A DNA stretch of 64,000 nt from Cellulomonas xylanilytica (GTDB lineage Bacteria; Actinomycetota; Actinomycetes; Actinomycetales; Cellulomonadaceae), in contig NZ_BJUB01000001.1 of NCBI RefSeq assembly GCF_007989805.1, positions 62,001 to 126,000 on the forward strand. Direction: 5' to 3'. Below the pieces are notes generated by a model. That model made no database searches. It saw nothing but the letters and a program-made list of their open reading frames with translations, and was not told the origin of the DNA. Of the stretch, positions 1 to 64,000 are shown piece by piece; position 1 is the stretch's first letter, and each line of letters opens with the position of its first letter. Made by a program: the position numbers and the translations under genes.

Positions 1-1
1 C

Positions 2-2782
2 GCCCAGACGGTGCCGTACCTGCTGACCAACCGGACAGGGGCCAACCCCGTGGCGTCCTACGCGTTCATCACCGTGCCGGCGCTCGGGTTCTTCCGGCCC
101 GTGCCCCGGCCGAAGGCCCCCGAGCTGCGCGTCGCGTCCGGCGAGCGCCTCGTCATCCCGCTCGGCGAGCAGGTCCAGGTGGCTCCCGGGCGCACCGCGC
201 GGATCGCCGACTCCCTGGGTGTGTCCGCGACGCGGTCCGACGGCACGAGCCCGATCGTGGACGACGAGACCCTGCAGTTCACGTCGGCGCCCGGGTACGC
301 CGGACCGGCGTCGATCACCGTCCCCGTCACCGACGCGTCCTCCCCGGGCGACACGTCCGCCCGGACGTCCGTCATCACGCTCCAGATCACGGTGTACGCC
401 GTCGACGACTACCCGCCGACGTTCGAGCCGTCGACCATCGACGTGGCGCCCGGGGAGCCCGCGCTCGCCGTGGACCTCCGGTCCTTCACCACCGGGCCGG
501 AGGGGGCGAACCCGACGGACGGCCGCTACGCCTACACGCTCGTCTCAGCGATCCCGGCCGGGTTCTCGGGCGCGATCACCGACGGCGTGCTGAGCATCGC
601 GGCGGACGCGACGACGCCGAAGGGTCGCAACGAGACGCTGGCCGTCCGGGTGGGTTACGGCCGCACGGGCTCGTTCGAGACGTCCATCGGGGTCCGGGTC
701 ATCGCCAGCACGCGGCCGACGGCGCGCGTGGTCGACCGCACCATCGACGGGGTCGAGGGACGGCAGAGCACCGTCGACGTCCTCGAGGGTGCGTTCAACC
801 CGTTCGCGCCCGACCCGATGACCGTCGTCGGCGCCACGGTCGAGACGCCCGGTGCGGGCACCGCCGGGGCGACGGCCAGCACCGTGAGCGTGCGGCCGGC
901 CGAGGGGTTCATCGGCCAGATGGTCACGCGGTTCCGCGTCCGGGACGTCACGGGCGACCCGGACCGCGAGGTCGAGGGTCGCGTCACCGTCGTCGTCCGC
1001 GGCAAGCCCGCCACGCCGAACGCCCCGCGGGTCGGCGAGATCCGGGACCGGACCGTCGTGCTGTCCTGGGACGCGCCCGACAACCGCGGCGCGCCGATCA
1101 CCGGGTACCGGGTCGTCGCGAGCCCGGGCAACCTCGTGCGGCAGTGCGCGAGCACGACCTGCACGATCGACGGCCTGACCAACGACGTCGAGTACACCTT
1201 CACGGTCGCGGCGCAGAACGAGGTCGACTGGTCGGAGCCGAGCGGACCGTCCGCCCCGGCACGACCCGACGCGGTCCCGGACGCGCCGTCCGCACCGACG
1301 CTGGACTTCGGCGACGGCTCGGTCCGGGCGACGTGGCCGGCGCCCGCCTCGGCCGGCTCGCCGATCACCAGCTACACGCTCGAGATCTCGCCCGCGCCGC
1401 CGGCCGGGCCGTCCTCGGTCACGTCCCCGACGACGAGCTACACGTTCTCCGGCCTGCGCAACGGCACGGCGTACTCCGTGCGCGTGCGCGCGCACAACAA
1501 GGCGGCGGAGCCCAGCGGCTGGTCGCCGTCGTCGCAGCCCATGGTGCCGGCGGGCGTGCCGGAGGCCCCGCTGAACCTCACCGCGCTGCGCGCGGAGACC
1601 ACGCTCGGCGGCCAGATCAACGTGGCCTGGACGGAGCCGGACGGGAACGGTGACCGGGTCACCGGGTACGAGCTGGTGATCTCCGGCGGGCCGAACTCCC
1701 GCACGGTCCCGTTCGAGGGGACGGGGACGACGTCGTACGCGTTCACCGACGCGGCCAACGGGGCGCCGTACCAGTTCTCGGTCCGGGCGAGGAACAAGGC
1801 GCCGGGGTGGTCGGCACCGGCGGTCACGACGGCCTCCACCTACGGTGTTCCGGCGGCGACCACGATCACCTCCGCGGTCGGCGCCCCCACGGCCGAGCCC
1901 GGCGACGGCAGCGTGCGGGTCGTCTGGGCCAGCGCCGACCCGAACGGCTCCCCGGTCACGTCCTACCGGCTGTTCGTGAACGGCACGGACATCGGCGACG
2001 TGGGCACGGGCACGTCCCGGGACGTGGGCGGGCTGACCGGCGGTGCCGACGCCACGTTCCAGGTGCAGGCGTGCAACGTGGCGGGCTGCGGCGAGTGGTC
2101 GGCGCCGCGGTCCGCGTCGCCGGTGCCGGTCACCAAGCCGTCTCCCGCGTCCGGCGTGAGCCTCGACGACCCTGCGCGCAACGACGACCGCCAGCCCACG
2201 TCGATCACCGCGCGGTGGGCGGCGACGAGCGCCTGGGGCGGCGGGTCCGGCACCGTCTACCGGGTCGACTTCTCCATCGACGGTGTCGTGACCGACACGC
2301 AGCGGGTGACGGGCCTGACGGCGACGTCCACCGCCAGCATGCCGACGCTCTCCTTCCTGCGGCGGTCCGCGACCTTCCGGGTCGTGGTCACTGCGGAGAC
2401 CTCGGCGGGCGCCTCGACGCCGGCACCGAGCGCGGACAAGGTCGTGCAGCGGGCGAGCGAGCCCGGGGACGTCGCCGACGGCTACGCCCTGACCGTCTCC
2501 GACGACGGGGCGTCCATCTCGTCCGACTGGGCCGACGTGCAGGACACGGGCGGCGCCGCGATCACGGGCTACCTCGTCCAGGTCAAGGTGGGCTCCGACG
2601 GCTGGGCGGACATGCCGACCACCGGGACGTCGCAGCTCAGCAACGCGCCGCTGCCCGCACCCGCCGCGCCCGGGACGGCGATCACCATCCGGGTCCGCGC
2701 CCAGAACCAGTTCGGTACCAGCCAGCGCTGGGCCCAGTCGGTCGAGGCCCGGGTGCCGGAGCCTCCTCCGGCCACCCCCTGA
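2..2782 (+). CDS. Surface protein with Ig-like and fibronectin type III repeats, 5'-truncated
   Basis: The reading frame is open to the left edge, so only the C-terminal 926 residues are visible. The first third is made of Ig-like or cadherin-like beta-sandwich repeats. The rest shows about six fibronectin III modules, recognisable by repeated 'W..P...G...I..Y.v' strands and proline-rich junctions. The end (VPEPPPATP) has no LPXTG motif and no C-terminal membrane segment, so any signal peptide or anchor must be in the missing N-terminus. A likely role is an extracellular adhesin or wall-associated scaffold, inferred from domain type only. It heads a run of six same-strand genes (MoxR, DUF58, transglutaminase-like, FHA, beta-propeller) with a 50-base gap to the next gene. 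Confidence 0.85.
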   Translation, partial: AQTVPYLLTNRTGANPVASYAFITVPALGFFRPVPRPKAPELRVASGERLVIPLGEQVQVAPGRTARIADSLGVSATRSDGTSPIVDDETLQFTSAPGYAGPASITVPVTDASSPGDTSARTSVITLQITVYAVDDYPPTFEPSTIDVAPGEPALAVDLRSFTTGPEGANPTDGRYAYTLVSAIPAGFSGAITDGVLSIAADATTPKGRNETLAVRVGYGRTGSFETSIGVRVIASTRPTARVVDRTIDGVEGRQSTVDVLEGAFNPFAPDPMTVVGATVETPGAGTAGATASTVSVRPAEGFIGQMVTRFRVRDVTGDPDREVEGRVTVVVRGKPATPNAPRVGEIRDRTVVLSWDAPDNRGAPITGYRVVASPGNLVRQCASTTCTIDGLTNDVEYTFTVAAQNEVDWSEPSGPSAPARPDAVPDAPSAPTLDFGDGSVRATWPAPASAGSPITSYTLEISPAPPAGPSSVTSPTTSYTFSGLRNGTAYSVRVRAHNKAAEPSGWSPSSQPMVPAGVPEAPLNLTALRAETTLGGQINVAWTEPDGNGDRVTGYELVISGGPNSRTVPFEGTGTTSYAFTDAANGAPYQFSVRARNKAPGWSAPAVTTASTYGVPAATTITSAVGAPTAEPGDGSVRVVWASADPNGSPVTSYRLFVNGTDIGDVGTGTSRDVGGLTGGADATFQVQACNVAGCGEWSAPRSASPVPVTKPSPASGVSLDDPARNDDRQPTSITARWAATSAWGGGSGTVYRVDFSIDGVVTDTQRVTGLTATSTASMPTLSFLRRSATFRVVVTAETSAGASTPAPSADKVVQRASEPGDVADGYALTVSDDGASISSDWADVQDTGGAAITGYLVQVKVGSDGWADMPTTGTSQLSNAPLPAPAAPGTAITIRVRAQNQFGTSQRWAQSVEARVPEPPPATP

Positions 2783-2832
2783 CCCACCCTGACCTCCCAC
2801 CACCGCAGCACCCCGAGACGGAGACACCGCAC

Positions 2833-3789
2833 ATGACCCCCGAGCAGAGCACCTGGTTCGCCGAGACGTTCGACGCGCTCGTGTCCAACGTCGGGCTGGC
2901 GCTGCTCGGCAAGGAGCGCCCGGTGCGCCTGGCGCTCACGGCGATGGTCGCCGAGGGTCACCTGCTGCTCGAGGACGCACCCGGCACCGGCAAGACGTCG
3001 CTGGCCAAGGCGCTCGCCGCGACCGTGCAGGGCAGCCACCACCGGATCCAGTTCACGCCGGACCTGCTGCCGTCCGACGTCACGGGCGTCACGATCTACG
3101 ACCAGAGCACCCACCGGTTCGAGTTCCACCCCGGGCCGATCTTCGCCTCCGTCGTCCTCGCCGACGAGATCAACCGGGCGTCCCCGAAGACGCAGGCGGC
3201 CCTGCTGGAGGTCATGGAGGAGGGCCAGATCACCGTCGACGGCGTCACGCACCCCGTCGGCCGCCCGTTCATGGTGATCGCGACGCAGAACCCCATCGAG
3301 CAGGCGGGCACCTACCGTCTGCCCGAGGCGCAGCTGGACCGGTTCCTCATCAAGACGTCGCTGGGCTACCCCGACCGCGCGTCGACGATCGAGATCCTGG
3401 CCGGGGCGAAGGACCGCACGACGAACCTGACCCCCCGGATCACGACGCAGGCCGTGGGCACGCTGGCGGACCTCGCGCAGACCGTGCACATCGACGAGGT
3501 CGTGCTCGACTACGTGGCCCGGCTCACGGAGGCGACGCGCGACGACTCGCAGACTGCCATCGGGGCGAGCGTGCGCGGGGGTCTGGCGCTCGTGCGGACC
3601 GCGAAGGTGTGGGCCGCGGCGGCCGGGCGCGAGTACGTGATCCCGGACGACGTGAAGGAGCTCGCCCAGCCCGTCCTCGCGCACCGGCTCCTGCTCGACA
3701 CCGAGGCGGAGTTCGCCGGCGTGACGGCGATCGAGATCCTGGCCCGGATCCTCGAGACCACCGCGCCGCCGGCCGTGCGGGTGGGCTGA
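2833..3789 (+). CDS. MoxR-family AAA+ ATPase
   Basis: This 318-residue protein has a Walker A motif (DAPGTGKT, residues about 48-55) and a Walker B/sensor region (VLADEINRASPKTQAALLEVMEE-like block) characteristic of MoxR ATPases, which act as chaperone-like ATPases and are nearly always paired with DUF58 or VWA proteins. The length is typical. The start was set at the ATG whose product begins MTPEQSTWF; the longer open frame upstream runs antiparallel in codon usage and lies inside the preceding gene. The downstream DUF58 gene begins 2 bases after the stop, so the pair is surely co-transcribed. The substrate is unknown; the neighbouring membrane and surface proteins are the obvious candidates. 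Confidence 0.93.
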   Translation: MTPEQSTWFAETFDALVSNVGLALLGKERPVRLALTAMVAEGHLLLEDAPGTGKTSLAKALAATVQGSHHRIQFTPDLLPSDVTGVTIYDQSTHRFEFHPGPIFASVVLADEINRASPKTQAALLEVMEEGQITVDGVTHPVGRPFMVIATQNPIEQAGTYRLPEAQLDRFLIKTSLGYPDRASTIEILAGAKDRTTNLTPRITTQAVGTLADLAQTVHIDEVVLDYVARLTEATRDDSQTAIGASVRGGLALVRTAKVWAAAAGREYVIPDDVKELAQPVLAHRLLLDTEAEFAGVTAIEILARILETTAPPAVRVG

Positions 3790-3791
3790 CC

Positions 3792-4940
3792 GTGGGTCTG
3801 CGGGTCTCACCGCTCGGTTGGGGGGCCGCCGCCGTGGCGGCCCTCGGTCTCGTGCTGGGCCGGTGGTTCGGGTGGCTGGAGCTCGCGGCGCTCGGTGCGG
3901 GGCTGACGGCCGTGGTCGCGGTGTCGCTGCTGATGACCGTGGGCCGGGCCCGCTACGCCGTGACGCTCGACATGGCCGACCGTCGTGTGAAGGTGGGGGA
4001 GCGCGCCCTCGGCCGTCTGGAGGTGCGCAACGTCGCGCGCCGCCGGTCGCTGCCCTCCCGGATCGAGCTGCCCGTCGGCGCGGCCGTCGCGGAGCTCGCG
4101 GTGCCGGCGCTCGGACCCGGTGCCGCGCACGACGACCTGTTCGCGATCCCGACCACGCGCCGCGCGGTCATCGTCGTCGGTCCCGTCCGCTCGGTGCGCG
4201 GGGACCCGTTCGGGCTCGTGCGACGCAGCGTGCGGTGGACCCGGCCGGCGGAGGTGTTCGTGCACCCGCTCGTCGTGTCCCTCGCCGGTGCGAGCGCGGG
4301 CCTCCTGCGCGACCTGGAGGGTCAGGCGACGCGCGACCTGTCGGACTCGGACCTCTCGTTCCACGCCCTGCGCGACTATGTCGCAGGAGACGACCGGCGG
4401 TACATCCACTGGCGCACGACGGCGCGCCGCGGCAGCCTCATGGTCAAGCAGTTCGAGGACACCCGGCGCACGACGACGGCGCTCGCCCTGGCCACCGACC
4501 CGGCGGACTACGCGGACGACGACGAGCTGGAGCTCGCGGTGTCCGTCGTCGCCTCCGTCGGCGTCCAGACGATCCGCGAGGAGCGGGACCTCGTGGTGCT
4601 GGCCGGCCCGGGCAGGCTGCGCGCGGAGACCCCGCCGCTCCTGCTCGACGACTGCTCCGGGGTCGCGCTGTCGAGCGCGGGTGCGCCCGTGACCCTGCTG
4701 GGCCGCCGCGTCGTGCGCGAGGCGCCGGAGGCGTCCGTGGCGATGCTGGTCACCGGCTCGGTGCCCGGCGACGCCGAGCTGCGGCTCGGCGCCCAGCACG
4801 TGCCGGCCGGGACGCGCACCGTGGTCGTGCGGTGCGAGCGCGGCGCCGACGTGTCGGTGCGGACGCAGGGCTCGCTGAGCCTCGCGACGATCGGCCGCCT
4901 CGACGACCTCCCGCGGCTGCTGCGGCGGGTGACCGCGTGA
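3792..4940 (+). CDS. DUF58-domain membrane protein
   Basis: This 382-residue protein starts at GTG 3792, two bases after the MoxR stop. Two hydrophobic segments lie at about residues 10-55, followed by a soluble region. The DUF58 signature is clear at about residues 189-228: a RDYVAGDDRRYIHW block followed by TARRGSLMVKQFED. DUF58 proteins are membrane-tethered partners of MoxR ATPases with a VWA-like fold. The gene overlaps the next start by four bases (GTGA at 4937-4940), which indicates translational coupling to the transglutaminase-like gene. No catalytic function is assigned to this family with certainty. Confidence 0.92.
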   Translation: MGLRVSPLGWGAAAVAALGLVLGRWFGWLELAALGAGLTAVVAVSLLMTVGRARYAVTLDMADRRVKVGERALGRLEVRNVARRRSLPSRIELPVGAAVAELAVPALGPGAAHDDLFAIPTTRRAVIVVGPVRSVRGDPFGLVRRSVRWTRPAEVFVHPLVVSLAGASAGLLRDLEGQATRDLSDSDLSFHALRDYVAGDDRRYIHWRTTARRGSLMVKQFEDTRRTTTALALATDPADYADDDELELAVSVVASVGVQTIREERDLVVLAGPGRLRAETPPLLLDDCSGVALSSAGAPVTLLGRRVVREAPEASVAMLVTGSVPGDAELRLGAQHVPAGTRTVVVRCERGADVSVRTQGSLSLATIGRLDDLPRLLRRVTA

Positions 4941-7207
4941 CACCCCGACCCGCCCGCCGCGCCGCGGTCGACATCGTCTGTCTCGTCGGCGTGCTCGCCT
5001 TCGTTCTGGTGCCTCTCCTCGAGGTGTACGGCGGGCTGACGGCGCTGCCCGCGCTGGCGGGTGGTCTGCTGCTCGGCACGTCGGTGGCGGTGCTCGGTGC
5101 GGTCCGGCGCTGGTCGGCGATCACGGTCGTCGCGGCGGTCGTCGTGGTGTACGTGGTGGCCGGCGGGGCGCTGGCTGCACCGGGGACCACGCTCGCCGGG
5201 GTGGTGCCCACCCCCACGACCGTCGTGGACCTCGCGCGCGGCGCCGGCTCGACCTGGAAGCAGCTGCTGACGCTCCAGCCGCCGGTCGGCTCGGAGGGCA
5301 CGCTGCTGGTCGCCGCCTACCTGCTGGCGCTCGTCGGGTCCTGCCTCGCCGTGTCGGTCGCCCTGCGTGCACGCACCGGTGCCGCGGCGGCGTCCGCGGC
5401 TCTCGTGCCGGTGGGGGTGGCGATCGCGACGATCGTGCTCGGCACCCGGCGCCCCATCGTCGACCCGGTCCTGACCGGCGTGGTGCTCGTGGTCGTCCTG
5501 CTGCCCTGGGCGGCGTGGCGGGCCGGGGTGCTGCGGGCCCGGCGGGTGGTCGCGACCGGCGTCCTCATGGGCGTGGCGGTCGGCGCCGGCGTCCTGGGTG
5601 CCCCGGTGGTGGCGGGCGGGACGGAGCGGCTCGTCGTGCGCGACGAGATGGTCCCCCCGTTCGACCCGCGTGACTACCCGAGCCCGTTGTCGGCCTTCCG
5701 CAAGCTCGTCAAGGACGACGCCTCCCTGTTCACGGTCTCCGGCCTGCCCGACGGGGCGCGCGTCCGGCTGGCGACGATGGACCGGTACGACGGCGTCGTC
5801 TGGAACGTGGCGGGGGACGGGTCCGCGCAGGCGTCCGGCGAGTTCCGCCGCGTCGGCTCCGAGATCGACACGACCGTCCGGGGTGAGCGCGCGCGCGTCG
5901 AGTTCACCGTGCAGCAGCTCGACGGTGTGTGGCTGCCGACGGTCGGTCAGGCCACGGCGTTCGACATCGCCGACCCGGACGCGGCCGGCGACCTGCGCTA
6001 CAACGACGCCACCGGTGGGGCGGTGCTGACCGGGGGCGTGCACGAGGGGCTCGAGTACGGCATCGACGTCGTCGCGCCGCGCGTGCCGGCGGCGACGGAG
6101 GTGGGCAGCGCGCCCGCGGCCGACATCGCCCAGCCGCCGCTCGTCGGCCAGCCGGACGCCGCCGCGGTGACTGCTGCCGACGTGGCGCGCGACGCCGGCA
6201 GCCCGGTGCAGATCAGCGAGGCGCTGGAGACGTGGCTCGCCGAGGAGGGCTACTTCAGCCACGGTGTCGACGTCTCGGGCACGGAGTCGCTGTCCGGCCA
6301 CGGAGCCGACCGGATCACGGCGCTGCTCGGCGGCGACCTCATGGTGGGTGACGGCGAGCAGTACGCCGCGGCGATGGCGCTCATGGTCCGGGAGATGGGT
6401 CTGCCGGCGCGGGTCGTGCTCGGGTTCGTCCCCGGGGCGGACGGCGAGGACGGCCCTGCGGATGGGCCCGTGGAGGTCACGGGCAAGGACGTCCAGGCAT
6501 GGGTCGAGGTGGCGTTCCAGGGCTACGGCTGGCTCCCGTTCGACCCGACGCCGCCCCCGGAGCAGACGCCGCAGGAGGAGGACCAGGAGAAGCCCTCCGA
6601 GCCGAACCCGCAGGTCGTGCAGCCGCCGCCGCCGCCGCCCGGTGCCGTCACGCCGCCGGACGAGGACACCGAGCAGCCCCAGACCGACGACCCGGACGAG
6701 ACGACCGACGGCAGCGCGCTGTTCTGGCGGATCGCCCGCGTGGCCGGGATCGTCGCGATCCCCGTGCTCGTGCTCGCGCTCCCGCTGCTCGTCGTCGTCG
6801 CGCTGAAGGCCCGGCGCCGCCGCCGTCGTCGCCGCAGCCCCGACCCGGTGGCCCGGGTCGCGGGCGGCTGGGACGAGGTGCTGGACACCGCTCGTGACCT
6901 GCGCCGCCCGGCCGGTGCGCTGGCGACGCGCAACGAGTCGGCCCGTGAGCTCGCCGCGTCGTTCGCCGACGCCCCCGGGGGTGCGCTGGTCGCCACCCGG
7001 GTCGGCGCGCTCGCGCGGTCGGCGGACCACGCCGTGTTCAGCGCCGGCGAGCCGAGCGGCGCGCACGCCACCGCGTACTGGGCCGACGTCGAGCAGACCG
7101 TCGCCGCCATGACCCGCAGCGTGGGCTGGCGTCGGCGCGTGCGCGCCCGCGTGTCGACCGCCTCCCTGAAGAACCACCGCAACCGCCGCCCGAAGGGCAC
7201 GTCATGA
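4937..7207 (+). CDS. TgpA-like membrane transglutaminase homologue lacking catalytic Cys and His
   Basis: This 756-residue protein has several membrane segments in residues 10-230, an extracytoplasmic transglutaminase-like core (about 430-540), a proline-rich linker, a further membrane helix near 600-620, an Arg-rich stretch and a cytoplasmic DUF4129-like tail. This is the layout of TgpA/DUF3488 proteins found beside MoxR and DUF58. The catalytic motif normally reading G-x-C-x-x-F/Y-A reads GDGEQYAAA here, putting Gly473 in place of Cys. The normal HAW motif reads VQAW, putting Gln520 in place of His. Only the Asp of FDPTP (Asp536) remains. It is therefore probably not an active transglutaminase and may bind peptides or act structurally. 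It overlaps both neighbours by 4 bases. Confidence 0.9.
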   Translation: MTPRPARRAAVDIVCLVGVLAFVLVPLLEVYGGLTALPALAGGLLLGTSVAVLGAVRRWSAITVVAAVVVVYVVAGGALAAPGTTLAGVVPTPTTVVDLARGAGSTWKQLLTLQPPVGSEGTLLVAAYLLALVGSCLAVSVALRARTGAAAASAALVPVGVAIATIVLGTRRPIVDPVLTGVVLVVVLLPWAAWRAGVLRARRVVATGVLMGVAVGAGVLGAPVVAGGTERLVVRDEMVPPFDPRDYPSPLSAFRKLVKDDASLFTVSGLPDGARVRLATMDRYDGVVWNVAGDGSAQASGEFRRVGSEIDTTVRGERARVEFTVQQLDGVWLPTVGQATAFDIADPDAAGDLRYNDATGGAVLTGGVHEGLEYGIDVVAPRVPAATEVGSAPAADIAQPPLVGQPDAAAVTAADVARDAGSPVQISEALETWLAEEGYFSHGVDVSGTESLSGHGADRITALLGGDLMVGDGEQYAAAMALMVREMGLPARVVLGFVPGADGEDGPADGPVEVTGKDVQAWVEVAFQGYGWLPFDPTPPPEQTPQEEDQEKPSEPNPQVVQPPPPPPGAVTPPDEDTEQPQTDDPDETTDGSALFWRIARVAGIVAIPVLVLALPLLVVVALKARRRRRRRRSPDPVARVAGGWDEVLDTARDLRRPAGALATRNESARELAASFADAPGGALVATRVGALARSADHAVFSAGEPSGAHATAYWADVEQTVAAMTRSVGWRRRVRARVSTASLKNHRNRRPKGTS

Positions 7208-8373
7208 CACGTCACGGATCCCACGTGCACGACCCGTACTCGGGCGGGGACGACCTGTCGCCCGCGACCCTGGCCCGGCGCCTGTCCGCCGGCCTGCTCG
7301 ACCTGGCGCTGCTCCTGGTGCTCGGCGGCGTGCTGGTGGTCGTCGGCCTGTCCCGGGGCAGCGGCGCCCTCGTGGCGCTCGGCTGCGCGTCCCTCGTCGT
7401 GGTGTCGGTGGCCCAGTGGGTCGCGCACGGGTGGACGGGATCGACGCTCGGGCGCCGCGCGGTCGGCATCCGTACGCTCGACGTCGAGTCGCGCACCCCG
7501 ATCGGCCTGCTCCGCGTCCTGCTGCGGGGCGCCGTGATCGCCGCCGGTGTGCTGGCGCTCGGTGTCGGGCTCCTCGTCGTGCTCGTCTCGCCGGCCTTCG
7601 ACCGGACCGGGCGGCGGCGGGGCTGGCAGGACCTGGCGGCCCGCGACGAGGTGCTGGACGTCCGGGGGGCGCGGCGGCCGGTGATCGTGCCGGCACGGGC
7701 GCGCCGCGCCGAACCCGACCCGGCGCCGCCGCAGCCCGCGGCACGTCGGCCCGTCACGGTCCCGGGCTGGGCTGTGGCCGAGCCCGGCAAGGACGGGACC
7801 GCGCTGCTCGACCTCCTGCTGGACGAGGCACGGCCGGCGGCGCTCGTGCTCGCGCCGCTGTCCCAGCAGCGCAGCGGACCCGACGTGGACACGCGCGCGA
7901 TCCCCGTGGTCCGTCAGGTCGGGCTCAGCTACGGGCTCGCCCCCGAGCTCGAGCTGACGCGCCCGGCCGGCCCCCGTGCGGACCTGCTCGCCGCACCGGC
8001 CCCGACCACCGCGGTCGACCGTGCGGCGGCGGAGATCGAGCTGGGCGACGGACGGCGCGTCACGATCGCCCGGACCGCGCTGGTCGGTCGCAACCCGGCG
8101 TCGGACGCTGAGGTGCAGCTGGTGCGCGTCGTGGACCCGGCCCGCTCCGTGTCCAAGACCCACCTCCAGATCGGGGTGGAGCCGGGCGGCGTCTGGGTGG
8201 CCGACCGTGGGTCGACGAACGGCACCGTCGTGACGCTGCCCGACGGTGCGCAGGTGGTGTGCCGCGTGGACCAGCAGGTGCGTCTCCGGGTGGGGTCGAC
8301 GGTGACGTTCGGCGACTGCTCCCTTCGGCTGGTCCGCTCTCCCGGCCAGGACCGCCAGGACCCCGTGGCCTAG
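7204..8373 (+). CDS. RDD-domain membrane protein with C-terminal FHA domain
   Basis: This 389-residue protein starts at ATG 7204, overlapping the previous stop (ATGA). Residues about 20-145 form an RDD domain with hydrophobic helices and the typical S-T-L-G-R-R-A-V-G-I-R segment. After a Pro/Arg/Ala-rich linker comes an FHA domain at about residues 280-365, with the conserved Gly-Arg (VGRNPASD, near 292), Ser-x-x-His (SKTHLQI) and Asn-Gly (STNGT) residues that read phosphothreonine. RDD-FHA fusions occur beside MoxR/DUF58 clusters in actinobacteria. It probably docks a phosphorylated partner at the membrane; no kinase is inside the window, so one may lie to the left. Confidence 0.9.
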   Translation: MTRHGSHVHDPYSGGDDLSPATLARRLSAGLLDLALLLVLGGVLVVVGLSRGSGALVALGCASLVVVSVAQWVAHGWTGSTLGRRAVGIRTLDVESRTPIGLLRVLLRGAVIAAGVLALGVGLLVVLVSPAFDRTGRRRGWQDLAARDEVLDVRGARRPVIVPARARRAEPDPAPPQPAARRPVTVPGWAVAEPGKDGTALLDLLLDEARPAALVLAPLSQQRSGPDVDTRAIPVVRQVGLSYGLAPELELTRPAGPRADLLAAPAPTTAVDRAAAEIELGDGRRVTIARTALVGRNPASDAEVQLVRVVDPARSVSKTHLQIGVEPGGVWVADRGSTNGTVVTLPDGAQVVCRVDQQVRLRVGSTVTFGDCSLRLVRSPGQDRQDPVA

Positions 8374-8376
8374 TCT
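8371..8376 (+). promoter_or_regulatory. Candidate -10 element (TAGTCT) for leaderless beta-propeller gene
   Basis: TAGTCT fits TAnnnT and ends six bases before ATG 8383, so transcription would start at or beside the start codon. No convincing -35 hexamer is visible. Confidence 0.5.
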
Positions 8377-8382
8377 TCGACC

Positions 8383-9837
8383 ATGGCGGACCGGCGCCCC
8401 GCTGCGCGGATGCAGCTCGTCGAGGTCGAGGACGCCCCGACAGCGGCAGCACTGCCGCGCCCGCCGGACGACCTGCCCCGGCACGACGCCGCGGTCACGC
8501 AGGGGCCGCCCCGGCCGCGCGCGCGGCTGCTGCGCAGGTGGTGGCCCGTGGCGGCGGTCGTCGTGCTCGTCGTCGTCGTGTCGGGTGTGGTGTCCGCCGC
8601 GCGGGACCGTGCGTTCGTCGCACGCATCGCGGCGGTGCCGGGCCTGGTCCGTCCCCTCGACGCGGCGCCCGAGCCGCTGTGGGAGACCCGGGGGTCCACG
8701 CTGCCGGGCACGATCCTCGCCGCCGACGGCGCGCTCGTCGTGCTGGAGGGTGGCGACCGGGCCTGGACCGTGACGTCGCACGACCCGACGTCCGGCGAGC
8801 GGCGCTGGGCGGTGGACGTGGCGCCGGTGTCGCGCGCCGGGTTCGAGGCGACCGCGGCGGTCTGCCCCCCGCTGCGCGGTGACGTCGGCGAGCTCGTGGT
8901 GTGCCTGGTCCGGCATCCCCGGGTGCTCTACTCCGACGAGGCGTCGATCCAGGAGATGCCGCGGATCATGGTGGTACCGGTGTCCGCGCAGGACGGCGAG
9001 CGCCTGGGGGAGTGGCAGGTCCGCGGGGAGCTCGTGGCCTTCGACCGCGTCGAGGACGACCTCGTCATCGGCACGCTCGACGCCGAGGGCCGGATGACGG
9101 TGCAGCGGCGCGACGCCCGGACGGGGGACGTGGTCTGGTCGGTCGTCACGTCGGTCGTCATGAACGACCCGGTGATCAGCGTCGCGGCGACGATGCGCGT
9201 GCTGCCCCCGCTGGTCGTGCTGGACGGTGGCGCCACGATCGTCCTCGACGTCGACGACGGCAGCACCCTCATGACGGGACCGCGGTTCGGCGGGCTGCAG
9301 GTGGCCGCCCTCGGGGACCGGTTCGCCACGTGGGCCCCAGTCGGCGGCGGGCGCGTCCACGACGCCGACGGCACGGCGCTGTTCGAGGTGGCGGGCCTGC
9401 CGGCGCAGCTGTCGGCTGATGACGGCTCCGAGGCCGGCACGATCATCGTCGACGAGGGGTCGCAGGTGTCCGGCGTGGATGCGGCGTCCGGCGCGCCGAG
9501 GTGGCGGACCCCGTCTTCCCTCGACCCGCGCCTGCTCGTGTCCGGCAGGCTGGTGATGTCCGGCGCGGACCGGTACGGCGTGCTGGACGCCACGGACGGC
9601 TCCACGGTCTGGGACGTCGACACCGGCGACGTCCTCGCGTGGGACCCCGTCTCGGACGGCACGCTCGTGATCGGTCCCGGCACGTCCCCGGACGGCAGCC
9701 CCGAGCTGTGGGGACTCGGGCTCGAGGACGGGGTCCGGTACTGGGCCGTCCCCCTGCCCGAGGGGGTCCGTCGGGTCGACGCCGTCGGCGGCCACCTCGT
9801 CGTGCGGACCGAGAGCGACCTGATCGTCTACGGCTGA
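8383..9837 (+). CDS. Membrane-anchored PQQ-like beta-propeller protein
   Basis: The 484-residue product has a charged, Pro-rich cytoplasmic N-terminus, one membrane helix at about residues 50-70 (WWPVAAVVVLVVVVSGVV) and a large extracytoplasmic region of repeating W-x-x-D/T-x-x-G-x-x-x-W strands typical of PQQ-like (YncE/BamB-type) beta-propellers. The role is probably a protein-interaction scaffold in the wall zone; no cofactor site can be assigned. It follows the FHA gene by 9 bases but also has its own candidate -10 hexamer six bases before the ATG, so it may be transcribed separately as a leaderless mRNA. Confidence 0.85.
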   Translation: MADRRPAARMQLVEVEDAPTAAALPRPPDDLPRHDAAVTQGPPRPRARLLRRWWPVAAVVVLVVVVSGVVSAARDRAFVARIAAVPGLVRPLDAAPEPLWETRGSTLPGTILAADGALVVLEGGDRAWTVTSHDPTSGERRWAVDVAPVSRAGFEATAAVCPPLRGDVGELVVCLVRHPRVLYSDEASIQEMPRIMVVPVSAQDGERLGEWQVRGELVAFDRVEDDLVIGTLDAEGRMTVQRRDARTGDVVWSVVTSVVMNDPVISVAATMRVLPPLVVLDGGATIVLDVDDGSTLMTGPRFGGLQVAALGDRFATWAPVGGGRVHDADGTALFEVAGLPAQLSADDGSEAGTIIVDEGSQVSGVDAASGAPRWRTPSSLDPRLLVSGRLVMSGADRYGVLDATDGSTVWDVDTGDVLAWDPVSDGTLVIGPGTSPDGSPELWGLGLEDGVRYWAVPLPEGVRRVDAVGGHLVVRTESDLIVYG

Positions 9838-9911
9838 CGCGGCGCGGGGTGGTCGCCGTCTGCCGTGAGACGACCTGGTCGCGAGGTTGCGGAACGTCCG
9901 GTCGTTCGGGG

Positions 9912-9917
9912 TACGGT
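9912..9917 (+). promoter_or_regulatory. Candidate -10 element (TACGGT) for the leuA leader transcript
   Basis: TACGGT ends six bases before the GTG of the Leu-rich leader peptide, which would make the leader mRNA leaderless. A weak TTGCGG lies at 9887-9892, 19 bases upstream. Confidence 0.5.
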
Positions 9918-9919
9918 GA

Positions 9920-11788
<1,869 letters not shown>

Positions 11789-11840
11789 GCGCACCCACCC
11801 AGAGCCACCGGCCAGGCGGACGACCCCGCCGGCCGGTGTG

Positions 11841-11887
11841 CCCGGGGAGGGGTGCGTCCGGCGATCCCGCCCGCACCCCTCCCCGGG
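11841..11887. terminator. Bidirectional terminator between leuA and GH114-like gene
   Basis: A perfect 16-bp inverted repeat (arms 11841-11856 and 11872-11887, loop 15 bases) ends one base before the stop codon of the minus-strand gene. A weaker GC-rich stem lies just upstream near 11808-11840. Position between convergent genes supports a two-way terminator. Confidence 0.75.
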
Positions 11888-12646
11888 TCAGCAGTGCTCG
11901 GACACGTGCTCCGGCGATCCCGGGGCGGTGAGGTCCCGGTCGCGCAGGCTGGTCATCACCGGCCGGTCGGGGTCGGCGCAGATGCTCTGCAGCGTCCCGG
12001 TGTACTCGACGGCGATCACCTGGTCGCCGTACAGCGCGGTGTAGGCCGCGCACTCGTCGAACTCGTGGCACTCCTCGGCGACGGCGAAGTCGAACCCGAT
12101 CGCGTCGACCTCCTCGGCGGTGAGGTCCGGGGTGTTCTTCTGCCCGACCGCCAGCCCGCGCTCGTGCGCGGCGTCGGTCACGGTCGCCGCGATCGCGAGG
12201 GTGTCCTCCCGGTCCAGCCGACCGCCTGACCGGGTCCACGAGTCGAGGTTGTCCAGCTCCACGGCGTCGAACCCGGCTGCACCGCAGCGCTGCAGCACCG
12301 CGTCGACCCTCTCGGTGAGCGCATCGCGCTGCGCGGTGTCGAGGAGGTACTCGTCGGGCCAGGCGGGGTCCGGCTCCACCAGCAGCGCGGGGTCGACGGA
12401 CTCGTCGGGCTGGGTCTGGAAGGCGTTCACGTAGCAGACGGAGTAGACGCCGTCGGCGGGGGTCGCCGTCGAGTCGCGCACCACCACGGTCACGTCCGCG
12501 GCCGGCGGGTAGGGCTCTCCCAGCTGATAGTCGGCGACGCCGACCGGCAGCGGGTCGACCTGCACGGAGGGCGCGCACGCGCCGAGCGAGAGCACGGCCG
12601 CCGCCACCAGGACCGTCCCTCGCCAGCGCACGCCCGATGGTCGCAC
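11888..12646 (-). CDS. Secreted GH114-like lipoprotein (endo-alpha-1,4-polygalactosaminidase family)
   Basis: The 252-residue product has a lipoprotein signal with lipobox LSLGAC (Cys24), so it is anchored outside the membrane. The mature part matches the GH114/TM1410 barrel: YQLGEPYPP near the start, a [10 protein letters not shown] strand, [20 protein letters not shown] with candidate catalytic acids, GQKNTPD, and [13 protein letters not shown]114 enzymes cut alpha-1,4-galactosaminoglycan, although many bacterial members are untested. The start GTG 12646 was chosen because it gives a proper signal peptide; the ribosome binding site is weak. It is divergent from recO and convergent with leuA. 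Confidence 0.85.
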
Positions 12647-12739
12647 CCTGACCGGGCCGAGCGGACCGCCGGTCGCGATCCGGACGTCGTGGCGTCTCGC
12701 CGGTGCGTGTCCCGGGGCGTCCGTGTGGGCGCGGCGGGG

Positions 12740-12745
12740 GACAAT
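12740..12745 (+). promoter_or_regulatory. Candidate -10 element (GACAAT) for leaderless recO
   Basis: GACAAT ends six bases before GTG 12752. No clear -35 element is visible. Confidence 0.5.
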
Positions 12746-12751
12746 GCTCGG

Positions 12752-13483
12752 GTGAGCCTCTACCGCGACGAGGCGATCGTCCTGCGCACCCACAAGCTGG
12801 GGGAGGCCGACCGCATCGTCACCCTCCTGACCCGGTCGCACGGGAAGGTCCGTGCCGTCGGCAAGGGGGTGCGCCGCACGTCGTCGAAGTTCGGGTCGCG
12901 GCTCGAGCCGTTCATGTACGTGGACCTGCAGCTGAGCACGGGGCGCAACCTCGACATCGTCACCCAGGCCGAGACGCTGGGACCGTTCGGCCGCAAGATC
13001 TGCGAGGACTACACGCTCTACACCGCCGGCACGGTCATGCTGGAGACGGCGGACCGGCTGGTCGACGCGGAGCACGAGCCCTCCCTGCAGCAGTACTGGC
13101 TCCTGGTCGGCGCGGTGAAGGCGCTGGCGTCCCGGGACCACGCACCCGGTCTCGTGCTCGACTCGTACCTGCTGCGCGCGCTCTCGGTCGCCGGGTGGGC
13201 CCCCAGCTTCACCGACTGCGCGCGCTGCGGGGAGCCCGGGCCGCACACCGCGTTCGCGGTCGCGTCGGGTGGCGCCGTCTGCCGGGCGTGCCGGCCACCC
13301 GGTGCGGCAGCGCCGGCACCCGAGACGTTCGCGCTCCTGGCCGCGCTGCTTGCGGGAGACTGGTCCGTCGCCGACGCCAGCGCCGAGCGGCACCGCGGCG
13401 AGGGCAACGGCCTGGTCGCCGCGTTCTGCCAGTTCCACCTCGAGCGCCAGCTGCGCTCGCTCCCGATGGTCGAGAGGGTCTGA
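12752..13483 (+). CDS. recO: DNA repair protein RecO
   Basis: This 243-residue protein supports RecF-pathway recombinational repair by loading RecA on SSB-coated DNA together with RecR. It has the N-terminal OB-fold start [21 protein letters not shown], the [18 protein letters not shown] segment, and a four-cysteine zinc site (CARC near residue 156 and CRAC near 176) seen in actinobacterial RecO. The start GTG 12752 matches the conserved N-terminus and lies six bases after a -10 hexamer. uppS begins at the next base after its stop, so the two are one transcript. Confidence 0.95.
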
Positions 13484-14266
13484 ATGCCGGTCCCGCCCCC
13501 GCCGCACCCCAGCGGCGAACGCGCTCCCGAGATCCCGAAGGAGTTCGTGCCCCGGCACGTGGCCGTCGTCATGGACGGCAACGGGCGGTGGGCGAACGCC
13601 CGCGGGCTGCCCCGGACGGCCGGTCACGCCGCGGGGGAGGCGTCGCTGCTCGACGTGGTGGCAGGTGCCATCGAGGTGGGTGTCGAGTACGTCTCCGCGT
13701 ACGCGTTCTCCACCGAGAACTGGTCACGGTCGCCGGACGAGGTGCGCTTCCTCATGGGGTTCAACCGGGACGTGCTGCGCCGCCGCCGGGACCTGATGAA
13801 CTCCTGGGGGGTGCGGGTCCGCTGGGCCGGCCGGCGGCCGCGGCTGTGGCGCTCCGTCATCGCCGAGCTCGAGACGGCGGAGGAGCTGACCAAGCAGAAC
13901 TCCACGGTGACGCTCACCATGTGCGTCAACTACGGGGGTCGCGCCGAGGTGGCGGACGCCGCGCAGGCGATCGCGCGCGAGGTCGCGGCCGGCCGCGTGA
14001 AGCCGGAGAAGGTCAACGAGAAGCTGTTCGCGCGGTACCTCGACGAGCCCGACCTGCCCGACGTGGACCTGTTCCTGCGGTCCTCCGGCGAGCAGCGGAC
14101 GTCGAACTTCATGATCTGGCAGGCCGCCTACGCCGAGCTCGTGTTCCTGGACGAGCCGTGGCCGGACGTCGACCGGCGGCACCTGTGGCGGGCGGTCGAG
14201 ACGTACGCGCGCCGGGACCGGCGCTACGGCGGTGCCGTCGACAAGCCGGGTCAGACCTCGGCCTGA
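13484..14266 (+). CDS. uppS: Isoprenyl (polyprenyl) diphosphate synthase, UppS family
   Basis: This 260-residue cis-prenyltransferase extends allylic diphosphates with isopentenyl diphosphate to make the undecaprenyl or decaprenyl carrier for cell-wall glycans. The catalytic Asp is in VVMDGNGRW (Asp31), followed by G-H-A-A-G and AFSTENWSR, and the C-terminal [15 protein letters not shown] block completes the active site. The ATG directly abuts the recO stop. Its last 16 bases overlap the 3' end of the minus-strand DedA-like gene, so the two messages are complementary at their tails. Confidence 0.96.
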
Positions 14267-14811
14267 ACCTCCGGCGACCCTGCGGGCTGCGCCCGGCGCA
14301 GCAGCCGTCGCCGGACCAGCCAGCCGACGACCAGGACCACGACGAGCACCGCAGCGGCGAGCGCCCACGGCGACGTCGCGAACAGCGACACGGCCGCCCA
14401 CACGGCGCCGAAGCCGACCGTCGCCCAGACGACCGCCCAGACGAGCGCGCCGGGGATCGAGGCGATCGCGAAGCGCAGGTACGGCATCTTCACCAGCCCG
14501 GCGGCCGCGAAGATCGCGGTCTGCAGCCCGACGGTCAGGTACGCGAGCGTGACGGCGACGGGGCCCCAGCGTCGCACCAGGCCGAGCCCACGCTGCGCGC
14601 TGCGCGTGTCCGTCCAGGTCTCGAGCCGCCGGACCGTCACGTGCCACCAGCCGGGCGCGCCCTCCTGCTCGTGGACCGCCTGCGCCCCGCGGACGACGCC
14701 GCGCCCCGCCCAGTACGTGCCGTGCGAGCGGGCCATCACGATGACGAAGAGACCCGCGACGGCGACACCGAGCGGCACGCTGCCGAGGTGATAGGCGTCG
14801 AGGGGGTCCAC
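14251..14811 (-). CDS. DedA-like small membrane protein
   Basis: The 186-residue product has about four hydrophobic segments. The middle part ([41 protein letters not shown]-like, residues about 95-140) resembles the core of DedA/SNARE-associated membrane proteins, which are linked to lipid carrier recycling. It starts at GTG 14811, 9 bases after the znuB stop, and may be the last gene of the zinc operon, although its position tail-to-tail with uppS is equally suggestive for undecaprenyl-phosphate recycling. Assignment to DedA is by pattern only. Confidence 0.7.
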
Positions 14812-14820
14812 GACCCGATC

Positions 14821-15777
14821 CTACGTCGTAGGTGAGGGTCGCCTAACCGAGCCGGAGGCGTCGTCGACGTCGTCGACCAGCAGCACGTCGTCGACCATGT
14901 CCGGGTGCGGGTCCTGCGGGGCGGCCGGCCGGCGCAGGATCGGCTGCAGCGTGGCGGCGACCGCGTACACGAGGATCGCCAGGACGACGATCGTGGCGCC
15001 CGGCGGGATGTCCTGCCAGTACGTGAGCACCAGCCCGGCGACGCTGACGACGACCCCGATGACGCTGGCCAGCGTCATCGTGCGGCCGAACGACCGGGCG
15101 AACAGCTGCGCGATGGCAACGGGCACGATCATCAGCGCGCTGACCAGCAGGAGGCCGACCACCCGCATCGCGATGGTCACGGTGAGGGCCGCGATGGTGG
15201 CGACGAGCATCGACAGCAGCCGCACGGGCAGGCCGCTCGCGCGGGCGAACTCCTCGTCGTGGCTGACCGCGAACAGCGCCGTGCGCAGGCCGACACCCAC
15301 GGCGAGCACGAGGACGGCCAGGGCGACCGTCCACCACAGGTCCGCCGTCGATACCGTGGAGATGGAGCCGAACAGGTAGCTGATGAGGTTGGCGTTGGTG
15401 CCGCCCGCGAGCTTGATGAGCAGGACGCCGCCGGCGATGCCGCCGTAGAACATGAGCGCGAGGGCGAGGTCGCCGCTGGTCCGGCCGCGCTCGCGCACCA
15501 GCTCGATGACGATCGAGCCGACGACCGCGGCGATGACGGCACCGGGGAGCGCCAGCGCGTCCTGCGGGACCAGGCCGGCCCAGCTGCCGACCAGCCAGCC
15601 GAGCGCGACGCCGGTGAGGGCGACGTGGCCGATGCCGTCGCCCAGGAGGGCCATCCGGCGCTGCACCAGGAACGTGCCGACGACCGGCGCGGCGGCACCG
15701 ACGAGGATGGCCGCGACGATGGCGCGCTGCATGAGGGGGGAGCCGAGCAGCTGGAGCACCTGGTCCCACGCGGTCAC
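14821..15777 (-). CDS. znuB: Zinc/manganese ABC transporter permease ZnuB
   Basis: This 318-residue membrane protein of the ABC-3 family has about eight to nine hydrophobic helices, with typical blocks MALLGDGIGHVALTGVALG and MRVVGLLLVSALMIVPVAIAQ. It forms the channel of a metal importer with ZnuC and ZnuA. It ends in a charged, Asp-rich cytoplasmic tail. GTG 15777 overlaps the znuC stop (GTGA) and has a good GGAGGTGA site four bases upstream. The other-frame extensions around it are not coding. Confidence 0.93.
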   Translation of the reverse strand: MTAWDQVLQLLGSPLMQRAIVAAILVGAAAPVVGTFLVQRRMALLGDGIGHVALTGVALGWLVGSWAGLVPQDALALPGAVIAAVVGSIVIELVRERGRTSGDLALALMFYGGIAGGVLLIKLAGGTNANLISYLFGSISTVSTADLWWTVALAVLVLAVGVGLRTALFAVSHDEEFARASGLPVRLLSMLVATIAALTVTIAMRVVGLLLVSALMIVPVAIAQLFARSFGRTMTLASVIGVVVSVAGLVLTYWQDIPPGATIVVLAILVYAVAATLQPILRRPAAPQDPHPDMVDDVLLVDDVDDASGSVRRPSPTT

Positions 15778-16550
15778 GGATTCACCTCCACGGACAGCGA
15801 CGGCCCGGTGCGCGGCGGCTCCGGGTCGGAGTGGGCGTGGGTGTGGTCGTGCTCCTCGCCGGCATGCTCGCTGCGGGCCCGGGGTGGCGGCCCGTCGTGC
15901 GCGACGCGACCGTGCCGCAGCACGACCGCCCGGTCGATGAGGGGGGCGAACGGGCCGAGCTCGTGCAGGATCACGACGACGGTCGTGCCGGCGTCGTGCA
16001 GCCGGCTCACGGTGTCGACGAACGTCGCCTGCGTGGGGATGTCGATGCCCGAGGTCGGCTCGTCGAGGACCAGGAGGTCGGGGTCGCGGACCAGGGCCCG
16101 GGCGATGAGCACCCGCTGCTGCTGGCCGCCGGACAGCTCCTGCACACGCTGGAACGCGCGGTCGGCCAGACCGACGTCGGCCAGGGCGTCGAGCGCCCGG
16201 CGCTTGTGCCCGCGTGGCGGTCGCAACGTGCGGCCGTTCAGCAGGCCCGACGTCACCACCTCGTAGGCGGTCGCCGGGACACCGGCCGCGGCCGGCAGCC
16301 GCTGGGGCACGTAGCCGATGCGGTCCCACGGGGCGGCCGGCCCGAGGGGCGCGCCGAAGAGCCGGACGTCGCCGGCCGTGCGCCCGACCACGCCCAGCAG
16401 CGCACGGACCAGGGTCGACTTGCCGGAGCCGTTGGCGCCCAGCAGGGCCAGCACCTCGCCGGCGGGCACGACGAGGTCGATGCCGTCGAGGATCGGCTGG
16501 CCGCCGAGCGTCACGCCGAGGCCGGTGGCCTCGATCACGGGTGTGCTCAC
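15774..16550 (-). CDS. znuC: Zinc/manganese ABC transporter ATPase ZnuC
   Basis: This 258-residue ATPase shows Walker A (GANGSGKST), the Q-loop YVPQR, the signature LSGGQQQR, Walker B DLLVLDEPTSGID and the switch His in VVILHELG. It powers metal uptake with ZnuB. The C-terminus is His/Asp/Glu-rich (SEHAGEEHDHTHAHSDPE), a metal-binding feature common in zinc transport ATPases. The start GTG 16550 overlaps the znuA stop by GTGA, and its own stop overlaps the znuB start the same way. Confidence 0.94.
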   Translation of the reverse strand: MSTPVIEATGLGVTLGGQPILDGIDLVVPAGEVLALLGANGSGKSTLVRALLGVVGRTAGDVRLFGAPLGPAAPWDRIGYVPQRLPAAAGVPATAYEVVTSGLLNGRTLRPPRGHKRRALDALADVGLADRAFQRVQELSGGQQQRVLIARALVRDPDLLVLDEPTSGIDIPTQATFVDTVSRLHDAGTTVVVILHELGPFAPLIDRAVVLRHGRVAHDGPPPRARSEHAGEEHDHTHAHSDPEPPRTGPSLSVEVNP

Positions 16551-17476
16551 GAGCAGGACAATGCCATGCGCAGCGCGTCCAGGTTGGCCCCGGCGATCGA
16601 GAAGTAGTCGGCGTCCGGGTCGGCCAGCCCCTCGATCGGGTCGAGGACGGCGGTCTGGACGCCCAGGTCGCCCGCCAGGGTCTCCGCGACCTTCGGGCTG
16701 ACCAGGGTCTCGAAGAAGATCGTGCTGACGCCCTCGTCGCGCACGAGCTGCTCGACCTCCGCCAGGCGGGCGGGCGACGGCTCGGCCTCGGGGTCGACGC
16801 CCGAGATGCCGACCTGGCGCAGGTCGTAGCGGTCGGCCAGGTAGCCGAACGCCTCGTGCGACGTGACGAACGTCCGGGAGTCGCACTGCTCCAGGCCGGC
16901 GGCGTACTGCGCGTCGAGCTCCTCGAACCGCTGGGTGAGGGCGGCGGCGTTGGCGGCGAACGTGTCGGCGCCGTCGGGGTCGATCTCCGTGAGCGTGTCC
17001 GCGACGTCCTGGACGACCGACGGCATCCGGCTGGGGTCGAGCCAGAAGTGCGGGTCGAGGTCGCCGTGCTCCTCGTGCTCCTCCTCCGTCTCACCCTCGT
17101 GGTCCTCCTCGGCGGGCGCCATGAGCGTCGTGTCGCTCGCTGCGTCGACGACGTGCGCCGGGGAGGTCTGGTCGACGGCGTCGTCCACCGCGGCCTGGAA
17201 GCCGGACAGGTAGACCACGAGATCGGCGGAGTCGATGCGCGCGACCTGGGCGGGGGAGAGCTCGACGTCGTGCGGCTCTGCGCCGGGAGGGGTCAGGCTG
17301 GCGACGTCGACCCGGTCCCCGCCGACCTGCTGGGCGACGAACTGGAGGGGGTAGAAGGAGGCCAGGACGTCGACGGTGCCGTCGTCAGCGCCCGACGCGC
17401 CGGCGCACCCGGTCAGAACCAGGGGCAGCGCGGCGAGAGGGGCGAGCACGGTGAGACGACGACGCAGCGTGGACAT
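16547..17476 (-). CDS. znuA: Zinc-binding lipoprotein ZnuA
   Basis: The 309-residue substrate-binding protein has a lipobox LVLTGC (Cys24) and the cluster A-I fold. Metal ligands are placed by homology: the His of EPHDVELSP, the His of DPHFWLDP, the His of VTSHEAFGYLA and the Asp/Glu near the C-terminus. An acidic His-rich loop (DHEGETEEEHEEHGD) marks it as zinc-type. ATG 17476 was preferred over ATG 17485 because it lies seven bases after a strong promoter, making a leaderless transcript. It is first in the znuACB order. Confidence 0.94.
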   Translation of the reverse strand: MSTLRRRLTVLAPLAALPLVLTGCAGASGADDGTVDVLASFYPLQFVAQQVGGDRVDVASLTPPGAEPHDVELSPAQVARIDSADLVVYLSGFQAAVDDAVDQTSPAHVVDAASDTTLMAPAEEDHEGETEEEHEEHGDLDPHFWLDPSRMPSVVQDVADTLTEIDPDGADTFAANAAALTQRFEELDAQYAAGLEQCDSRTFVTSHEAFGYLADRYDLRQVGISGVDPEAEPSPARLAEVEQLVRDEGVSTIFFETLVSPKVAETLAGDLGVQTAVLDPIEGLADPDADYFSIAGANLDALRMALSCS

Positions 17477-17483
17477 GACGATC

Positions 17484-17512
17484 ATTCTCAGTTAGACGAG
17501 AACCGTTGTCAA
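17484..17512 (-). promoter_or_regulatory. znuA promoter
   Basis: On the minus strand TTGACA (17512-17507) and GAGAAT (17489-17484) are separated by exactly 17 bases, close to the vegetative consensus. The -10 ends seven bases before ATG 17476. This is the best-formed promoter in the window. Confidence 0.8.
17497..17511 (-). promoter_or_regulatory. Candidate Zur operator
   Basis: TGACAACGGTTCTCG on the minus strand is an imperfect 15-bp palindrome that agrees with the actinobacterial Zur pattern TGAnAAnnnTTnTCA at all fixed positions but the last. It covers part of the -35 hexamer and the spacer of the znuA promoter, where zinc-loaded Zur would block RNA polymerase. Confidence 0.7.
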
Positions 17513-17635
17513 AACGCGTTCTGCTCCTGACGGGTAGCCTGGCTGCTCCACCCTGTTCCGCCGTGGCGCCCGTCGCTGCGGTCCACCCGTCCGCGACACC
17601 CAGCCGCGGACGCCACCACCCTGGAGTGATCGATC

Positions 17636-19021
17636 GTGGCTGCACCCTCCCGCCTGGACTCCGTCGTCTCCCTCGCCAAGCGGCGCGGGTTCGTCTTCCC
17701 GAGCGGTGAGATCTACGGCGGTACCCGCTCCGCATGGGACTACGGACCGCTCGGCGTCGAGCTCAAGGAGAACATCAAGCGCCAGTGGTGGCGCACGATG
17801 GTGACCAGCCGCGACGACATCGTGGGCCTGGACTCCTCGGTGATCCTCCCGCGCCAGGTCTGGGTCGCCTCCGGCCACGTCGGCGTCTTCACCGACCCGC
17901 TGACCGAGTGCCTCTCCTGCCACAAGCGGTTCCGCGAGGACCACATGCTCGAGGCGTTCGAGGAGAAGAAGGGCCGCGCCCCCGAGAACGGCCTGGCCGA
18001 CATCGTCTGCCCCAACTGCGGCACCCGCGGTCAGTGGACCGAGCCCCGTGACTTCAACATGATGCTCAAGACGTACCTCGGCCCCGTCGAGGACGAGTCC
18101 GGCCTGCACTACCTGCGGCCCGAGACCGCGCAGGGCATCTTCGTGAACTTCGCCAACGTGAGCACCACGTCGCGCAAGAAGCCGCCGTTCGGCATCGGCC
18201 AGATCGGCAAGTCGTTCCGCAACGAGATCACGCCCGGCAACTTCATCTTCCGCACGCGCGAGTTCGAGCAGATGGAGATGGAGTTCTTCGTCGAGCCCGG
18301 CACCGACGAGACGTGGCACCAGTACTGGATCGACCAGCGCACCGACTGGTACGTCGACCTCGGCATCGACCGCGACAACCTGCGGCACTACGAGCACCCG
18401 GCCGAGAAGCTGTCCCACTACTCCAAGCGGACCGTCGACATCGAGTACCGCTTCGGCTTCCAGGGCAGCGAGTGGGGCGAGCTCGAGGGCATCGCGAACC
18501 GCACCGACTTCGACCTCAAGACGCACACCGAGCACTCCGGCCAGGACCTGTCGTACTTCGACCAGGCGTCCGGCACCCGGTACGTGCCCTACGTCATCGA
18601 GCCCGCGGCCGGCCTCACCCGCTCCCTCATGGCGTTCCTCGTCGAGTCGTACACCGAGGACGAGGCACCCAACACGAAGGGCGGCGTCGACGTCCGCACC
18701 GTGCTCAAGCTCGACCCGCGCCTCGCACCGGTCAAGGCCGCCGTGCTGCCGCTCTCCCGCAACGAGTCCCTGTCGCCCAAGGCTCGCGACCTCGCGGCCG
18801 AGCTGCGCAAGAGCTGGAACGTCGAGTTCGACGACGCCGGCGCCATCGGCCGCCGCTACCGCCGTCAGGACGAGATCGGGACGCCGTTCTGCATCACGGT
18901 CGACTTCGACACGCTCGACGACCAGGCGGTCACCATCCGCCACCGCGACGACATGACGCAGGAGCGCGTCGCCCTGGACAAGGTCGTCGGCTACCTGGCG
19001 CAGCACCTCGTCGGCGCCTGA
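17636..19021 (+). CDS. glyS: Glycyl-tRNA synthetase (single-chain, class II)
   Basis: This 461-residue enzyme charges tRNA-Gly. It is the alpha2, archaeal/eukaryotic-like form usual in actinobacteria. It opens with [18 protein letters not shown], has the class II motif 2 region [19 protein letters not shown], the motif 3 segment [11 protein letters not shown] and a C-terminal anticodon-binding domain. Two Cys pairs (CLSCHK and CPNC) form a zinc-like insertion near residues 90-125. GTG 17636 is preceded by GGAG about eight bases upstream. It is divergent from znuA and ends at a strong bidirectional terminator. Confidence 0.97.
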
Positions 19022-19033
19022 CCTCGCACACGT

Positions 19034-19063
19034 CGAAGGGCCCCTCGACCGAGGGGCCCTTCG
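19034..19063. terminator. Bidirectional terminator between glyS and the anti-sigma-like gene
   Basis: CGAAGGGCCCCTCG (19034-19047) and CGAGGGGCCCTTCG (19050-19063) are perfect complements. The tight centre means a loop of about six bases in practice. It lies between convergent stops at 19021 and 19070. Confidence 0.8.
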
Positions 19064-19069
19064 CCGTGC

Positions 19070-20026
19070 TCAGCCGTCGACGCGACCGCCGACCGACGCG
19101 ATCGCGTCACGCAGGAGCGCTCCGCCGTCAGGCTGCTCCGCGTAGCACTCGCTGAGAGCTCCGGAGCAGCCGGCGTTGAGGAACGGGGTCCCGTCGGAGC
19201 CGACGAAGATCGGGAACGCCACCTCACCGGTCCAGGCGCCGTCCTGGTCGATGGGGCCGACACCTCGGTCGGCGGTCGCGCTGTTCGGACTCGTCTGGAC
19301 TGCGTAGAGCAGGCGGCCGTCCGCTGTCGGTGCGCGGAATGTCGGCACCTCCACGTGGTGCACCAGCTCGCCGCCCCCCGCGATTCCGGACGGAAAGTAG
19401 ATCACGACGCGGGGGTCGGGGATCCCCAGGGGCACTGCTCCGGTGAGCATGGTGGGGTTGCCGATGTCGTTGAGTACGTAGGTGGTGTCGAGCGTCGCGG
19501 GGTACGTCCGCCCGGCGTAGTCCGAGGCGGTGTCGTCGCTCCGCCAGGTGAGCGTCGTGCGACCGAACGTCGGGGCGTCGACGACCTCGCCCTTCTCGCG
19601 AAGCTCGAGCGCAATGCCCATGTCTGCCCGTGGGATTCGTGGGTTCGTTGCCACACCTGTGGCGTCGAGCACGCGGAGGTCGAACACGAGTCCCGTGTCC
19701 CACCACGGCCGGCCGTTCGCGTCGGTCTCGGGGATCAGGGTGTTCGTCGCGCTGAGACCGGCGGGCAGGGGCGCCACCTGATCCGTCCCGATGCTGGACG
19801 GCTGCTGCGGCCGAGGCGTCAGAGCCTGACTCCCGAGCGTGATGCCGGCGACGACGACACCGACGCCGGCCGCAGCGGTGACGACGTGCGTGGCAGAGCG
19901 CCGGCGCCGACGTCGGCGGCCCGCGACAAGGGTCTCGCCCGGGTCGAGCGACATGGGCGGCAGAGCGGCGTCGACCCGGGCGCGCAGGGAGCCGACGAGG
20001 TCGTCGTCGGACAGGGTCGGGCTCAT
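19070..20026 (-). CDS. Membrane-anchored partner of the ECF sigma factor (probable anti-sigma/sensor)
   Basis: The 318-residue product has a short cytoplasmic N-terminus (about 44 residues, ending in a run of Arg), one membrane helix at about 45-66, and an exported region of about 250 residues with no recognised domain. It has no HxxxCxxC zinc anti-sigma motif. The start ATG 20026 overlaps the sigma factor stop (ATGA), so the two are translationally coupled. By position it is likely to bind or regulate the sigma factor, as in many ECF pairs, but the sequence itself gives no proof. Confidence 0.75.
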   Translation of the reverse strand: MSPTLSDDDLVGSLRARVDAALPPMSLDPGETLVAGRRRRRRRSATHVVTAAAGVGVVVAGITLGSQALTPRPQQPSSIGTDQVAPLPAGLSATNTLIPETDANGRPWWDTGLVFDLRVLDATGVATNPRIPRADMGIALELREKGEVVDAPTFGRTTLTWRSDDTASDYAGRTYPATLDTTYVLNDIGNPTMLTGAVPLGIPDPRVVIYFPSGIAGGGELVHHVEVPTFRAPTADGRLLYAVQTSPNSATADRGVGPIDQDGAWTGEVAFPIFVGSDGTPFLNAGCSGALSECYAEQPDGGALLRDAIASVGGRVDG

Positions 20027-20634
20027 CGGGTGCTCCGGTCGGTCGGGTCGTTCGAGGTCAGCGCGGTGCGCAGGGTCGCGAGGCTGCGCGACGCGGTGGA
20101 CTTCACGGTGCCGACGCTGACGCCGAGCTCGGCGGCCACCTCCGCCTCCGGCAGCCCGAGGAAGTGCCGGAGCACGACGATGCGGCGCTGGCGCGGGGAG
20201 AGCAGGGCGAGCGCGCGCACCAGCTGGTCGCGGTCGTCGGACGGCCCGAGCGCGCCGGACGACGAGCCTTCCGGCAGGTGCTCCGGAGCGGACAGGACCT
20301 CCCGCCGCCGTCGGCGCCACGTGTCCGTCCGGAGGTTCACCAGGACGCGTCGGGTGTAGGCGAGCGGGTCGTCGGCGCGGGCGCGGGACCACGACGCGTA
20401 GGTCCGGACCAGCGCGCTCTGCACCAGCTCCTCGGCGCGGTGGGCGTCGCCGACCAGCAACCAGGCGGTCTTCAGCAGCGTCGCGGAGTGCGCCTGCATG
20501 AAGGCGGTGAACTCCACGTCGACGCCCGGCGTGCTCGACGCGCGCCCGGTCGGCAGGACGCGGACCGAGTCGTCGCCGGCGTCGTCGACCGGTGCTGCGC
20601 CGCGAGGCGCGAGGGGGATCGGCATGGAGCTCAC
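20023..20634 (-). CDS. ECF sigma factor, SigE-like
   Basis: The 203-residue product has sigma region 2 at about residues 40-105 (FMQAHSATLLKTAWLLVGDAHRAEELVQ and RRVLVNLRTDTWRRRR) and sigma region 4 at about 140-195 (LSPRQRRIVVLRHFLGLPEAEVAAELGVSVGTVKS). It would redirect RNA polymerase under a stress sensed by its membrane partner. The start is uncertain between GTG 20634 and ATG 20625; neither has a strong ribosome site. A possible ECF-type promoter lies upstream (AACC 20667-20664, 16 bases, CGTC 20647-20644), consistent with autoregulation. Confidence 0.9.
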   Translation of the reverse strand: MSSMPIPLAPRGAAPVDDAGDDSVRVLPTGRASSTPGVDVEFTAFMQAHSATLLKTAWLLVGDAHRAEELVQSALVRTYASWSRARADDPLAYTRRVLVNLRTDTWRRRRREVLSAPEHLPEGSSSGALGPSDDRDQLVRALALLSPRQRRIVVLRHFLGLPEAEVAAELGVSVGTVKSTASRSLATLRTALTSNDPTDRSTR

Positions 20635-20643
20635 ACGGTAGAA

Positions 20644-20667
20644 GACGCACGACCGGCCGGGAAGGTT
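20644..20667 (-). promoter_or_regulatory. Candidate ECF-type promoter of the sigma factor gene
   Basis: On the minus strand AACC and CGTC are separated by 16 bases, the usual AAC/CGTC layout of ECF-dependent promoters, and the -10 lies nine bases before GTG 20634. The motif is short and could be chance. Confidence 0.35.
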
Positions 20668-20737
20668 GAGTGCACAGGTGACATCCGTCATCCCGAGCCG
20701 GTGACGGTCGGCGGGGGAGCGCCGCCCACCCGCCGGT

Positions 20738-20743
20738 CAGGAT
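20738..20743 (+). promoter_or_regulatory. Candidate -10 element (CAGGAT) for the ABC exporter operon
   Basis: CAGGAT ends six bases before ATG 20750; it departs from TAnnnT at the first base. No -35 element is clear. Confidence 0.4.
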
Positions 20744-20749
20744 CGAGCC

Positions 20750-21694
20750 ATGACCTTCACCGACACGTTCCCGCTCCCGGCCGAGGCCGGGACCGGTCCG
20801 CTCGCGATCCACCTGCGCGGACTGCACAAGTCGTTCGGCGCCGTGCGCGCCGTCGACGGCATCGACCTGGCCGTCGCGCCCGGCGAGGTCGTCGCGTTCC
20901 TCGGCCCCAACGGCGCCGGCAAGACGACCACGATCGACATGCTGCTCGGACTGGCTCAGCCGGACGCCGGCTCGGTGTCGGTGCTGGGCCTCGATCCCAG
21001 CCGGGCGATCGCCGAGGGCCGCGTCTCCGCCGTGATGCAGAGCGGTGGCCTGCTCAAGGACCTCACGGTCGGCGAGACCGTCGAGCTGACCGCCTCGTTC
21101 TTCCGGTCCGCGCGCTCGGCCACCGAGGTGCTCACGCGTGCGGGCATCGCGGACATCGCCGACCGCAAGGTGGGCAAGTGCTCGGGCGGTCAGCAGCAGC
21201 GGCTGAGGTTCGCTCTCGCGCTGCTGCCCGACCCGGACGTGATCGTGCTCGACGAGCCGACGACGGGCATGGACGTGGAGGGTCGCCGCGACTTCTGGAC
21301 CGCGCTGCGCGCCGACGCCGCCCGGGGCCGGACGATCCTGTTCGCCACGCACTACCTGGAGGAGGCCGACGCCTACGCCGACCGCATCGTGCTGGTCAGC
21401 AGGGGGCGGGTCGTCGCCGACGGGTCCGCCGCCCAGGTGAAGAACCTCGCCTCGGGCCGGGTGGTCACCGCGACGCTCCCCGACCTCACCGCCGAGCAGG
21501 ACGCGGCGCTGCGGGCGATCCCCGGTGTCCAGTCGGTCGAGCAGCGACGCGACCGCGTGCTGGTGCACACGTCCGACTCCGACGGCGTCGCCCGCCACCT
21601 GCTCACCGCGACCGCGGCGAGCGACCTCGAGATCACCGCCCGAGGGCTCGAGGACGCGTTCCTCGCCCTCACCACCTCAGGGAGCCCGGCATGA
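20750..21694 (+). CDS. ABC exporter ATPase (drug/antibiotic type)
   Basis: This 314-residue ATPase has Walker A GPNGAGKT (residues 52-59), the signature CSGGQQQRLRFALAL, Walker B PDVIVLDEPTTGMD and the switch His in FATHYLEEAD. The C-terminal extension is typical of DrrA-like ATPases of ABC-2 exporters. It overlaps the permease start by ATGA and is followed by a DesK-type sensor and response regulator, an arrangement common for envelope-stress or antimicrobial export systems. The exported substrate is unknown. Confidence 0.93.
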   Translation: MTFTDTFPLPAEAGTGPLAIHLRGLHKSFGAVRAVDGIDLAVAPGEVVAFLGPNGAGKTTTIDMLLGLAQPDAGSVSVLGLDPSRAIAEGRVSAVMQSGGLLKDLTVGETVELTASFFRSARSATEVLTRAGIADIADRKVGKCSGGQQQRLRFALALLPDPDVIVLDEPTTGMDVEGRRDFWTALRADAARGRTILFATHYLEEADAYADRIVLVSRGRVVADGSAAQVKNLASGRVVTATLPDLTAEQDAALRAIPGVQSVEQRRDRVLVHTSDSDGVARHLLTATAASDLEITARGLEDAFLALTTSGSPA

Positions 21695-22476
21695 CCACCG
21701 TCGTCGACGCACCGACCACGACCGCTCGCGTCCCGCGGACCGGCTTGGTGAACGGCCCGTTCCTCGCCATCGAGCTGCGTCGCCTGCTGCGCAACCGCCG
21801 GACCGTGATCTTCACGCTGATCATGCCGCCGGCGTTCTTCCTGATCTTCGGCACGGCCGACATGTACACGACGCAGTCGGTGGGCAACGCCAACGTGACC
21901 GCGTTCATCATGGTCTCGATGGCGCTGTACGGCGCGATGCTCGCCACCACGAGCGGCGGCGCGAGCGTCTCCGTGGAGAGGTCGCAGGGGTGGACGCGAC
22001 AGCTGCGGCTGACCCCGCTGCGCCCGGCGACGTACGTGCTCACCAAGGTGGCCGTCGCGATGGTCATGGGGCTGGCCGCGGTCGTCGTGGTCGCGGCCGT
22101 CGGGCTGGTCAGCGGCGCCTCGGGCGACACCTGGGCGCTCGCCGGGTCGCTGGCGCTCGCCTGGGTGGGCTCCGTGGTGTTCGCCGCGTTCGGCCTGTTC
22201 ATGGGCTACCTGCTGCCGGCCGAGAACGTCATGCAGATCCTCGGGCCGGTGCTCGCGCTCCTGGCGTTCGCCGGTGGTCTGTTCGTGCCGCTCGGCGACG
22301 GGCTGTTCGCCGACATCGCCAAGGTCGTGCCCACGTACGGCCTGGCCGAGATCGTCCGGGCGCCTCTGACGGGGGAGGCCCCGAGCATCTGGGCCGTCGT
22401 CAACGTGGTCGGCTGGGCCACCGTGTTCGTCGGCGGCGCCGCCTGGCGGTTCCGTCGCGACACCGCCCGCGTGTGA
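21691..22476 (+). CDS. ABC-2 type exporter permease
   Basis: This 261-residue protein has six predicted membrane segments of the ABC-2 fold, with a cytoplasmic N-terminus (about 30 residues), the ELRRLLRNRRTVIFTLIMPPAFFLIFG first helix, and ERSQGWTRQLRLTPLRPATYV between helices 2 and 3, a standard coupling segment. It forms the membrane part of the exporter with the ATPase encoded immediately upstream. ATG 21691 overlaps the ATPase stop. Confidence 0.92.
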   Translation: MTTVVDAPTTTARVPRTGLVNGPFLAIELRRLLRNRRTVIFTLIMPPAFFLIFGTADMYTTQSVGNANVTAFIMVSMALYGAMLATTSGGASVSVERSQGWTRQLRLTPLRPATYVLTKVAVAMVMGLAAVVVVAAVGLVSGASGDTWALAGSLALAWVGSVVFAAFGLFMGYLLPAENVMQILGPVLALLAFAGGLFVPLGDGLFADIAKVVPTYGLAEIVRAPLTGEAPSIWAVVNVVGWATVFVGGAAWRFRRDTARV

Positions 22477-22506
22477 CCGCGCGTGTGAGCGGGCCCGCGG
22501 ACGGCC

Positions 22507-22512
22507 TACCGT
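22507..22512 (+). promoter_or_regulatory. Candidate -10 element (TACCGT) for leaderless histidine kinase gene
   Basis: TACCGT ends seven bases before GTG 22520. It suggests a second promoter within the exporter/two-component cluster. Confidence 0.45.
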
Positions 22513-22519
22513 GGGCGCC

Positions 22520-23653
22520 GTGACGGCAACCGCGACCCAGCGACCCGGCAGCGTCGGACCGGGCCGGCCAGGCGTCTGGCGTGTCATGCGGGTGGTCGGA
22601 CCCGTGATGGGCATCGTCTGGGTGGTGTTCCTGCTCCCGGCGTGGCAGTCCGCCTGGGACGCCCCGCAGGGGATCGAGCGGATCCTGTCCCTGGCTGCGA
22701 TAGCCGGGCTGGCCCTCACCTTCGGTTGGGTCGTGGTCACGTGCGCCGGACCTCGCGGTGGCCCGGGACCGCATCCGGCAGCGGCGCGCGTGCTCGCCGT
22801 CGAGCTGTTCCTCGTCGGCCTGGCGACGCTCGCCGCCGAGTCGCGGGGGCTGGTCGGCCTGGTGTTCGTCAGCGTGTCGGCGATCTTCCTGCTGCGGGAC
22901 CCACGAGCTCTGTTCGTCCCCCTCTTCGCCGCGGCCGTGATCCTGGCCGTCCCCCGCGTCGTCCCGGGGTGGGACACGATCGACGACCTCATCGTCTCGG
23001 TCTTCCTCGCGTCGGTCGCCGTGTTCGGGTTCACGCAGCTGGCGGCGCGCAACCGGCAGCTGGCCATCGCTCAGGACGAGGTGGCCGTGCTGGCGGTCGA
23101 GCGGGAGCGCGAGCGGATCGCGCGCGACATGCACGACATCCTCGGGCACTCGCTCACCGTGATCTCGGTCAAGGCCGAGCTGGCGGGCAAGCTGTTCGAC
23201 GTCGACGCCGAGCGCGCGCGCGCCGAGATCGCGGAGGTGCAGGGCCTGGCCCGGGCCGCGCTCGCGGACGTGCGCGCCATGGTCTCGGGGACGCGCGCGG
23301 TGACGCTGGCGGGGGAGCTGGCCGGTGCGCGGCAGGCGTTCGACGCGGCCGGGATCGAGGCGCAGGTCCCCGGCGCGCTCGACCAGGTGCCCGACGACCT
23401 GCGCGAGCTGTTCGCGTGGGCCGTGCGCGAGGGGACCACCAACGTCCTGCGGCACGCTGCGGCCAGCCACGTGCAGATCACCATGACGCAGGACACGCTC
23501 GTCGTGGACGACGACGGGCGCGGGCCGGCCGTGGCCGGCCCGGGCAACGGGCTGAACGGGCTGACGCAGCGCGCCCGCCAGGCGGGCGCCCGCGTCGAGG
23601 TGGCGGAGAACGACAAGGGCGGGTACCGCCTGACCGTGACGAGGGCCCGATGA
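22520..23653 (+). CDS. DesK-type sensor histidine kinase
   Basis: The 377-residue protein has four to five N-terminal membrane helices (about residues 25-175), a short coiled region, the HisKA_3 box ARDMHDILGHSLT with phospho-acceptor His205, and a compact HATPase domain ending in GNGLNGLTQRARQAGA. It senses membrane state or a ligand of the adjacent exporter and phosphorylates the response regulator, whose ATG overlaps its stop. The start GTG 22520 is placed by the -10 element and gives VTATATQRPG. Confidence 0.92.
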   Translation: MTATATQRPGSVGPGRPGVWRVMRVVGPVMGIVWVVFLLPAWQSAWDAPQGIERILSLAAIAGLALTFGWVVVTCAGPRGGPGPHPAAARVLAVELFLVGLATLAAESRGLVGLVFVSVSAIFLLRDPRALFVPLFAAAVILAVPRVVPGWDTIDDLIVSVFLASVAVFGFTQLAARNRQLAIAQDEVAVLAVERERERIARDMHDILGHSLTVISVKAELAGKLFDVDAERARAEIAEVQGLARAALADVRAMVSGTRAVTLAGELAGARQAFDAAGIEAQVPGALDQVPDDLRELFAWAVREGTTNVLRHAAASHVQITMTQDTLVVDDDGRGPAVAGPGNGLNGLTQRARQAGARVEVAENDKGGYRLTVTRAR

Positions 23654-24261
23654 TCCGCCTGCTGCTGGCCGACGACCAGGCCCTGGTCCGCGGTGCCCTG
23701 GCCGCGCTGCTGGACCTGGAGCCCGACCTCACGGTGGTCGCGCAGGTGGGGCGAGGGGACGAGGTGGTCGAGGCGGCGCGAGCGAGCAGCGCGGACGTCG
23801 CCCTGCTCGACGTGGAGATGCCGGGCACCGACGGGATCACCGCCGCGGCGGAGCTGCGCCGGACCTTCCCGGCCTGCCGGTCGCTGATCGTCACCACCTT
23901 CGGCCGCCCGGGCTACCTGAGGCGGGCGCTGGATGCGGGCGCCAGCGGCTTCGTGGTGAAGGACACGCCGGCCGAGCAGCTGGCCGACGCGGTGCGGCGG
24001 GTGCACCGCGGCCTGCGCGTGGTCGATCCGGAGCTGGCCGTCGAGTCGTTGGCGGTCGGGACGAGCCCGCTCACCGAGCGCGAGCGGGACGTGCTGGTCG
24101 CCGCTTCGGGCGGCGGGACGGTCGCGGACATCGCCCGGGAGACGTTCCTGTCCGAGGGCACGGTGCGCAACTACCTGTCCGCCGCGATGGGCAAGACGGG
24201 CGCCCGGACGCGGGCGGAGGCCGTCCGGCTGGCGCAGGAGAACGGCTGGTTGCTCGGCTGA
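23650..24261 (+). CDS. NarL/LuxR-family response regulator
   Basis: This 203-residue protein has a receiver domain with acidic pocket Asp8/Asp9, phospho-acceptor Asp54 (LLDVEMPG) and Lys in VVKDTPA, and a LuxR-type HTH at about 135-200 (LTERERDVLVAASGGGTVADIARETFLSEGTVRNYLS). It is the output partner of the DesK-like kinase and probably activates the exporter operon. Its ATG 23650 overlaps the kinase stop. Confidence 0.94.
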   Translation: MIRLLLADDQALVRGALAALLDLEPDLTVVAQVGRGDEVVEAARASSADVALLDVEMPGTDGITAAAELRRTFPACRSLIVTTFGRPGYLRRALDAGASGFVVKDTPAEQLADAVRRVHRGLRVVDPELAVESLAVGTSPLTERERDVLVAASGGGTVADIARETFLSEGTVRNYLSAAMGKTGARTRAEAVRLAQENGWLLG

Positions 24262-24263
24262 GG

Positions 24264-24269
24264 GACAAT
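24264..24269 (+). promoter_or_regulatory. Candidate -10 element (GACAAT) for leaderless dusB
   Basis: GACAAT ends six bases before ATG 24276. It is the same hexamer and spacing as at recO. Confidence 0.5.
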
Positions 24270-24275
24270 GGCTCC

Positions 24276-25460
24276 ATGACCATGACGACTCCCGCGGTCC
24301 CGGCGCGCCCCGGCGCCGTGCTGCCGCCGTTGCGCATCGGTCCGCTGACCATCGACACGCCGGTCGTGCTGGCGCCCATGGCGGGCGTCACGAACGCCGC
24401 GTTTCGCCGCCTGTGCCGCGAGTCGGGCGCCGGTCTGTACGTCGCCGAGATGGTGACGTCCCGCGCCCTGGTCGAGCGTGGTGAGGAGTCGATGCGGATC
24501 ATCTCGCACGAGCCCGACGAGCGACCGCGTTCCGTCCAGGTCTACGGCGTGGACCCCGCGACGGTCGGTGCCGCGGTCCGGCTCATCGCCAGCGAGGACC
24601 GCGCCGACCACGTCGACCTCAACTTCGGCTGCCCGGTGCCCAAGGTCACGCGACGCGGCGGGGGAGCCGTGCTGCCCTGGAAGCGGGACCTGTTCCGCGC
24701 CATCATCACGGCCGCGGTCGAGGCGGCACGCCCGTACGGCGTCCCGGTCACCGTGAAGATGCGTAAGGGCATCGACGACGACCACCTCACCTACCTCGAG
24801 GCCGGCCTCGTCGCGCAGGAGGTCGGGGTCGCCGCCGTCGCGCTGCACGCGCGCACCGCTGCTGACTACTACTCCGGCACCGCCGACTGGGACGCGATCG
24901 CGCAGCTCAAGCAGACGGTCACGGACATCCCCGTGCTCGGCAACGGCGACATCTGGTCCGCCGAGGACGCCCTGGCGATGGTCGCGCAGACCGGGTGCGA
25001 CGGCGTCGTCGTCGGCCGCGGCTGCCAGGGGCGGCCCTGGCTGTTCGCCGACCTCGCCGCCGCGTTCTCGGGGTCCGACGAGCGCATCACGCCGGGCCTC
25101 GGGTACGTCGCGACCATCGTGCGCCGGCACGCCGAGCTGATGGTCGAGCACTTCGGGGACGAGGGCAAGGCGCTGCGCGAGATGCGCAAGCACATGGCCT
25201 GGTACTTCAAGGGCTACGTCGTCGGCGGGGAGACCCGCGCGGCGCTCGGCCTGGTGTCGACGATGGCCGAGCTCGACGAGCGGCTCGGGCGGCTCGACCT
25301 GGAGCAGGGCTACCCCGGTGCCGGCGCCGAGGGGCAGCGCGGTCGCGCCGGGTCGCCCAAGCGCCCCCTCCTGCCGTACGGCTGGCTGGACTCGCGCGAC
25401 CTGTCCGACGAGTTCGCGAAGGCCCTGCACGAGGCCGAGCTGAGCGTCTCAGGCGGCTGA
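24276..25460 (+). CDS. dusB: tRNA-dihydrouridine synthase
   Basis: This 394-residue FMN enzyme reduces uridines in the tRNA D-loop. It shows the Dus/NifR3 hallmarks: VLAPMAGVTNAAFRRLCRESG, the DLNFGCPVPK motif with catalytic Cys, the KMRKG segment, ALHARTAADYYSG, and VLGNGDIW followed by GCDGVVVGRGCQGRPW. The length is slightly long because of a Gly/Arg-rich insert near residue 350. Which Dus subtype it is cannot be fixed from sequence reading alone. Confidence 0.93.
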   Translation: MTMTTPAVPARPGAVLPPLRIGPLTIDTPVVLAPMAGVTNAAFRRLCRESGAGLYVAEMVTSRALVERGEESMRIISHEPDERPRSVQVYGVDPATVGAAVRLIASEDRADHVDLNFGCPVPKVTRRGGGAVLPWKRDLFRAIITAAVEAARPYGVPVTVKMRKGIDDDHLTYLEAGLVAQEVGVAAVALHARTAADYYSGTADWDAIAQLKQTVTDIPVLGNGDIWSAEDALAMVAQTGCDGVVVGRGCQGRPWLFADLAAAFSGSDERITPGLGYVATIVRRHAELMVEHFGDEGKALREMRKHMAWYFKGYVVGGETRAALGLVSTMAELDERLGRLDLEQGYPGAGAEGQRGRAGSPKRPLLPYGWLDSRDLSDEFAKALHEAELSVSGG

Positions 25461-25551
25461 CGCGGGGGTCTGATGCCCCGACGTGCCGTACCAGCTCTCG
25501 GTGGCGGTGCTCAAGGCTTGTACGCGGGAAGCGCTCCTCGCCGGCGGTGCG

Positions 25552-26430
25552 TCAGACGCGCCGGATCGTCACCCTGGCGGCGATGCGGTCGAGGGTCGAC
25601 GTGGTGGCGGTCGGGGCGCCCAGGTCGGGCGTGGTCACAGCGAGAGCGCCCGCGGCCGACGCGCGGGCGAGGGCACCCTCGACGGGGAGGCCGTCCAGCG
25701 TGCCGCTGAGCAGTCCGGCCAGGAACGCGTCGCCCGCGCCGTTCGTGTCCACGACGTCGTCCACCGGTGCGGCCGGGACCTCGATCCACCCGTCGGCGTC
25801 GAGCGCGAGCGCGCCGTCGCCGCCGTCGGTGCACACCGCCAGCCGGCACCCGCGCGCGACGGCGTCCGACAGGTAGGCACGCGGGTCGGCCAGCCGCTCG
25901 GCGCTCACCAGCAGCACGTCCGCCGCGGCCGCGAACGCGCGCGGGTAGTCGCCGACGCCGTCGTCGTCGTGCACGTCGCACCAGACCGGCACCCCGGCGG
26001 CGCGCGCGGCGGCCAGCAGCGGACGGCTGTGGTCGGCGAGGTCGAGGACGGCCGCGTCGACGTCGTCGAACGACGGGACCGACGTGGCCGCGGGATCGGG
26101 GAGCTCCAGGTAGATCGAGACCCGGGAGCCGTCGTCGGTCATGAGGTTGACGTGCCGCTCGGTCGCCGCGACGTCGAGCACGACGGTCGTGACCCGGGGG
26201 TGGTCGAGCGCGGCGCGCACGAGTCGGCCCTCGCGGTCGTCGCCGATCGCGGTGCGCAGCGTGACGTCGACGCCGAGCGCTGCCAGGGTGACCGCCTTGC
26301 CGGCGGAGGTGCCGCCCAGCCCGTCGTGGTGGCTGCTGGCGAAGAGCGCCGACGACCGCGGCTCCGGCAAGGCGGCGATCCGGATCAGGGTGTTCCAGGA
26401 CGACGGGCCGTTGACGAGGACGCGAGGCAC
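25552..26430 (-). CDS. PfkB-family carbohydrate kinase
   Basis: The 292-residue product has the ribokinase fold: GGTSAGKAVTLAALGVDV near the N-terminus and the C-terminal anion hole DTNGAGDAFLAGLLSG that carries the catalytic Asp (about residue 230). It phosphorylates a sugar or nucleoside; the substrate is not predictable. The start GTG 26430 lies seven bases after a TACGCT hexamer. It is divergent from the alpha-amylase gene. The stop lies in a small palindrome (GCGTCAGACGC, 25548-25558) that could help termination. The 91 bases between it and dusB hold nothing else I can identify. Confidence 0.88.
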   Translation of the reverse strand: MPRVLVNGPSSWNTLIRIAALPEPRSSALFASSHHDGLGGTSAGKAVTLAALGVDVTLRTAIGDDREGRLVRAALDHPRVTTVVLDVAATERHVNLMTDDGSRVSIYLELPDPAATSVPSFDDVDAAVLDLADHSRPLLAAARAAGVPVWCDVHDDDGVGDYPRAFAAAADVLLVSAERLADPRAYLSDAVARGCRLAVCTDGGDGALALDADGWIEVPAAPVDDVVDTNGAGDAFLAGLLSGTLDGLPVEGALARASAAGALAVTTPDLGAPTATTSTLDRIAARVTIRRV

Positions 26431-26437
26431 GTCGTCC

Positions 26438-26443
26438 AGCGTA
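26438..26443 (-). promoter_or_regulatory. Candidate -10 element (TACGCT) for leaderless PfkB kinase gene
   Basis: TACGCT on the minus strand ends seven bases before GTG 26430. A plus-strand TAGGGT (26450-26455) nearby may serve the amylase gene. Confidence 0.45.
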
Positions 26444-26473
26444 GGGCGCTAGGGTGGCTCGGACCTGCAAGTT

Positions 26474-26491
26474 GCTGCAATGAGTTGCAGC
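26474..26491 (+). promoter_or_regulatory. Candidate LacI/MalR-type operator before the alpha-amylase gene
   Basis: GCTGCAA and TTGCAGC form a perfect 7-bp inverted repeat around TGAG, 18 bases before ATG 26510. A further CTGCAA lies just upstream at 26465-26470. The TTGCA core recurs in the malE promoter region, where a LacI gene is encoded. Confidence 0.55.
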
Positions 26492-26509
26492 CTGCCCCGG
26501 ATGGTGACG

Positions 26510-27922
26510 ATGACGCGCCTGCCTGCCCGTGCGACCGCCCTGGCCGGCGCCGTGCTGCTCCTCGCGGCCTGCACCGGCACCCCGGAGCCCGCGGCGGCAC
26601 AGCGGCGTGACGTCGGCGTGCAGCTGTTCCAGTGGACCTGGGACGCGATCGCCGCGGAGTGCACCGACACGCTCGGCCCCGCGGGCTACGCCTGGGTGGT
26701 CACCAGCCCGCCGCAGGAGCACATCGTCGGCGAGCAGTGGTGGACGTCGTACCAGCCCGTCAGCTACCGGGTCGAGTCCCGGCTCGGCACGCGCGACCAG
26801 TACGCGGCCATGGTCGAGACGTGCCACGACGCCGGCGTCGACGTGTGGGCCGACGCGGTGGTCAACCACATGACCGGCCAGGACCAGCCGGGCACGGGCT
26901 GGGCTGGCTCGCCGTACAGCCACGACGACTACCCGGGCATCTGGACCGAGGCCGACTTCCACCACTGCGGCCTGACCCCGAACGACGACATCGCGAGCTA
27001 TCAGGACGCCGCCCAGGTGCAGACGTGCGAGCTGGTGAACCTGGCGGACCTCGCCACCGAGACCGAGCGCGTCCGGTCGACGATCACCGCGTACCTGGAG
27101 GACCTGCTCTCGCTCGGCGTCGACGGCTTCCGGATCGACGCGGCCAAGCACATGCCCGCCGAGGACGTCGCCGCGATCGTCGCGGACCTGCCCGAGGGGA
27201 CCGGGATCGCGCAGGAGGTCATCCGGGGCAGCGGCGAGCCGATCACGCCGGAGGACTACCTGGGCAACGGGCAGGTCTACGAGTTCGCGTACGGCAAGGA
27301 GCTCCAGGGCGTGCTGGCGAGCTCGCCCGGCCGGGCTCTCGAGCTGGGCGCCTCCGCGTCGTGGGTGCCGTCCGACCAGGCGGTGGTCTTCGTCGACAAC
27401 CACGACACCGAGCGCAACGGCTCGACGCTGAGCTACGCCGACGGCGAGCGGTACGCGCTGGCGAACGTCCTCATGCTCGCGGGCTCGTACGGCACGCCGG
27501 TGGTCTACAGCGGCTACGCGTTCTCCGACCGCGATGCCGGGCCGCCCCAGGACAGCGACGGCCGGGTGCTCGACGCCTCCTGCGGCGAGGCGCAGGAGGA
27601 CGGGGACTGGGTCTGCCAGCACCGCTGGCCGCAGGTCGCGGGGATGGTCGGCTGGCGCAACGTGGTCGGTGACGCGCCGCAGGTCGACCTCTGGTCGGAG
27701 GGCGACGCCGTGGCGGTCGGCCGCGGCGAGCGCGGCTTCGTCGTCGTGAACCTGGGTGACGACGAGCTGCGCGCGGAGCTGGCGACGAGCCTGCCCGACG
27801 GCGACTACTGCGAGGTGCTGGAGGCGCAGGGCTGCTCCCGGTCCACCGTCCGGGACGGCGCGATCAGCGTCACGGTCCCGCCGATGTCGGCGCAGGCCTG
27901 GCACGTCGACGCGCGCCCCTGA
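26510..27922 (+). CDS. Secreted lipoprotein alpha-amylase (GH13)
   Basis: The 470-residue enzyme has a lipobox LLLAAC (Cys21), so it is tethered outside the cell and would cut starch or long maltodextrins. The GH13 catalytic triad is intact: nucleophile Asp210 (GFRIDAAKHM), acid/base Glu236 (AQEVIRG) and Asp299 (VDNHDTER). The ADAVVNHM strand and the C-terminal all-beta domain are also present. It resembles short animal-like bacterial alpha-amylases. ATG 26510 was chosen because GGATGGTG lies just upstream; ATG 26501 is possible. An operator-like palindrome precedes it. Confidence 0.93.
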   Translation: MTRLPARATALAGAVLLLAACTGTPEPAAAQRRDVGVQLFQWTWDAIAAECTDTLGPAGYAWVVTSPPQEHIVGEQWWTSYQPVSYRVESRLGTRDQYAAMVETCHDAGVDVWADAVVNHMTGQDQPGTGWAGSPYSHDDYPGIWTEADFHHCGLTPNDDIASYQDAAQVQTCELVNLADLATETERVRSTITAYLEDLLSLGVDGFRIDAAKHMPAEDVAAIVADLPEGTGIAQEVIRGSGEPITPEDYLGNGQVYEFAYGKELQGVLASSPGRALELGASASWVPSDQAVVFVDNHDTERNGSTLSYADGERYALANVLMLAGSYGTPVVYSGYAFSDRDAGPPQDSDGRVLDASCGEAQEDGDWVCQHRWPQVAGMVGWRNVVGDAPQVDLWSEGDAVAVGRGERGFVVVNLGDDELRAELATSLPDGDYCEVLEAQGCSRSTVRDGAISVTVPPMSAQAWHVDARP

Positions 27923-27927
27923 GCGCG

Positions 27928-27957
27928 GGACGGCCCCGCCGTGCGGCGGGGCCGTCC
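27928..27957. terminator. Bidirectional terminator between the alpha-amylase and alpha-glucosidase genes
   Basis: A perfect 13-bp stem (GGACGGCCCCGCC with its complement) closes a GTGC loop between the convergent stops at 27922 and 27966. Confidence 0.85.
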
Positions 27958-27965
27958 ACCAGGGC

Positions 27966-29702
27966 TCAGGCGGTGCAGCGAGCCCAGGCGGTGACGTCCG
28001 ACGGCACCAGGACGGTGCCGTCGTCGGCGACCGAGAGGTCGGCCGAGGACAGCAGCACCTCGGCGCCCGCGGGCAGTGCCACCGGCTCCGGGCCCAGGTT
28101 GGCGACCACCAGGACGTCCCGGTTCACGAACGCGATGACGTCGTCGCCGAGGCCGTGCAGCCACTCCATCCCGCCCGAGCCGAGCCCCGACTCGCGGCGC
28201 AGCCGCAGCGCCGAGCGGTACGTCTCGTACGTCGACCCCTCGACACCGCGCTGGGCGTCGAGCGCGTAGGTCGCCCACGCGGCCGGCTGCGGCAGCCAGG
28301 TCACCCCGGTCGGCGAGAAGCCGAAGCCCTCCGCGTCCGCGGCCCACGGCAGCGGCACCCGGCACCCGTCACGACCGCGCTCCGCACCGCCGGTCCGGAA
28401 GAACGCCGGGTCCTGGCGCAGGTCGTCGTCGAGCGACGTGTGGTCGGGCAGGCCGAGCTCCTCGCCCTGGTACAGGTACGCGGAGCCGGGCAGGCCGAGC
28501 ATGAGGAGCGACGCGCAGCGGGCCCGGCGCAGGCCGAGGGTCTCGTCCGGCTGCTCGTCGCCGTGGCCGATGCCGTTCGGGCGGGAGCCGGGCTCGGCCA
28601 GGCCGAGCCGCGAGGCGTGCCGGACGACGTCGTGGTTGGACAGCACCCACGTGGTGGGAGCGCCGACGGCGTCCGACGCACGGTAGGAGGCCTCGACGAC
28701 CGTCCGCAGCGCCGAGGCGTCCCAGTGCGTCGCCAGGAACGCGAAGTTGAAGGCCTGCTGCATCTCGTCCGGCCGCACGTACCGCGTCAGCCGGGACAGG
28801 GGCTCCACCCAGGCCTCCGCGACGAGCGCGCGGTCGCCGGGGTACTCGGCGAGGACCTTGTTCCAGGCGCGGTAGATGTCGTGCACGCCGTCCTGGTCGA
28901 ACATGGGGCCCTGGTTCCCCGCACCCGACACCGTGTCGGTGGGCTCGACGTCGTCGGACCCCTCGATCATGGAGACGTGCCCGTCCCAGTCGGGCAGGCC
29001 GGGGGCCTTGACCATGCCGTGCGCCACGTCGATGCGGAAGCCGTCGACGCCGCGGTCGAGCCAGAACCGCAGGACGTCCTCGAACTCGGACCGCACCTCG
29101 GGGTGCTCCCAGTCGAGGTCCGGCTGGCGCGAGTCGAACAGGTGCAGGTACCACTCGCCGGGCGTGCCGTCGGGGTCCGTCGTCCGTGTCCACGCCGGGC
29201 CGCCGAAGATCGACTGCCAGTTGTTGGGCGGCTCCGTCCCGTCGACCCCGCGGCCCTCACGGAACAGGTAGCGGGCGCGCTCGGGGGAGCCCGGGCCCGC
29301 GGCGAGCGCGGCCTGGAACCAGACGTGCTCGTCGGAGGTGTGGTTGGGCACCAGGTCGACGATCACGCGCAGGCCGAGACCGTGCGCGCGCTCGAGCATC
29401 TCGTCGAAGTCGGCGAGCGTGCCGAAGAGCGGGTCGACGTCGCGGTAGTCGGCCACGTCGTAGCCGGCGTCGGCCTGCGGGGACCGGTAGAACGGCGAGA
29501 GCCAGACGGCGTCCACGCCGAGCTCGGCCAGGTGCTCGAGGCGGGAGGTCACGCCGGGCAGGTCGCCGATGCCGTCGCCGGACGCGTCCGCGAACGAGCG
29601 CGGGTAGACCTGGTAGATCACGGCATCCCGCCACCACTCGCCGTCGGGCGATCCGGCGGTGTGCACCAGGGTGCGCAGGGGTCGGGTGTCGATCGTCGTC
29701 AT
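27966..29702 (-). CDS. Alpha-glucosidase / oligo-glucosidase (GH13, cytoplasmic)
   Basis: The 578-residue enzyme has no signal peptide and would release glucose from imported malto-oligosaccharides. It begins with WWRDAVIYQVYPRSFADASGDGIGDLPG, the start of the GH13 barrel. The catalytic residues are Asp225 (FRIDVAHGM), Glu296 (VAEAWVEP) and Asp358 (SNHDVVR). QPDLDW (conserved region V) groups it with exo-acting alpha-glucosidases. ATG 29702 has a GAGG site about 10 bases upstream. It lies 80 bases downstream of the LacI gene on the same strand and is probably in its operon. Confidence 0.94.
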   Translation of the reverse strand: MTTIDTRPLRTLVHTAGSPDGEWWRDAVIYQVYPRSFADASGDGIGDLPGVTSRLEHLAELGVDAVWLSPFYRSPQADAGYDVADYRDVDPLFGTLADFDEMLERAHGLGLRVIVDLVPNHTSDEHVWFQAALAAGPGSPERARYLFREGRGVDGTEPPNNWQSIFGGPAWTRTTDPDGTPGEWYLHLFDSRQPDLDWEHPEVRSEFEDVLRFWLDRGVDGFRIDVAHGMVKAPGLPDWDGHVSMIEGSDDVEPTDTVSGAGNQGPMFDQDGVHDIYRAWNKVLAEYPGDRALVAEAWVEPLSRLTRYVRPDEMQQAFNFAFLATHWDASALRTVVEASYRASDAVGAPTTWVLSNHDVVRHASRLGLAEPGSRPNGIGHGDEQPDETLGLRRARCASLLMLGLPGSAYLYQGEELGLPDHTSLDDDLRQDPAFFRTGGAERGRDGCRVPLPWAADAEGFGFSPTGVTWLPQPAAWATYALDAQRGVEGSTYETYRSALRLRRESGLGSGGMEWLHGLGDDVIAFVNRDVLVVANLGPEPVALPAGAEVLLSSADLSVADDGTVLVPSDVTAWARCTA

Positions 29703-29782
29703 GCGGGCATGCCTCACTTCGGGGTGTCTGAGAAGGGGGGAGGCGCCGTTGCCGAACAGGGTCCCGGGGGACCCGCGGTCGG

Positions 29783-30856
29783 TCAGAGTACGGCGGGGGC
29801 CTGTGTGGGCACAGCGACCGAGGTCAGACCGGGTGCGGCACCGGTGGAGCCGCGCACGATGAGCTCGGGGTGGAACTTCAGCTCGGTCCGGGACGCGTGC
29901 GTGCCGTTGATCTCCCCGACGAGAGCGGAGACCGCCGCGTGACCCATGGACAGGACGGGCTGGCGCACGGTGGTCAGCGGCGGGTCGGTGAAGGCGATCA
30001 GCGGGGAGTCGTCGAAGCCGACCACCGACAGGTCGCCCGGCACGGAGAGCCCGCGCGAGCGGGCCGCACGGATGGCGCCGAGAGCCATGAGGTCGGAGCC
30101 GCAGATGATCGCGGTGTGCCCGGAGTCGATGAGCTCGAGGGCCGCCGCCTGGCCGCCCTCGACCGTGAACAGCGTCGTGACGACGTGCCTGTCCGGGTCG
30201 GTCACGCCCAGGTGGCGCTCGAGGTTGACCGCGAACTCCACCCGTTTGCGGGCAGCGGGCACGAAGCGCTCGGGTCCGATCGCTAGGCCGATCGAGCGAT
30301 GGCCGAGCGAGACGAGGTGGCGGAAGGCGAGGTCCAGGGCCGCCGAGTCGTCGGTGGAGACGGACGGGGCGTCGACGCCGTCGGCGAAGCCGTTGACCAG
30401 GACGATCGGCATGCCGCGGCTGCGCAGGCGGTGGTACCGCTCCTTGCTGGCGGTCGTGTCGGCGTGCAGACCGGACACGAAGACGATGCCGTCGACGGCG
30501 TGCTCCAGCAGCATCTCGACGTACTGGTCCTCGGTGGTCCCGCCGGGGGACTGCGTGCACAGCAGCGGCGTGTAGCCGCGCTCGGTCAGCATCGTCTCGA
30601 TGACCTGCGCGAACGCGGGGAACACGGGGTTCGACAGCTCAGGCACCACGAGGCCGACGAGACCGGCGGACCGGGTGCGCAGCTTCTCGGGTCGCTCGTA
30701 CCCGAGCACGTCGAGGGCCGCCAGCACGGCCTGCCGCGCCTGGGCCGACACGCCGTGCTTGCCGTTGAGGACCCGAGACACCGTTGCTGTGCTGACGCCG
30801 GCCTGTTCGGCCAGATCCGTCAGTCGGGTGCGCACAGGCGGCAGCGTAGGGGACAC
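29783..30856 (-). CDS. LacI-family regulator of the maltodextrin locus (MalR-like)
   Basis: The 357-residue protein has an N-terminal HTH/hinge (TRLTDLAEQAGVSTATVSRVLNGKHGVSAQAR) and a periplasmic-binding-protein-like effector domain. Its position between alpha-glucosidase and malEFG, divergent from malE, makes it the probable repressor of the maltose genes. Two starts are credible: GTG 30856 with AGGAGG four bases upstream, and GTG 30835, which gives the usual short LacI N-terminus and lies seven bases after TACGCT (30848-30843). I list the longer form. Operator candidates lie at 30956-30973 and 26474-26491. Confidence 0.93.
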   Translation of the reverse strand: MSPTLPPVRTRLTDLAEQAGVSTATVSRVLNGKHGVSAQARQAVLAALDVLGYERPEKLRTRSAGLVGLVVPELSNPVFPAFAQVIETMLTERGYTPLLCTQSPGGTTEDQYVEMLLEHAVDGIVFVSGLHADTTASKERYHRLRSRGMPIVLVNGFADGVDAPSVSTDDSAALDLAFRHLVSLGHRSIGLAIGPERFVPAARKRVEFAVNLERHLGVTDPDRHVVTTLFTVEGGQAAALELIDSGHTAIICGSDLMALGAIRAARSRGLSVPGDLSVVGFDDSPLIAFTDPPLTTVRQPVLSMGHAAVSALVGEINGTHASRTELKFHPELIVRGSTGAAPGLTSVAVPTQAPAVL

Positions 30857-30955
30857 CGGACCTCCTCGTCCGTCGTGGTTCATGGGTGGTTCCGGGTGGC
30901 CCAGCGGGCGTGGGGGCACCCTCTGAAACCGTTGCCTGAAAGTTACCGTAACGAC

Positions 30956-30985
30956 TTGCAAGCGCTGTGGCAACGACGCTAACTT
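30956..30985 (+). promoter_or_regulatory. malE promoter with overlapping LacI-type operator
   Basis: TTGCAA (30956-30961) and TAACTT (30980-30985) are 18 bases apart. An imperfect operator, TTGCAAGCGCTGTGGCAA (30956-30973), covers the -35 and most of the spacer; it contains the AGCGCT centre and TTGC/GCAA ends typical of LacI-family sites. A separate 11-base palindrome GTTACCGTAAC (30942-30952) lies immediately upstream and may serve the divergent LacI gene. Confidence 0.6.
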
Positions 30986-31050
30986 CGGCCCATCAGGCCA
31001 GCGTCGGTGGGGTTCCGCCGCGCGGCACACACCCCACTTTGGAGATGACG

Positions 31051-32292
31051 ATGCGACGGAGCATCCCTGTCGTCGCGGCGACGCTCGGCCTCGCGCTGAC
31101 GCTCACCGCGTGCTCGGGCTCGGGCGACACCGGCGACGACACGTCGGCCGCCCCCACGGAGAGCGCCGGTGCGACCGGCACCCTGACGATGTGGGTGGAC
31201 GACACCCGCATCAACGAGATGGAGCCGGTGGTCGCGACGTTCACCGAGTCGACCGGCATCGACGTCGAGCTCGTGCAGAAGGCGTCGGGCGACATCGGCA
31301 AGGACTTCGTCGCGCAGGTCCCCACCGGCGAGGGCCCCGACGTGATCATCTCGGCGCACGACGGCCTGGGCGAGTGGGTCAACAACGGCGTGGTCGCGCC
31401 GCTCGAGCTCGGTGACAAGGCCGGTGACTTCTCCGAGTCGGCCATCGCCGGTGTGACCTACGACGGCAAGGTCTACGGCACGCCGATCTCCATCGAGAAC
31501 ATCGCGCTCGTCCGCAACAACGCGCTGCTGACGGACACCCCCGCGGCGACGTTCGACGAGCTGGTCGCGCAGGCCAAGTCGGCCGGCACCCCGTTCTCGG
31601 TGCTCGTCCAGCAGGGCCCCGACTCGGACCCGTACCACCTGTACCCGCTGCAGACGTCGTTCGGTGCCCCCGTGTTCGAGCAGTCCGCGGACGGCTCCTA
31701 CACGGACACGCTCTCGATGGGCGGCCCCGCCGGTGACGCGTTCGCCGCGTACCTGGCCAAGCTCGGCGCCGAGGGCGTCCTCGACCTCGCGGTCGACGGC
31801 GAGAAGGCCAAGCAGGCGTTCCTCGACGGCCAGGCGCCGTACATGATCACCGGTCCGTGGAACACCTCGGCGTTCGAGGAGGCCGGCATGGACATCGCCG
31901 TCCTCCCCGTCCCGAGCGCGGGTGGCCAGCCCGCCCAGCCGTTCGTCGGCGTCCAGGGTGCGTTCGTCTCCGCGAAGTCGGAGAACCCGGTGCTCGCCAA
32001 CGAGCTCGTCGTGAACTTCCTGTCGACCGAGGCCGCGCAGGACGCGCTGTACGCCGAGGGTGGCCGCATGCCCGCCAACTCGGCGTCGGCCGCGAAGGTG
32101 GACAACGGGATCCTCAAGGGCTTCGGCGAGGCGGGCGCCACCGGCGCCCCCATGCCGGCCATCCCCGCGATGAGCTCCGTGTGGGCCTTCTGGGGCGCCA
32201 CCGAGGCGCAGATCATCAGCGGGCAGGCCGAGCCGGTCAGCACGTGGAACACGATGGTCGCCAACGTCCAGGACGCCGTCGACAAGGTCTGA
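31051..32292 (+). CDS. malE: Maltose/maltodextrin-binding lipoprotein
   Basis: This 413-residue solute-binding protein has a lipobox LTLTAC (Cys21) followed by a Ser/Gly/Asp-rich linker, then the MalE fold with LTMWVDDTRINEM, DVIISAHDGLGEWVNNG and ITGPWNTSAFEEAG blocks. It delivers malto-oligosaccharides to MalFG. ATG 31051 has GGAG six bases upstream; ATG 31045 is inside that site and less likely. The ATPase (MsiK/MalK type) is not encoded here, as is usual in actinobacteria that share one ATPase among sugar importers. A strong hairpin follows the gene. Confidence 0.95.
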   Translation: MRRSIPVVAATLGLALTLTACSGSGDTGDDTSAAPTESAGATGTLTMWVDDTRINEMEPVVATFTESTGIDVELVQKASGDIGKDFVAQVPTGEGPDVIISAHDGLGEWVNNGVVAPLELGDKAGDFSESAIAGVTYDGKVYGTPISIENIALVRNNALLTDTPAATFDELVAQAKSAGTPFSVLVQQGPDSDPYHLYPLQTSFGAPVFEQSADGSYTDTLSMGGPAGDAFAAYLAKLGAEGVLDLAVDGEKAKQAFLDGQAPYMITGPWNTSAFEEAGMDIAVLPVPSAGGQPAQPFVGVQGAFVSAKSENPVLANELVVNFLSTEAAQDALYAEGGRMPANSASAAKVDNGILKGFGEAGATGAPMPAIPAMSSVWAFWGATEAQIISGQAEPVSTWNTMVANVQDAVDKV

Positions 32293-32297
32293 CGGTG

Positions 32298-32343
32298 AAG
32301 GACGTCCCGCCGGCGGCGCGCAGCCGCCCGGCGGGACGTCCTT
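32298..32343 (+). terminator. Intercistronic hairpin between malE and malF
   Basis: A perfect 15-bp inverted repeat (AAGGACGTCCCGCCG at 32298-32312 with its complement at 32329-32343) closes a 16-base loop. No T-run follows. It probably stabilises the malE message or partly terminates, keeping binding protein above permease. Confidence 0.7.
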
Positions 32344-32427
32344 CCTGCACGCCGTGCCTTGCCGGCAGCACGCCGTGCCCCTGCCGGCGATCCCCGTAGC
32401 AGCCACCTGCGTCCCCGGAGGACCCGC

Positions 32428-34044
<1,617 letters not shown>

Positions 34045-34045
34045 G

Positions 34046-34954
34046 ATGGCCAGCACCGTCGTGGACCGCGAGACGCCGAGCACCGTCGTGGAGCGGGACG
34101 GCGCCCCCCGCGGGCGTCGCTGGTGGATCGAGATCGGGTGGCGGCACGTCGTCGGCATCGTGACGATCGTGATCTGCATCGTGCCGCTCGTGTACGTCCT
34201 GTCCGCCTCGCTCAACCCGGGCGGGACGCTGACCGGCTCGAACCAGCTGTTCCGCACGATCGACCTGCAGAACTACCGCGAGCTGTTCGAGGGCAACTAC
34301 AGCAGCTGGTTCGCCAACTCGATCGTCATCTGCACCGTGACCTCCATCGGCACGGTCCTCATGGGCGGCGCCGCCGCGTACGCGTTCTCGCGGTTCCGGT
34401 TCCAGGGGCGGCAGGGCGGCCTGACCGCGCTGCTGATCGTGCAGATGTTCCCGCAGATGCTCGCGTTCGTGGCGATCTTCCTCGTGCTGCTCTCCATCGG
34501 TGACGTGTTCCCGATGCTCGGCCTGAACAGCCGGCTCGGGCTCATCGCGGTCTACCTGGGCGGCGCGCTCGGCGTGAACACGTTCCTCATGTACGGGTTC
34601 TTCAACACGGTCCCGCGCGAGCTCGACGAGGCGGCCAAGATCGACGGTGCCACGCACGCACAGATCTTCTGGACGATCATCCTGCGCCTCGTCGCGCCGA
34701 TCCTCGCCGTGGTCGGCCTGCTGTCGTTCATCGGGACGTTCGGCGAGTTCATCATCGCCAAGGTCGTGCTGCAGCGCCCCGACGAGTTCACGCTCGCCGT
34801 CGGCCTGTACTTCTGGGCGGCCGACGAGCGCAACGCCCGCTGGGGCCTGTTCGCCGCCGGCGCCGTGCTCGCCGCCATCCCCGTCGTCCTGCTCTTCCTG
34901 GCCCTGCAGAGGTACATCGTGTCCGGGCTGACGGCCGGGTCGGTCAAGGGCTGA
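34046..34954 (+). CDS. malG: Maltose ABC transporter permease MalG
   Basis: This 302-residue permease has six membrane helices and the EAA-loop motif ELDEAAKIDGATHAQIFWTI that docks the shared ATPase. It pairs with MalF, whose gene ends one base upstream. A charged N-terminal tail precedes helix 1. The next gene, a GH13 enzyme, begins two bases after its stop, so transport and intracellular breakdown are one transcript. Confidence 0.95.
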   Translation: MASTVVDRETPSTVVERDGAPRGRRWWIEIGWRHVVGIVTIVICIVPLVYVLSASLNPGGTLTGSNQLFRTIDLQNYRELFEGNYSSWFANSIVICTVTSIGTVLMGGAAAYAFSRFRFQGRQGGLTALLIVQMFPQMLAFVAIFLVLLSIGDVFPMLGLNSRLGLIAVYLGGALGVNTFLMYGFFNTVPRELDEAAKIDGATHAQIFWTIILRLVAPILAVVGLLSFIGTFGEFIIAKVVLQRPDEFTLAVGLYFWAADERNARWGLFAAGAVLAAIPVVLLFLALQRYIVSGLTAGSVKG

Positions 34955-34956
34955 GC

Positions 34957-36795
34957 GTGGGCCACCTTCTCGACCAGCCCCACCACGACGGCTCGGAGCT
35001 GTACGTCCGGCGCGCCACGCCGCGGCTGGGCGACGTGGTCCCGGTGCGGGTCCGCGTCCCGGCGTCGGGGACCGAGCGGGCCGTCTGGCTGCGCACGGTC
35101 CGCGACGCCGAGCCGCGGATGGTCCCCACGCGGCTCGAGCGGGTCGACGCCGATGCGCGCTGGTACGTCGGCGACGTACCGGTGCACAACCCCGTGGCCG
35201 CCTACCGGGTCCTGCTCGACGAGCCGGGCGGCTACCGGTGGCTGAACGGCCGCGGCCTGCACGCCCGCGACGTGCCGGACGCCGGCGACTTCCGGCTGAC
35301 CGTGCACGACCCGGCCCCGGCCTGGATGGACACCTCCGTGGTCTACCAGGTCTTCCCCGACCGGTTCGCGCGCTCGGGCCGGGAGACCGGCACCCCTCCC
35401 GACTGGGCCCAGCCCGCGGCCTGGGACGACGAGCCCATCGCGTCCGGCCCGGGAGTCGCGCAGCAGTACTTCGGCGGCGACCTGCCCGGCGTCGAGCAGC
35501 GCCTCGACCACCTGCAGCGCCTCGGCGTCGACACCCTGTACCTGACACCGGTGTTCCCGGGCCGCTCCAACCACCGCTACGACGCGAGCACGTTCGACCA
35601 CGTCGACCCGCTGCTGGGCGGCGACGAGGCGCTCGCGTCGCTGAGCCGTGCGGTGCACGCCCGGGGCATGCGGATCCTGGGCGACCTGACGACGAACCAC
35701 ACCGGCGCCGGGCACGAGTGGTTCGGGCGCGCCCGCGCCGACCGGTCGAGCGAGGAGTCGTCGTTCTACTACTGGACCGAGGAGGAGCCCGGGTACGTCG
35801 GCTGGCTCGAGCACGCGTCCCTGCCGAAGCTCAACTACAACGCCCCGGCGCTGGCCGGGCGGATGGTCGAGGGGCCGGACTCCGTGATCGGCCGCTGGCT
35901 GGTCGAGCCGTACTCCCTGGACGGCTGGCGGATCGACGTCGCCAACATGACCGGCCGCTACGCCGACGACGACCTGACGCTCCAGGTGGCCCGGACCATC
36001 CGGTCGACCATGCACGCGCTGAACCCCGAGGCGGTGCTGGTCTCCGAGCACTTCCACGACGCCGGCACCGACCTGGCCGCGGGCGGCTGGCACGCGAACA
36101 TGAACTACTCGGCGTTCACGCGGCCCGTGTGGACGTGGCTGGTGGACCCGGACCTGGACCTCGGCTTCCTGGGCATGCCGGTGAGCATCCCGCGCCGGGA
36201 CGGCGTCTCCATGGTCGAGACCATGCGCGACTTCGACTCGACGGTGCCGTGGGCCGTGACCACCCACCAGTGGAACATGCTGGGCTCGCACGACACCGCG
36301 CGGCTGCGCACCGTCGTCGGGACGCGCGAGCGGGTCGAGCTCGCCGCCGGCCTGCTGTTCACCTACCCGGGGACGCCGGCGATGTTCGCGGGCGACGAGG
36401 GCGGGTTGACGGGTACCAACGGTGAGCACGCCCGCGGCACGATGCCCTGGGACCAGATCGACGCCGGCGGTGGGCCGCGCTGGGACTCGGCGACGTTCGA
36501 GATCTACCGGTCGCTCATCGCGGTCCGGCGCGGCTCCCGGGCACTGCGGGAGGGCGGCATGCGCTGGGCCGTCGTGACCCCGGACGCGGTCGCGTACCTG
36601 CGCGAGACGACCGACGAGCGCGTGCTCGTGCTCGTCGCGCGCGGGCCCTGGGAGGGCACCGTCCTGCCGCGGCACCTGCTCGCGCCGGGTGCGTCGCCGG
36701 AGAACCTGTACGGCGGCGCGGACCTCGACGTGCGACCGGACGGGCTGGGCCTGCCCGGCGACGGGCCGGGTGTGCAGGTCTGGCGGCTCGCCTGA
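34957..36795 (+). CDS. Intracellular GH13 maltodextrin hydrolase (neopullulanase/cyclomaltodextrinase-like)
   Basis: The 612-residue enzyme lacks a signal peptide. An N-terminal beta domain (residues 1-110, an N-domain like CBM34 in maltogenic amylases) precedes the barrel start TSVVYQVFPDRFARSG. The catalytic triad is Asp327 (GWRIDVANM), Glu364 (VSEHFHD) and Asp446 (GSHDTAR). The order of domains fits cyclomaltodextrinase or neopullulanase-type enzymes that process imported dextrins. It follows malG by two bases. GTG 34957 is the only start near the operon junction. Confidence 0.9.
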   Translation: MGHLLDQPHHDGSELYVRRATPRLGDVVPVRVRVPASGTERAVWLRTVRDAEPRMVPTRLERVDADARWYVGDVPVHNPVAAYRVLLDEPGGYRWLNGRGLHARDVPDAGDFRLTVHDPAPAWMDTSVVYQVFPDRFARSGRETGTPPDWAQPAAWDDEPIASGPGVAQQYFGGDLPGVEQRLDHLQRLGVDTLYLTPVFPGRSNHRYDASTFDHVDPLLGGDEALASLSRAVHARGMRILGDLTTNHTGAGHEWFGRARADRSSEESSFYYWTEEEPGYVGWLEHASLPKLNYNAPALAGRMVEGPDSVIGRWLVEPYSLDGWRIDVANMTGRYADDDLTLQVARTIRSTMHALNPEAVLVSEHFHDAGTDLAAGGWHANMNYSAFTRPVWTWLVDPDLDLGFLGMPVSIPRRDGVSMVETMRDFDSTVPWAVTTHQWNMLGSHDTARLRTVVGTRERVELAAGLLFTYPGTPAMFAGDEGGLTGTNGEHARGTMPWDQIDAGGGPRWDSATFEIYRSLIAVRRGSRALREGGMRWAVVTPDAVAYLRETTDERVLVLVARGPWEGTVLPRHLLAPGASPENLYGGADLDVRPDGLGLPGDGPGVQVWRLA

Positions 36796-36799
36796 TCGT

Positions 36800-36805
36800 T
36801 ACGCT
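36800..36805 (+). promoter_or_regulatory. Candidate -10 element (TACGCT) for leaderless dgt
   Basis: TACGCT ends six bases before GTG 36812, only a few bases after the stop of the GH13 gene, giving dgt its own transcription start. Confidence 0.5.
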
Positions 36806-36811
36806 GGCACG

Positions 36812-38119
36812 GTGACCGCACTGGACCAGGCCCTCGACCTCGACGGGTACGTCGACGCCGACCGGGCGCGCTGGGTCCGCGAGCCCGCGAAGTCCCGCGA
36901 GCGGACGGCGTTCGAGCGGGACCGCGCACGTCTCGTGCACTCGTCCGCGCTGCGCCGCCTCGGGGCCAAGACGCAGGTGCTCGGGCCGTCGTCGGACGAC
37001 TTCGTGCGCACGCGGCTGACGCACACGCTCGAGGTCGCGCAGGTGGGCCGCGAGATCGGCAAGGCGCTCGGCTGCGACCCCGACATCGTCGACACCGCGT
37101 GCCTGGCGCACGACCTGGGCCACCCGCCGTTCGGGCACAACGGCGAGCGGGCGCTGGCGGAGCTGGCCAAGGGGATCGGCGGGTTCGAGGGCAACGCCCA
37201 GACGCTGCGGCTGCTCACCCGCCTGGAGCCCAAGGTCGTCGCCCCCGACGGCCGCGCGGTCGGGCTCAACCTGACGCGGGCCAGCCTGGACGCGTCGGTG
37301 AAGTACCCGTGGCGGCACCTGCAGGGACCGGTCAGCGCGGCGAGCGGGCGGCCCACGCACAAGTTCGGCGTCTACGAGGACGACCTGCCCGTCTTCGCGT
37401 GGCTGCGCGAGCAGGCGCCGGACGGCCGCAAGTGCCTCGAGGCGCAGGTCATGGACCTGGCCGACGACATCTCCTACTCGGTGCACGACGTGGAGGACGC
37501 GGTCGTCGGCGGGCGGCTGGACCTCGAGGTGCTCGGCGTCGCGGGCGAGCGCGACCGCGTGGTCGAGGCGGTGCAGACCTGGTACGGCGACGCCGTGAGC
37601 GCCGAGGGGCTGCAGGACGCGATCGACCGGCTCGTCGCCGCGCGGCTGTGGCGTCCGGGGTTCGACGGGTCCCGCGCGGCGCTGGCCTCGCTCAAGGACT
37701 CCACGAGCCAGCTCATCGGGCGCTTCGCCAAGGCGTCGCAGCTGGCCACGCGCGAGGAGTACGGCACCGGGCCGCTGACCCGGTACGCGGCGGACCTGAT
37801 CGTCCCGCACGAGACTCTCGCCGAGATCCTCGTGCTCAAGGGCCTCGCCGTCACCTACGTCATGGCGCCGCGGGAGCTCGAACCGCTCTACCACCGGCAG
37901 CGCGAGGTGCTGGTCGACCTGGTGCACGTGCTGTCCGAGCGGGCGCCCATCGCCCTGGAGCCGCCGTTCGCCGCGGACTGGGTCGAGGCCGAGAACGACG
38001 CCGCCCGCCTGCGCGTGGTGATCGACCAGGTGGCCTCGCTGACCGACGTCTCCGCCGCCGAGCTGCACGCCCGTCTGGTTCACCCGCCCCGGCACGGCGG
38101 ACCGCCCGTCCTCGTCTGA
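36812..38119 (+). CDS. dgt: Deoxyguanosinetriphosphate triphosphohydrolase-like HD protein
   Basis: The 435-residue protein belongs to the dNTPase HD family, which cuts dNTPs to deoxynucleosides plus triphosphate. The metal site is visible as RLTHTLEVAQVGREIG, then AHDLGHPPFGHNGE (HD pair near residue 100), and DLADDISYSVHDVEDA further on. The GTG 36812 start gives the conserved N-terminus TALDQALDLDGY. It precedes dnaG, the usual actinobacterial dgt-dnaG order. Confidence 0.93.
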   Translation: MTALDQALDLDGYVDADRARWVREPAKSRERTAFERDRARLVHSSALRRLGAKTQVLGPSSDDFVRTRLTHTLEVAQVGREIGKALGCDPDIVDTACLAHDLGHPPFGHNGERALAELAKGIGGFEGNAQTLRLLTRLEPKVVAPDGRAVGLNLTRASLDASVKYPWRHLQGPVSAASGRPTHKFGVYEDDLPVFAWLREQAPDGRKCLEAQVMDLADDISYSVHDVEDAVVGGRLDLEVLGVAGERDRVVEAVQTWYGDAVSAEGLQDAIDRLVAARLWRPGFDGSRAALASLKDSTSQLIGRFAKASQLATREEYGTGPLTRYAADLIVPHETLAEILVLKGLAVTYVMAPRELEPLYHRQREVLVDLVHVLSERAPIALEPPFAADWVEAENDAARLRVVIDQVASLTDVSAAELHARLVHPPRHGGPPVLV

Positions 38120-38149
38120 GAACGGTCCGGCACTCAGGGCGCCGACGCC

Positions 38150-38155
38150 TAGACT
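38150..38155 (+). promoter_or_regulatory. Candidate -10 element (TAGACT) for leaderless dnaG
   Basis: TAGACT ends six bases before GTG 38162. Confidence 0.5.
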
Positions 38156-38161
38156 CCTCGC

Positions 38162-40108
38162 GTGGCAGGACGCATCCGGCGGGAGGACGTGGAAGCGGTC
38201 CGCGAGCGTGCCCACATCGAGGAGATCGTCGGTCAGCACGTCACGCTGAGGTCCGCGGGCGTCGGCTCGATGAAGGGCCTGTGCCCGTTCCACGACGAGC
38301 GTTCCCCCTCCTTCCACGTGCGCCCCCAGGTCGGCCGCTACCACTGCTTCGGCTGCGGCGAGGGCGGCGACGTCATCGACTTCGTGCAGAAGGTCGACGG
38401 GCTCGGCTTCTCCGAGGCGGTCGAGTACCTCGCCGGCAAGGTCGGCCTCCAGCTGCGGTACGAGGAGGGCGGCGGTCCGCGGTCGACCGAGGAGCCCGGA
38501 AAGCGCCGGCGGCTCATCGAGGCCCACAAGGTGGCCGAGGAGTTCTACCGCGAGCAGCTGAGCACGCCGGCCGCTGCCGCCGGCCGCCAGTTCCTCGCGG
38601 AGCGCGGCTTCGACCGGACCGCCGCGGCGGACTTCGGGGTCGGGTTCGCGCCGCAGGGCTGGGACTCACTCCTGCGACACCTGCGCGGGCGCGGGTTCAC
38701 CGAGGCGGAGCTGACGCTGTCCGGGCTGGTCAGCCAGGGGCAGCGCGGCATCTACGACCGGTTCCGCGGCCGGCTGGTGTGGCCCATCCGCGAGGTGACA
38801 GGGGAGACCGTCGGCTTCGGCGCGCGGCGGCTGTTCGAGGAGGACCAGGGGCCCAAGTACCTGAACACCCCCGAGACCCCGCTCTACAAGAAGTCCCACG
38901 TCCTGTACGGCATCGACCTGGCCAAGCGGGACCTGCAGCGCGACAAGCGGGTGGTCGTCGTCGAGGGGTACACCGACGTCATGGCCATGCACCTGTCCGG
39001 CGTCGGCACCGCCGTGGCCACCTGCGGCACGGCGTTCGGGTCCGACCACGCACGCATCGTGCGACGGCTCATCGGCGACTCCGGGTCGTCCGGGGGCGTC
39101 CAGCTGGCCTCCGGTGCCTCGGTCGGCGGCGAGATCATCTTCACGTTCGACGGTGACGCGGCCGGTCAGAAGGCGGCGCTGCGGGCATTCGGGGAGGACC
39201 AGTCCTTCTCCGCGCAGACGTTCGTCGCCGTCGAGCGGTCCGGCATGGACCCGTGCGAGCTGCGCCAGGCCAAGGGCCCCGACGCGGTCCGCGCCCTGGT
39301 CGCCGGCCGGACGCCGCTGTACGAGTTCGTCATCCGCTCGACCCTCGCGTCCTACGACCTGCGCACCGCGGAGGGCCGGATCGGCGCCCTGCGTGCCGCC
39401 GCCCCGGTCGTCGCCGGGATCCGCGACGCCGGTCTGCGCCCCGAGTACACCCGGTTGCTTTCCGGCTGGCTGGGCATCGACGACCAGGACTCCGTGCGCC
39501 GGGCGGTGCAGGGCGCGTCGACCCGCCCGCAGGCCGCCGGCCGGTCGCAGTCCAGCAACGAGCGGCCCACCGCATCCGCCGAACCGACTCCCGTGCCCCT
39601 GCAGCGCATGCCCGTCCCCGACCGCCGGGACCCGGTCGCGCAGATCGAGCGCACCGCCCTCGAGGTCGTGCTCCAGCGTCCGGACCTGGTCGCGGCGGAC
39701 TTCGACGAGCTGCCGACCGACGCGTTCGGCGCTCCCGCCTACCGCGCGGTCCACGAGGCCATCCGCGCTGCCGGCGGGCTCACCGTCGCCCGGCCGCTCG
39801 TGCAGGCGTCGGGCGGCTCGACCGGCTGGGTCGGTGCCGTCATCGAGGAGGCCGCCGAGCCCGTCCGCGGCCTGGTCACCGAGCTCGCCGTCGCACCCCT
39901 GCCCGAGGACCGGCCGGAAGCGCTCGAGGGCTACGTCAAGGGCGTCGTCCTGCGCCTGGTCGAGATCGGGTTCACCCGGCACATCGCCGACCTGCGCGGA
40001 CGCCTCCAGCGCATGGACGCCGAGGCGGACCCGGCCGCGTACCAGGCCGCGTTCGCGGAGCTGGTCGAGGTCGAGGGCCGCCGCCGGAACCTGCGCGAGA
40101 GCGCCTGA
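38162..40108 (+). CDS. dnaG: DNA primase
   Basis: This 648-residue primase makes RNA primers for replication. The N-terminal CHC2 zinc finger uses Cys41, His44, Cys62 and Cys65. The TOPRIM core has the conserved Glu of VVVVEGYTDVMAMH (about residue 268) and the DxD of FTFDGDAAGQ (about 328), with a Ser/Gly-rich insert between them that is common in actinobacteria. The C-terminal part binds DnaB helicase. The start GTG 38162 gives AGRIRREDVEAVRERA, the conserved N-terminus. Confidence 0.97.
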   Translation: MAGRIRREDVEAVRERAHIEEIVGQHVTLRSAGVGSMKGLCPFHDERSPSFHVRPQVGRYHCFGCGEGGDVIDFVQKVDGLGFSEAVEYLAGKVGLQLRYEEGGGPRSTEEPGKRRRLIEAHKVAEEFYREQLSTPAAAAGRQFLAERGFDRTAAADFGVGFAPQGWDSLLRHLRGRGFTEAELTLSGLVSQGQRGIYDRFRGRLVWPIREVTGETVGFGARRLFEEDQGPKYLNTPETPLYKKSHVLYGIDLAKRDLQRDKRVVVVEGYTDVMAMHLSGVGTAVATCGTAFGSDHARIVRRLIGDSGSSGGVQLASGASVGGEIIFTFDGDAAGQKAALRAFGEDQSFSAQTFVAVERSGMDPCELRQAKGPDAVRALVAGRTPLYEFVIRSTLASYDLRTAEGRIGALRAAAPVVAGIRDAGLRPEYTRLLSGWLGIDDQDSVRRAVQGASTRPQAAGRSQSSNERPTASAEPTPVPLQRMPVPDRRDPVAQIERTALEVVLQRPDLVAADFDELPTDAFGAPAYRAVHEAIRAAGGLTVARPLVQASGGSTGWVGAVIEEAAEPVRGLVTELAVAPLPEDRPEALEGYVKGVVLRLVEIGFTRHIADLRGRLQRMDAEADPAAYQAAFAELVEVEGRRRNLRESA

Positions 40109-40112
40109 CGCC

Positions 40113-40919
40113 TCAGCGCAGGGCGACCAGACCGGTGCCGTCGTCGGCCGGCAGCGCAGCGGGCACGGAGTGGACGGCCGCCGTCACCGTCATCGCGCGG
40201 ATCGAGAGCTGGCCGCCGTAGTACGACAGGAACGCGGTGTCGGTGGCGTCGCGGCCGGTCGCGATCCGGACCAAAGAGCCTCGCGGTGCCAGCCGGGTGG
40301 CGTCGACCACGTGCCAGGCGCCGTCGACGTAGGCCTCGGCGACCGCGTGGAAGTCCATCGGCTTGAGGCCCGGCGCGTAGACCGACACGAGGCGGGCGGG
40401 GACGTCCTTGGCGCGCAGCAGCGCGACGACGAGGTGCGCGAAGTCCCGGCACACCCCGCGGCGCTTGAGCAGGGTGTCGGTGGCACCGTCGGTCGGCAGG
40501 CTGGAGCCCGACAGGTACGTGACGTGGCCGGTGACCCACGCGACGACGGCGTCGAGCAGCTCGGGTCCCTCGATGCCCCGGAACTGGTCCCGGGCGAACG
40601 CGAGCAGGCGGTCCGACTCGGCGTAGCGGCTGGGCCGGCGGTACTCGACGAGGTCGACGTCCTCGACGGGCGGCAGGTCGCTCTGGCCCGTGATGGTGGC
40701 CTGGTAGTCGACGACCAGGCGGCCCGCGGGGGACAGCACGCGGTGCATGCGGCCGCCGTGCGCCATCTTGATCTCGGCGACGTCCAGGGCCCCGTCCTCG
40801 TGGCGCACCGAGAGGATCTCGGAGCGGTCGTAGGCGCCGTCCGCGACGGCGACGGAGAGCAGGATCTCGAGCGGGTTGCGCACGTCCAGGGACAGGTGCG
40901 AGGTGACGGTGCGCAGCAC
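40113..40919 (-). CDS. Transglutaminase-like cysteine protease family protein, catalytic triad intact
   Basis: The 268-residue soluble protein has an N-terminal beta domain (bacterial transglutaminase-like N region) and the transglutaminase core with Cys157 (RGVCRDFAHL), His191 (MDFHAVAEAY) and Asp206 (VVDAT), the full triad. Such proteins often act on peptides or in ammonia-ligase clusters, but no partner is next to it. GTG 40919 was chosen because AAAGGA lies nine bases upstream; ATG 40943 would add eight residues. It is convergent with dnaG, with only four bases between stops. Confidence 0.9.
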   Translation of the reverse strand: MLRTVTSHLSLDVRNPLEILLSVAVADGAYDRSEILSVRHEDGALDVAEIKMAHGGRMHRVLSPAGRLVVDYQATITGQSDLPPVEDVDLVEYRRPSRYAESDRLLAFARDQFRGIEGPELLDAVVAWVTGHVTYLSGSSLPTDGATDTLLKRRGVCRDFAHLVVALLRAKDVPARLVSVYAPGLKPMDFHAVAEAYVDGAWHVVDATRLAPRGSLVRIATGRDATDTAFLSYYGGQLSIRAMTVTAAVHSVPAALPADDGTGLVALR

Positions 40920-41138
40920 GGCCGGGGGTCCTTTCCCGGCCATCGGCGGCCGGACCATCAGGGGGGCAGGCGCAAGTGTGAGGCTCGCGCGGCCATCCGT
41001 CCAGCCCGCGGACAGAACCCGGTGAACACGCAGGTCAGGGGCCTGTCCCACATCGTTCCCGACGGCTCTGGAGACGACTGCGGCGCGGAGGGTTACCCGT
41101 GGGTAGCCGACCTCCGCGCCGCATCGTCACCGGGACGC
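40920..41138. other. Intergenic region, 219 bases
   Basis: It holds the upstream region of the transglutaminase-like gene and the downstream end of the GH-J gene. I see no gene, clear promoter or strong inverted repeat in it. Confidence 0.6.
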
Positions 41139-42107
41139 TCAGCGGCTGCGCACCGCCGGGTCCAGCACGTCCAGCCGGCGGCCGTCCCACCGCACCGGCA
41201 GGGGGTCGCTGACACCGCCGACGAAGCCCCCGTCGGCACCCGAGTGATGGAAGGCCAGCAGGACCCACTCGCCGTCCGACCGGCGGCGCACGAGGCGCCC
41301 GCTGTAGAGGGTGTCGTCCGTCGCCTGGTGGGCGTCGGCCACGTCGTACGGACCCAGCAGGCTCGCCGCAGGGGCGGCCCAGACGCCCCCGGTCGCCCCC
41401 GTGGCGACCGCGGCCGCGGACATGTCCGTCGCCAGGCAGGAGAACAGCAGCACCGGCGCGCCGTCGACCACCTCCACCTGCATCACCTCGAGCTGACCGA
41501 ACCCCTGCCCGGGCTCGCTCAGCGGGGGCCGGAGCTCCCACGTGCGCAGGTCCGGGGACCAGGCGTGGCCGACGACGCCGCGGTCGTCCGCCGGGCCGGT
41601 GCGGCCCCGGGCGGTGACGAGCATGTGCCACCCGTCGCCGTCCGGGTCGGGGAACACCCACGGGTCGCGGAACGCCTCGTCGTGCCACTGGCCGTCGGCC
41701 AGCACCTCGTACCACTCGCCGTCGGCGCGCAGCACGGGGTTGGTCGGCGACTTGTGCCAGGTCAGCAGGTCGTCGGAGGTGGCGTACCCGATCGTCTGCA
41801 CGTTGCCCTCCGGCGTGAGCGTGGCTCCCGTGTAGAAGAGGAACCACGTGCCGTCGGGGTGCCGCACGACCGAGCCGGTCCACGTGGCCAGGTCGTCGAA
41901 CGCCGGTGCGTCGCTGCGCACGAGGGCGTCCGGCACCCGGGTCCAGTCCTGCAGGTCCGACGACACCGCGTGCCCGATCGAGGCCCGGTAGTGCCGGCGG
42001 TCCGGCTCGTGCAGCGCACGTGACGCGTAGAGGAAGAAGAGGTGGTGCTGCTCGCCGTCGTCGGCCAGCCAGAAGTCCCACACCCAGGACTCGGGAAGGG
42101 TGAACAT
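41139..42107 (-). CDS. Clan GH-J glycosidase, GH32-like (fructan/sucrose hydrolase)
   Basis: The 322-residue five-bladed beta-propeller enzyme has the three GH-J acids: nucleophile Asp11 (WVWDFW), stabiliser Asp148 (FRDPWVF) and acid/base Glu207 (QLEVMQ). It is close to the GH32 catalytic domain but lacks the C-terminal beta-sandwich usual in GH32, and has no signal peptide. It is the last gene of an ABC sugar operon, so it probably hydrolyses an imported fructo-oligosaccharide. ATG 42107 follows a GAAAGG site. Confidence 0.85.
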   Translation of the reverse strand: MFTLPESWVWDFWLADDGEQHHLFFLYASRALHEPDRRHYRASIGHAVSSDLQDWTRVPDALVRSDAPAFDDLATWTGSVVRHPDGTWFLFYTGATLTPEGNVQTIGYATSDDLLTWHKSPTNPVLRADGEWYEVLADGQWHDEAFRDPWVFPDPDGDGWHMLVTARGRTGPADDRGVVGHAWSPDLRTWELRPPLSEPGQGFGQLEVMQVEVVDGAPVLLFSCLATDMSAAAVATGATGGVWAAPAASLLGPYDVADAHQATDDTLYSGRLVRRRSDGEWVLLAFHHSGADGGFVGGVSDPLPVRWDGRRLDVLDPAVRSR

Positions 42108-42148
42108 GGGTCTGCCTTTCACGCCGTCGCCGGCGGGGATGGAGGGGG

Positions 42149-43072
42149 TCAGCCCTTGACGCCGCTGGCGGCGACGCTGCTGACGAAGGCCCGCTGGAAC
42201 GAGAGGAACACGATGAGCACGGGCAGCGTGATGAGGGTCGTGTAGGCCATCACCTCGCCCCAGGCGGGGTTCAGCTGGAAGAAGTACTGCATCCCGACCA
42301 TGACGGGCCGCAGGTTCTCCTCCTGCACGACCATGAGCGGCCACAGGTACGAGTTCCACGCGGGCAGGAACGTGAGGATCGCGACCGTGGCGAACGCCGG
42401 GCCGGCCAGGGGCACGACGATCTTGCGGTAGATCGTGAACCACCCGGCGCCGTCGATCCGGGCGGCCTCGTCGAGCGACTTCGGGATCGTCGAGAAGTAC
42501 TGGGTGAACAGGAAGATCGAGAACGCGTTCGCGATGAACGGGATGATCTGCACCTGGTAGGTGTTCAGCCAGCCGAAGTCGTACTTCGGGACCCCGCCCT
42601 CGAACACCAGGGTCGGCAGCTTGGACACCCAGTAGACCATCGGGATCGCGATCGTCTCGAAGGGCACGATGAGCGTCGCGATGACGACGGCGAGCACCGC
42701 CCCGCGGCCCTTCCACTCCAGCCGGGAGAGCGCGAAGCCGCACATGCTGTTGACCACCAGGCCCAGCACGACGATGAGCGTCGTGATCAGCACCGAGTTG
42801 ATCATGAACCGCGCGACGGGGACGCGGTCGAACACGTCGCGGTAGTTGTCGAGGCTGAGGTCGCCCACGGGCAGGAACGCGTTCAGCGACCGGACGTCGG
42901 ACAGGATCTGCGCGTCGGGCTTCAGGCTCGAGATGAACATGAAGACCATCGGGAAGAGGAAGATGACCGCGAAGAGCGCCATCGCGAGGTAGGACCACAC
43001 GTTGCGCCGGCGGCGCTGCTGGCGCTCGGTCCGGTCCAGCTGCCGGCTCGAGGGCGCGGTGATGGTGGCCAT
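42149..43072 (-). CDS. Sugar ABC transporter permease (MalG/UgpE type)
   Basis: This 307-residue protein has six membrane helices, with the EAA motif SLDEAARIDGAGWFTIYRKIVVP for docking a shared ATPase. The N-terminal tail is charged. It pairs with the permease encoded just upstream, with 3 bases between them. It belongs to the operon LacI, binding protein, two permeases, GH-J hydrolase; as in the mal locus no ATPase is encoded. Confidence 0.93.
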   Translation of the reverse strand: MATITAPSSRQLDRTERQQRRRRNVWSYLAMALFAVIFLFPMVFMFISSLKPDAQILSDVRSLNAFLPVGDLSLDNYRDVFDRVPVARFMINSVLITTLIVVLGLVVNSMCGFALSRLEWKGRGAVLAVVIATLIVPFETIAIPMVYWVSKLPTLVFEGGVPKYDFGWLNTYQVQIIPFIANAFSIFLFTQYFSTIPKSLDEAARIDGAGWFTIYRKIVVPLAGPAFATVAILTFLPAWNSYLWPLMVVQEENLRPVMVGMQYFFQLNPAWGEVMAYTTLITLPVLIVFLSFQRAFVSSVAASGVKG

Positions 43073-43075
43073 GGC

Positions 43076-44029
43076 TCAGTCCTTCTCTCGGGTCACGAAG
43101 CGCTGCACGAGGGCGATCACGAGCACCAGCACGAAGAAGATGAGCGAGATCGCGGCCCCGTAGCCGGTCTCCTGCTCGCGGTACCCCTTGCGGACGGCGT
43201 GGTAGACGATCGTCGTCGTCGAGTTCTGCGGGCCGCCCTGCGTCATCACGTCGATCTGCACGAACAGGCCGAGGGCCGAGATGGTGATGGTCACCAGGAC
43301 GAAGATCATGGTCGAGCGCAGGCCGGGCCACGTGACGTTCTTGAACTGCGCCCAGGCGTCGGCGCCGTCCATGCGCGCGGCCTCGTAGAGCTCGCCGGGG
43401 ATGGTCTGCAGCCCCGAGAGCCAGATGAGCATGTGGAACCCGACGGCCTGCCAGATCGACAGCACGATGATCGCGGGCAGCGCGGTCCGAGGGTTGTTCA
43501 GCCAGTCGGCGCCCTGCAGCACCCCGAACGTCATGGTGTCGATGAACGAGTTGATGAGCCCGGTCGGCTGGTACATGAACTTCCACAGGATCGACACCAC
43601 GACGATCGACGTGACCACCGGGATGAAGTAGACGATCCGGAAGAACGTGACGCCCCGCAGCTTCTGGTTCACCAGGACGGCGAGCAGCAGACCCAGGCCG
43701 GCCTGCACGGGGACGACGACGATCGCGAACAGGAACGTGTTGAGGACGGACCGCAGGAACACGGGGTCCTGGGTGAACGCCCGGATGAAGTTGTCGAGGC
43801 CGACGAACCGCGGCGGGTTCGGCGAGATGAGGCGCGCGTTCGTGAACGACAGACCGAACGCGAGCAGCACGGGGACGATGAGGAACAGGCCGAGCAGGAT
43901 GGCCGCGGGCGCGGCCATCGCGAGGCCGGAGCGGCGTTCGCCGCGGGCGCCGGCCGAGGACCGGCGGCGGGCGAGATCAGGGGTGGCCGGTGGGCGCGCG
44001 GGCGCCACGGACGTGGTCGAGGAAGCCAT
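43076..44029 (-). CDS. Sugar ABC transporter permease (MalF/UgpA type)
   Basis: The 317-residue protein has an Ala/Pro/Arg-rich cytoplasmic start, six membrane helices and the EAA motif ELYEAARMDGADAWAQFKNVTWP. It lacks the long P2 loop of MalF, so it is a typical CUT1 permease. It is preceded by a strong hairpin that separates it from the binding-protein gene. Confidence 0.93.
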   Translation of the reverse strand: MASSTTSVAPARPPATPDLARRRSSAGARGERRSGLAMAAPAAILLGLFLIVPVLLAFGLSFTNARLISPNPPRFVGLDNFIRAFTQDPVFLRSVLNTFLFAIVVVPVQAGLGLLLAVLVNQKLRGVTFFRIVYFIPVVTSIVVVSILWKFMYQPTGLINSFIDTMTFGVLQGADWLNNPRTALPAIIVLSIWQAVGFHMLIWLSGLQTIPGELYEAARMDGADAWAQFKNVTWPGLRSTMIFVLVTITISALGLFVQIDVMTQGGPQNSTTTIVYHAVRKGYREQETGYGAAISLIFFVLVLVIALVQRFVTREKD

Positions 44030-44044
44030 GGTGGTGTCCGTTCA

Positions 44045-44074
44045 GGCGGGGGCAGCAGCGGTGCTGCCCCCGCC
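44045..44074 (-). terminator. Intercistronic hairpin between binding-protein and permease genes
   Basis: A perfect 12-bp stem (GGCGGGGGCAGC at 44045-44056 with its complement at 44063-44074) and a six-base loop lie between the binding-protein stop and the permease start. The arrangement matches that at malE-malF. Confidence 0.7.
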
Positions 44075-44086
44075 GGGCAGGACGGC

Positions 44087-45376
44087 TCAGAAGCCGTAGC
44101 CGTCGTTGGACGTGATGTTGGTGTCGATCTCCTGGACCGCTCCGTCGAGGGTCGACTGGACGTCGGAGCCGCTCATGATGTCCTTGGCGGCCTTCTCGAA
44201 CGTGCTCGAGATGACCGGGTACGCCGGTGTGGCAGGACGGGCGAGGGCGTAGGCCTGCGACAGCTCCACGAACGGGCGCAGCGGGTCGCCCTCACCGAAG
44301 TTGGCGGAGAGCTCCTCGGCGGCGGCGGTCGCCGGGATGACCACCTGCTTGTCGCTGAACTCGGCGATGTACTTGTCCTGGAAGCTGAACTCCAGGTACT
44401 CGCGTGCGCCGTCGACCGCGTCGCAGCTGGACGAGATGCCCCACTGCCAGGAGCCGCCACCGATCTTCGGGCCGTCGCCGAAGTCCGGCGGGGGCAGGAT
44501 CAGCAGGTCGTCGCCGATCGCCTCGAGGGAGCCCATGGCGTTCCAGACGCCCGTGTAGCTCAGCGCGACGACGTCGTCGTTGAACTCCTGGTTGCCGATG
44601 GTGCCGGAGTTGCTGGTGTACCCGTTGGCGAACGAGTCCTGGAACCAGGTGAAGAACTCGACCGCCTCGGGGCCGTTGAGCGCCCCGTCCGCGGTGAGCA
44701 TCGTCTCGCGGTCGATGAGGTCACCGCCCGCGCTCTGCAGCATGGGGGAGTACGCGTACGACCACCACTCGCCCTTGTCCTCGGCACCGATGTCGAGGGG
44801 CGTCTCGTAGCCGGCGGCCTTCAGCGTGGCCAGGGCGGCGTCGAACTCCTCGATGGTCCACGGCTCGTCGATGGTCGGGATCCGGATGGCGTTGGCGTCG
44901 AGCACCGACTTGCGGGCGAAGATCGACAGTGCCGCGTCCCAGTAGCCGGCGGCGTAGATCTCGTCCTGGTACGTGCCGACGGCCGTCGGGAGCAGGTTGT
45001 CGGTGATGCTCGTGGGCAGCTCGAGCGGCTGGATGTACTCCGCCCACGCCCAGTTGGGGACGATCGGGCCGTCCATGTCGAGCAGGCACGGCAGGTCGCC
45101 CGCGGCCGCTGCGGCGACGATGGCGTCGTTGTAGGCGCCCTGCGGGAACGACTCCGTCACCACGGTGTACTGGTCCTGCGACGCGTTGAAGTCGTCGATG
45201 ATCTTCGTGTAGACCTCCAGCTCGGCCGGGTTGCCGGCGGAGTGCGTCCACATGGTGAGCTCCTGCGGTCCGTCACCGGACCCACCGTCGCCCTGACCCG
45301 CCTGCCCGCAGGCGGAGAGTGCCAGGGCTGACGCCGCCGACACCGATACGATCGTGACGAGGGACCTGCGCTTCAT
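44087..45376 (-). CDS. Sugar ABC transporter substrate-binding lipoprotein
   Basis: The 429-residue protein has a lipobox LALSAC (Cys23) and a CUT1 binding-protein fold (ELTMWTHSAGNPAELEVYTKIIDDFNASQ). Its terminal Cys anchors it to the membrane. The substrate is inferred as a fructo-oligosaccharide or sucrose from the GH-J enzyme in the same operon. ATG 45376 follows an AAGGAA site. It lies 82 bases after the LacI gene, with a hairpin in between. Confidence 0.92.
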   Translation of the reverse strand: MKRRSLVTIVSVSAASALALSACGQAGQGDGGSGDGPQELTMWTHSAGNPAELEVYTKIIDDFNASQDQYTVVTESFPQGAYNDAIVAAAAAGDLPCLLDMDGPIVPNWAWAEYIQPLELPTSITDNLLPTAVGTYQDEIYAAGYWDAALSIFARKSVLDANAIRIPTIDEPWTIEEFDAALATLKAAGYETPLDIGAEDKGEWWSYAYSPMLQSAGGDLIDRETMLTADGALNGPEAVEFFTWFQDSFANGYTSNSGTIGNQEFNDDVVALSYTGVWNAMGSLEAIGDDLLILPPPDFGDGPKIGGGSWQWGISSSCDAVDGAREYLEFSFQDKYIAEFSDKQVVIPATAAAEELSANFGEGDPLRPFVELSQAYALARPATPAYPVISSTFEKAAKDIMSGSDVQSTLDGAVQEIDTNITSNDGYGF

Positions 45377-45422
45377 CGTGGGTTCCTTTCCTGGTGCCCG
45401 ACCGGCAAGTCGGGTCACCGCT

Positions 45423-45448
45423 CCACGACCACCGACGGTGGTCGTTGG
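45423..45448 (-). terminator. Hairpin between LacI gene and binding-protein gene
   Basis: Two near-perfect complementary arms of 11-12 bases around a GAC loop lie 11 bases after the LacI stop. It may terminate the LacI message or cap the binding-protein transcript. Confidence 0.55.
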
Positions 45449-45458
45449 GGATTGCGTG

Positions 45459-46511
45459 TCAGGTCCGTCGCCGGCTGTCGCTCGCAGCTGTGGCCGGCGG
45501 CGGACCCACCGAGTCCCGATCGACGATCGGGCAGGGCATGAGGTGAGGGGCGTCGGGATCGTCCGGCGTCCGGATGCCGAGGGCGACCTCCATCGCCCAT
45601 CGGCCCATCTCGTAGTGCGGCAGCGCGACGGTGGTCAGCGGCGGGTCGAGGTCCGCTGCGACGAGCTGCTGGTCGTCGTACCCGACGATCGAGAGGTCCT
45701 GCGGGACGGCCAGGCCGCGGCGGTGCGCCGCCACGTACGCGCCCGCGGCGATGCGGTCGTTGAAGCAGAACAGCGCCGTGGGCCGGTGGTCCTCCGGCAG
45801 GTCGAGCAGCCGGTCGGTCGCCTCCCGCCCGCCGGCGGACGAGGTGTCGCAGCGGACGTGCAGCGCGGGGTCCGGGTCGATGCCGGCCTCGGCGAGCACC
45901 TGGAGGTAGCCCTCGTGGCGCAGGTCGGAGGCGACGGGCGGGTGCGGCTCGTCGACGTCCACGTAGGCGATCCGACGGTGCCCGGCCGCGACCAGCGCCC
46001 GGACGGCCGCGACGCCGCCCGCGCGGTCGTCGGGGACGACCGCTGGGAAGCCGCCGTCGGCCGGGCGGCAGTCGAGGAACACGGTGCCGCGGGGGAGCGA
46101 GGACGGGGCGTCGACCACCCGGTGCCACATGCAGGCGTAGATCATCGCGTCGACCTGCTGGGCGGCCAGCGCGCGGATGGCCTCCCGCTCCACGGTCTCG
46201 TCGGCGTCGGTGTCCACGAGGAACACGAGGATGCCGTGCTCGCGGGCCACGTCCTGGGCGCCGGCCAGCATGCGGCCGGCGAAGGGGGTCGTGGCGATCC
46301 GGTCGGAGATCAGGCCCACCGTGTGGCTGCGCTGGGTCCGCAGGCCGCGTGCCACGGAGTTCGGCGTGTACCCGACCTCCTCCGCGGCGCGGCGGACGCG
46401 GTCCCGCGTGGCGTCCGTGATGCGGGCCGTGCGGTCGTTGAGGACCAGCGAGACGGTGGCGGTGGAGACGCCCGCCGCGGCGGCGACGTCGGAGATCCGT
46501 GCTCGCGCCAT
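45459..46511 (-). CDS. LacI-family regulator of the fructan/sugar operon
   Basis: The 350-residue repressor has an N-terminal HTH (ARISDVAAAAGVSTATVSLVLNDRTARITDATRDRVRRAA) with hinge GYTPNSVARGL and a sugar-binding core. It is the first gene of the minus-strand operon and probably controls it in response to the imported sugar. ATG 46511 follows GAGGGGTG. A palindromic AATCGATT site lies about 30 bases upstream. Confidence 0.93.
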   Translation of the reverse strand: MARARISDVAAAAGVSTATVSLVLNDRTARITDATRDRVRRAAEEVGYTPNSVARGLRTQRSHTVGLISDRIATTPFAGRMLAGAQDVAREHGILVFLVDTDADETVEREAIRALAAQQVDAMIYACMWHRVVDAPSSLPRGTVFLDCRPADGGFPAVVPDDRAGGVAAVRALVAAGHRRIAYVDVDEPHPPVASDLRHEGYLQVLAEAGIDPDPALHVRCDTSSAGGREATDRLLDLPEDHRPTALFCFNDRIAAGAYVAAHRRGLAVPQDLSIVGYDDQQLVAADLDPPLTTVALPHYEMGRWAMEVALGIRTPDDPDAPHLMPCPIVDRDSVGPPPATAASDSRRRT

Positions 46512-46540
46512 GTCACCCCTCACTTCCTCGTGAGCCGCTG

Positions 46541-46555
46541 CTAAATCGATTAAAC
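46541..46555 (-). promoter_or_regulatory. Candidate LacI-type operator before the sugar operon
   Basis: CTAAATCGATTAAAC contains the perfect palindrome AATCGATT (46544-46551) with AT-rich flanks. It stands out sharply in a GC-rich region and lies 30 bases before the LacI start, the usual place for autoregulation. Confidence 0.65.
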
Positions 46556-46619
46556 AACTGCGCAGAGCATGCCGCCGATCCCGTGGGGCGTCAAGTGGTC
46601 GAGGGAAAGTCGCGGGCGC

Positions 46620-47249
46620 TCAGGCCCGCGCCAGCACGACGGCGGTGACGACCAGCCCGTCGCCGACCGCCCACCGGCCGTGCAGCACGTCGGTGCCCAG
46701 CCCGGTCCGGCGGAGCCGTGCCACGAACGTGCCGTCGCCGAGCACGACGTCCACGTCCTCGAACCCGAGCCACGACCGCGTCACGGGGTACCAGACCTTG
46801 TAGACCGACTCCTTGGCCGAGAACAGGACACGGTCCGCGCACAGGGCGGGCTCGGTGCGGGCGACCGCCCGCTGCTCGTCGACGCTCAGGACGAGCGCAT
46901 CGACGCCGGGCGGCAGAGGCGCGTGCGGCTCGGCGTCGATGCCGATCCCCGCCCAGCTGTCGGCGCGCCCGACGGCAGCGGCGCGGTACCCGTCGACGTG
47001 CGTCATGCTGCCGACGATCCCGGCCGGCCACACCGGTGCGCGGTCGGGTCCTGCGGGGACGGTCGCGTCCGGCAGACCGAGCCGGCGCAACGCGATCCGC
47101 GCGCACCCGCGGACCGCGGCGTACTCGGCACGGCGGGCCGGTACCGCGTTCGCGACCCCGGGCTCCTCCGACGGGTGCAGGACCTCGGGCAGCGGGGGAC
47201 CCGCGTGCTCGGCCACCTCGACGCCCACCGGCAGCACCCGTCCCATCAC
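46620..47249 (-). CDS. 4'-phosphopantetheinyl transferase
   Basis: The 209-residue enzyme activates carrier proteins of fatty acid, polyketide or peptide synthesis. It has the Sfp-type motifs GSMTHVDGYRAAAVG, the Mg site GIGIDAEPH, and FSAKESVYKVWYP. Length is that of an EntD/Sfp-type monomer. The start is GTG 47249, seven bases after a CAGACT hexamer; ATG 47246 is an alternative. No carrier protein or synthase gene is near it. Confidence 0.93.
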   Translation of the reverse strand: MMGRVLPVGVEVAEHAGPPLPEVLHPSEEPGVANAVPARRAEYAAVRGCARIALRRLGLPDATVPAGPDRAPVWPAGIVGSMTHVDGYRAAAVGRADSWAGIGIDAEPHAPLPPGVDALVLSVDEQRAVARTEPALCADRVLFSAKESVYKVWYPVTRSWLGFEDVDVVLGDGTFVARLRRTGLGTDVLHGRWAVGDGLVVTAVVLARA

Positions 47250-47256
47250 CTCGCGC

Positions 47257-47262
47257 AGTCTG
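47257..47262 (-). promoter_or_regulatory. Candidate -10 element (CAGACT) for leaderless phosphopantetheinyl transferase gene
   Basis: CAGACT on the minus strand ends seven bases before GTG 47249; the first base deviates from TAnnnT. Confidence 0.35.
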
Positions 47263-47355
47263 CCAAAGCCTGTTCGCCGCGGGCTGAGTTGTTTCGGGAA
47301 ACCTCAGGCACCCGAACGTCGTTATGACGTGCAGGACCATCGACGGAGGAGAGGC

Positions 47356-47784
47356 ATGTCGCGACGGATCAAGGGTCTGGTGGAGTTCGAGGACGACCGT
47401 GGCGCGGTCGTGCGCTACGTGCGGCACGCCCACGGAGGCGGGCTGGTCTCGCCGGCCGCCCGCGCGCACGAGAGCGCGTGGCTGGCCGACACGTCGTACG
47501 TCGAGGCCGGCGCGGTGGTGCACGAGGGTGCACGGGTCGGCGCGGGCAGCTGGGTCGACACCGACGTCGTGGTCGGCGCCAGGGCGGTCGTCGGGAGCAA
47601 CGTGCACCTGGGTGCCGGGACGCGCGTGGGCGCCGATGCGCGCGTCGGTGCGGGTGCGCGCCTCGGGGAGCGGGTCGTCCTCGAGCCGGGTGCCACCGTG
47701 CCCGCCGACCAGGTCGTCCCGGACGAGACGACCGTCGCCGGGTCGGGCCGAGGACGCCCGTCAGGGTACGAGCGGGCCGCCTAG
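47356..47784 (+). CDS. Hexapeptide-repeat (left-handed beta-helix) protein
   Basis: The 142-residue protein has a short N-terminal region then at least eight imperfect hexads of the [V/A]-x-x-G-[A/S]-x type (AGAVVHEGARVGAG onward to residue about 120), which build a left-handed beta-helix as in acyl- and acetyltransferases. No active-site His is placed with certainty, so catalysis is uncertain. ATG 47356 follows GGAGGAGAGG. Its last 24 bases overlap the 3' end of the minus-strand SARP gene. Confidence 0.75.
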   Translation: MSRRIKGLVEFEDDRGAVVRYVRHAHGGGLVSPAARAHESAWLADTSYVEAGAVVHEGARVGAGSWVDTDVVVGARAVVGSNVHLGAGTRVGADARVGAGARLGERVVLEPGATVPADQVVPDETTVAGSGRGRPSGYERAA

Positions 47785-50622
47785 CTCCGACCGCAGGGCG
47801 TCGACGGCCAGCTCGACGGCGTCGGCAGCCGTCATGGCCCGGGCGCGGGTCCGCAGCCCGGAGACGTGGTCGGCGCCCATCCGGTCCAGGACCACGCGCA
47901 CCCGCCGGGCCGCGTCCCCGACGAGCTCGGACGCCGCGTCGGCCGACTCGGCGGCCAGGAGCAGGACACCCGCCGCGTCGGACGACCCGTGCGCGTCGAG
48001 GAGGATCGCCGCGTCGCGTGCCGTCGTCCACAGCTGGGTGAGGTTCCCCGCGGCCGACCAGTAGCGCAGGAGCCCGACGTAGTCCTCAGCCGCCGCCCGG
48101 ACGTCCCCCTGAGCGGCGCGCGACGCAGCGAGCCCGACCGCAGCGACCCCCTCGATGAAGCCGGCGCCACACCCTCGGGCGAGGTCCACGGCCGCGGTGT
48201 AGCTGGCGACAGCCGCGTCGGGGTCGCTCGCGGCGCTGAGCTCACCCGCGACGTAGTGGAACCACGCGCGGTGAGACAGGCTCGGCGCCCTGCTCAGCGC
48301 TCGTCCCGCGTCGTCGAGCAGGGCACCCGCTCCCGACGCGTCGCCGGCGTAGCCGAGGGCGAGCGCGCCTGACGCGAGGTACGGCGACGGCAGCGGTGAC
48401 AGGGCCGCGGCGACGGCCCAGTCCTGCGCGGCGCGCGCGTGGTCGCCGCGGAAGAGCGCGACGGCCGCCGACGCGCTCCAGGCACTCACGACGCCGGGGT
48501 CGTCGCCGGCGGCCTCGATCGCGGTGCGGGCCAGCCGCGTGGCGCCGGACAGGTCCCCGAGCAGCCATGACGCCTCGGCGGCCGCCGCGCGGACCGCGTG
48601 CTCCCGCGGGTCGCCCTGCAGCAGCGGGTCCTGCTCGAGCTCGACGGCCCACGCCCAGAGCTCCGTCAGGTCTCGCCACGTCCCGGCGTCGTCCAGGGCC
48701 AGGGTGATGTCGATCCGCGGCTCCACGTCGGCGCGCCCGCGCGACAGGTCCCTCGCGGCACGCAGGTTGGCGAGCTCTGCCCGGAGCCGACGGTCCGCCG
48801 CCTGCTCCCCGTCGCCGACGACGGCGGCCCCGATCTCGGCGGCGGCCCGGGACGCCCACCGCAGGAACGTGGTCTCGGCGGCCGCACGTTCGCCGCGCGC
48901 GTCGAGGTCGTCCAGGAGGAACGACCGGATGGTTTCCAGGAGCCGGTAGCGCACCTGCTCCTCGTGGGCGGCGTCGACCAGGGAGTGGTCCACCAGGCGG
49001 GCCAGGACGGCGACCGGCTCGGCTCCTGGAGCCGCCTCGGTCGACAGCCGCTCGAAGGTCTCCAGGTCGACACCCGCAGGGAACGGCGCGAGGCTGCGCA
49101 GGACGGCCCGGTCGGCCGGGTCGAGGAGGCGGTACGACCAGTCGATGGTTGCGCGCAGGGTCTCCTGCCGGGCGTCGGCGGTGGGTCGTCGGGCGGAGAG
49201 CGCGTCGAGCGCCCGCCCGAGCCGCTCCTGCAGCGCCGCGAGCGGCACGGCACCCAGCTGCCCGGCGGCGAGCTCGATGGCCAGCGGGAGACCGTCGAGG
49301 CGGCGCACCACGTCCAGGAGCGCCGGGGCATCGTCCGGCGCGGGGGTGTAGTCGCGCACCCGCAGCCGAGCGTGCTCCAGGAAGGCCTGCACGCTCGGCT
49401 GGTGCGCGAGGGGCGTCAGGTCGCCCTCGCGGGGCACGGGCAGCGGCTGGAGGCGGACGACGAACTCTCCGGGCGCGTGCAGCGTCACGCGGGACGTCGC
49501 CAGGATCCGCACGGTCGGTGCCGTCTCCTGGAGCGCGACGACCAGGTCGCGCACCGCGTCCACCACGTGCTCGCAGTTGTCCAGCACCAGCAGGGTAGCC
49601 CTGCCGCTGAGCATCGTGGCCACCGCCGCGGGCGCCGGGTCGCGCGTGAGGCGCAGCCCCAGGGCGGCGGCGACCGCCTCGGGCACCCGCGTCCCCTCCG
49701 TGACCGCCGCCAGCCGTACCGCGACGCTCTCGGTGCCCGTGCGGTCGCTGTGCTCGGCGGCCGCCTGCAGCGTGAGCCGCGTCTTGCCGACGCCGCCCGG
49801 TCCTGTCACGGTGAGCACCGGCTGGCTGTCCAGGAGCCGCAGCAGCTCCGTGACGTCATGGTCGCGTCCCACCAGCGGCCCGGCCGGTGTGCGGACCGCC
49901 GACGTGGTGCGGACCCGGCTCGGCGCCAGGGACCCGGCGGCCACCAGACGCTCCCACGTGCTGAGCGCGGGGGTGGGGTCCAGGCCCGTCTCGTCCGCGA
50001 GCCGCCGCCGGAACGCCGCGGCGGTGTGCATCGCGTCCGCGGTCCGGCCCTCCGCGGCATACGACCGCATGAGCAGGATGACCGTGCGCTCCCGCAGGGG
50101 GGACGTCGCCACCGCTGTCGCCGCGTCGGCGGACCGGCTCGTGCCGCCGACGACCTCGGCCTCGGTCGCGTCGTCGCGCAACCGGAGCCAGAGCTCGTCC
50201 AGCGCGACCTTCTCGACCGCCAGTCCCGGCCGGTCGACGAACTCCTCGAGCGCGCCGCCCCGCCAGAGACGCAGGGCGTCCGCCGGGGAGTCGTCGGCGA
50301 GCCACCGGGCGTCCGCCACGTCGAGCCCTCCGTCGCCGAGCTCGAGGACGTAGCCGCCGTCACCGTGCCGCAAGCGGTCGGCGTACGGACCGAGATGACG
50401 CCGTACCCGGGAGACGTGGCTCTGCACCGCCTGCGTGGCGTCCCGGGGCGGATCGTCCGGCCACAGCTCGTCGACGAGCGCGGTGCGGCTGACCTCCCGG
50501 CCCTCGGCCATCGCCAGCACCGCCAGGACGGCCCGCCGCCGGTTGCCGGGGACATCCACGGGGATGCCGTCGACGAGGAGGCGGAGGGGACCGAGGAGCT
50601 CGACACGCAGTCCGCTGGCCAC
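47761..50622 (-). CDS. SARP-type transcription regulator with NB-ARC ATPase domain (AfsR-like)
   Basis: The 953-residue protein has an OmpR-like winged helix (residues 1-95: LRVELLGPLRLLVDG...RRAVLAVLAMAEGREVSR...LVDELWPDDPP), a bacterial transcriptional activation domain (about 100-245), and an NB-ARC ATPase with Walker A GPGGVGKT (about 272-280) and LLVLDNCEHV. The last 350 residues are helical repeats. Such proteins activate nearby biosynthetic genes by binding direct heptamer repeats. The start GTG 50622 has GGGAGG upstream. It is divergent from a methyltransferase gene. Confidence 0.92.
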   Translation of the reverse strand: MASGLRVELLGPLRLLVDGIPVDVPGNRRRAVLAVLAMAEGREVSRTALVDELWPDDPPRDATQAVQSHVSRVRRHLGPYADRLRHGDGGYVLELGDGGLDVADARWLADDSPADALRLWRGGALEEFVDRPGLAVEKVALDELWLRLRDDATEAEVVGGTSRSADAATAVATSPLRERTVILLMRSYAAEGRTADAMHTAAAFRRRLADETGLDPTPALSTWERLVAAGSLAPSRVRTTSAVRTPAGPLVGRDHDVTELLRLLDSQPVLTVTGPGGVGKTRLTLQAAAEHSDRTGTESVAVRLAAVTEGTRVPEAVAAALGLRLTRDPAPAAVATMLSGRATLLVLDNCEHVVDAVRDLVVALQETAPTVRILATSRVTLHAPGEFVVRLQPLPVPREGDLTPLAHQPSVQAFLEHARLRVRDYTPAPDDAPALLDVVRRLDGLPLAIELAAGQLGAVPLAALQERLGRALDALSARRPTADARQETLRATIDWSYRLLDPADRAVLRSLAPFPAGVDLETFERLSTEAAPGAEPVAVLARLVDHSLVDAAHEEQVRYRLLETIRSFLLDDLDARGERAAAETTFLRWASRAAAEIGAAVVGDGEQAADRRLRAELANLRAARDLSRGRADVEPRIDITLALDDAGTWRDLTELWAWAVELEQDPLLQGDPREHAVRAAAAEASWLLGDLSGATRLARTAIEAAGDDPGVVSAWSASAAVALFRGDHARAAQDWAVAAALSPLPSPYLASGALALGYAGDASGAGALLDDAGRALSRAPSLSHRAWFHYVAGELSAASDPDAAVASYTAAVDLARGCGAGFIEGVAAVGLAASRAAQGDVRAAAEDYVGLLRYWSAAGNLTQLWTTARDAAILLDAHGSSDAAGVLLLAAESADAASELVGDAARRVRVVLDRMGADHVSGLRTRARAMTAADAVELAVDALRSELGGPLVP

Positions 50623-50691
50623 CCGACCTCCCTCCGCACGGTCCAGGTGGCCACTGTGCCGGGTCGGCCCCGTGCCGCACCAGGGAGATGT

Positions 50692-50720
50692 GCGTCAGCC
50701 CCGTGCCAGCGCCGTGCCAG
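50692..50720 (+). promoter_or_regulatory. Candidate SARP binding site: three heptamers at 11-bp spacing
   Basis: GCGTCAG (50692), GTGCCAG (50703) and GTGCCAG (50714) start exactly 11 bases apart, placing them on one face of the helix. SARP regulators bind direct repeats of this size and spacing just upstream of the -10. A further GTGCCCG at 50723 is off phase. A weak -10 (GATCGT, 50731-50736) follows. Confidence 0.6.
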
Positions 50721-50782
50721 CGGTGCCCGGGATCGTCGGGACCGAGGCGGCACGGAGCCGTCGGACGACGAGAGGACACCCC

Positions 50783-51886
50783 ATGACGATCGACCTGCAG
50801 ACCGAGAACGACCACGGCCACGCAGCCACAGAGCTCGACCTGGACCGCGTCGTGGCGTTCGCCGGGCAGATCGCCCAGAACCACGCCATCGCCAGCAACG
50901 GCGTCCTGACCTACCTCGGGGACCGGCTGGGCCTCTGGCGGACCCTGGCGTCCGTCGGGCCCGTGACCAGCGCCGAGCTCGCGGAGCACGCCGGGCTCGC
51001 GGAGCGGTACGTGCGGGAGTGGGTCTCCGCGCAGGCCGCCGCCGGCTACGTCACGTACGACGCGGCCACCCAGCGGTTCACGCTGCCCGCCGAGCACGCT
51101 GCGGTCCTCGCGGACGACGACAGCCCGGCCGCGCTCGTCGGCGCGTTCGAGATCACGGCCGCCGTGTGGGCGTCGGTCGACCGGCTCGCCCACGCCTACA
51201 CCACCGGGGAGGGGGTCGGGTGGCACGAGCACGACGACCGCCTGTTCAGCGGGGTCGAGCGGTTCTTCCGGCCGCTGTACGCGGGTTCGCTGGTGGACGC
51301 GTGGATCCCGGCGGTCGACGGCCTGACCGCCCGGCTGACCGCCGGAGCGCGCGTGCTCGATGTCGGCTGCGGTCTCGGCTCGGCGACCCTGCTGATGGCC
51401 GAGGCGTTCCCGGCGTCGACGTTCCTCGGCGTGGACAACCACGGCGAGTCGGTCCGGCGGGCCACGGCCGCGGCGCAACGGGCGGGGGCGGCCGACCGGG
51501 TCGCGTTCACCGAGGCTGCCGCGGACGAGTACGACGGGGGGCCGTACGACGTGATCTGCATGTTCGACGCCCTGCACGACATGGGCGACCCGCTCGGTGC
51601 GTTGCGGCACGCCCGCGCCGCGCTGTCGGACGACGGGATCCTGCTCGTCGTCGAGCCGGCGGCCGCGGACCGGCTGGAGGACAACCTGCACCCGCTCGGG
51701 CTGAGCTGGTACGCGGCGAGCGCCACGATGTGCGTGCCCGGCAGCCTGTCTCAGGCGGGCGGTGCCGGGCTGGGTGCCCAGGCCGGCGCGGCGCGCCTGC
51801 TCGAGCTGTTCGCGCTGGAGGGATTCGGCACCGCACGTGTGGCGGCCACGACCCAGTTCAACCTGGTGATCGAGGCGCGTCGCTGA
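50783..51886 (+). CDS. SAM-dependent methyltransferase with N-terminal winged helix
   Basis: The 367-residue protein has an N-terminal winged-helix dimerisation domain (about 25-110: GVLTYLGDRLGLWRTLASVGPVTSAELAEHAGLAERYVREWVSAQ), then a class I methyltransferase fold with motif I VLDVGCGLG (about 190-198) and FDALHDMGDP. This two-part form is shared by small-molecule O-methyltransferases and by the Rv2258c-like group. ATG 50783 has GAGAGG upstream. The substrate is unknown. It is the obvious target of the divergent SARP. Confidence 0.88.
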   Translation: MTIDLQTENDHGHAATELDLDRVVAFAGQIAQNHAIASNGVLTYLGDRLGLWRTLASVGPVTSAELAEHAGLAERYVREWVSAQAAAGYVTYDAATQRFTLPAEHAAVLADDDSPAALVGAFEITAAVWASVDRLAHAYTTGEGVGWHEHDDRLFSGVERFFRPLYAGSLVDAWIPAVDGLTARLTAGARVLDVGCGLGSATLLMAEAFPASTFLGVDNHGESVRRATAAAQRAGAADRVAFTEAAADEYDGGPYDVICMFDALHDMGDPLGALRHARAALSDDGILLVVEPAAADRLEDNLHPLGLSWYAASATMCVPGSLSQAGGAGLGAQAGAARLLELFALEGFGTARVAATTQFNLVIEARR

Positions 51887-51896
51887 GGTGGTGCGG

Positions 51897-51928
51897 GGGC
51901 GTCGTCCGTGCGTGCACGGGCGACGCCC
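51897..51928. terminator. Bidirectional terminator between methyltransferase and TetR genes
   Basis: A near-perfect 14-bp stem (one mismatch) around a CGTG loop lies 10 bases after the methyltransferase stop and touches the TetR stop codon. Confidence 0.75.
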
Positions 51929-52617
51929 TAGGTCCCGAGCAGGCCGCGCAGGACGCGCGTCAGCACCCGCTCGACCTGGTCCGCGTCGGGCTCGGCGGGC
52001 GGGGTCGCCAGCGCGGCTGCGAGGTGCGGATGGGCGCCTGCTCCCACGAGACCGGCGAGGTGCGCGGCCGCCGCGAGCTGGCGGCGCCGGTCGACCGGGC
52101 CCGTGCCGCGCTGCTCGATCTCCGTCCCGGCCAGGAGGCGGACGACCGCGGTGAAGACGCCGACGGCCTCGAGCTTACGGTGACCGTCGAGCTCGAGGTC
52201 CTGCATCGCACCGAGGGCGTGCTCGAGGTAGTCGACCGCGCGGGGTCCGAGGTTCCCGGTCGCGGCGGGTGTCGCCAGCAGCCACGGGTGCCTGAGGTAG
52301 ACGGCGCGGCTCTGCCGGCCGAGGGCGAGCAGGTCGGCGAGCCAGTCCGTGCCGGCGAGGACGGAGTAGTCGATCTCTCCGTTGACCTGGTCCACCATGA
52401 GCGCCACGAGCTCGTCGCGGGACTGCACGTACCGGTAGAGCGAGGCCGACCCGCCACCGAGCGCCTCGGCCACGGAGCGCATGGTCACGGCTCCGAGCCC
52501 GACGGAGTCGGCCAGCCGCACGCCGACCGCCGCGATGCCGTCCCGGGTGTGCTCCGGGGCCCGGCCCCGGGCGCCGCGGGCGGGACGCAGCCAGATGCTC
52601 GTGTGCTCCGTCTCCAT
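51928..52617 (-). CDS. TetR-family regulator
   Basis: The 229-residue protein has an N-terminal HTH (DGIAAVGVRLADSVGLGAVTMRSVAEALGGGSASLYRYVQSRDELVALMVD) and a ligand domain of the TetR_C type seen beside monooxygenases and hydrolases. It is divergent from an alpha/beta-hydrolase gene and probably represses it. ATG 52617 was preferred because GAGGG lies eight bases upstream; ATG 52638 would put the start five bases after TATTCT. Confidence 0.9.
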   Translation of the reverse strand: METEHTSIWLRPARGARGRAPEHTRDGIAAVGVRLADSVGLGAVTMRSVAEALGGGSASLYRYVQSRDELVALMVDQVNGEIDYSVLAGTDWLADLLALGRQSRAVYLRHPWLLATPAATGNLGPRAVDYLEHALGAMQDLELDGHRKLEAVGVFTAVVRLLAGTEIEQRGTGPVDRRRQLAAAAHLAGLVGAGAHPHLAAALATPPAEPDADQVERVLTRVLRGLLGT

Positions 52618-52642
52618 GCGTCCCACCCTCTCATCCATGGTC

Positions 52643-52664
52643 TAGAATAGCGAACACTGATCGC
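52643..52664. promoter_or_regulatory. Overlapping divergent -10 elements and TetR operator candidate
   Basis: TAGAAT (52643-52648, plus) and TATTCT (52649-52644, minus) overlap almost completely and face opposite ways. GCGA and TCGC (52650-52653 and 52661-52664) form an inverted repeat with a 7-base centre, a plausible TetR site. Confidence 0.5.
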
Positions 52665-52683
52665 AATTATGGAGGAGCCTCCG

Positions 52684-53583
52684 ATGTCGACCTGGACCCC
52701 CACGCAGCGCGCTCGCAACGGCGACGTCGAGATCGCGTACGACCGCCTCGCCGGCTCCGACGGCATGCCGCTGCTGCTCGTCATGGGGCTCGCGACGTCG
52801 CGGTTCTGGTGGCCCACCGGGCTCTGCGAGGAGTTCGCCGCGCAGGGCTTCGCGGTGGCCCGCTACGACCAGCGCGACGCGGGGGAGTCCAGCCGGATGC
52901 CCGACGTCGCCGGGTCGAACCCGTTCCGCGCGCTGTTCGCCAAGAAGGGAGACGCCTACACGGCCGAGGACATGGTCGACGACGCCGTCGCGGTGCTCGA
53001 CGAGCTCGGCTGGCCCCAGGCGCACGTCCTCGGCCACTCCATGGGCGGCGTGGTGGCGCAACGCCTCGCCCTGCGGCACCCCGACCGCGTCCTCAGCGTG
53101 GTGTCGTCGGCAGCGCTGCCCAGCGACGTGTCGGGCCTGCGGGTCGCCCGCTACCTGCGCGTCGGGCTCCTGGCCAGGCTCGCGCGCAGGACGTTCCCCG
53201 ACGGGCGCGACGGCGACATCGAGGCCAGCCTCGCAGTGGCCCGCGGGGTCGCCTCGCCTGCGTACCCGTTCGACGAGACCGCCGCGCGGGAGTGGATCGA
53301 GCGCGCGGTCGACAGCGGCCCGCGGGACACCCGGGCGCAGAGCCGGCAGATCGGGGCGCAGTGGCACGGTCCCCGGCTGCGGGACCTGCACCGGCCGACC
53401 CTGGTGCTGCACGGCGAGGCGGACCCGATCCTGCGGGTCGCCGCGGGCAGGGCGACCGCGAAGGCTGTCAGCGGCGCACGGCTCGTCACGATGCCCGGGG
53501 TCGGGCACGACCTGCCCGCCGAGCTCTGGCCGACCGTCGCCCGCGAGGTCGGGGAGCTCGCACGACGAGCGAGCGTGGTCTGA
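52684..53583 (+). CDS. Alpha/beta-hydrolase
   Basis: The 299-residue protein has the hydrolase fold with nucleophile Ser119 (GHSMGG), the acid Asp of LHGEADPIL and His of GVGHDLP. The oxyanion region is LLVMGLATSRFWW. It belongs to the aromatic-hydrolase/haloperoxidase-like group; the substrate is unknown. ATG 52684 has a strong GGAGGAG site. It is divergent from the TetR gene and likely under its control. Its stop is 4 bases from that of the next gene on the other strand. Confidence 0.9.
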   Translation: MSTWTPTQRARNGDVEIAYDRLAGSDGMPLLLVMGLATSRFWWPTGLCEEFAAQGFAVARYDQRDAGESSRMPDVAGSNPFRALFAKKGDAYTAEDMVDDAVAVLDELGWPQAHVLGHSMGGVVAQRLALRHPDRVLSVVSSAALPSDVSGLRVARYLRVGLLARLARRTFPDGRDGDIEASLAVARGVASPAYPFDETAAREWIERAVDSGPRDTRAQSRQIGAQWHGPRLRDLHRPTLVLHGEADPILRVAAGRATAKAVSGARLVTMPGVGHDLPAELWPTVAREVGELARRASVV

Positions 53584-53587
53584 GCCG

Positions 53588-54346
53588 TCAGGCACGACCT
53601 CGGGCGCACCACGCCACGGCCGGGATCTCGAACGGCGCCGCCGGGAGCAGCTCGGCGCACCGCGCCCGCAGCGCCTCGCGCTCGGGGTCCCCGAGCGATG
53701 CCACGTAGGCACCTGCCGGTCCGACGCCCAGGGTGAAGGTGGCCCACCACTCGTCGACGGACTCGTAGCGCGCACCGACGGACTCGCTCCAGGACTCGAC
53801 GTCCCGCAGGCCCGCCGCGCCGAGCAGCTCGGCGAGCTGGCCCTCCCGGGTCCCCGGCCGGGCCGCCTCGCCCGGTGCTGCCGGGTCGAGGTCGTGCGCC
53901 GCCCGCCAGAACGCGTCGAGCGGTCCGCCGTTGCCGGCGTGGTCCCACACGTTCGCAGCGACCACGCCGCCGGGGCGGGTCACGCGGGCCATCTCGGCGA
54001 GCCCCGCGACCGGGTCGGGCAGGAAGTGGACGACGAGCTGCGCGACCGCCAGGTCGACGGAGTCGTCCGGCAGCGGGAGCGCCTCGGCGACGCCGGTCAT
54101 GACCCGCAGACCGGGGAACCGCTCGCGTGCGGCGACGACGAACGACTCGGAGGGGTCGACGGCGCTGACGGCATCGACGCCCAGACGCGCGACCAGCTGG
54201 GCGGTCAGGGCGCCCGGGCCGCAGCCGACGTCGAGCGCTCGGGTACCCGCGGGGATGTCGAGGGCCGCGGCGAACCGCGCCGCGAGCGGCTCGGAGAACC
54301 GGCCCATGAACCGGAAGTACACCGCCGCGGTGACCTCGAACCCCAT
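53588..54346 (-). CDS. SAM-dependent methyltransferase (UbiE/Menaquinone-like class I)
   Basis: The 252-residue protein starts MGFEVTAAVYFRFMGRFSEPLAARFAAAL and has motif I RALDVGCGPGALT (about residues 36-48), acidic loop AVDPSESFV and ADSVDLAVAQ-like motif II (PDDSVDLAVAQLVVHFLPDP). The substrate is not predictable. ATG 54346 lies six bases after a TACCGT hexamer facing the promoter of the HNH-like gene. Confidence 0.88.
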   Translation of the reverse strand: MGFEVTAAVYFRFMGRFSEPLAARFAAALDIPAGTRALDVGCGPGALTAQLVARLGVDAVSAVDPSESFVVAARERFPGLRVMTGVAEALPLPDDSVDLAVAQLVVHFLPDPVAGLAEMARVTRPGGVVAANVWDHAGNGGPLDAFWRAAHDLDPAAPGEAARPGTREGQLAELLGAAGLRDVESWSESVGARYESVDEWWATFTLGVGPAGAYVASLGDPEREALRARCAELLPAAPFEIPAVAWCARGRA

Positions 54347-54352
54347 CCACCG

Positions 54353-54370
54353 ACGGTAGCGCCGTAGTCT
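54353..54370. promoter_or_regulatory. Back-to-back leaderless -10 elements
   Basis: TACCGT on the minus strand (54358-54353) and TAGTCT on the plus strand (54365-54370) are six bases apart. Each ends six bases before a start codon (ATG 54346 minus, ATG 54377 plus), leaving 30 bases between the two starts. Confidence 0.6.
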
Positions 54371-54376
54371 CCGGCC

Positions 54377-54820
54377 ATGAGCACCCTTGACGAGGTCGGC
54401 GAGCGCGACGGCTGGCGATGCTGGTTGTGCGACGAGCCGGTCGACCCCGACGCGTCCGTCAACGCCGACCGCGGCCCCAGCATCGACGGCGGCGCGGTGC
54501 CGAAGGGAAAGAAGCCGGTCCCCGGCTCCGAGCGTCTGGCGCACCGTGCCTGCAACACGAAGAAGGGAGCGGTCAAGCCGGTCGTCGCCTGGTCGCCGGA
54601 CCTCTTCGTCGTGGACCCGGCCCCGATCGTCGCCAGCGTCGAGCGGCTGACCCGCAAGGGCGGCCGTGAGGTGGTCGGTCGCTGCCCGACGCGTGCGGAC
54701 GGCGATGCGGCCGCGACCTGGCTCGTGGACCGCCTCTCGCGGTTCGCGCCCGGCCTGCGCGTGGCAGCCGACGTCGAACCGGGCGGGGGTCAGTTCCTGC
54801 TGGTGCTGCGCACCGTCTGA
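54377..54820 (+). CDS. Degenerate HNH-nuclease-like zinc-binding protein
   Basis: The 147-residue protein has a zinc-finger-like CWLC (Cys15, Cys18) and AHRACNTKKG (His56, Cys59, Asn60), the frame of an HNH/Zn-ribbon nuclease. The first catalytic His, expected in a D-H-x-x-P motif, is replaced in ADRGPSIDGG (Arg32). The C-terminal 75 residues have no recognised fold. It may bind nucleic acid without cutting. The start ATG 54377 is fixed by a TAGTCT hexamer six bases upstream. Confidence 0.75.
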   Translation: MSTLDEVGERDGWRCWLCDEPVDPDASVNADRGPSIDGGAVPKGKKPVPGSERLAHRACNTKKGAVKPVVAWSPDLFVVDPAPIVASVERLTRKGGREVVGRCPTRADGDAAATWLVDRLSRFAPGLRVAADVEPGGGQFLLVLRTV

Positions 54821-54827
54821 CGCGGGC

Positions 54828-55751
54828 TCAGCTGCGGGAGGGGAGGGACGGCCGCAGGGCCGGAGCCGGGGACACGGTCCTCCCCGGACACCCGCCGACG
54901 ATCGTCAGTGTGAGGCCGTGCGCGACGCTGCGACGCAGTGCCGCGGCGAGCACGTCGGCGACGACCGGTCCCACCCGACCGACCCCGCGCAGGTCGACCG
55001 TGACGTGCCCGAGGTCCACCGCCGCGAGCATCGCGCGCGAGATCGCGTCGGCCAGCTCGTCCTTGTTCGACAGGTCGACCGACCCGGCCACGCGCAGGAC
55101 CGACGCGTCCGCGCTGCGCTCGGTGTGCAGGTCGAGGCGCCGGCGCCGGGCCGTGGGGACCGGAGACGCGGTGGTGCCGCAGAGGGTCTCGTCGAGCAGC
55201 TCGCTCGTCGTCGCCTCGATCCCGCCGGCCGCGACCTGCACCACCCTCTCGGCGAGCTCGCGCAGCCGGGTGTTGTGCCGCTGCGAGCTCTGCTTGAGGA
55301 CGCCGAAGGCCGCGTCCTCGTCGACGCCGTAGGTGAGCATGAGGATGCCCTTGGCCTGGTCGATCGTGGCGTGCGACTCCAGGGCGAGCGCCAGCTCCGA
55401 GTTCACGCGCTCGGCCAGCAGCGTGTCTCGTGCCCCCGTGACGTCGACGAGGAACCCGGTCACGTCCCCGCCGCCGCCGGCGATCGCCATGACGACGTGG
55501 CGGACCGCACCCGACATGCTGACGAGGCGGTACTCGCACGCGCGAGGGTCCGGGTCGTCCCTGCACCCGTCCAGGGTCCCGGCGACCACGGACCGACCCT
55601 CCGGGTGCACGTGGGAGAGCAGGAGCTCGCGGGTGGGGACCACCTCGCCCGGCTGCATGCCGTGGATCAGGAACATGTGGTCGGACCACCACCACCGGTC
55701 GCCGTCCGCGCCGGACCGGAAGCGGCCCACGTCCGTGCTGGTCGCCGTCAT
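54828..55751 (-). CDS. PAS-ANTAR-STAS protein
   Basis: The 307-residue protein has a PAS-like sensor region (about 20-105), an ANTAR RNA-binding domain (about 115-175, with QAKGILMLTYGVDEDAAFGVLKQSSQ) and a STAS domain (about 204-295) of anti-anti-sigma type. ANTAR proteins bind twin hexaloop hairpins and block termination; STAS domains bind anti-sigma kinases. The fusion would link the two. ATG 55751 has GGGGG nearby. The STAS domain has a Ser at the normal phosphorylation region (VDLSNKDEL), which is close to but not the canonical DSSG motif. Confidence 0.85.
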   Translation of the reverse strand: MTATSTDVGRFRSGADGDRWWWSDHMFLIHGMQPGEVVPTRELLLSHVHPEGRSVVAGTLDGCRDDPDPRACEYRLVSMSGAVRHVVMAIAGGGGDVTGFLVDVTGARDTLLAERVNSELALALESHATIDQAKGILMLTYGVDEDAAFGVLKQSSQRHNTRLRELAERVVQVAAGGIEATTSELLDETLCGTTASPVPTARRRRLDLHTERSADASVLRVAGSVDLSNKDELADAISRAMLAAVDLGHVTVDLRGVGRVGPVVADVLAAALRRSVAHGLTLTIVGGCPGRTVSPAPALRPSLPSRS

Positions 55752-55973
55752 CGGAACCCCCAAGTGGTGGCACCGTGAGGAGACCGGGAACCGGGGGCTC
55801 GTGTCTGAACCACCAGCACGTTCGTCACGACGCCGTGGACGGTACCTCCCAGGCTATGCCTTGTGGGGGTCAGGGTCGCCGTCCCGGGGTGGCGGGTTCG
55901 GCGGCTGCACCGCCGAGGCGGGCTGGACCCGGCAAGATAGGGACCTGACCCCCGCGCCGGCGAGAGGACCCTC
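55752..55973. other. Divergent intergenic region, 222 bases
   Basis: It holds the upstream regions of the ANTAR and antiporter genes. No twin hexaloop hairpin typical of ANTAR targets was found by eye. A minus-strand TACCGT lies in the middle. Confidence 0.5.
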
Positions 55974-57647
55974 ATGGCTGCAGCGGCCCTGTACCTCGGC
56001 GCCGCTCTGCTCGGCGGGCTCGTCGCGGTGCTCCTGCGGCTGCCGCCCCTCGTCGGCTTCCTCGCGGCGGGCTTCGCCCTCGGCGCCGCGGGTGCCCCCG
56101 ACCTTCCATACCTGGAGCCCATCGCCAGCTTCGGTGTGGTCCTGCTGCTGTTCGCCATCGGGCTCAAGCTCGACGTCCGCACGCTGCTGCGCCGCGAGAT
56201 CTGGCTGACCACCGTCGTGCACCTCGCGATCAGCGTCGCGATCGGGCTCGGGTTCCTCGGCCTGCTCGCCGTCATCGGGTTCGGCTACGTGGCGGGCGAG
56301 TCGTTCGGCGCGCTCGCGCTCGTCGGCTTCGCGCTCTCGTTCTCCTCGACCGTGTTCGTCGTCAAGGTGCTCGACGACCGCTCCGACACCACGGCCCTGT
56401 ACGGACGGATCGCCGTCGGCGTGCTCGTCATGCAGGACGTCGCGGCGGTCATCTTCCTGTCGCTGTCCAGCGGGGAGCCGCCGAGTCCCTGGGCGCTCCT
56501 GCTCGTCCTGCTGGTTCCCGGGCGACGCCTGCTGTACCGGGTCTGGGACCGCGTGGGACACGGCGAGCTGCAGGCGTTGTTCGGCGTCTGCGTGGCCGTG
56601 GTGCTCGGGTACGGGCTGTTCGAGCTCGTCGGCATCGCCGGTGACGTCGGTGCCCTCGTCGTCGGCGTGCTCCTCGCGGCGCACCCCCAGGCGGGTGAGC
56701 TGTCGCGGTCGCTCATGACCTTCAAGGACCTCATGCTGGTGGCGTTCTTCGTGCAGATCGGCCTGCACGGCACGCCCCACGTGCTCGAGGTCGGCCTCGC
56801 GCTCCTCCTGCTGCTGCTCCTGCCCATCCAGGTCGCGGCCTACGCGGTCGTGCTGTGGCTGATGAGGCTGCGCCGCCGCACCTCGTTCCTCGCCGGCCTC
56901 GTCCTGTCGAACTACTCCGAGTTCGGGATCATCGTGGTCGCCGTCGGTGCCAGCACCGGCCTCCTCGACGAGCAGTGGGTGGTCGTGGTCTCGCTCGCCG
57001 TCGCGTTCAGCTTCGGGCTGTCCGCGATCGTCAACCGCCGCGGCGTCGAGCTGGCCTCTCGGCTGTCCCGCCTGCTGCCCGCACGCGACAGCGACCGGCT
57101 CCACCCCGACGACCGGCTGGTGGACATCGGCGACGCGGACGCCCTCGTCCTGGGCCTCGGGCGCGTCGGCTCTGCCACGTACGCACGGCTCCGCGACGAG
57201 TACGGGCTGTCCGTCGTCGGCGTCGAGCACGACCAGACCCGTGTCCTCGCGCTCGAGGACGAGGGGTACGAGGTCGTGCGCGCCGACGCCACGGACCTCG
57301 AGTTCTGGAACCGCGTGCAGCGGGCCGGCCGGGTCAAGATGGCCGTGCTCGCGATGCCGTTCCACAACGCGAACCTCATCGCGCTCGCACGGCTCCAGGC
57401 CGCCGGCTTCACCGGCAAGGTCGCGGCCGTCGCGCGGTACGACGACGACGTCGCCGAGCTCGAGCGGCACGGTGCGGACGCCGTGTTCCACCTGTACGGC
57501 TCGGCCGGGTTCGCGCTCGCGGACCACGCGGCCGAGGTGCTGCTGCAGGGCCGGGCCGGTTCAGCGCCGGCACTGCACCCCCCGGCGCGGCCGGGCGACG
57601 AGCGGGACGTCCTCGACCCGCTGGAGCGCCGGGCGGAGCCCGCCTAG
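55974..57647 (+). CDS. CPA2-family cation/proton antiporter with TrkA-N domain (KefB-like)
   Basis: The 557-residue protein has about twelve membrane helices (residues 1-350), then a TrkA-N/RCK NAD-binding domain (Rossmann GxGxxG in LGLGRVGSATYARL near 389) that ends near 540. It probably exchanges K+ or Na+ for protons and is gated by nucleotide through the RCK domain. ATG 55974 has a GAGAGG site. It stands alone between a sensor protein and a small regulator. Confidence 0.9.
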   Translation: MAAAALYLGAALLGGLVAVLLRLPPLVGFLAAGFALGAAGAPDLPYLEPIASFGVVLLLFAIGLKLDVRTLLRREIWLTTVVHLAISVAIGLGFLGLLAVIGFGYVAGESFGALALVGFALSFSSTVFVVKVLDDRSDTTALYGRIAVGVLVMQDVAAVIFLSLSSGEPPSPWALLLVLLVPGRRLLYRVWDRVGHGELQALFGVCVAVVLGYGLFELVGIAGDVGALVVGVLLAAHPQAGELSRSLMTFKDLMLVAFFVQIGLHGTPHVLEVGLALLLLLLLPIQVAAYAVVLWLMRLRRRTSFLAGLVLSNYSEFGIIVVAVGASTGLLDEQWVVVVSLAVAFSFGLSAIVNRRGVELASRLSRLLPARDSDRLHPDDRLVDIGDADALVLGLGRVGSATYARLRDEYGLSVVGVEHDQTRVLALEDEGYEVVRADATDLEFWNRVQRAGRVKMAVLAMPFHNANLIALARLQAAGFTGKVAAVARYDDDVAELERHGADAVFHLYGSAGFALADHAAEVLLQGRAGSAPALHPPARPGDERDVLDPLERRAEPA

Positions 57648-57657
57648 ACCGTGCCGG

Positions 57658-57888
57658 TCAGAGGCCGTGCGCCCGCGCCCAGGCGACGGCCTCGGCCCGG
57701 GTGGACACGCCGATCTTGCGGTACGCGCTGCGCAGCTGGGTCTTGACCGTGTTGCGGGTCACCCACAGCCGCGCGGCGATGTCCTCGAGCGTGATGTCCT
57801 CGCCCAGCTCTCCCATGACGACGCGCTCGCGCTGGGTCAGGGCGCTCAGGCCGGTGGCGGGCATGGGGACGGTCTGCTGGCTGGTCAC
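57658..57888 (-). CDS. Small LuxR-type HTH protein without receiver domain
   Basis: The 76-residue protein is little more than a LuxR/NarL DNA-binding domain (ALTQRERVVMGELGEDITLEDIAARLWVTRNTVKTQLRSAYRKIGVSTRAEAVAWA). GTG 57888 has AGGAGG six bases upstream. It is 10 bases from the antiporter stop. With no sensor or receiver it must be regulated by expression or by a partner. Stand-alone LuxR HTH proteins of this size are not rare in actinobacteria but are poorly understood. Confidence 0.88.
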   Translation of the reverse strand: MTSQQTVPMPATGLSALTQRERVVMGELGEDITLEDIAARLWVTRNTVKTQLRSAYRKIGVSTRAEAVAWARAHGL

Positions 57889-58077
57889 GGTGTGCCTCCT
57901 GCGGTGTGACGTCGGTGCTGCTCAGGAGGTCGTCCCGTCGGCGGGGGAGCCTGACGTCGGCCTCACCCTCTCTATCGGCACGCGAACGGGTGAATATGAC
58001 AGTCGAGGGACCGGTGATTCTGCCGATCTCGGGAGGGTCGTCACCCGATCGGCCGATGTGGGCCCCTGACCTGCTGC

Positions 58078-59694
58078 TCAGTGCAGCCGGGGGAGTATCT
58101 GGTCCGTCGCGAGCACGGCCCGGAAAGGGTCTCCCCGCTCGGCGAGCCGGTCCAGGATCGTCCGGACGGTGAACGCGTCGGGCCGCAGCCACGGCTCGTC
58201 GAGCTCCTCCCAGGTGATCGGGGCGGAGACGGGCGCACCGGCCGCCGCGCGCGGGCTGTACGGGGCGACGAGCGTCTTGTTGATCGCGTTCTGCGTGTAG
58301 TCGAGCCGCGCCTGGCCGCCGCGCTCGCGGACCTCCCACCGCCAGCTGACGATGTCGGGGACGACCTTCCCGACCGTGCGCGACAGCGTCTCCACCCAGG
58401 CCCGTGTCTCGTCGAACGTCGGACCGGTGGCGATGGGGACCCAGACCTGGATGCCCCGGCGCCCGGTGAGCTTGGGCTGCGCCCGGACGCCCAGGTGCGC
58501 GAACGCGTCCCGGTGCAGACGGGCGAGGACCAGGACGTCCTCCCACGGCGTCGACGTGCCGGGGTCGATGTCGATCAGCGCGTACGTCGGCAGGTGCGGC
58601 TCGGCCGTGCGCGACGTCCAGGCGTGCCACTCGAGCGCGCCGAAGTTGGCCGCCCAGACGAGGGTGGCCGGCTCGTCGACGACGACGTAGGTGGTCGTCT
58701 CGCCGGGGTCGGCGTCCGGGTTGTCCCACCGGCCGACCCAGCCGGGGGCGTGCGACGGCAGCTGCTTGTGCCAGAAGCCCTTGCCCTGGGCGCCGTCGGG
58801 GTAGCGGTGCATGTTGAGCGCGCGCCCGTGCAGGTAGGGCAGCACCACCGGAGCGATCTGCGCGGCGTACCGCACGAGGTCGCGCTTGGTGACGGGCGCC
58901 TCGCCGTCGCGCGCCGGGAACAGGACCTTGTCCAGGTTCGTCAGCCGCAGCCGCCGGCCGAACAGCTCCCACGTCCCGGCCTTCCCCAGGTCGTCCAGCG
59001 CCCCGAGCTCGTCGGCGCTGGGCGGCTCGACCGTCGGCGCGCGCAGGTCGATCGACGCCTCGGCCGCCGGGAGGTCGGAGCGCCACAGCCGGTCCGGGTC
59101 GGCCTTGACCTCGTCGTTGGTCCGTCCGCTGAGCACCGACCGGGGGTGGTCCTCGGCGTCCCAGCCGGGCACGGCGTGCTCGTCCCGCTTGTGCAGGAGC
59201 AGCCACTGCTCCTTGCCGCCCGCCTCGCCGCGGCGCACCAGGACGACGTGGCCGCGCAGCTTGGAGCCGTGCAGCTCGGCGTGCAGCTCGCCCGACGCGA
59301 CCTCCGCGGCCGGGTCGCCCGTCTTGTACGGCTCCCACGTGCCCTGGTCCCAGACGATGACGTCACCCCCGCCGTACTCCCCGGCGGGGATGACCCCCTC
59401 GAACTGCATGTACTCGATCGGGTGGTCCTCGACGTGCACCGCCATCCGGCGCGCGGCCGGGTCGAGGGTGGGCCCGCGCGGGACGGCCCAGCTCACCAGG
59501 ACGCCGTCGATCTCGAACCGCAGGTCGTAGTGCAGGCGCCGGGCGCGGTGCCGCTGGACGACGAAGCGCCGGCCGCCGTCCTGGTCCGGTGCGGGCCGGC
59601 GGTCTCCGGACGGCTCGGGGGTGCGACCGAAGTCGCGCATCGACCGGTAGGTGTCGAGCCCTCCCGATCTCCCGGTGGTCCGCTCCTCGCCCAT
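58078..59694 (-). CDS. LigD-like 3'-phosphoesterase-polymerase protein without ligase domain
   Basis: The 538-residue protein has a LigD phosphoesterase domain (about 35-160: HYDLRFEIDGVLVSWAVPRGP, HVEDHPIEYMQFEGVIP, GEYGGGDVIVWDQGTW) and a primase-like polymerase domain (about 240-530: LTNLDKVLFP, LIDIDPG, WRWEVRERGG). Metal ligands appear intact in both. The ATP-dependent ligase domain of full LigD is absent. It would trim and fill broken ends in Ku-type end joining, with the ligase or Ku encoded elsewhere. ATG 59694 has a GAGG site. Confidence 0.92.
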   Translation of the reverse strand: MGEERTTGRSGGLDTYRSMRDFGRTPEPSGDRRPAPDQDGGRRFVVQRHRARRLHYDLRFEIDGVLVSWAVPRGPTLDPAARRMAVHVEDHPIEYMQFEGVIPAGEYGGGDVIVWDQGTWEPYKTGDPAAEVASGELHAELHGSKLRGHVVLVRRGEAGGKEQWLLLHKRDEHAVPGWDAEDHPRSVLSGRTNDEVKADPDRLWRSDLPAAEASIDLRAPTVEPPSADELGALDDLGKAGTWELFGRRLRLTNLDKVLFPARDGEAPVTKRDLVRYAAQIAPVVLPYLHGRALNMHRYPDGAQGKGFWHKQLPSHAPGWVGRWDNPDADPGETTTYVVVDEPATLVWAANFGALEWHAWTSRTAEPHLPTYALIDIDPGTSTPWEDVLVLARLHRDAFAHLGVRAQPKLTGRRGIQVWVPIATGPTFDETRAWVETLSRTVGKVVPDIVSWRWEVRERGGQARLDYTQNAINKTLVAPYSPRAAAGAPVSAPITWEELDEPWLRPDAFTVRTILDRLAERGDPFRAVLATDQILPRLH

Positions 59695-59718
59695 CCGTCC
59701 TCGCTCCCGCCGCGACGT

Positions 59719-59762
59719 GTGCCCGACGACGACAGCCTGCCGGACCTGTCGTCGTCGGGCAC
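59719..59762 (-). terminator. Terminator after the manganese catalase gene
   Basis: A perfect 17-bp stem (59719-59735 with 59746-59762) and a 10-base loop lie seven bases after the catalase stop, upstream of the LigD-like gene. Confidence 0.85.
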
Positions 59763-59768
59763 CCGGGC

Positions 59769-60650
59769 TCACTCCTTGTGCAGCTTGTCCTGCACCGTGC
59801 CCGCGATCTTCTCCATGGCGTTGGGCAGGTCCGTCGTGCCGTAGAGGCGGGAGTCCGGCCGGGTGGGGGGCGGCATGGGGACGCCCGCCGGGGGCTCGGC
59901 GACGTACGTGAACTCTCCCTTGCCGTCCGGGGTCGGACCCGACGCCCAGGACCCCTCGGCCGCCTTCTCGCCGTCGGAGAAGTTGATGTACTGGTAGGCG
60001 ACCTCGCGGTCCTCCTTGTCGAGCGGGAAGTTGCTGGGCACGGGCAGCTCCTCGGCGCCTTCGGCCCGCAGCTCGGCGGCAGCGGCGAGCCACTGGTTCT
60101 GGTGCATCGTGTCCCGGGCCAGCAGGAAGCCCAGCAGGTCCCGCACGCCGGTGTCGTCGGTCATGTGGTAAAGCCGGGCGACCTGCAGGCGGCCCTGCAT
60201 CTCGGCGTTGGCGTTCGCCGTGAAGTCGGCCAGCAGGTTCCCGCTGGCCGTGATGTAGGAGCCGGACCACGGGTTGCCCATGCTGTCGACGGGCCGTGCT
60301 CCGGCACCGGCGACGATCGCGTGCTGCAGGTCGGTCCCGCCGATCACCGCGGCCACGGTCGGGTCGTCCTGCATCGCACCCTCGGTGACGCCGACGGGTG
60401 CCTTCTCCAGCAGCTGGGCGATCATCGTGGCCAGGATCTCGACGTGCCCGAACTCCTCGCTGCCGATCCCGAACAGCAGGTCGCGGTACTTGCCGGGGAT
60501 GTGAGTGTTCCAGGACTGGAACGCGTACTGCATGGCCACGGTGATCTCGCCGTACTGGCCGCCGAGGACCTCTTGGAGCTTGCGGGCGTACACGGCGTCG
60601 GGCTGGTCGGGCTTGGCCTGGTGCTGGAGGGTCTGCCGGTGCAGGAACAT
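59769..60650 (-). CDS. Manganese catalase
   Basis: The 293-residue protein is a non-haem di-manganese catalase that breaks down hydrogen peroxide. Metal ligands are readable in the LQEVLGGQYGE, EEFGHVEILATMI, NANAEMQGRLQ and LLARDTMHQN segments. ATG 60650 follows GGGAG. A 17-bp terminator separates it from the LigD-like gene, so they are separate transcripts or partly coupled. The 216 bases upstream of it (60651-60866) hold its promoter and no gene I can see. Confidence 0.94.
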   Translation of the reverse strand: MFLHRQTLQHQAKPDQPDAVYARKLQEVLGGQYGEITVAMQYAFQSWNTHIPGKYRDLLFGIGSEEFGHVEILATMIAQLLEKAPVGVTEGAMQDDPTVAAVIGGTDLQHAIVAGAGARPVDSMGNPWSGSYITASGNLLADFTANANAEMQGRLQVARLYHMTDDTGVRDLLGFLLARDTMHQNQWLAAAAELRAEGAEELPVPSNFPLDKEDREVAYQYINFSDGEKAAEGSWASGPTPDGKGEFTYVAEPPAGVPMPPPTRPDSRLYGTTDLPNAMEKIAGTVQDKLHKE

Positions 60651-60854
60651 GGAGAACTCCCGGAGGGGTCGGCCGCCGGGCCGTGCCGACGGCGGCTGTC
60701 TGCCCGGGTCGGCGTCGCGGTGCCTGGGGCCTCCGCAGGTCCTCGACCTGAGCCCCGACACGCTGCTGCATCGGTGGACGTCCCGCGGCGTACCGGGGCC
60801 GTCCCCTCGACGGTAGCCCCCGTCCCGGGTGCCGCAACCCGGCCGGGCGGATGG

Positions 60855-60860
60855 CACCAT
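60855..60860 (+). promoter_or_regulatory. Weak -10 candidate (CACCAT) for kinase gene
   Basis: CACCAT ends six bases before ATG 60867. It matches TAnnnT only at positions 2 and 6, so this is the least sure of the leaderless sites. Confidence 0.25.
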
Positions 60861-60866
60861 GACGTG

Positions 60867-61796
60867 ATGCCCGTGGAGCCGGCCGTCCTCGCCGAGGCGA
60901 TCGCCGCAGCCCGCCGGGCGCTCCCGGGGGTCCGCCCGGACGGGTGGCTGCCGTCCGTCCAGGGTGCGGTCGGGCACGTCGTCGGGCTGGCGGACGCCGA
61001 TGCCGGACCGCTCGTCCTCAAGGTCTACCCGGCGTCCCACGTCGGCGCGCTCGGCACCGAGGTGCTGGCGCTGGAGCTCGCGGCGAGCGCGCTGACCCTC
61101 GAGGTCCCGCGCGTCGTGCTCCGCGGCGACCTCAGCCACCCCGGCGTGGACGGATTCGTCCTCATGACGAGGATCGCGGGCACCCGGTGGGCCGACCTGC
61201 GGCCCGTGCTCCGTCCCGAGACCACGACCGCGCTCGCCCACGCGGTCGGCGCCGAGCTGCGTCGGCTGCACGAGGTGCGCGGCACGCGGTACGGGGCGTT
61301 GGTGGTCGACGGCTCGTCGACCGCCTCCGCCTGGGACCGGGTCGTGGAGCGCAGCACCATCGCGCTGACCGACTACGTCGCGACGAGCGGGTCCGCCGCC
61401 CTCGCGACGCGGGCACGCAGGTTCGTCGAGGACCGTCGTGCCGCCGTCGACTCGTGCGCCGGGCCGGTGCTGTGCCACCACGACGTCATCGACGGGAACC
61501 TCCTGCTCGACGGAACACCGACCCTGGTCGGTGTGCTCGACTTCGAGGCGGCCACATGGGACGACCCGCTCAGCGACCTCGCCCAGACGCTGGTCCACGT
61601 CCGCTTCCACGCGCCGGGCGACGTGCCCGCCCTGCTGGCGGGGTACGGCATCACGTCCGACGACGAGCGGGCACGGCTGGCCGTGTACGACGTCCTGCAC
61701 GTCGTCGCGGAACGCGCCTGGATCGCCCACGACCGCCCGCACGGCTGGCGCGGGTCGGTAGCCGCGCTCGACCACCACCTCGCCACCGTGACGTGA
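60867..61796 (+). CDS. Aminoglycoside-phosphotransferase-like kinase (APH fold)
   Basis: The 309-residue protein has the APH/choline kinase fold: a P-loop-like strand with LVLKVYPASHVGA, the Brenner-type catalytic VLCHHDVIDGNLLLDG and the metal DFEAATWDDP. It phosphorylates a small hydroxyl-containing substrate; antibiotic resistance is not implied by sequence alone, as such kinases are often metabolic. It sits alone between the catalase and two LacI genes. Confidence 0.85.
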   Translation: MPVEPAVLAEAIAAARRALPGVRPDGWLPSVQGAVGHVVGLADADAGPLVLKVYPASHVGALGTEVLALELAASALTLEVPRVVLRGDLSHPGVDGFVLMTRIAGTRWADLRPVLRPETTTALAHAVGAELRRLHEVRGTRYGALVVDGSSTASAWDRVVERSTIALTDYVATSGSAALATRARRFVEDRRAAVDSCAGPVLCHHDVIDGNLLLDGTPTLVGVLDFEAATWDDPLSDLAQTLVHVRFHAPGDVPALLAGYGITSDDERARLAVYDVLHVVAERAWIAHDRPHGWRGSVAALDHHLATVT

Positions 61797-61863
61797 CGCT
61801 GCCCAGGGGTGTCGAGCGCGCCGAGGTGCGCAGCCGCTCCCCGGTGCGGGGCCGCGCCGCCTC

Positions 61864-61869
61864 TACGCT
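61864..61869 (+). promoter_or_regulatory. Candidate -10 element (TACGCT) for the tandem LacI operon
   Basis: TACGCT ends six bases before GTG 61876. Confidence 0.5.
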
Positions 61870-61875
61870 GTGCCG

Positions 61876-62898
61876 GTGGCCACCACTGTGCGAGACGTCG
61901 CAGCCCTCGCGGGCGTCTCGGTGAAGACGGTCTCCCGCGTGGTGAACGGTGAACCGCACACCCGCCCGGAGATGGTCCAGCGTGTCATGGCCGCCATCGC
62001 CGAGCTCGACTGGACCCCGAACCCGAGCGCGCGCTCCCTGCGCTCGCGGCGGACGGGGCTGATCGGCGTGGGGGTCGCGGAGCTGCGGCGCCCGTACCTG
62101 GCGACCCTGGTCCAGGCACTGGTCACGGAGGCCGACCGGCGGGGCCTGCCGGTGGCGGTGGAGCCCCACCACGGGGACCCGGACCGGATGCGCTCGCTGC
62201 TCGACGCACGCGGCCGACTCTTCGACGGCCTGGTGCACATCGGTCCGCTCGAGCCGGGCGTGGCGACCGACGGTGCACTCACGGACCGGCCGGTCGTCGT
62301 GGTCCAGGGCGGGGACGTGTCGGCGGAGGTGGACCAGGTCCGCGAGGACGCCGACGAGGCTGTCGCCCTGATCGCCCGCCACCTCGCGGTGATGGGCCGG
62401 CGGCGGCCCGTGCTGCTGGGCGCGGACCGGGCTCGCACGGTCGGGGAGGGGGCAGACGTCCCGTCCGCATCGATGCGCGCCGCACTGGCCCGGGCCGGCC
62501 TCGACGTCGGGGACGTCCCGGTGGTGCGGCTGGACGGCGTCGCGGACCGGAGAGCCGGGGCCGATGCCGCGGTCCGCGCGCTGGACGACCACCCCGGGAC
62601 GGACGTGCTGGTCTGCGCGAGCGACGAGGTCGCCCTGGGCGCGCTCGCGGTGCTGAGCGCCCGCGGGGTGGACGTCCCCGGCCGGGTCGCCGTCATCGGG
62701 TACGACAACCTCGACGACGGGCAGTTCACCACGCCGACGCTCACGACGATCGACCCCGGAGCGGGCAGGCTCGCCCGGGTGGCGCTCGAGCTGGTGGCCG
62801 ACCGGCTGGCGGGACGGGCCGGCGCCCGGCCCGCGGTGGTCACGCTCCCGGTCGACCTCGTGCGCCGGGACTCGACGCTGGGGCAGGACCGGACATGA
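61876..62898 (+). CDS. LacI-family regulator 1 of a tandem pair
   Basis: The 340-residue protein has HTH ATTVRDVAALAGVSVKTVSRVVNGE and a binding core with GYDNLDDGQFTTP near the C-terminus. GTG 61876 is preferred over GTG 61870 because of the -10 spacing. Its stop overlaps the next LacI start (ATGA). No sugar genes lie inside the window beside it; the target may be to the right. Confidence 0.92.
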   Translation: MATTVRDVAALAGVSVKTVSRVVNGEPHTRPEMVQRVMAAIAELDWTPNPSARSLRSRRTGLIGVGVAELRRPYLATLVQALVTEADRRGLPVAVEPHHGDPDRMRSLLDARGRLFDGLVHIGPLEPGVATDGALTDRPVVVVQGGDVSAEVDQVREDADEAVALIARHLAVMGRRRPVLLGADRARTVGEGADVPSASMRAALARAGLDVGDVPVVRLDGVADRRAGADAAVRALDDHPGTDVLVCASDEVALGALAVLSARGVDVPGRVAVIGYDNLDDGQFTTPTLTTIDPGAGRLARVALELVADRLAGRAGARPAVVTLPVDLVRRDSTLGQDRT

Positions 62899-63902
62899 GG
62901 CGGCCCACGCTCGCCGACGTCGGGGCGGTCGCCGGGGTCTCGGCCAAGACGGTGTCCAACGTCATGCTCGGTCGCCGCGAGGTCTCGGAGGCGACGCGCC
63001 TCGCCGTGCTGGCCGCGGTCGAGGAGGTCGGGTACGAGGTGAACCTGGCGGGCCGTGGGCTGGTGTCCGGGCAGACCGGCCGCGTCGCGGTCGTCGTGCC
63101 GAACGTCTACCAGCCCTACTTCGCGGAGCTGGCCGAACGCGTGATCCTCGCCCTCGAGCCGCACGGGTACACGACCATGCTGCGCATCGCGAACGGCGGC
63201 GACGCGGAGCTCGAGGCGGTGCTGGGCGCGACGGTCAGCACGGTCGACGGCGTCATCTACTGCCCCCACCACCTGCCGGACCACGACGAGTCGCTCCAGC
63301 CACGGCGGCCGGTGGTCCAGCTCGGGGGAGCGCCGACCTCCCGCTGGGACTGCGTCGTGATGGGCGAGTTCGAGGGCGCGGAGGCCATGACGCGGCACCT
63401 GCTCGAGAGCGGGCGCCGGCGCATCGCGCTCGTCTGGAACAGCTCGCCGGGCGTCGTGCCGCACGACGACCGGCTGGAGGGGCACCTGGCAGCGCTGCGC
63501 GCGTTCGGCGTCCCGCGCGACGACACGCTGCTCGTCACGGGGTCCGACTGGGACCGGCGGGCGTCCGGCTACGAGGCGATGGTCGGCCTGCTGCGGTCCG
63601 GTGCCTCGTTCGACGCGGCGCTCTGCGTGAACGACGCGATCGCGGTGGGCGCGCTCCGGGCGCTGCGTCGCCACGGGCTGCGGGTCCCCGACGACGTCGC
63701 CGTGACGGGTTTCGACAACACCGACGAGGGCGAGTTCACGGTCCCGTCGTTGTCGTCGGTCAGCCCTCGGCAGGAGGAGATGGTCGAGCACGCGGTGGCC
63801 ATGCTGCTCGAGCGCATCGCCGGTGCAGACGTCCCGGCGCGCGAGGTGCGCACCGGGGCTGACCTGGTGCTGAGGTCGTCCTCGGGCCTGCCGACCTCCT
63901 GA
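62895..63902 (+). CDS. LacI-family regulator 2 of a tandem pair
   Basis: The 335-residue protein has HTH TLADVGAVAGVSAKTVSNVMLGRREVSEATR and a periplasmic-binding-like core with GFDNTDEGEFTVP. It overlaps the first LacI gene by four bases, so both are made from one message in similar amounts. The two share the same fold and a similar C-terminal GxDNxDxGxF segment but differ in the recognition helix, suggesting different operators. After its stop, 98 bases to the window edge hold nothing I can identify. Confidence 0.92.
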   Translation: MRRPTLADVGAVAGVSAKTVSNVMLGRREVSEATRLAVLAAVEEVGYEVNLAGRGLVSGQTGRVAVVVPNVYQPYFAELAERVILALEPHGYTTMLRIANGGDAELEAVLGATVSTVDGVIYCPHHLPDHDESLQPRRPVVQLGGAPTSRWDCVVMGEFEGAEAMTRHLLESGRRRIALVWNSSPGVVPHDDRLEGHLAALRAFGVPRDDTLLVTGSDWDRRASGYEAMVGLLRSGASFDAALCVNDAIAVGALRALRRHGLRVPDDVAVTGFDNTDEGEFTVPSLSSVSPRQEEMVEHAVAMLLERIAGADVPAREVRTGADLVLRSSSGLPTS

Positions 63903-64000
63903 TCCGTCTGCCCTGATCGCGGCCCGCGCGACGCGCTGCCGGCGCATCGGCGCCTGGGACGCGCGCGCGAGCGCCCCGGGCAATCCTCGGAATTCGGTCG

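Follow-up and report, generated by a model that had tools for sequence, protein, structure and literature searches.

A TgpA-like membrane protein lacking the catalytic cysteine and histidine in a PFNA-type gene cluster of Cellulomonas xylanilytica

The PFNA operon of Bifidobacterium consists of pkb2, fn3, aaa-atp, duf58, tgm, prpC, and fha, and its tgm product, which forms part of models of bifidobacterial host signalling, is named a putative transglutaminase or a presumed cysteine protease in the portions of the two reports available here (PMC6803598, PMC8430577). In the available text on DvhG, a LapG-type protein, Asp316 and Glu318 flank Cys317, form a predicted calcium site, and are required for activity (PMC13090378). 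The literature searched, a body that mostly excludes subscription journals and supplementary alignments, yielded no description of triad loss in the PFNA tgm family.

The window, that is, the whole stretch of 64,000 nucleotides analysed (Cellulomonas xylanilytica, contig NZ_BJUB01000001.1, positions 62,001 to 126,000), carries a gene cluster that, judged by gene content and order, is an actinobacterial form of the PFNA operon known from Bifidobacterium; overlapping starts and stops hint that it may be co-transcribed (Table 1). The FN3 protein, MoxR, DUF58, and tgm follow one another in PFNA order on one strand, and the PFNA-type PP2C phosphatase and FHA protein are both present, the latter upstream and again as an RDD–FHA protein downstream. 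The giant surface gene starts upstream of the window (G000:C1:58636), where its ATG overlaps the stop codon of the kinase gene directly before it; Pfam recognizes Big_9 (5.5e-50) and fn3 (2.2e-48) in it (L118:8462-14779), and a hydrophobic anchor can be read at the N-terminus of its product. The genes upstream of the window comprise, besides the start of this gene, a PP2C phosphatase (PP2C_2, 4.3e-11), an FHA frame, and the Ser/Thr kinase (Pkinase, 2.4e-39), whose tail reads as a hydrophobic segment with further residues beyond, an outer part as in PFNA-type kinases. Walker A and B of the MoxR protein appear intact by reading, and in some Cellulomonas relatives a match to the PQQ/BamB-like protein likewise lies downstream. 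A base-by-base check shows that the GTG of tgm (4937) overlaps the DUF58 stop codon (4938-4940), and that the ATG of the RDD–FHA gene (7204) overlaps the stop codon of tgm (7205-7207). An earlier sequence-only reading, which had described a gene tightly coupled to MoxR, DUF58, and FHA genes, is borne out; the cluster extends beyond the window and matches the published operon.

Table 1. Positions in the window of the genes of the cluster and of the sites within the pseudo-transglutaminase
Feature	Position	Strand	Basis
Giant Ig (Big_9)/cadherin-like/fibronectin-III surface protein, 3' part; about 2,050 codons in all	1..2782	+	Pfam
MoxR-type AAA+ ATPase	2833..3789	+	Pfam AAA_3 5.9e-62, AAA_lid_2 2e-22
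DUF58 protein, hydrophobic N-terminus	3792..4940	+	Pfam DUF58 1.6e-10; GTG at 3792 picked by reading
Pseudo-transglutaminase, TgpA-like, PFNA 'tgm' type, 756 aa	4937..7207	+	GTG start; ORF, Pfam, PDB 6g49 alignment
Seven N-terminal hydrophobic segments, residues 10-222	4964..5602	+	Kyte-Doolittle scan
FSHG, residues 440-443	6254..6265	+	Column counts over 96 family rows
GHGADR (GHxxxR motif), residues 454-459	6296..6313	+	Column counts over 96 family rows
GDGEQY, residues 471-476, where the nucleophile is missing; Gly473 at 6353-6355	6347..6364	+	Alignment
Gln520 at the catalytic His position, then AWVE (521-524)	6494..6496	+	Alignment
Asp536, triad-Asp equivalent; column not conserved in PFNA-type family	6542..6544	+	Alignment
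Proline-rich linker, about residues 540-590	6554..6706	+	Translation
C-terminal hydrophobic segment 605-623, then Arg-rich start of presumed cytoplasmic tail	6749..6805	+	Kyte-Doolittle scan
RDD membrane domain + FHA domain protein	7204..8373	+	Pfam RDD 6.5e-16, FHA 2.8e-9
PQQ/BamB-like repeat protein	8383..9837	+	Pfam PQQ_2 2.5e-10

In the tgm product, Transglut_core (PF01841) spans residues 413-537 above the Pfam cut-off (E 2e-16), and sequence search gives TgpA (PDB 6g49) as the sole convincing solved relative, with a profile match to the TgpA periplasmic domain at E 2.6e-22; the domain presumably retains the transglutaminase fold. The 6g49 alignment, with codons checked, pairs the Cys, His, and Asp of TgpA with Gly473, Gln520, and Asp536, which leaves the protein without the Cys–His–Asp/Glu triad and bears out the earlier assignment of the two replaced residues. 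The membrane topology and proline linker proposed at the same time are likewise found: a Kyte-Doolittle scan and the translation give seven hydrophobic segments plus one, the Pro-rich linker joining the transglutaminase domain to the last, which an Arg-rich stretch follows. The proposed DUF4129-like tail has no Pfam support: PF13559 is absent from the hits even up to E 10, a result that separates nothing because the Cys-bearing TgpA of the same genome is also below the cut-off (E 0.0038). TgpA_N (PF11992) reaches E 5.2 only, which misses the cut-off; it is absent in another PFNA-type member (L186) and above the cut-off in two more (L163 and L211).

Relatives were sought in order, class, and phylum samples with the whole protein as query, a few first-look candidates being scored per genome. 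Three order-sample places of at least 93 bits were left out (G168:C110, where the Cys column is uncovered, G079:C85, and G135:C1), and 20 places of the class sample were taken as long loci, others being read only if a short locus came with the search result. Merging identical domains reduced the set from 267 to 224, which the motif split into 196 PFNA-type sequences, 15 of TgpA type, and groups of 11 and 2. The PFNA class is defined by the motif around the Cys column with residue 473 itself left free, and 77 of the 196 rows come from a contig scan that is biased at the site because its patterns contain that motif. A non-Cys gene of the same genome (L121) was assigned by hand, on its AWPE and TgpA_N-type context, to the other non-Cys group, which mostly has Thr in place of the first residue of the D-x-E pattern.

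Homologues from the same kind of cluster that keep Cys and His were looked for. At the Cys column, the 196 distinct PFNA-type sequences have no Cys at all (G 80, D 62, E 19, A 18, S 15, Q 2), and His is kept at its column in 30, each of which has Asp at 473. Asp stands at the third column in 119, and neither the His520 nor the Asp536 column is conserved across the family; the earlier statement that only Asp536 remains is correct for this protein but does not describe a family trait. All 15 sequences of TgpA type, with GYC or GFC, have Cys and His and a third residue of Glu (14) or Asp (1), and because they do, the alignment can be taken to register the site. The order sample holds a PFNA-type gene in 102 of 198 genomes and 13 family codes, and none of the 115 genes has the Cys; the idea of an isolated Cellulomonas oddity was rejected on this breadth. 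Ser replaces Cys in all 11 Bifidobacteriaceae-like copies (family code f4, with a PFNA-type member in 11 of the 14 genomes listed, 9 of the 11 matching a genus primer). Two strong matches in the phylum sample lie outside the class, and both are Cys-less, GNGEQYA (L285) and GFEEQYA (L286), as is a weaker GNSEQFA (L288); the other loci readable at the site are Cys-bearing, the pattern did not resolve the site in L287, and none of these is among the 196. The forms GDxEQYAAAxALM and DVxAW named in the sequence-only reading do exist in relatives, and the counts support, as far as thiol catalysis goes, the conserved non-catalytic subfamily that it suggested. On these residues, thiol catalysis is very probably absent from the pseudo-transglutaminase.

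The site of the former nucleophile looks rebuilt, judging from columns counted over 96 non-redundant PFNA-type rows and 13 Cys-bearing TgpA-type rows. Column 442 is H in 64, D in 21, N in 9, and S in 2 of the former, whereas it is Y in all 13 of the latter; GHxxxR (454-459) has G in 96, H in 93, and R in 95 of 96, against H in 1 and R in 0 of 13. In G[DN]xEQ (471-475), residue 472 is D or N in 196/196 (Asn in 19), E474 occurs in 195/196, and Q475 in 196/196, so that acidic residues, or Asn, flank the Cys position as in LapG/BTLCP proteins, whose catalytic triad is missing here; outside the class, however, L286 has Phe at 472. On the smaller set, E474 is found in 95/96 PFNA-type against 5/13 Cys-bearing rows and Q475 in 96/96 against 9/13. 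E524, part of AWxE in the PFNA-type family, is common to both. Conserved columns also occur in the membrane part and tail of PFNA-type proteins.

In a quick tree, computed without bootstrap, a branch with SH-aLRT 100 sets the 96 PFNA-type rows apart, and another (SH-aLRT 99) does so for the 13 Cys-bearing rows. Of the 126 rows that passed the diversity filter, 114 plus the window's own were used, 12 having been dropped by hand, some of them short or partial and three from the other non-Cys group; the long branches of L232 and L213 were flagged. By this tree, PFNA-type genes form one clade separate from the Cys-bearing TgpA paralogues, the state of the Cys column changing once over 115 rows, with Cys as the presumable ancestral state. 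The coupling of the new motif with the Cys loss is one event on the tree and not a replicated correlation. Among eight Cellulomonas sequences, dN/dS is 0.16-0.20 over six close pairs and 0.31 for a seventh, and the gene is under purifying selection. Essential residues lost clade-wide together with purifying selection, the latter scored in those eight sequences, are what marks a pseudoenzyme.

Decay of the gene would account for the missing catalytic residues, and the searches report places with one or two TGA codons inside the frame in G031, G063, G077, G119, G133, G334, G424, and G434. At most listed order-sample places, however, no internal stop is reported, and the abundance in the order sample, a dN/dS well below 1 in close pairs, the near-invariant motifs, and the overlapping starts and stops leave decay with next to no probability; for the gene in the window, whose dN/dS is low and whose frame is intact, it is ruled out, as the sequence-only reading had held. 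Just as improbable is cysteine catalysis that persists through a shifted Cys/His pair, which was also looked for. Cys does occur somewhere in the core of 13 of the 96 non-redundant members, but away from the motif, as nine close, disulfide-like pairs and four single residues in the helix after it, and the other 83 have none. In the protein itself a shifted Cys cannot complete a triad because its sole cysteines, 15 and 136, each sit within a predicted N-terminal membrane helix; the outer domain has none, and the shifted pair was excluded there.

Where at least 6.5 kb of flank was available, PFNA-type genes (n = 170) have MoxR upstream in 166, DUF58 in 170, and FN3 in 147, against 8, 7, and 0 for TgpA-type genes (n = 8). 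The 23 PFNA-type genes for which BLAST found no FN3 upstream partly reflect a detection limit: 17 have an upstream ORF of at least 1769 aa, and the three of these scanned all contain Big_9 domains, the other scanned loci giving a PorA domain (L221), a polyprenyl synthetase (L253), and nothing (L196 and L205). MoxR proteins of PFNA-type loci match that of the window at 313-618 bits, compared with 266-296 bits for ordinary TgpA operons. A regular expression for a DxSxS-type metal motif in DUF58 matched 64/203 loci with non-Cys genes and 0/8 with Cys, a count that is uninformative because the Cys set is small and the pattern loose.

Our main reading, to which we give a probability of roughly 60%, is that the pseudo-transglutaminase of the PFNA-type branch has given up thiol chemistry and that its old site has come under a new constraint, most likely as a receptor or docking domain that binds a ligand. 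Because the residues needed for thiol chemistry are lost in all PFNA-type relatives examined, yet the gene is kept beside surface-protein and signalling genes, the protein probably binds instead of catalysing, and may have no catalytic activity of any kind. A TgpA-related polytopic membrane protein would thus keep its extracytoplasmic transglutaminase domain and drop the thiol chemistry; the former active-site region (442, GHxxxR, G[DN]xEQ, AWxE) would bind a ligand, for which either the giant Ig/FN3 surface protein encoded in the operon or a cell-wall peptide is the best candidate, and a divalent metal may be bound as well; the membrane domain and tail would then relay the bound state, presumably inward, to MoxR/DUF58 and to the kinase, phosphatase, and FHA proteins. 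That the FN3/Ig protein is the partner in a docking or receptor role is a tentative proposal. A more specific version, a 'LapG without scissors' in which a metal-dependent clamp ([H/D/N]442, H455, [D/N]472-x-E474, E524) holds, senses, or helps display the giant Ig/cadherin/FN3 protein, with the MoxR–DUF58 and kinase–phosphatase–FHA modules as readout, is doubtful.

The rebuilt site could instead serve a new, non-thiol chemistry, with a metal or acid/base centre made of H/D/N442, H455, D/N472, E474, and E524, joined in part of the lineages by D473–H520–D536. Most of these columns are near-invariant in the PFNA family, unlike in Cys-bearing rows (E524 is common to both), 94/96 have H, D, or N at column 442, and His520 is always paired with Asp473 (30/30); because 17 of the 196 read Asp–His–Asp at the three triad columns, that subset leaves room for such chemistry. 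It is odd for a catalytic pocket, however, that columns 473 and 520 vary between families, and common descent may explain the 30 paired members; we regard this chemistry as quite unlikely. A pure scaffold, in which the domain lacks a ligand pocket and was retained to keep MoxR/DUF58 joined to the membrane part, is also unlikely. Some Cys-less members of the wider superfamily do have non-enzymatic roles, menin as a signalling scaffold and a Rad4-type DNA-repair domain being examples in the part of the source available (PMC10318531), and membrane-part and tail columns are conserved too, but the columns beside the old nucleophile, E474 and Q475, are tighter than in Cys-bearing rows. Least probable of the three, and very unlikely, is that the protein regulates the cell's own catalytic TgpA paralogue, by a dominant-negative effect or mixed oligomers: the genome does hold a Cys-bearing TgpA with its own MoxR–DUF58 (C3:71254-73461), but seven genomes with the pseudo-form (G003, G019, G030, G068, G082, G110, G197) have no match to it at E 1e-3, which is suggestive and not final because all first-look candidates were scored only in G003, G082, and G110, and G030 is 88% complete.

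The PFNA branch, which the order sample shows under 13 family codes, is missing the residues for thiol catalysis, and because of this lack, binding assays should replace activity-based thinking on tgm. The near-invariant residues of GHxxxR, G[DN]xEQ, and AWxE are named targets for testing, and the Cys paralogue of the same genome offers a matched positive control. If the clamp is true, adhesin-retention systems would have a Gram-positive counterpart that relies on binding in place of cleavage and that includes the operon proposed for host sensing by bifidobacteria.

Among known systems, as far as the accessible parts of their descriptions go, the Bifidobacterium PFNA operon shares the gene set, the core order FN3–MoxR–DUF58–tgm, and a polytopic tgm, but here fn3 is preceded by the phosphatase, FHA frame, and kinase, the surface gene has about 2,050 codons and encodes an Ig/cadherin/FN3 array, and tgm, unlike the putative transglutaminase or cysteine protease described, lacks the triad. 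The ordinary MoxR–DUF58–TgpA operon, found at C3:71254-73461 in the same genome and in others, agrees in its three core genes and their order, but there Cys, His, and Glu/Asp are present, TgpA_N is detected, and FN3 is found in 0/8. TgpA of Pseudomonas aeruginosa (PA2873; PDB 6g49; PMC3507681) is similar in its membrane helices, extracytoplasmic Transglut_core, and C-terminal helix, whereas, in the text available, it has the triad and activity in vitro, and the present protein has neither Cys, His, nor a Pfam TgpA_N. LapG and DvhG (PMC13090378, PMC4359373), likened here by their partly available descriptions and not by sequence, cleave with a C–H–D triad, in contrast to a polytopic membrane protein that has no nucleophile; what they have in common with it is acidic residues flanking the Cys position and, presumably, a transglutaminase-like fold that serves giant surface adhesins and is controlled from the cytoplasm.

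By sequence, the only convincing solved relative of the 756-residue protein encoded by the pseudo-transglutaminase gene (tgm) is TgpA (PDB 6g49; E 5.4e-8 as a single protein, 2.6e-22 as a profile), and Transglut_core at residues 413-537 is its sole Pfam match at E 0.01. In the 6g49 alignment, the Cys, His and Asp of TgpA fall on Gly473, Gln520 and Asp536, bearing out the sequence-only reading that Asp alone is kept; the two Cys residues of the protein, 15 and 136, both lie within predicted N-terminal membrane helices. From the N-terminus on, seven hydrophobic segments lead into a large outer region, which a proline-rich linker joins to one further segment and an Arg-rich tail. This agrees with the topology and linker proposed earlier, but the DUF4129-like tail proposed with them is not listed by Pfam (PF13559), for which the own-genome Cys-bearing TgpA is also below the cut-off (E 0.0038). 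In line with the earlier claim, the gene is not decaying: six close Cellulomonas orthologues give dN/dS values of 0.16-0.20 (transglutaminase core 0.12-0.21) and a seventh gives 0.31, indicating selection.

Homologues were sought in pattern-scan loci from genome contigs and in two genome samples, one of 198 covering the order and one of 148 covering the class. A profile search over ORFs of the collected loci, among them 120 stretches of up to 20 kb from other genomes and 9 from the own genome, gave 267 hits, representing 224 distinct domains. By motif, these split into 196 PFNA-type domains (sharing the motif around the Cys column, 473 itself left free), 15 TgpA-type (GYC/GFC), 11 other non-Cys and 2 other Cys-bearing. 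The proposed nucleophile-free subfamily held when columns 473, 520 and 536 were scored: the PFNA-type domains have Cys in 0/196 (G 80, D 62, E 19, A 18, S 15, Q 2), His in only 30/196 (Q 63, T 39, E 16, S 13, others) and varied third residues (D 119, F 28, Y 18, others), and TgpA-type domains have Cys and His in 15/15, with Glu (14) or Asp (1) third. Because the pattern scan, source of 77 of the 196 rows, is biased at the Cys site, a fairer figure comes from the order sample: 115 PFNA-type genes in 102 of 198 genomes, spanning 13 family codes, none with Cys. Residue 473 tracks lineage, being Ser in 11/11 genes of family f4 and Asp in 8/8 of f17. Internal TGA codons (one or two) in the matches of G031, G063, G077, G119, G133, G334, G424 and G434 may stem from errors, from local decay or from matches that overlap the next frame.

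Family f4 is Bifidobacteriaceae-like, judging by a genus primer, which matches exactly in 10 of the 14 f4 genomes tested and 0 of 8 others. Of the 14, 11 match the query protein, and 9 of these also carry the primer site. Every one of the 11 members has GDSEQYA, no His at 520 and Tyr or His at 536, and FN3-MoxR-DUF58 precede tgm in each.

Around the lost nucleophile, 96 aligned PFNA-type rows have G454 (96), H455 (93), R459 (95), G471 (95), D/N472 (96), E474 (95) and Q475 (96), versus H455 1, R459 0, Y/F472 13, E474 5 and Q475 9 in 13 TgpA-type rows. The former have H 64, D 21, N 9 and S 2 at column 442, where 13/13 of the latter have Tyr; W522 and E524 are invariant in both (96/96, 13/13). 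From these counts, the columns beside the missing nucleophile vary less than in Cys-bearing rows and have altered in identity, which points to a rebuilt site. Nine PFNA-type members (loci L207, L208, L210, L211, L214, L263, L264, L269, L272) carry a close Cys pair just before the His column, possibly a disulfide at the dead pocket. In a quick tree of 115 rows (columns 472-474, 520 and 536 removed; no bootstrap, no outside root), one branch sets the 96 PFNA-type rows apart (SH-aLRT 100), another does so for the 13 TgpA-type rows (SH-aLRT 99), and one change of Cys state is needed; Cys is probably ancestral, since TgpA from another phylum has it.

The window (G000:C1:62001-126000) is part of a 4.44-Mb assembly, with Cellulomonas as its closest named relatives, and the cluster begins upstream of the window. 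Overlapping stops and starts join DUF58, tgm and RDD-FHA, with MoxR directly before DUF58, so the tight coupling noted earlier is upheld.

Features of the cluster and other transglutaminase-like genes of the genome (L, fetched locus; G000:C1, own contig)
Feature	Position	Remarks
PP2C phosphatase	upstream of window	Pfam
Frame with FHA domain	upstream of window	Pfam
Ser/Thr kinase	upstream of window	Pfam
Kinase C-terminal part, after hydrophobic segment	L118:7100-8639, upstream of window	FN3-like or Ig-like by eye; nothing listed by Pfam at E 0.001
Giant gene with Big_9, cadherin-like and FN3 domains	starts upstream of window	ATG overlaps kinase stop
MoxR	2833-3789	
DUF58	3792-4940	
tgm	4937-7207 (+)	
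RDD-FHA protein		after tgm
PQQ-repeat protein		after RDD-FHA gene
Another Transglut_core match	40299-40559 (-)	Cys and His kept (GVCRDFA ... FHAVAEAY)
Second TgpA-like gene	G000:C1:392086-393624 (-); L121:5988-8387	no Cys (GNAEQYA); DVHAWPE and FDPT kept; own MoxR and DUF58; passes TgpA_N

Where 6.5 kb or more of upstream sequence is available, MoxR, DUF58 and an FN3 match precede 166, 170 and 147 of 170 PFNA-type, 8, 7 and 0 of 8 TgpA-type, and 8, 8 and 3 of 9 other non-Cys genes. An upstream ORF of at least 1769 aa is present for 17 of the 23 PFNA-type genes lacking an FN3 match, and the three of these 17 that were scanned all carry Big_9. Judging by these counts, nucleophile loss accompanies the giant surface protein and signalling genes, a single observation given one origin. 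MoxR scores do not overlap (313-618 bits PFNA-type versus 266-296 bits TgpA-type), which fits separate paralogous operon lines.

A second non-Cys group lies outside the PFNA clade (L147, L213, L222, L223, L224, L225, L226, L227, L231, L271), with GTSEQF, GTPDQF, GYVEQF, GTTEQF or GYSEQH and AWPE mostly kept; it mostly adjoins MoxR-DUF58, with sub-threshold fn3 matches in two upstream ORFs, and H455 occurs in 5 of 6 aligned rows, L121 counted. Its member L223 (genome G292) has Ser for Cys with His and Glu kept (GYSEQHA, QAHAWPE), and neither MoxR nor DUF58 matches nearby.

As to function, LapG-type enzymes have a transglutaminase-like fold able to dock giant adhesins under cytoplasmic control, according to the portions available of PMC4359373 and PMC13090378, and a nucleophile-free version could hold or sense a giant surface protein. 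Triad loss, selection and the conserved operon and motif are seen in the sequences themselves; we infer binding in place of catalysis, as well as its partner and the direction of signalling. In the accessible text, D316 and E318 flank the catalytic Cys of the LapG-type protease DvhG as a predicted calcium site required for activity (PMC13090378), and calcium adjoins the LapG triad (PMC4359373); the G-[D/N]-x-E of PFNA-type members resembles this acidic arrangement minus the Cys, a likeness of positions. The old thiol pocket might act as a metal-dependent clamp on the operon's giant Ig/cadherin/FN3 surface protein, to which we give a probability of about 0.17, lowered from 0.18 because Phe occupies column 472 in L286, a strong match from outside the class.

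A scaffold and a re-tooled enzyme are kept as rivals to the binding reading. His520 occurs only alongside Asp473 (30/30 among the 196), 17 of these also with Asp536, giving Asp-His-Asp instead of C-H-D, and such members speak against every PFNA-type member being inert. Regulation of a catalytic TgpA paralogue is likewise retained, against which stand seven genomes that have the pseudo form but yield no match to TgpA, all first-look candidates having been scored in three.

The operon and domain family are already known; what appears new is clade-wide triad loss with a new conserved site, not found in text searches of the literature within the text these covered. As far as the available parts of PMC6803598 and PMC8430577 describe it, the Bifidobacterium PFNA operon has the same gene set as the window cluster, but the phosphatase and one FHA part lie on the opposite side in the latter.
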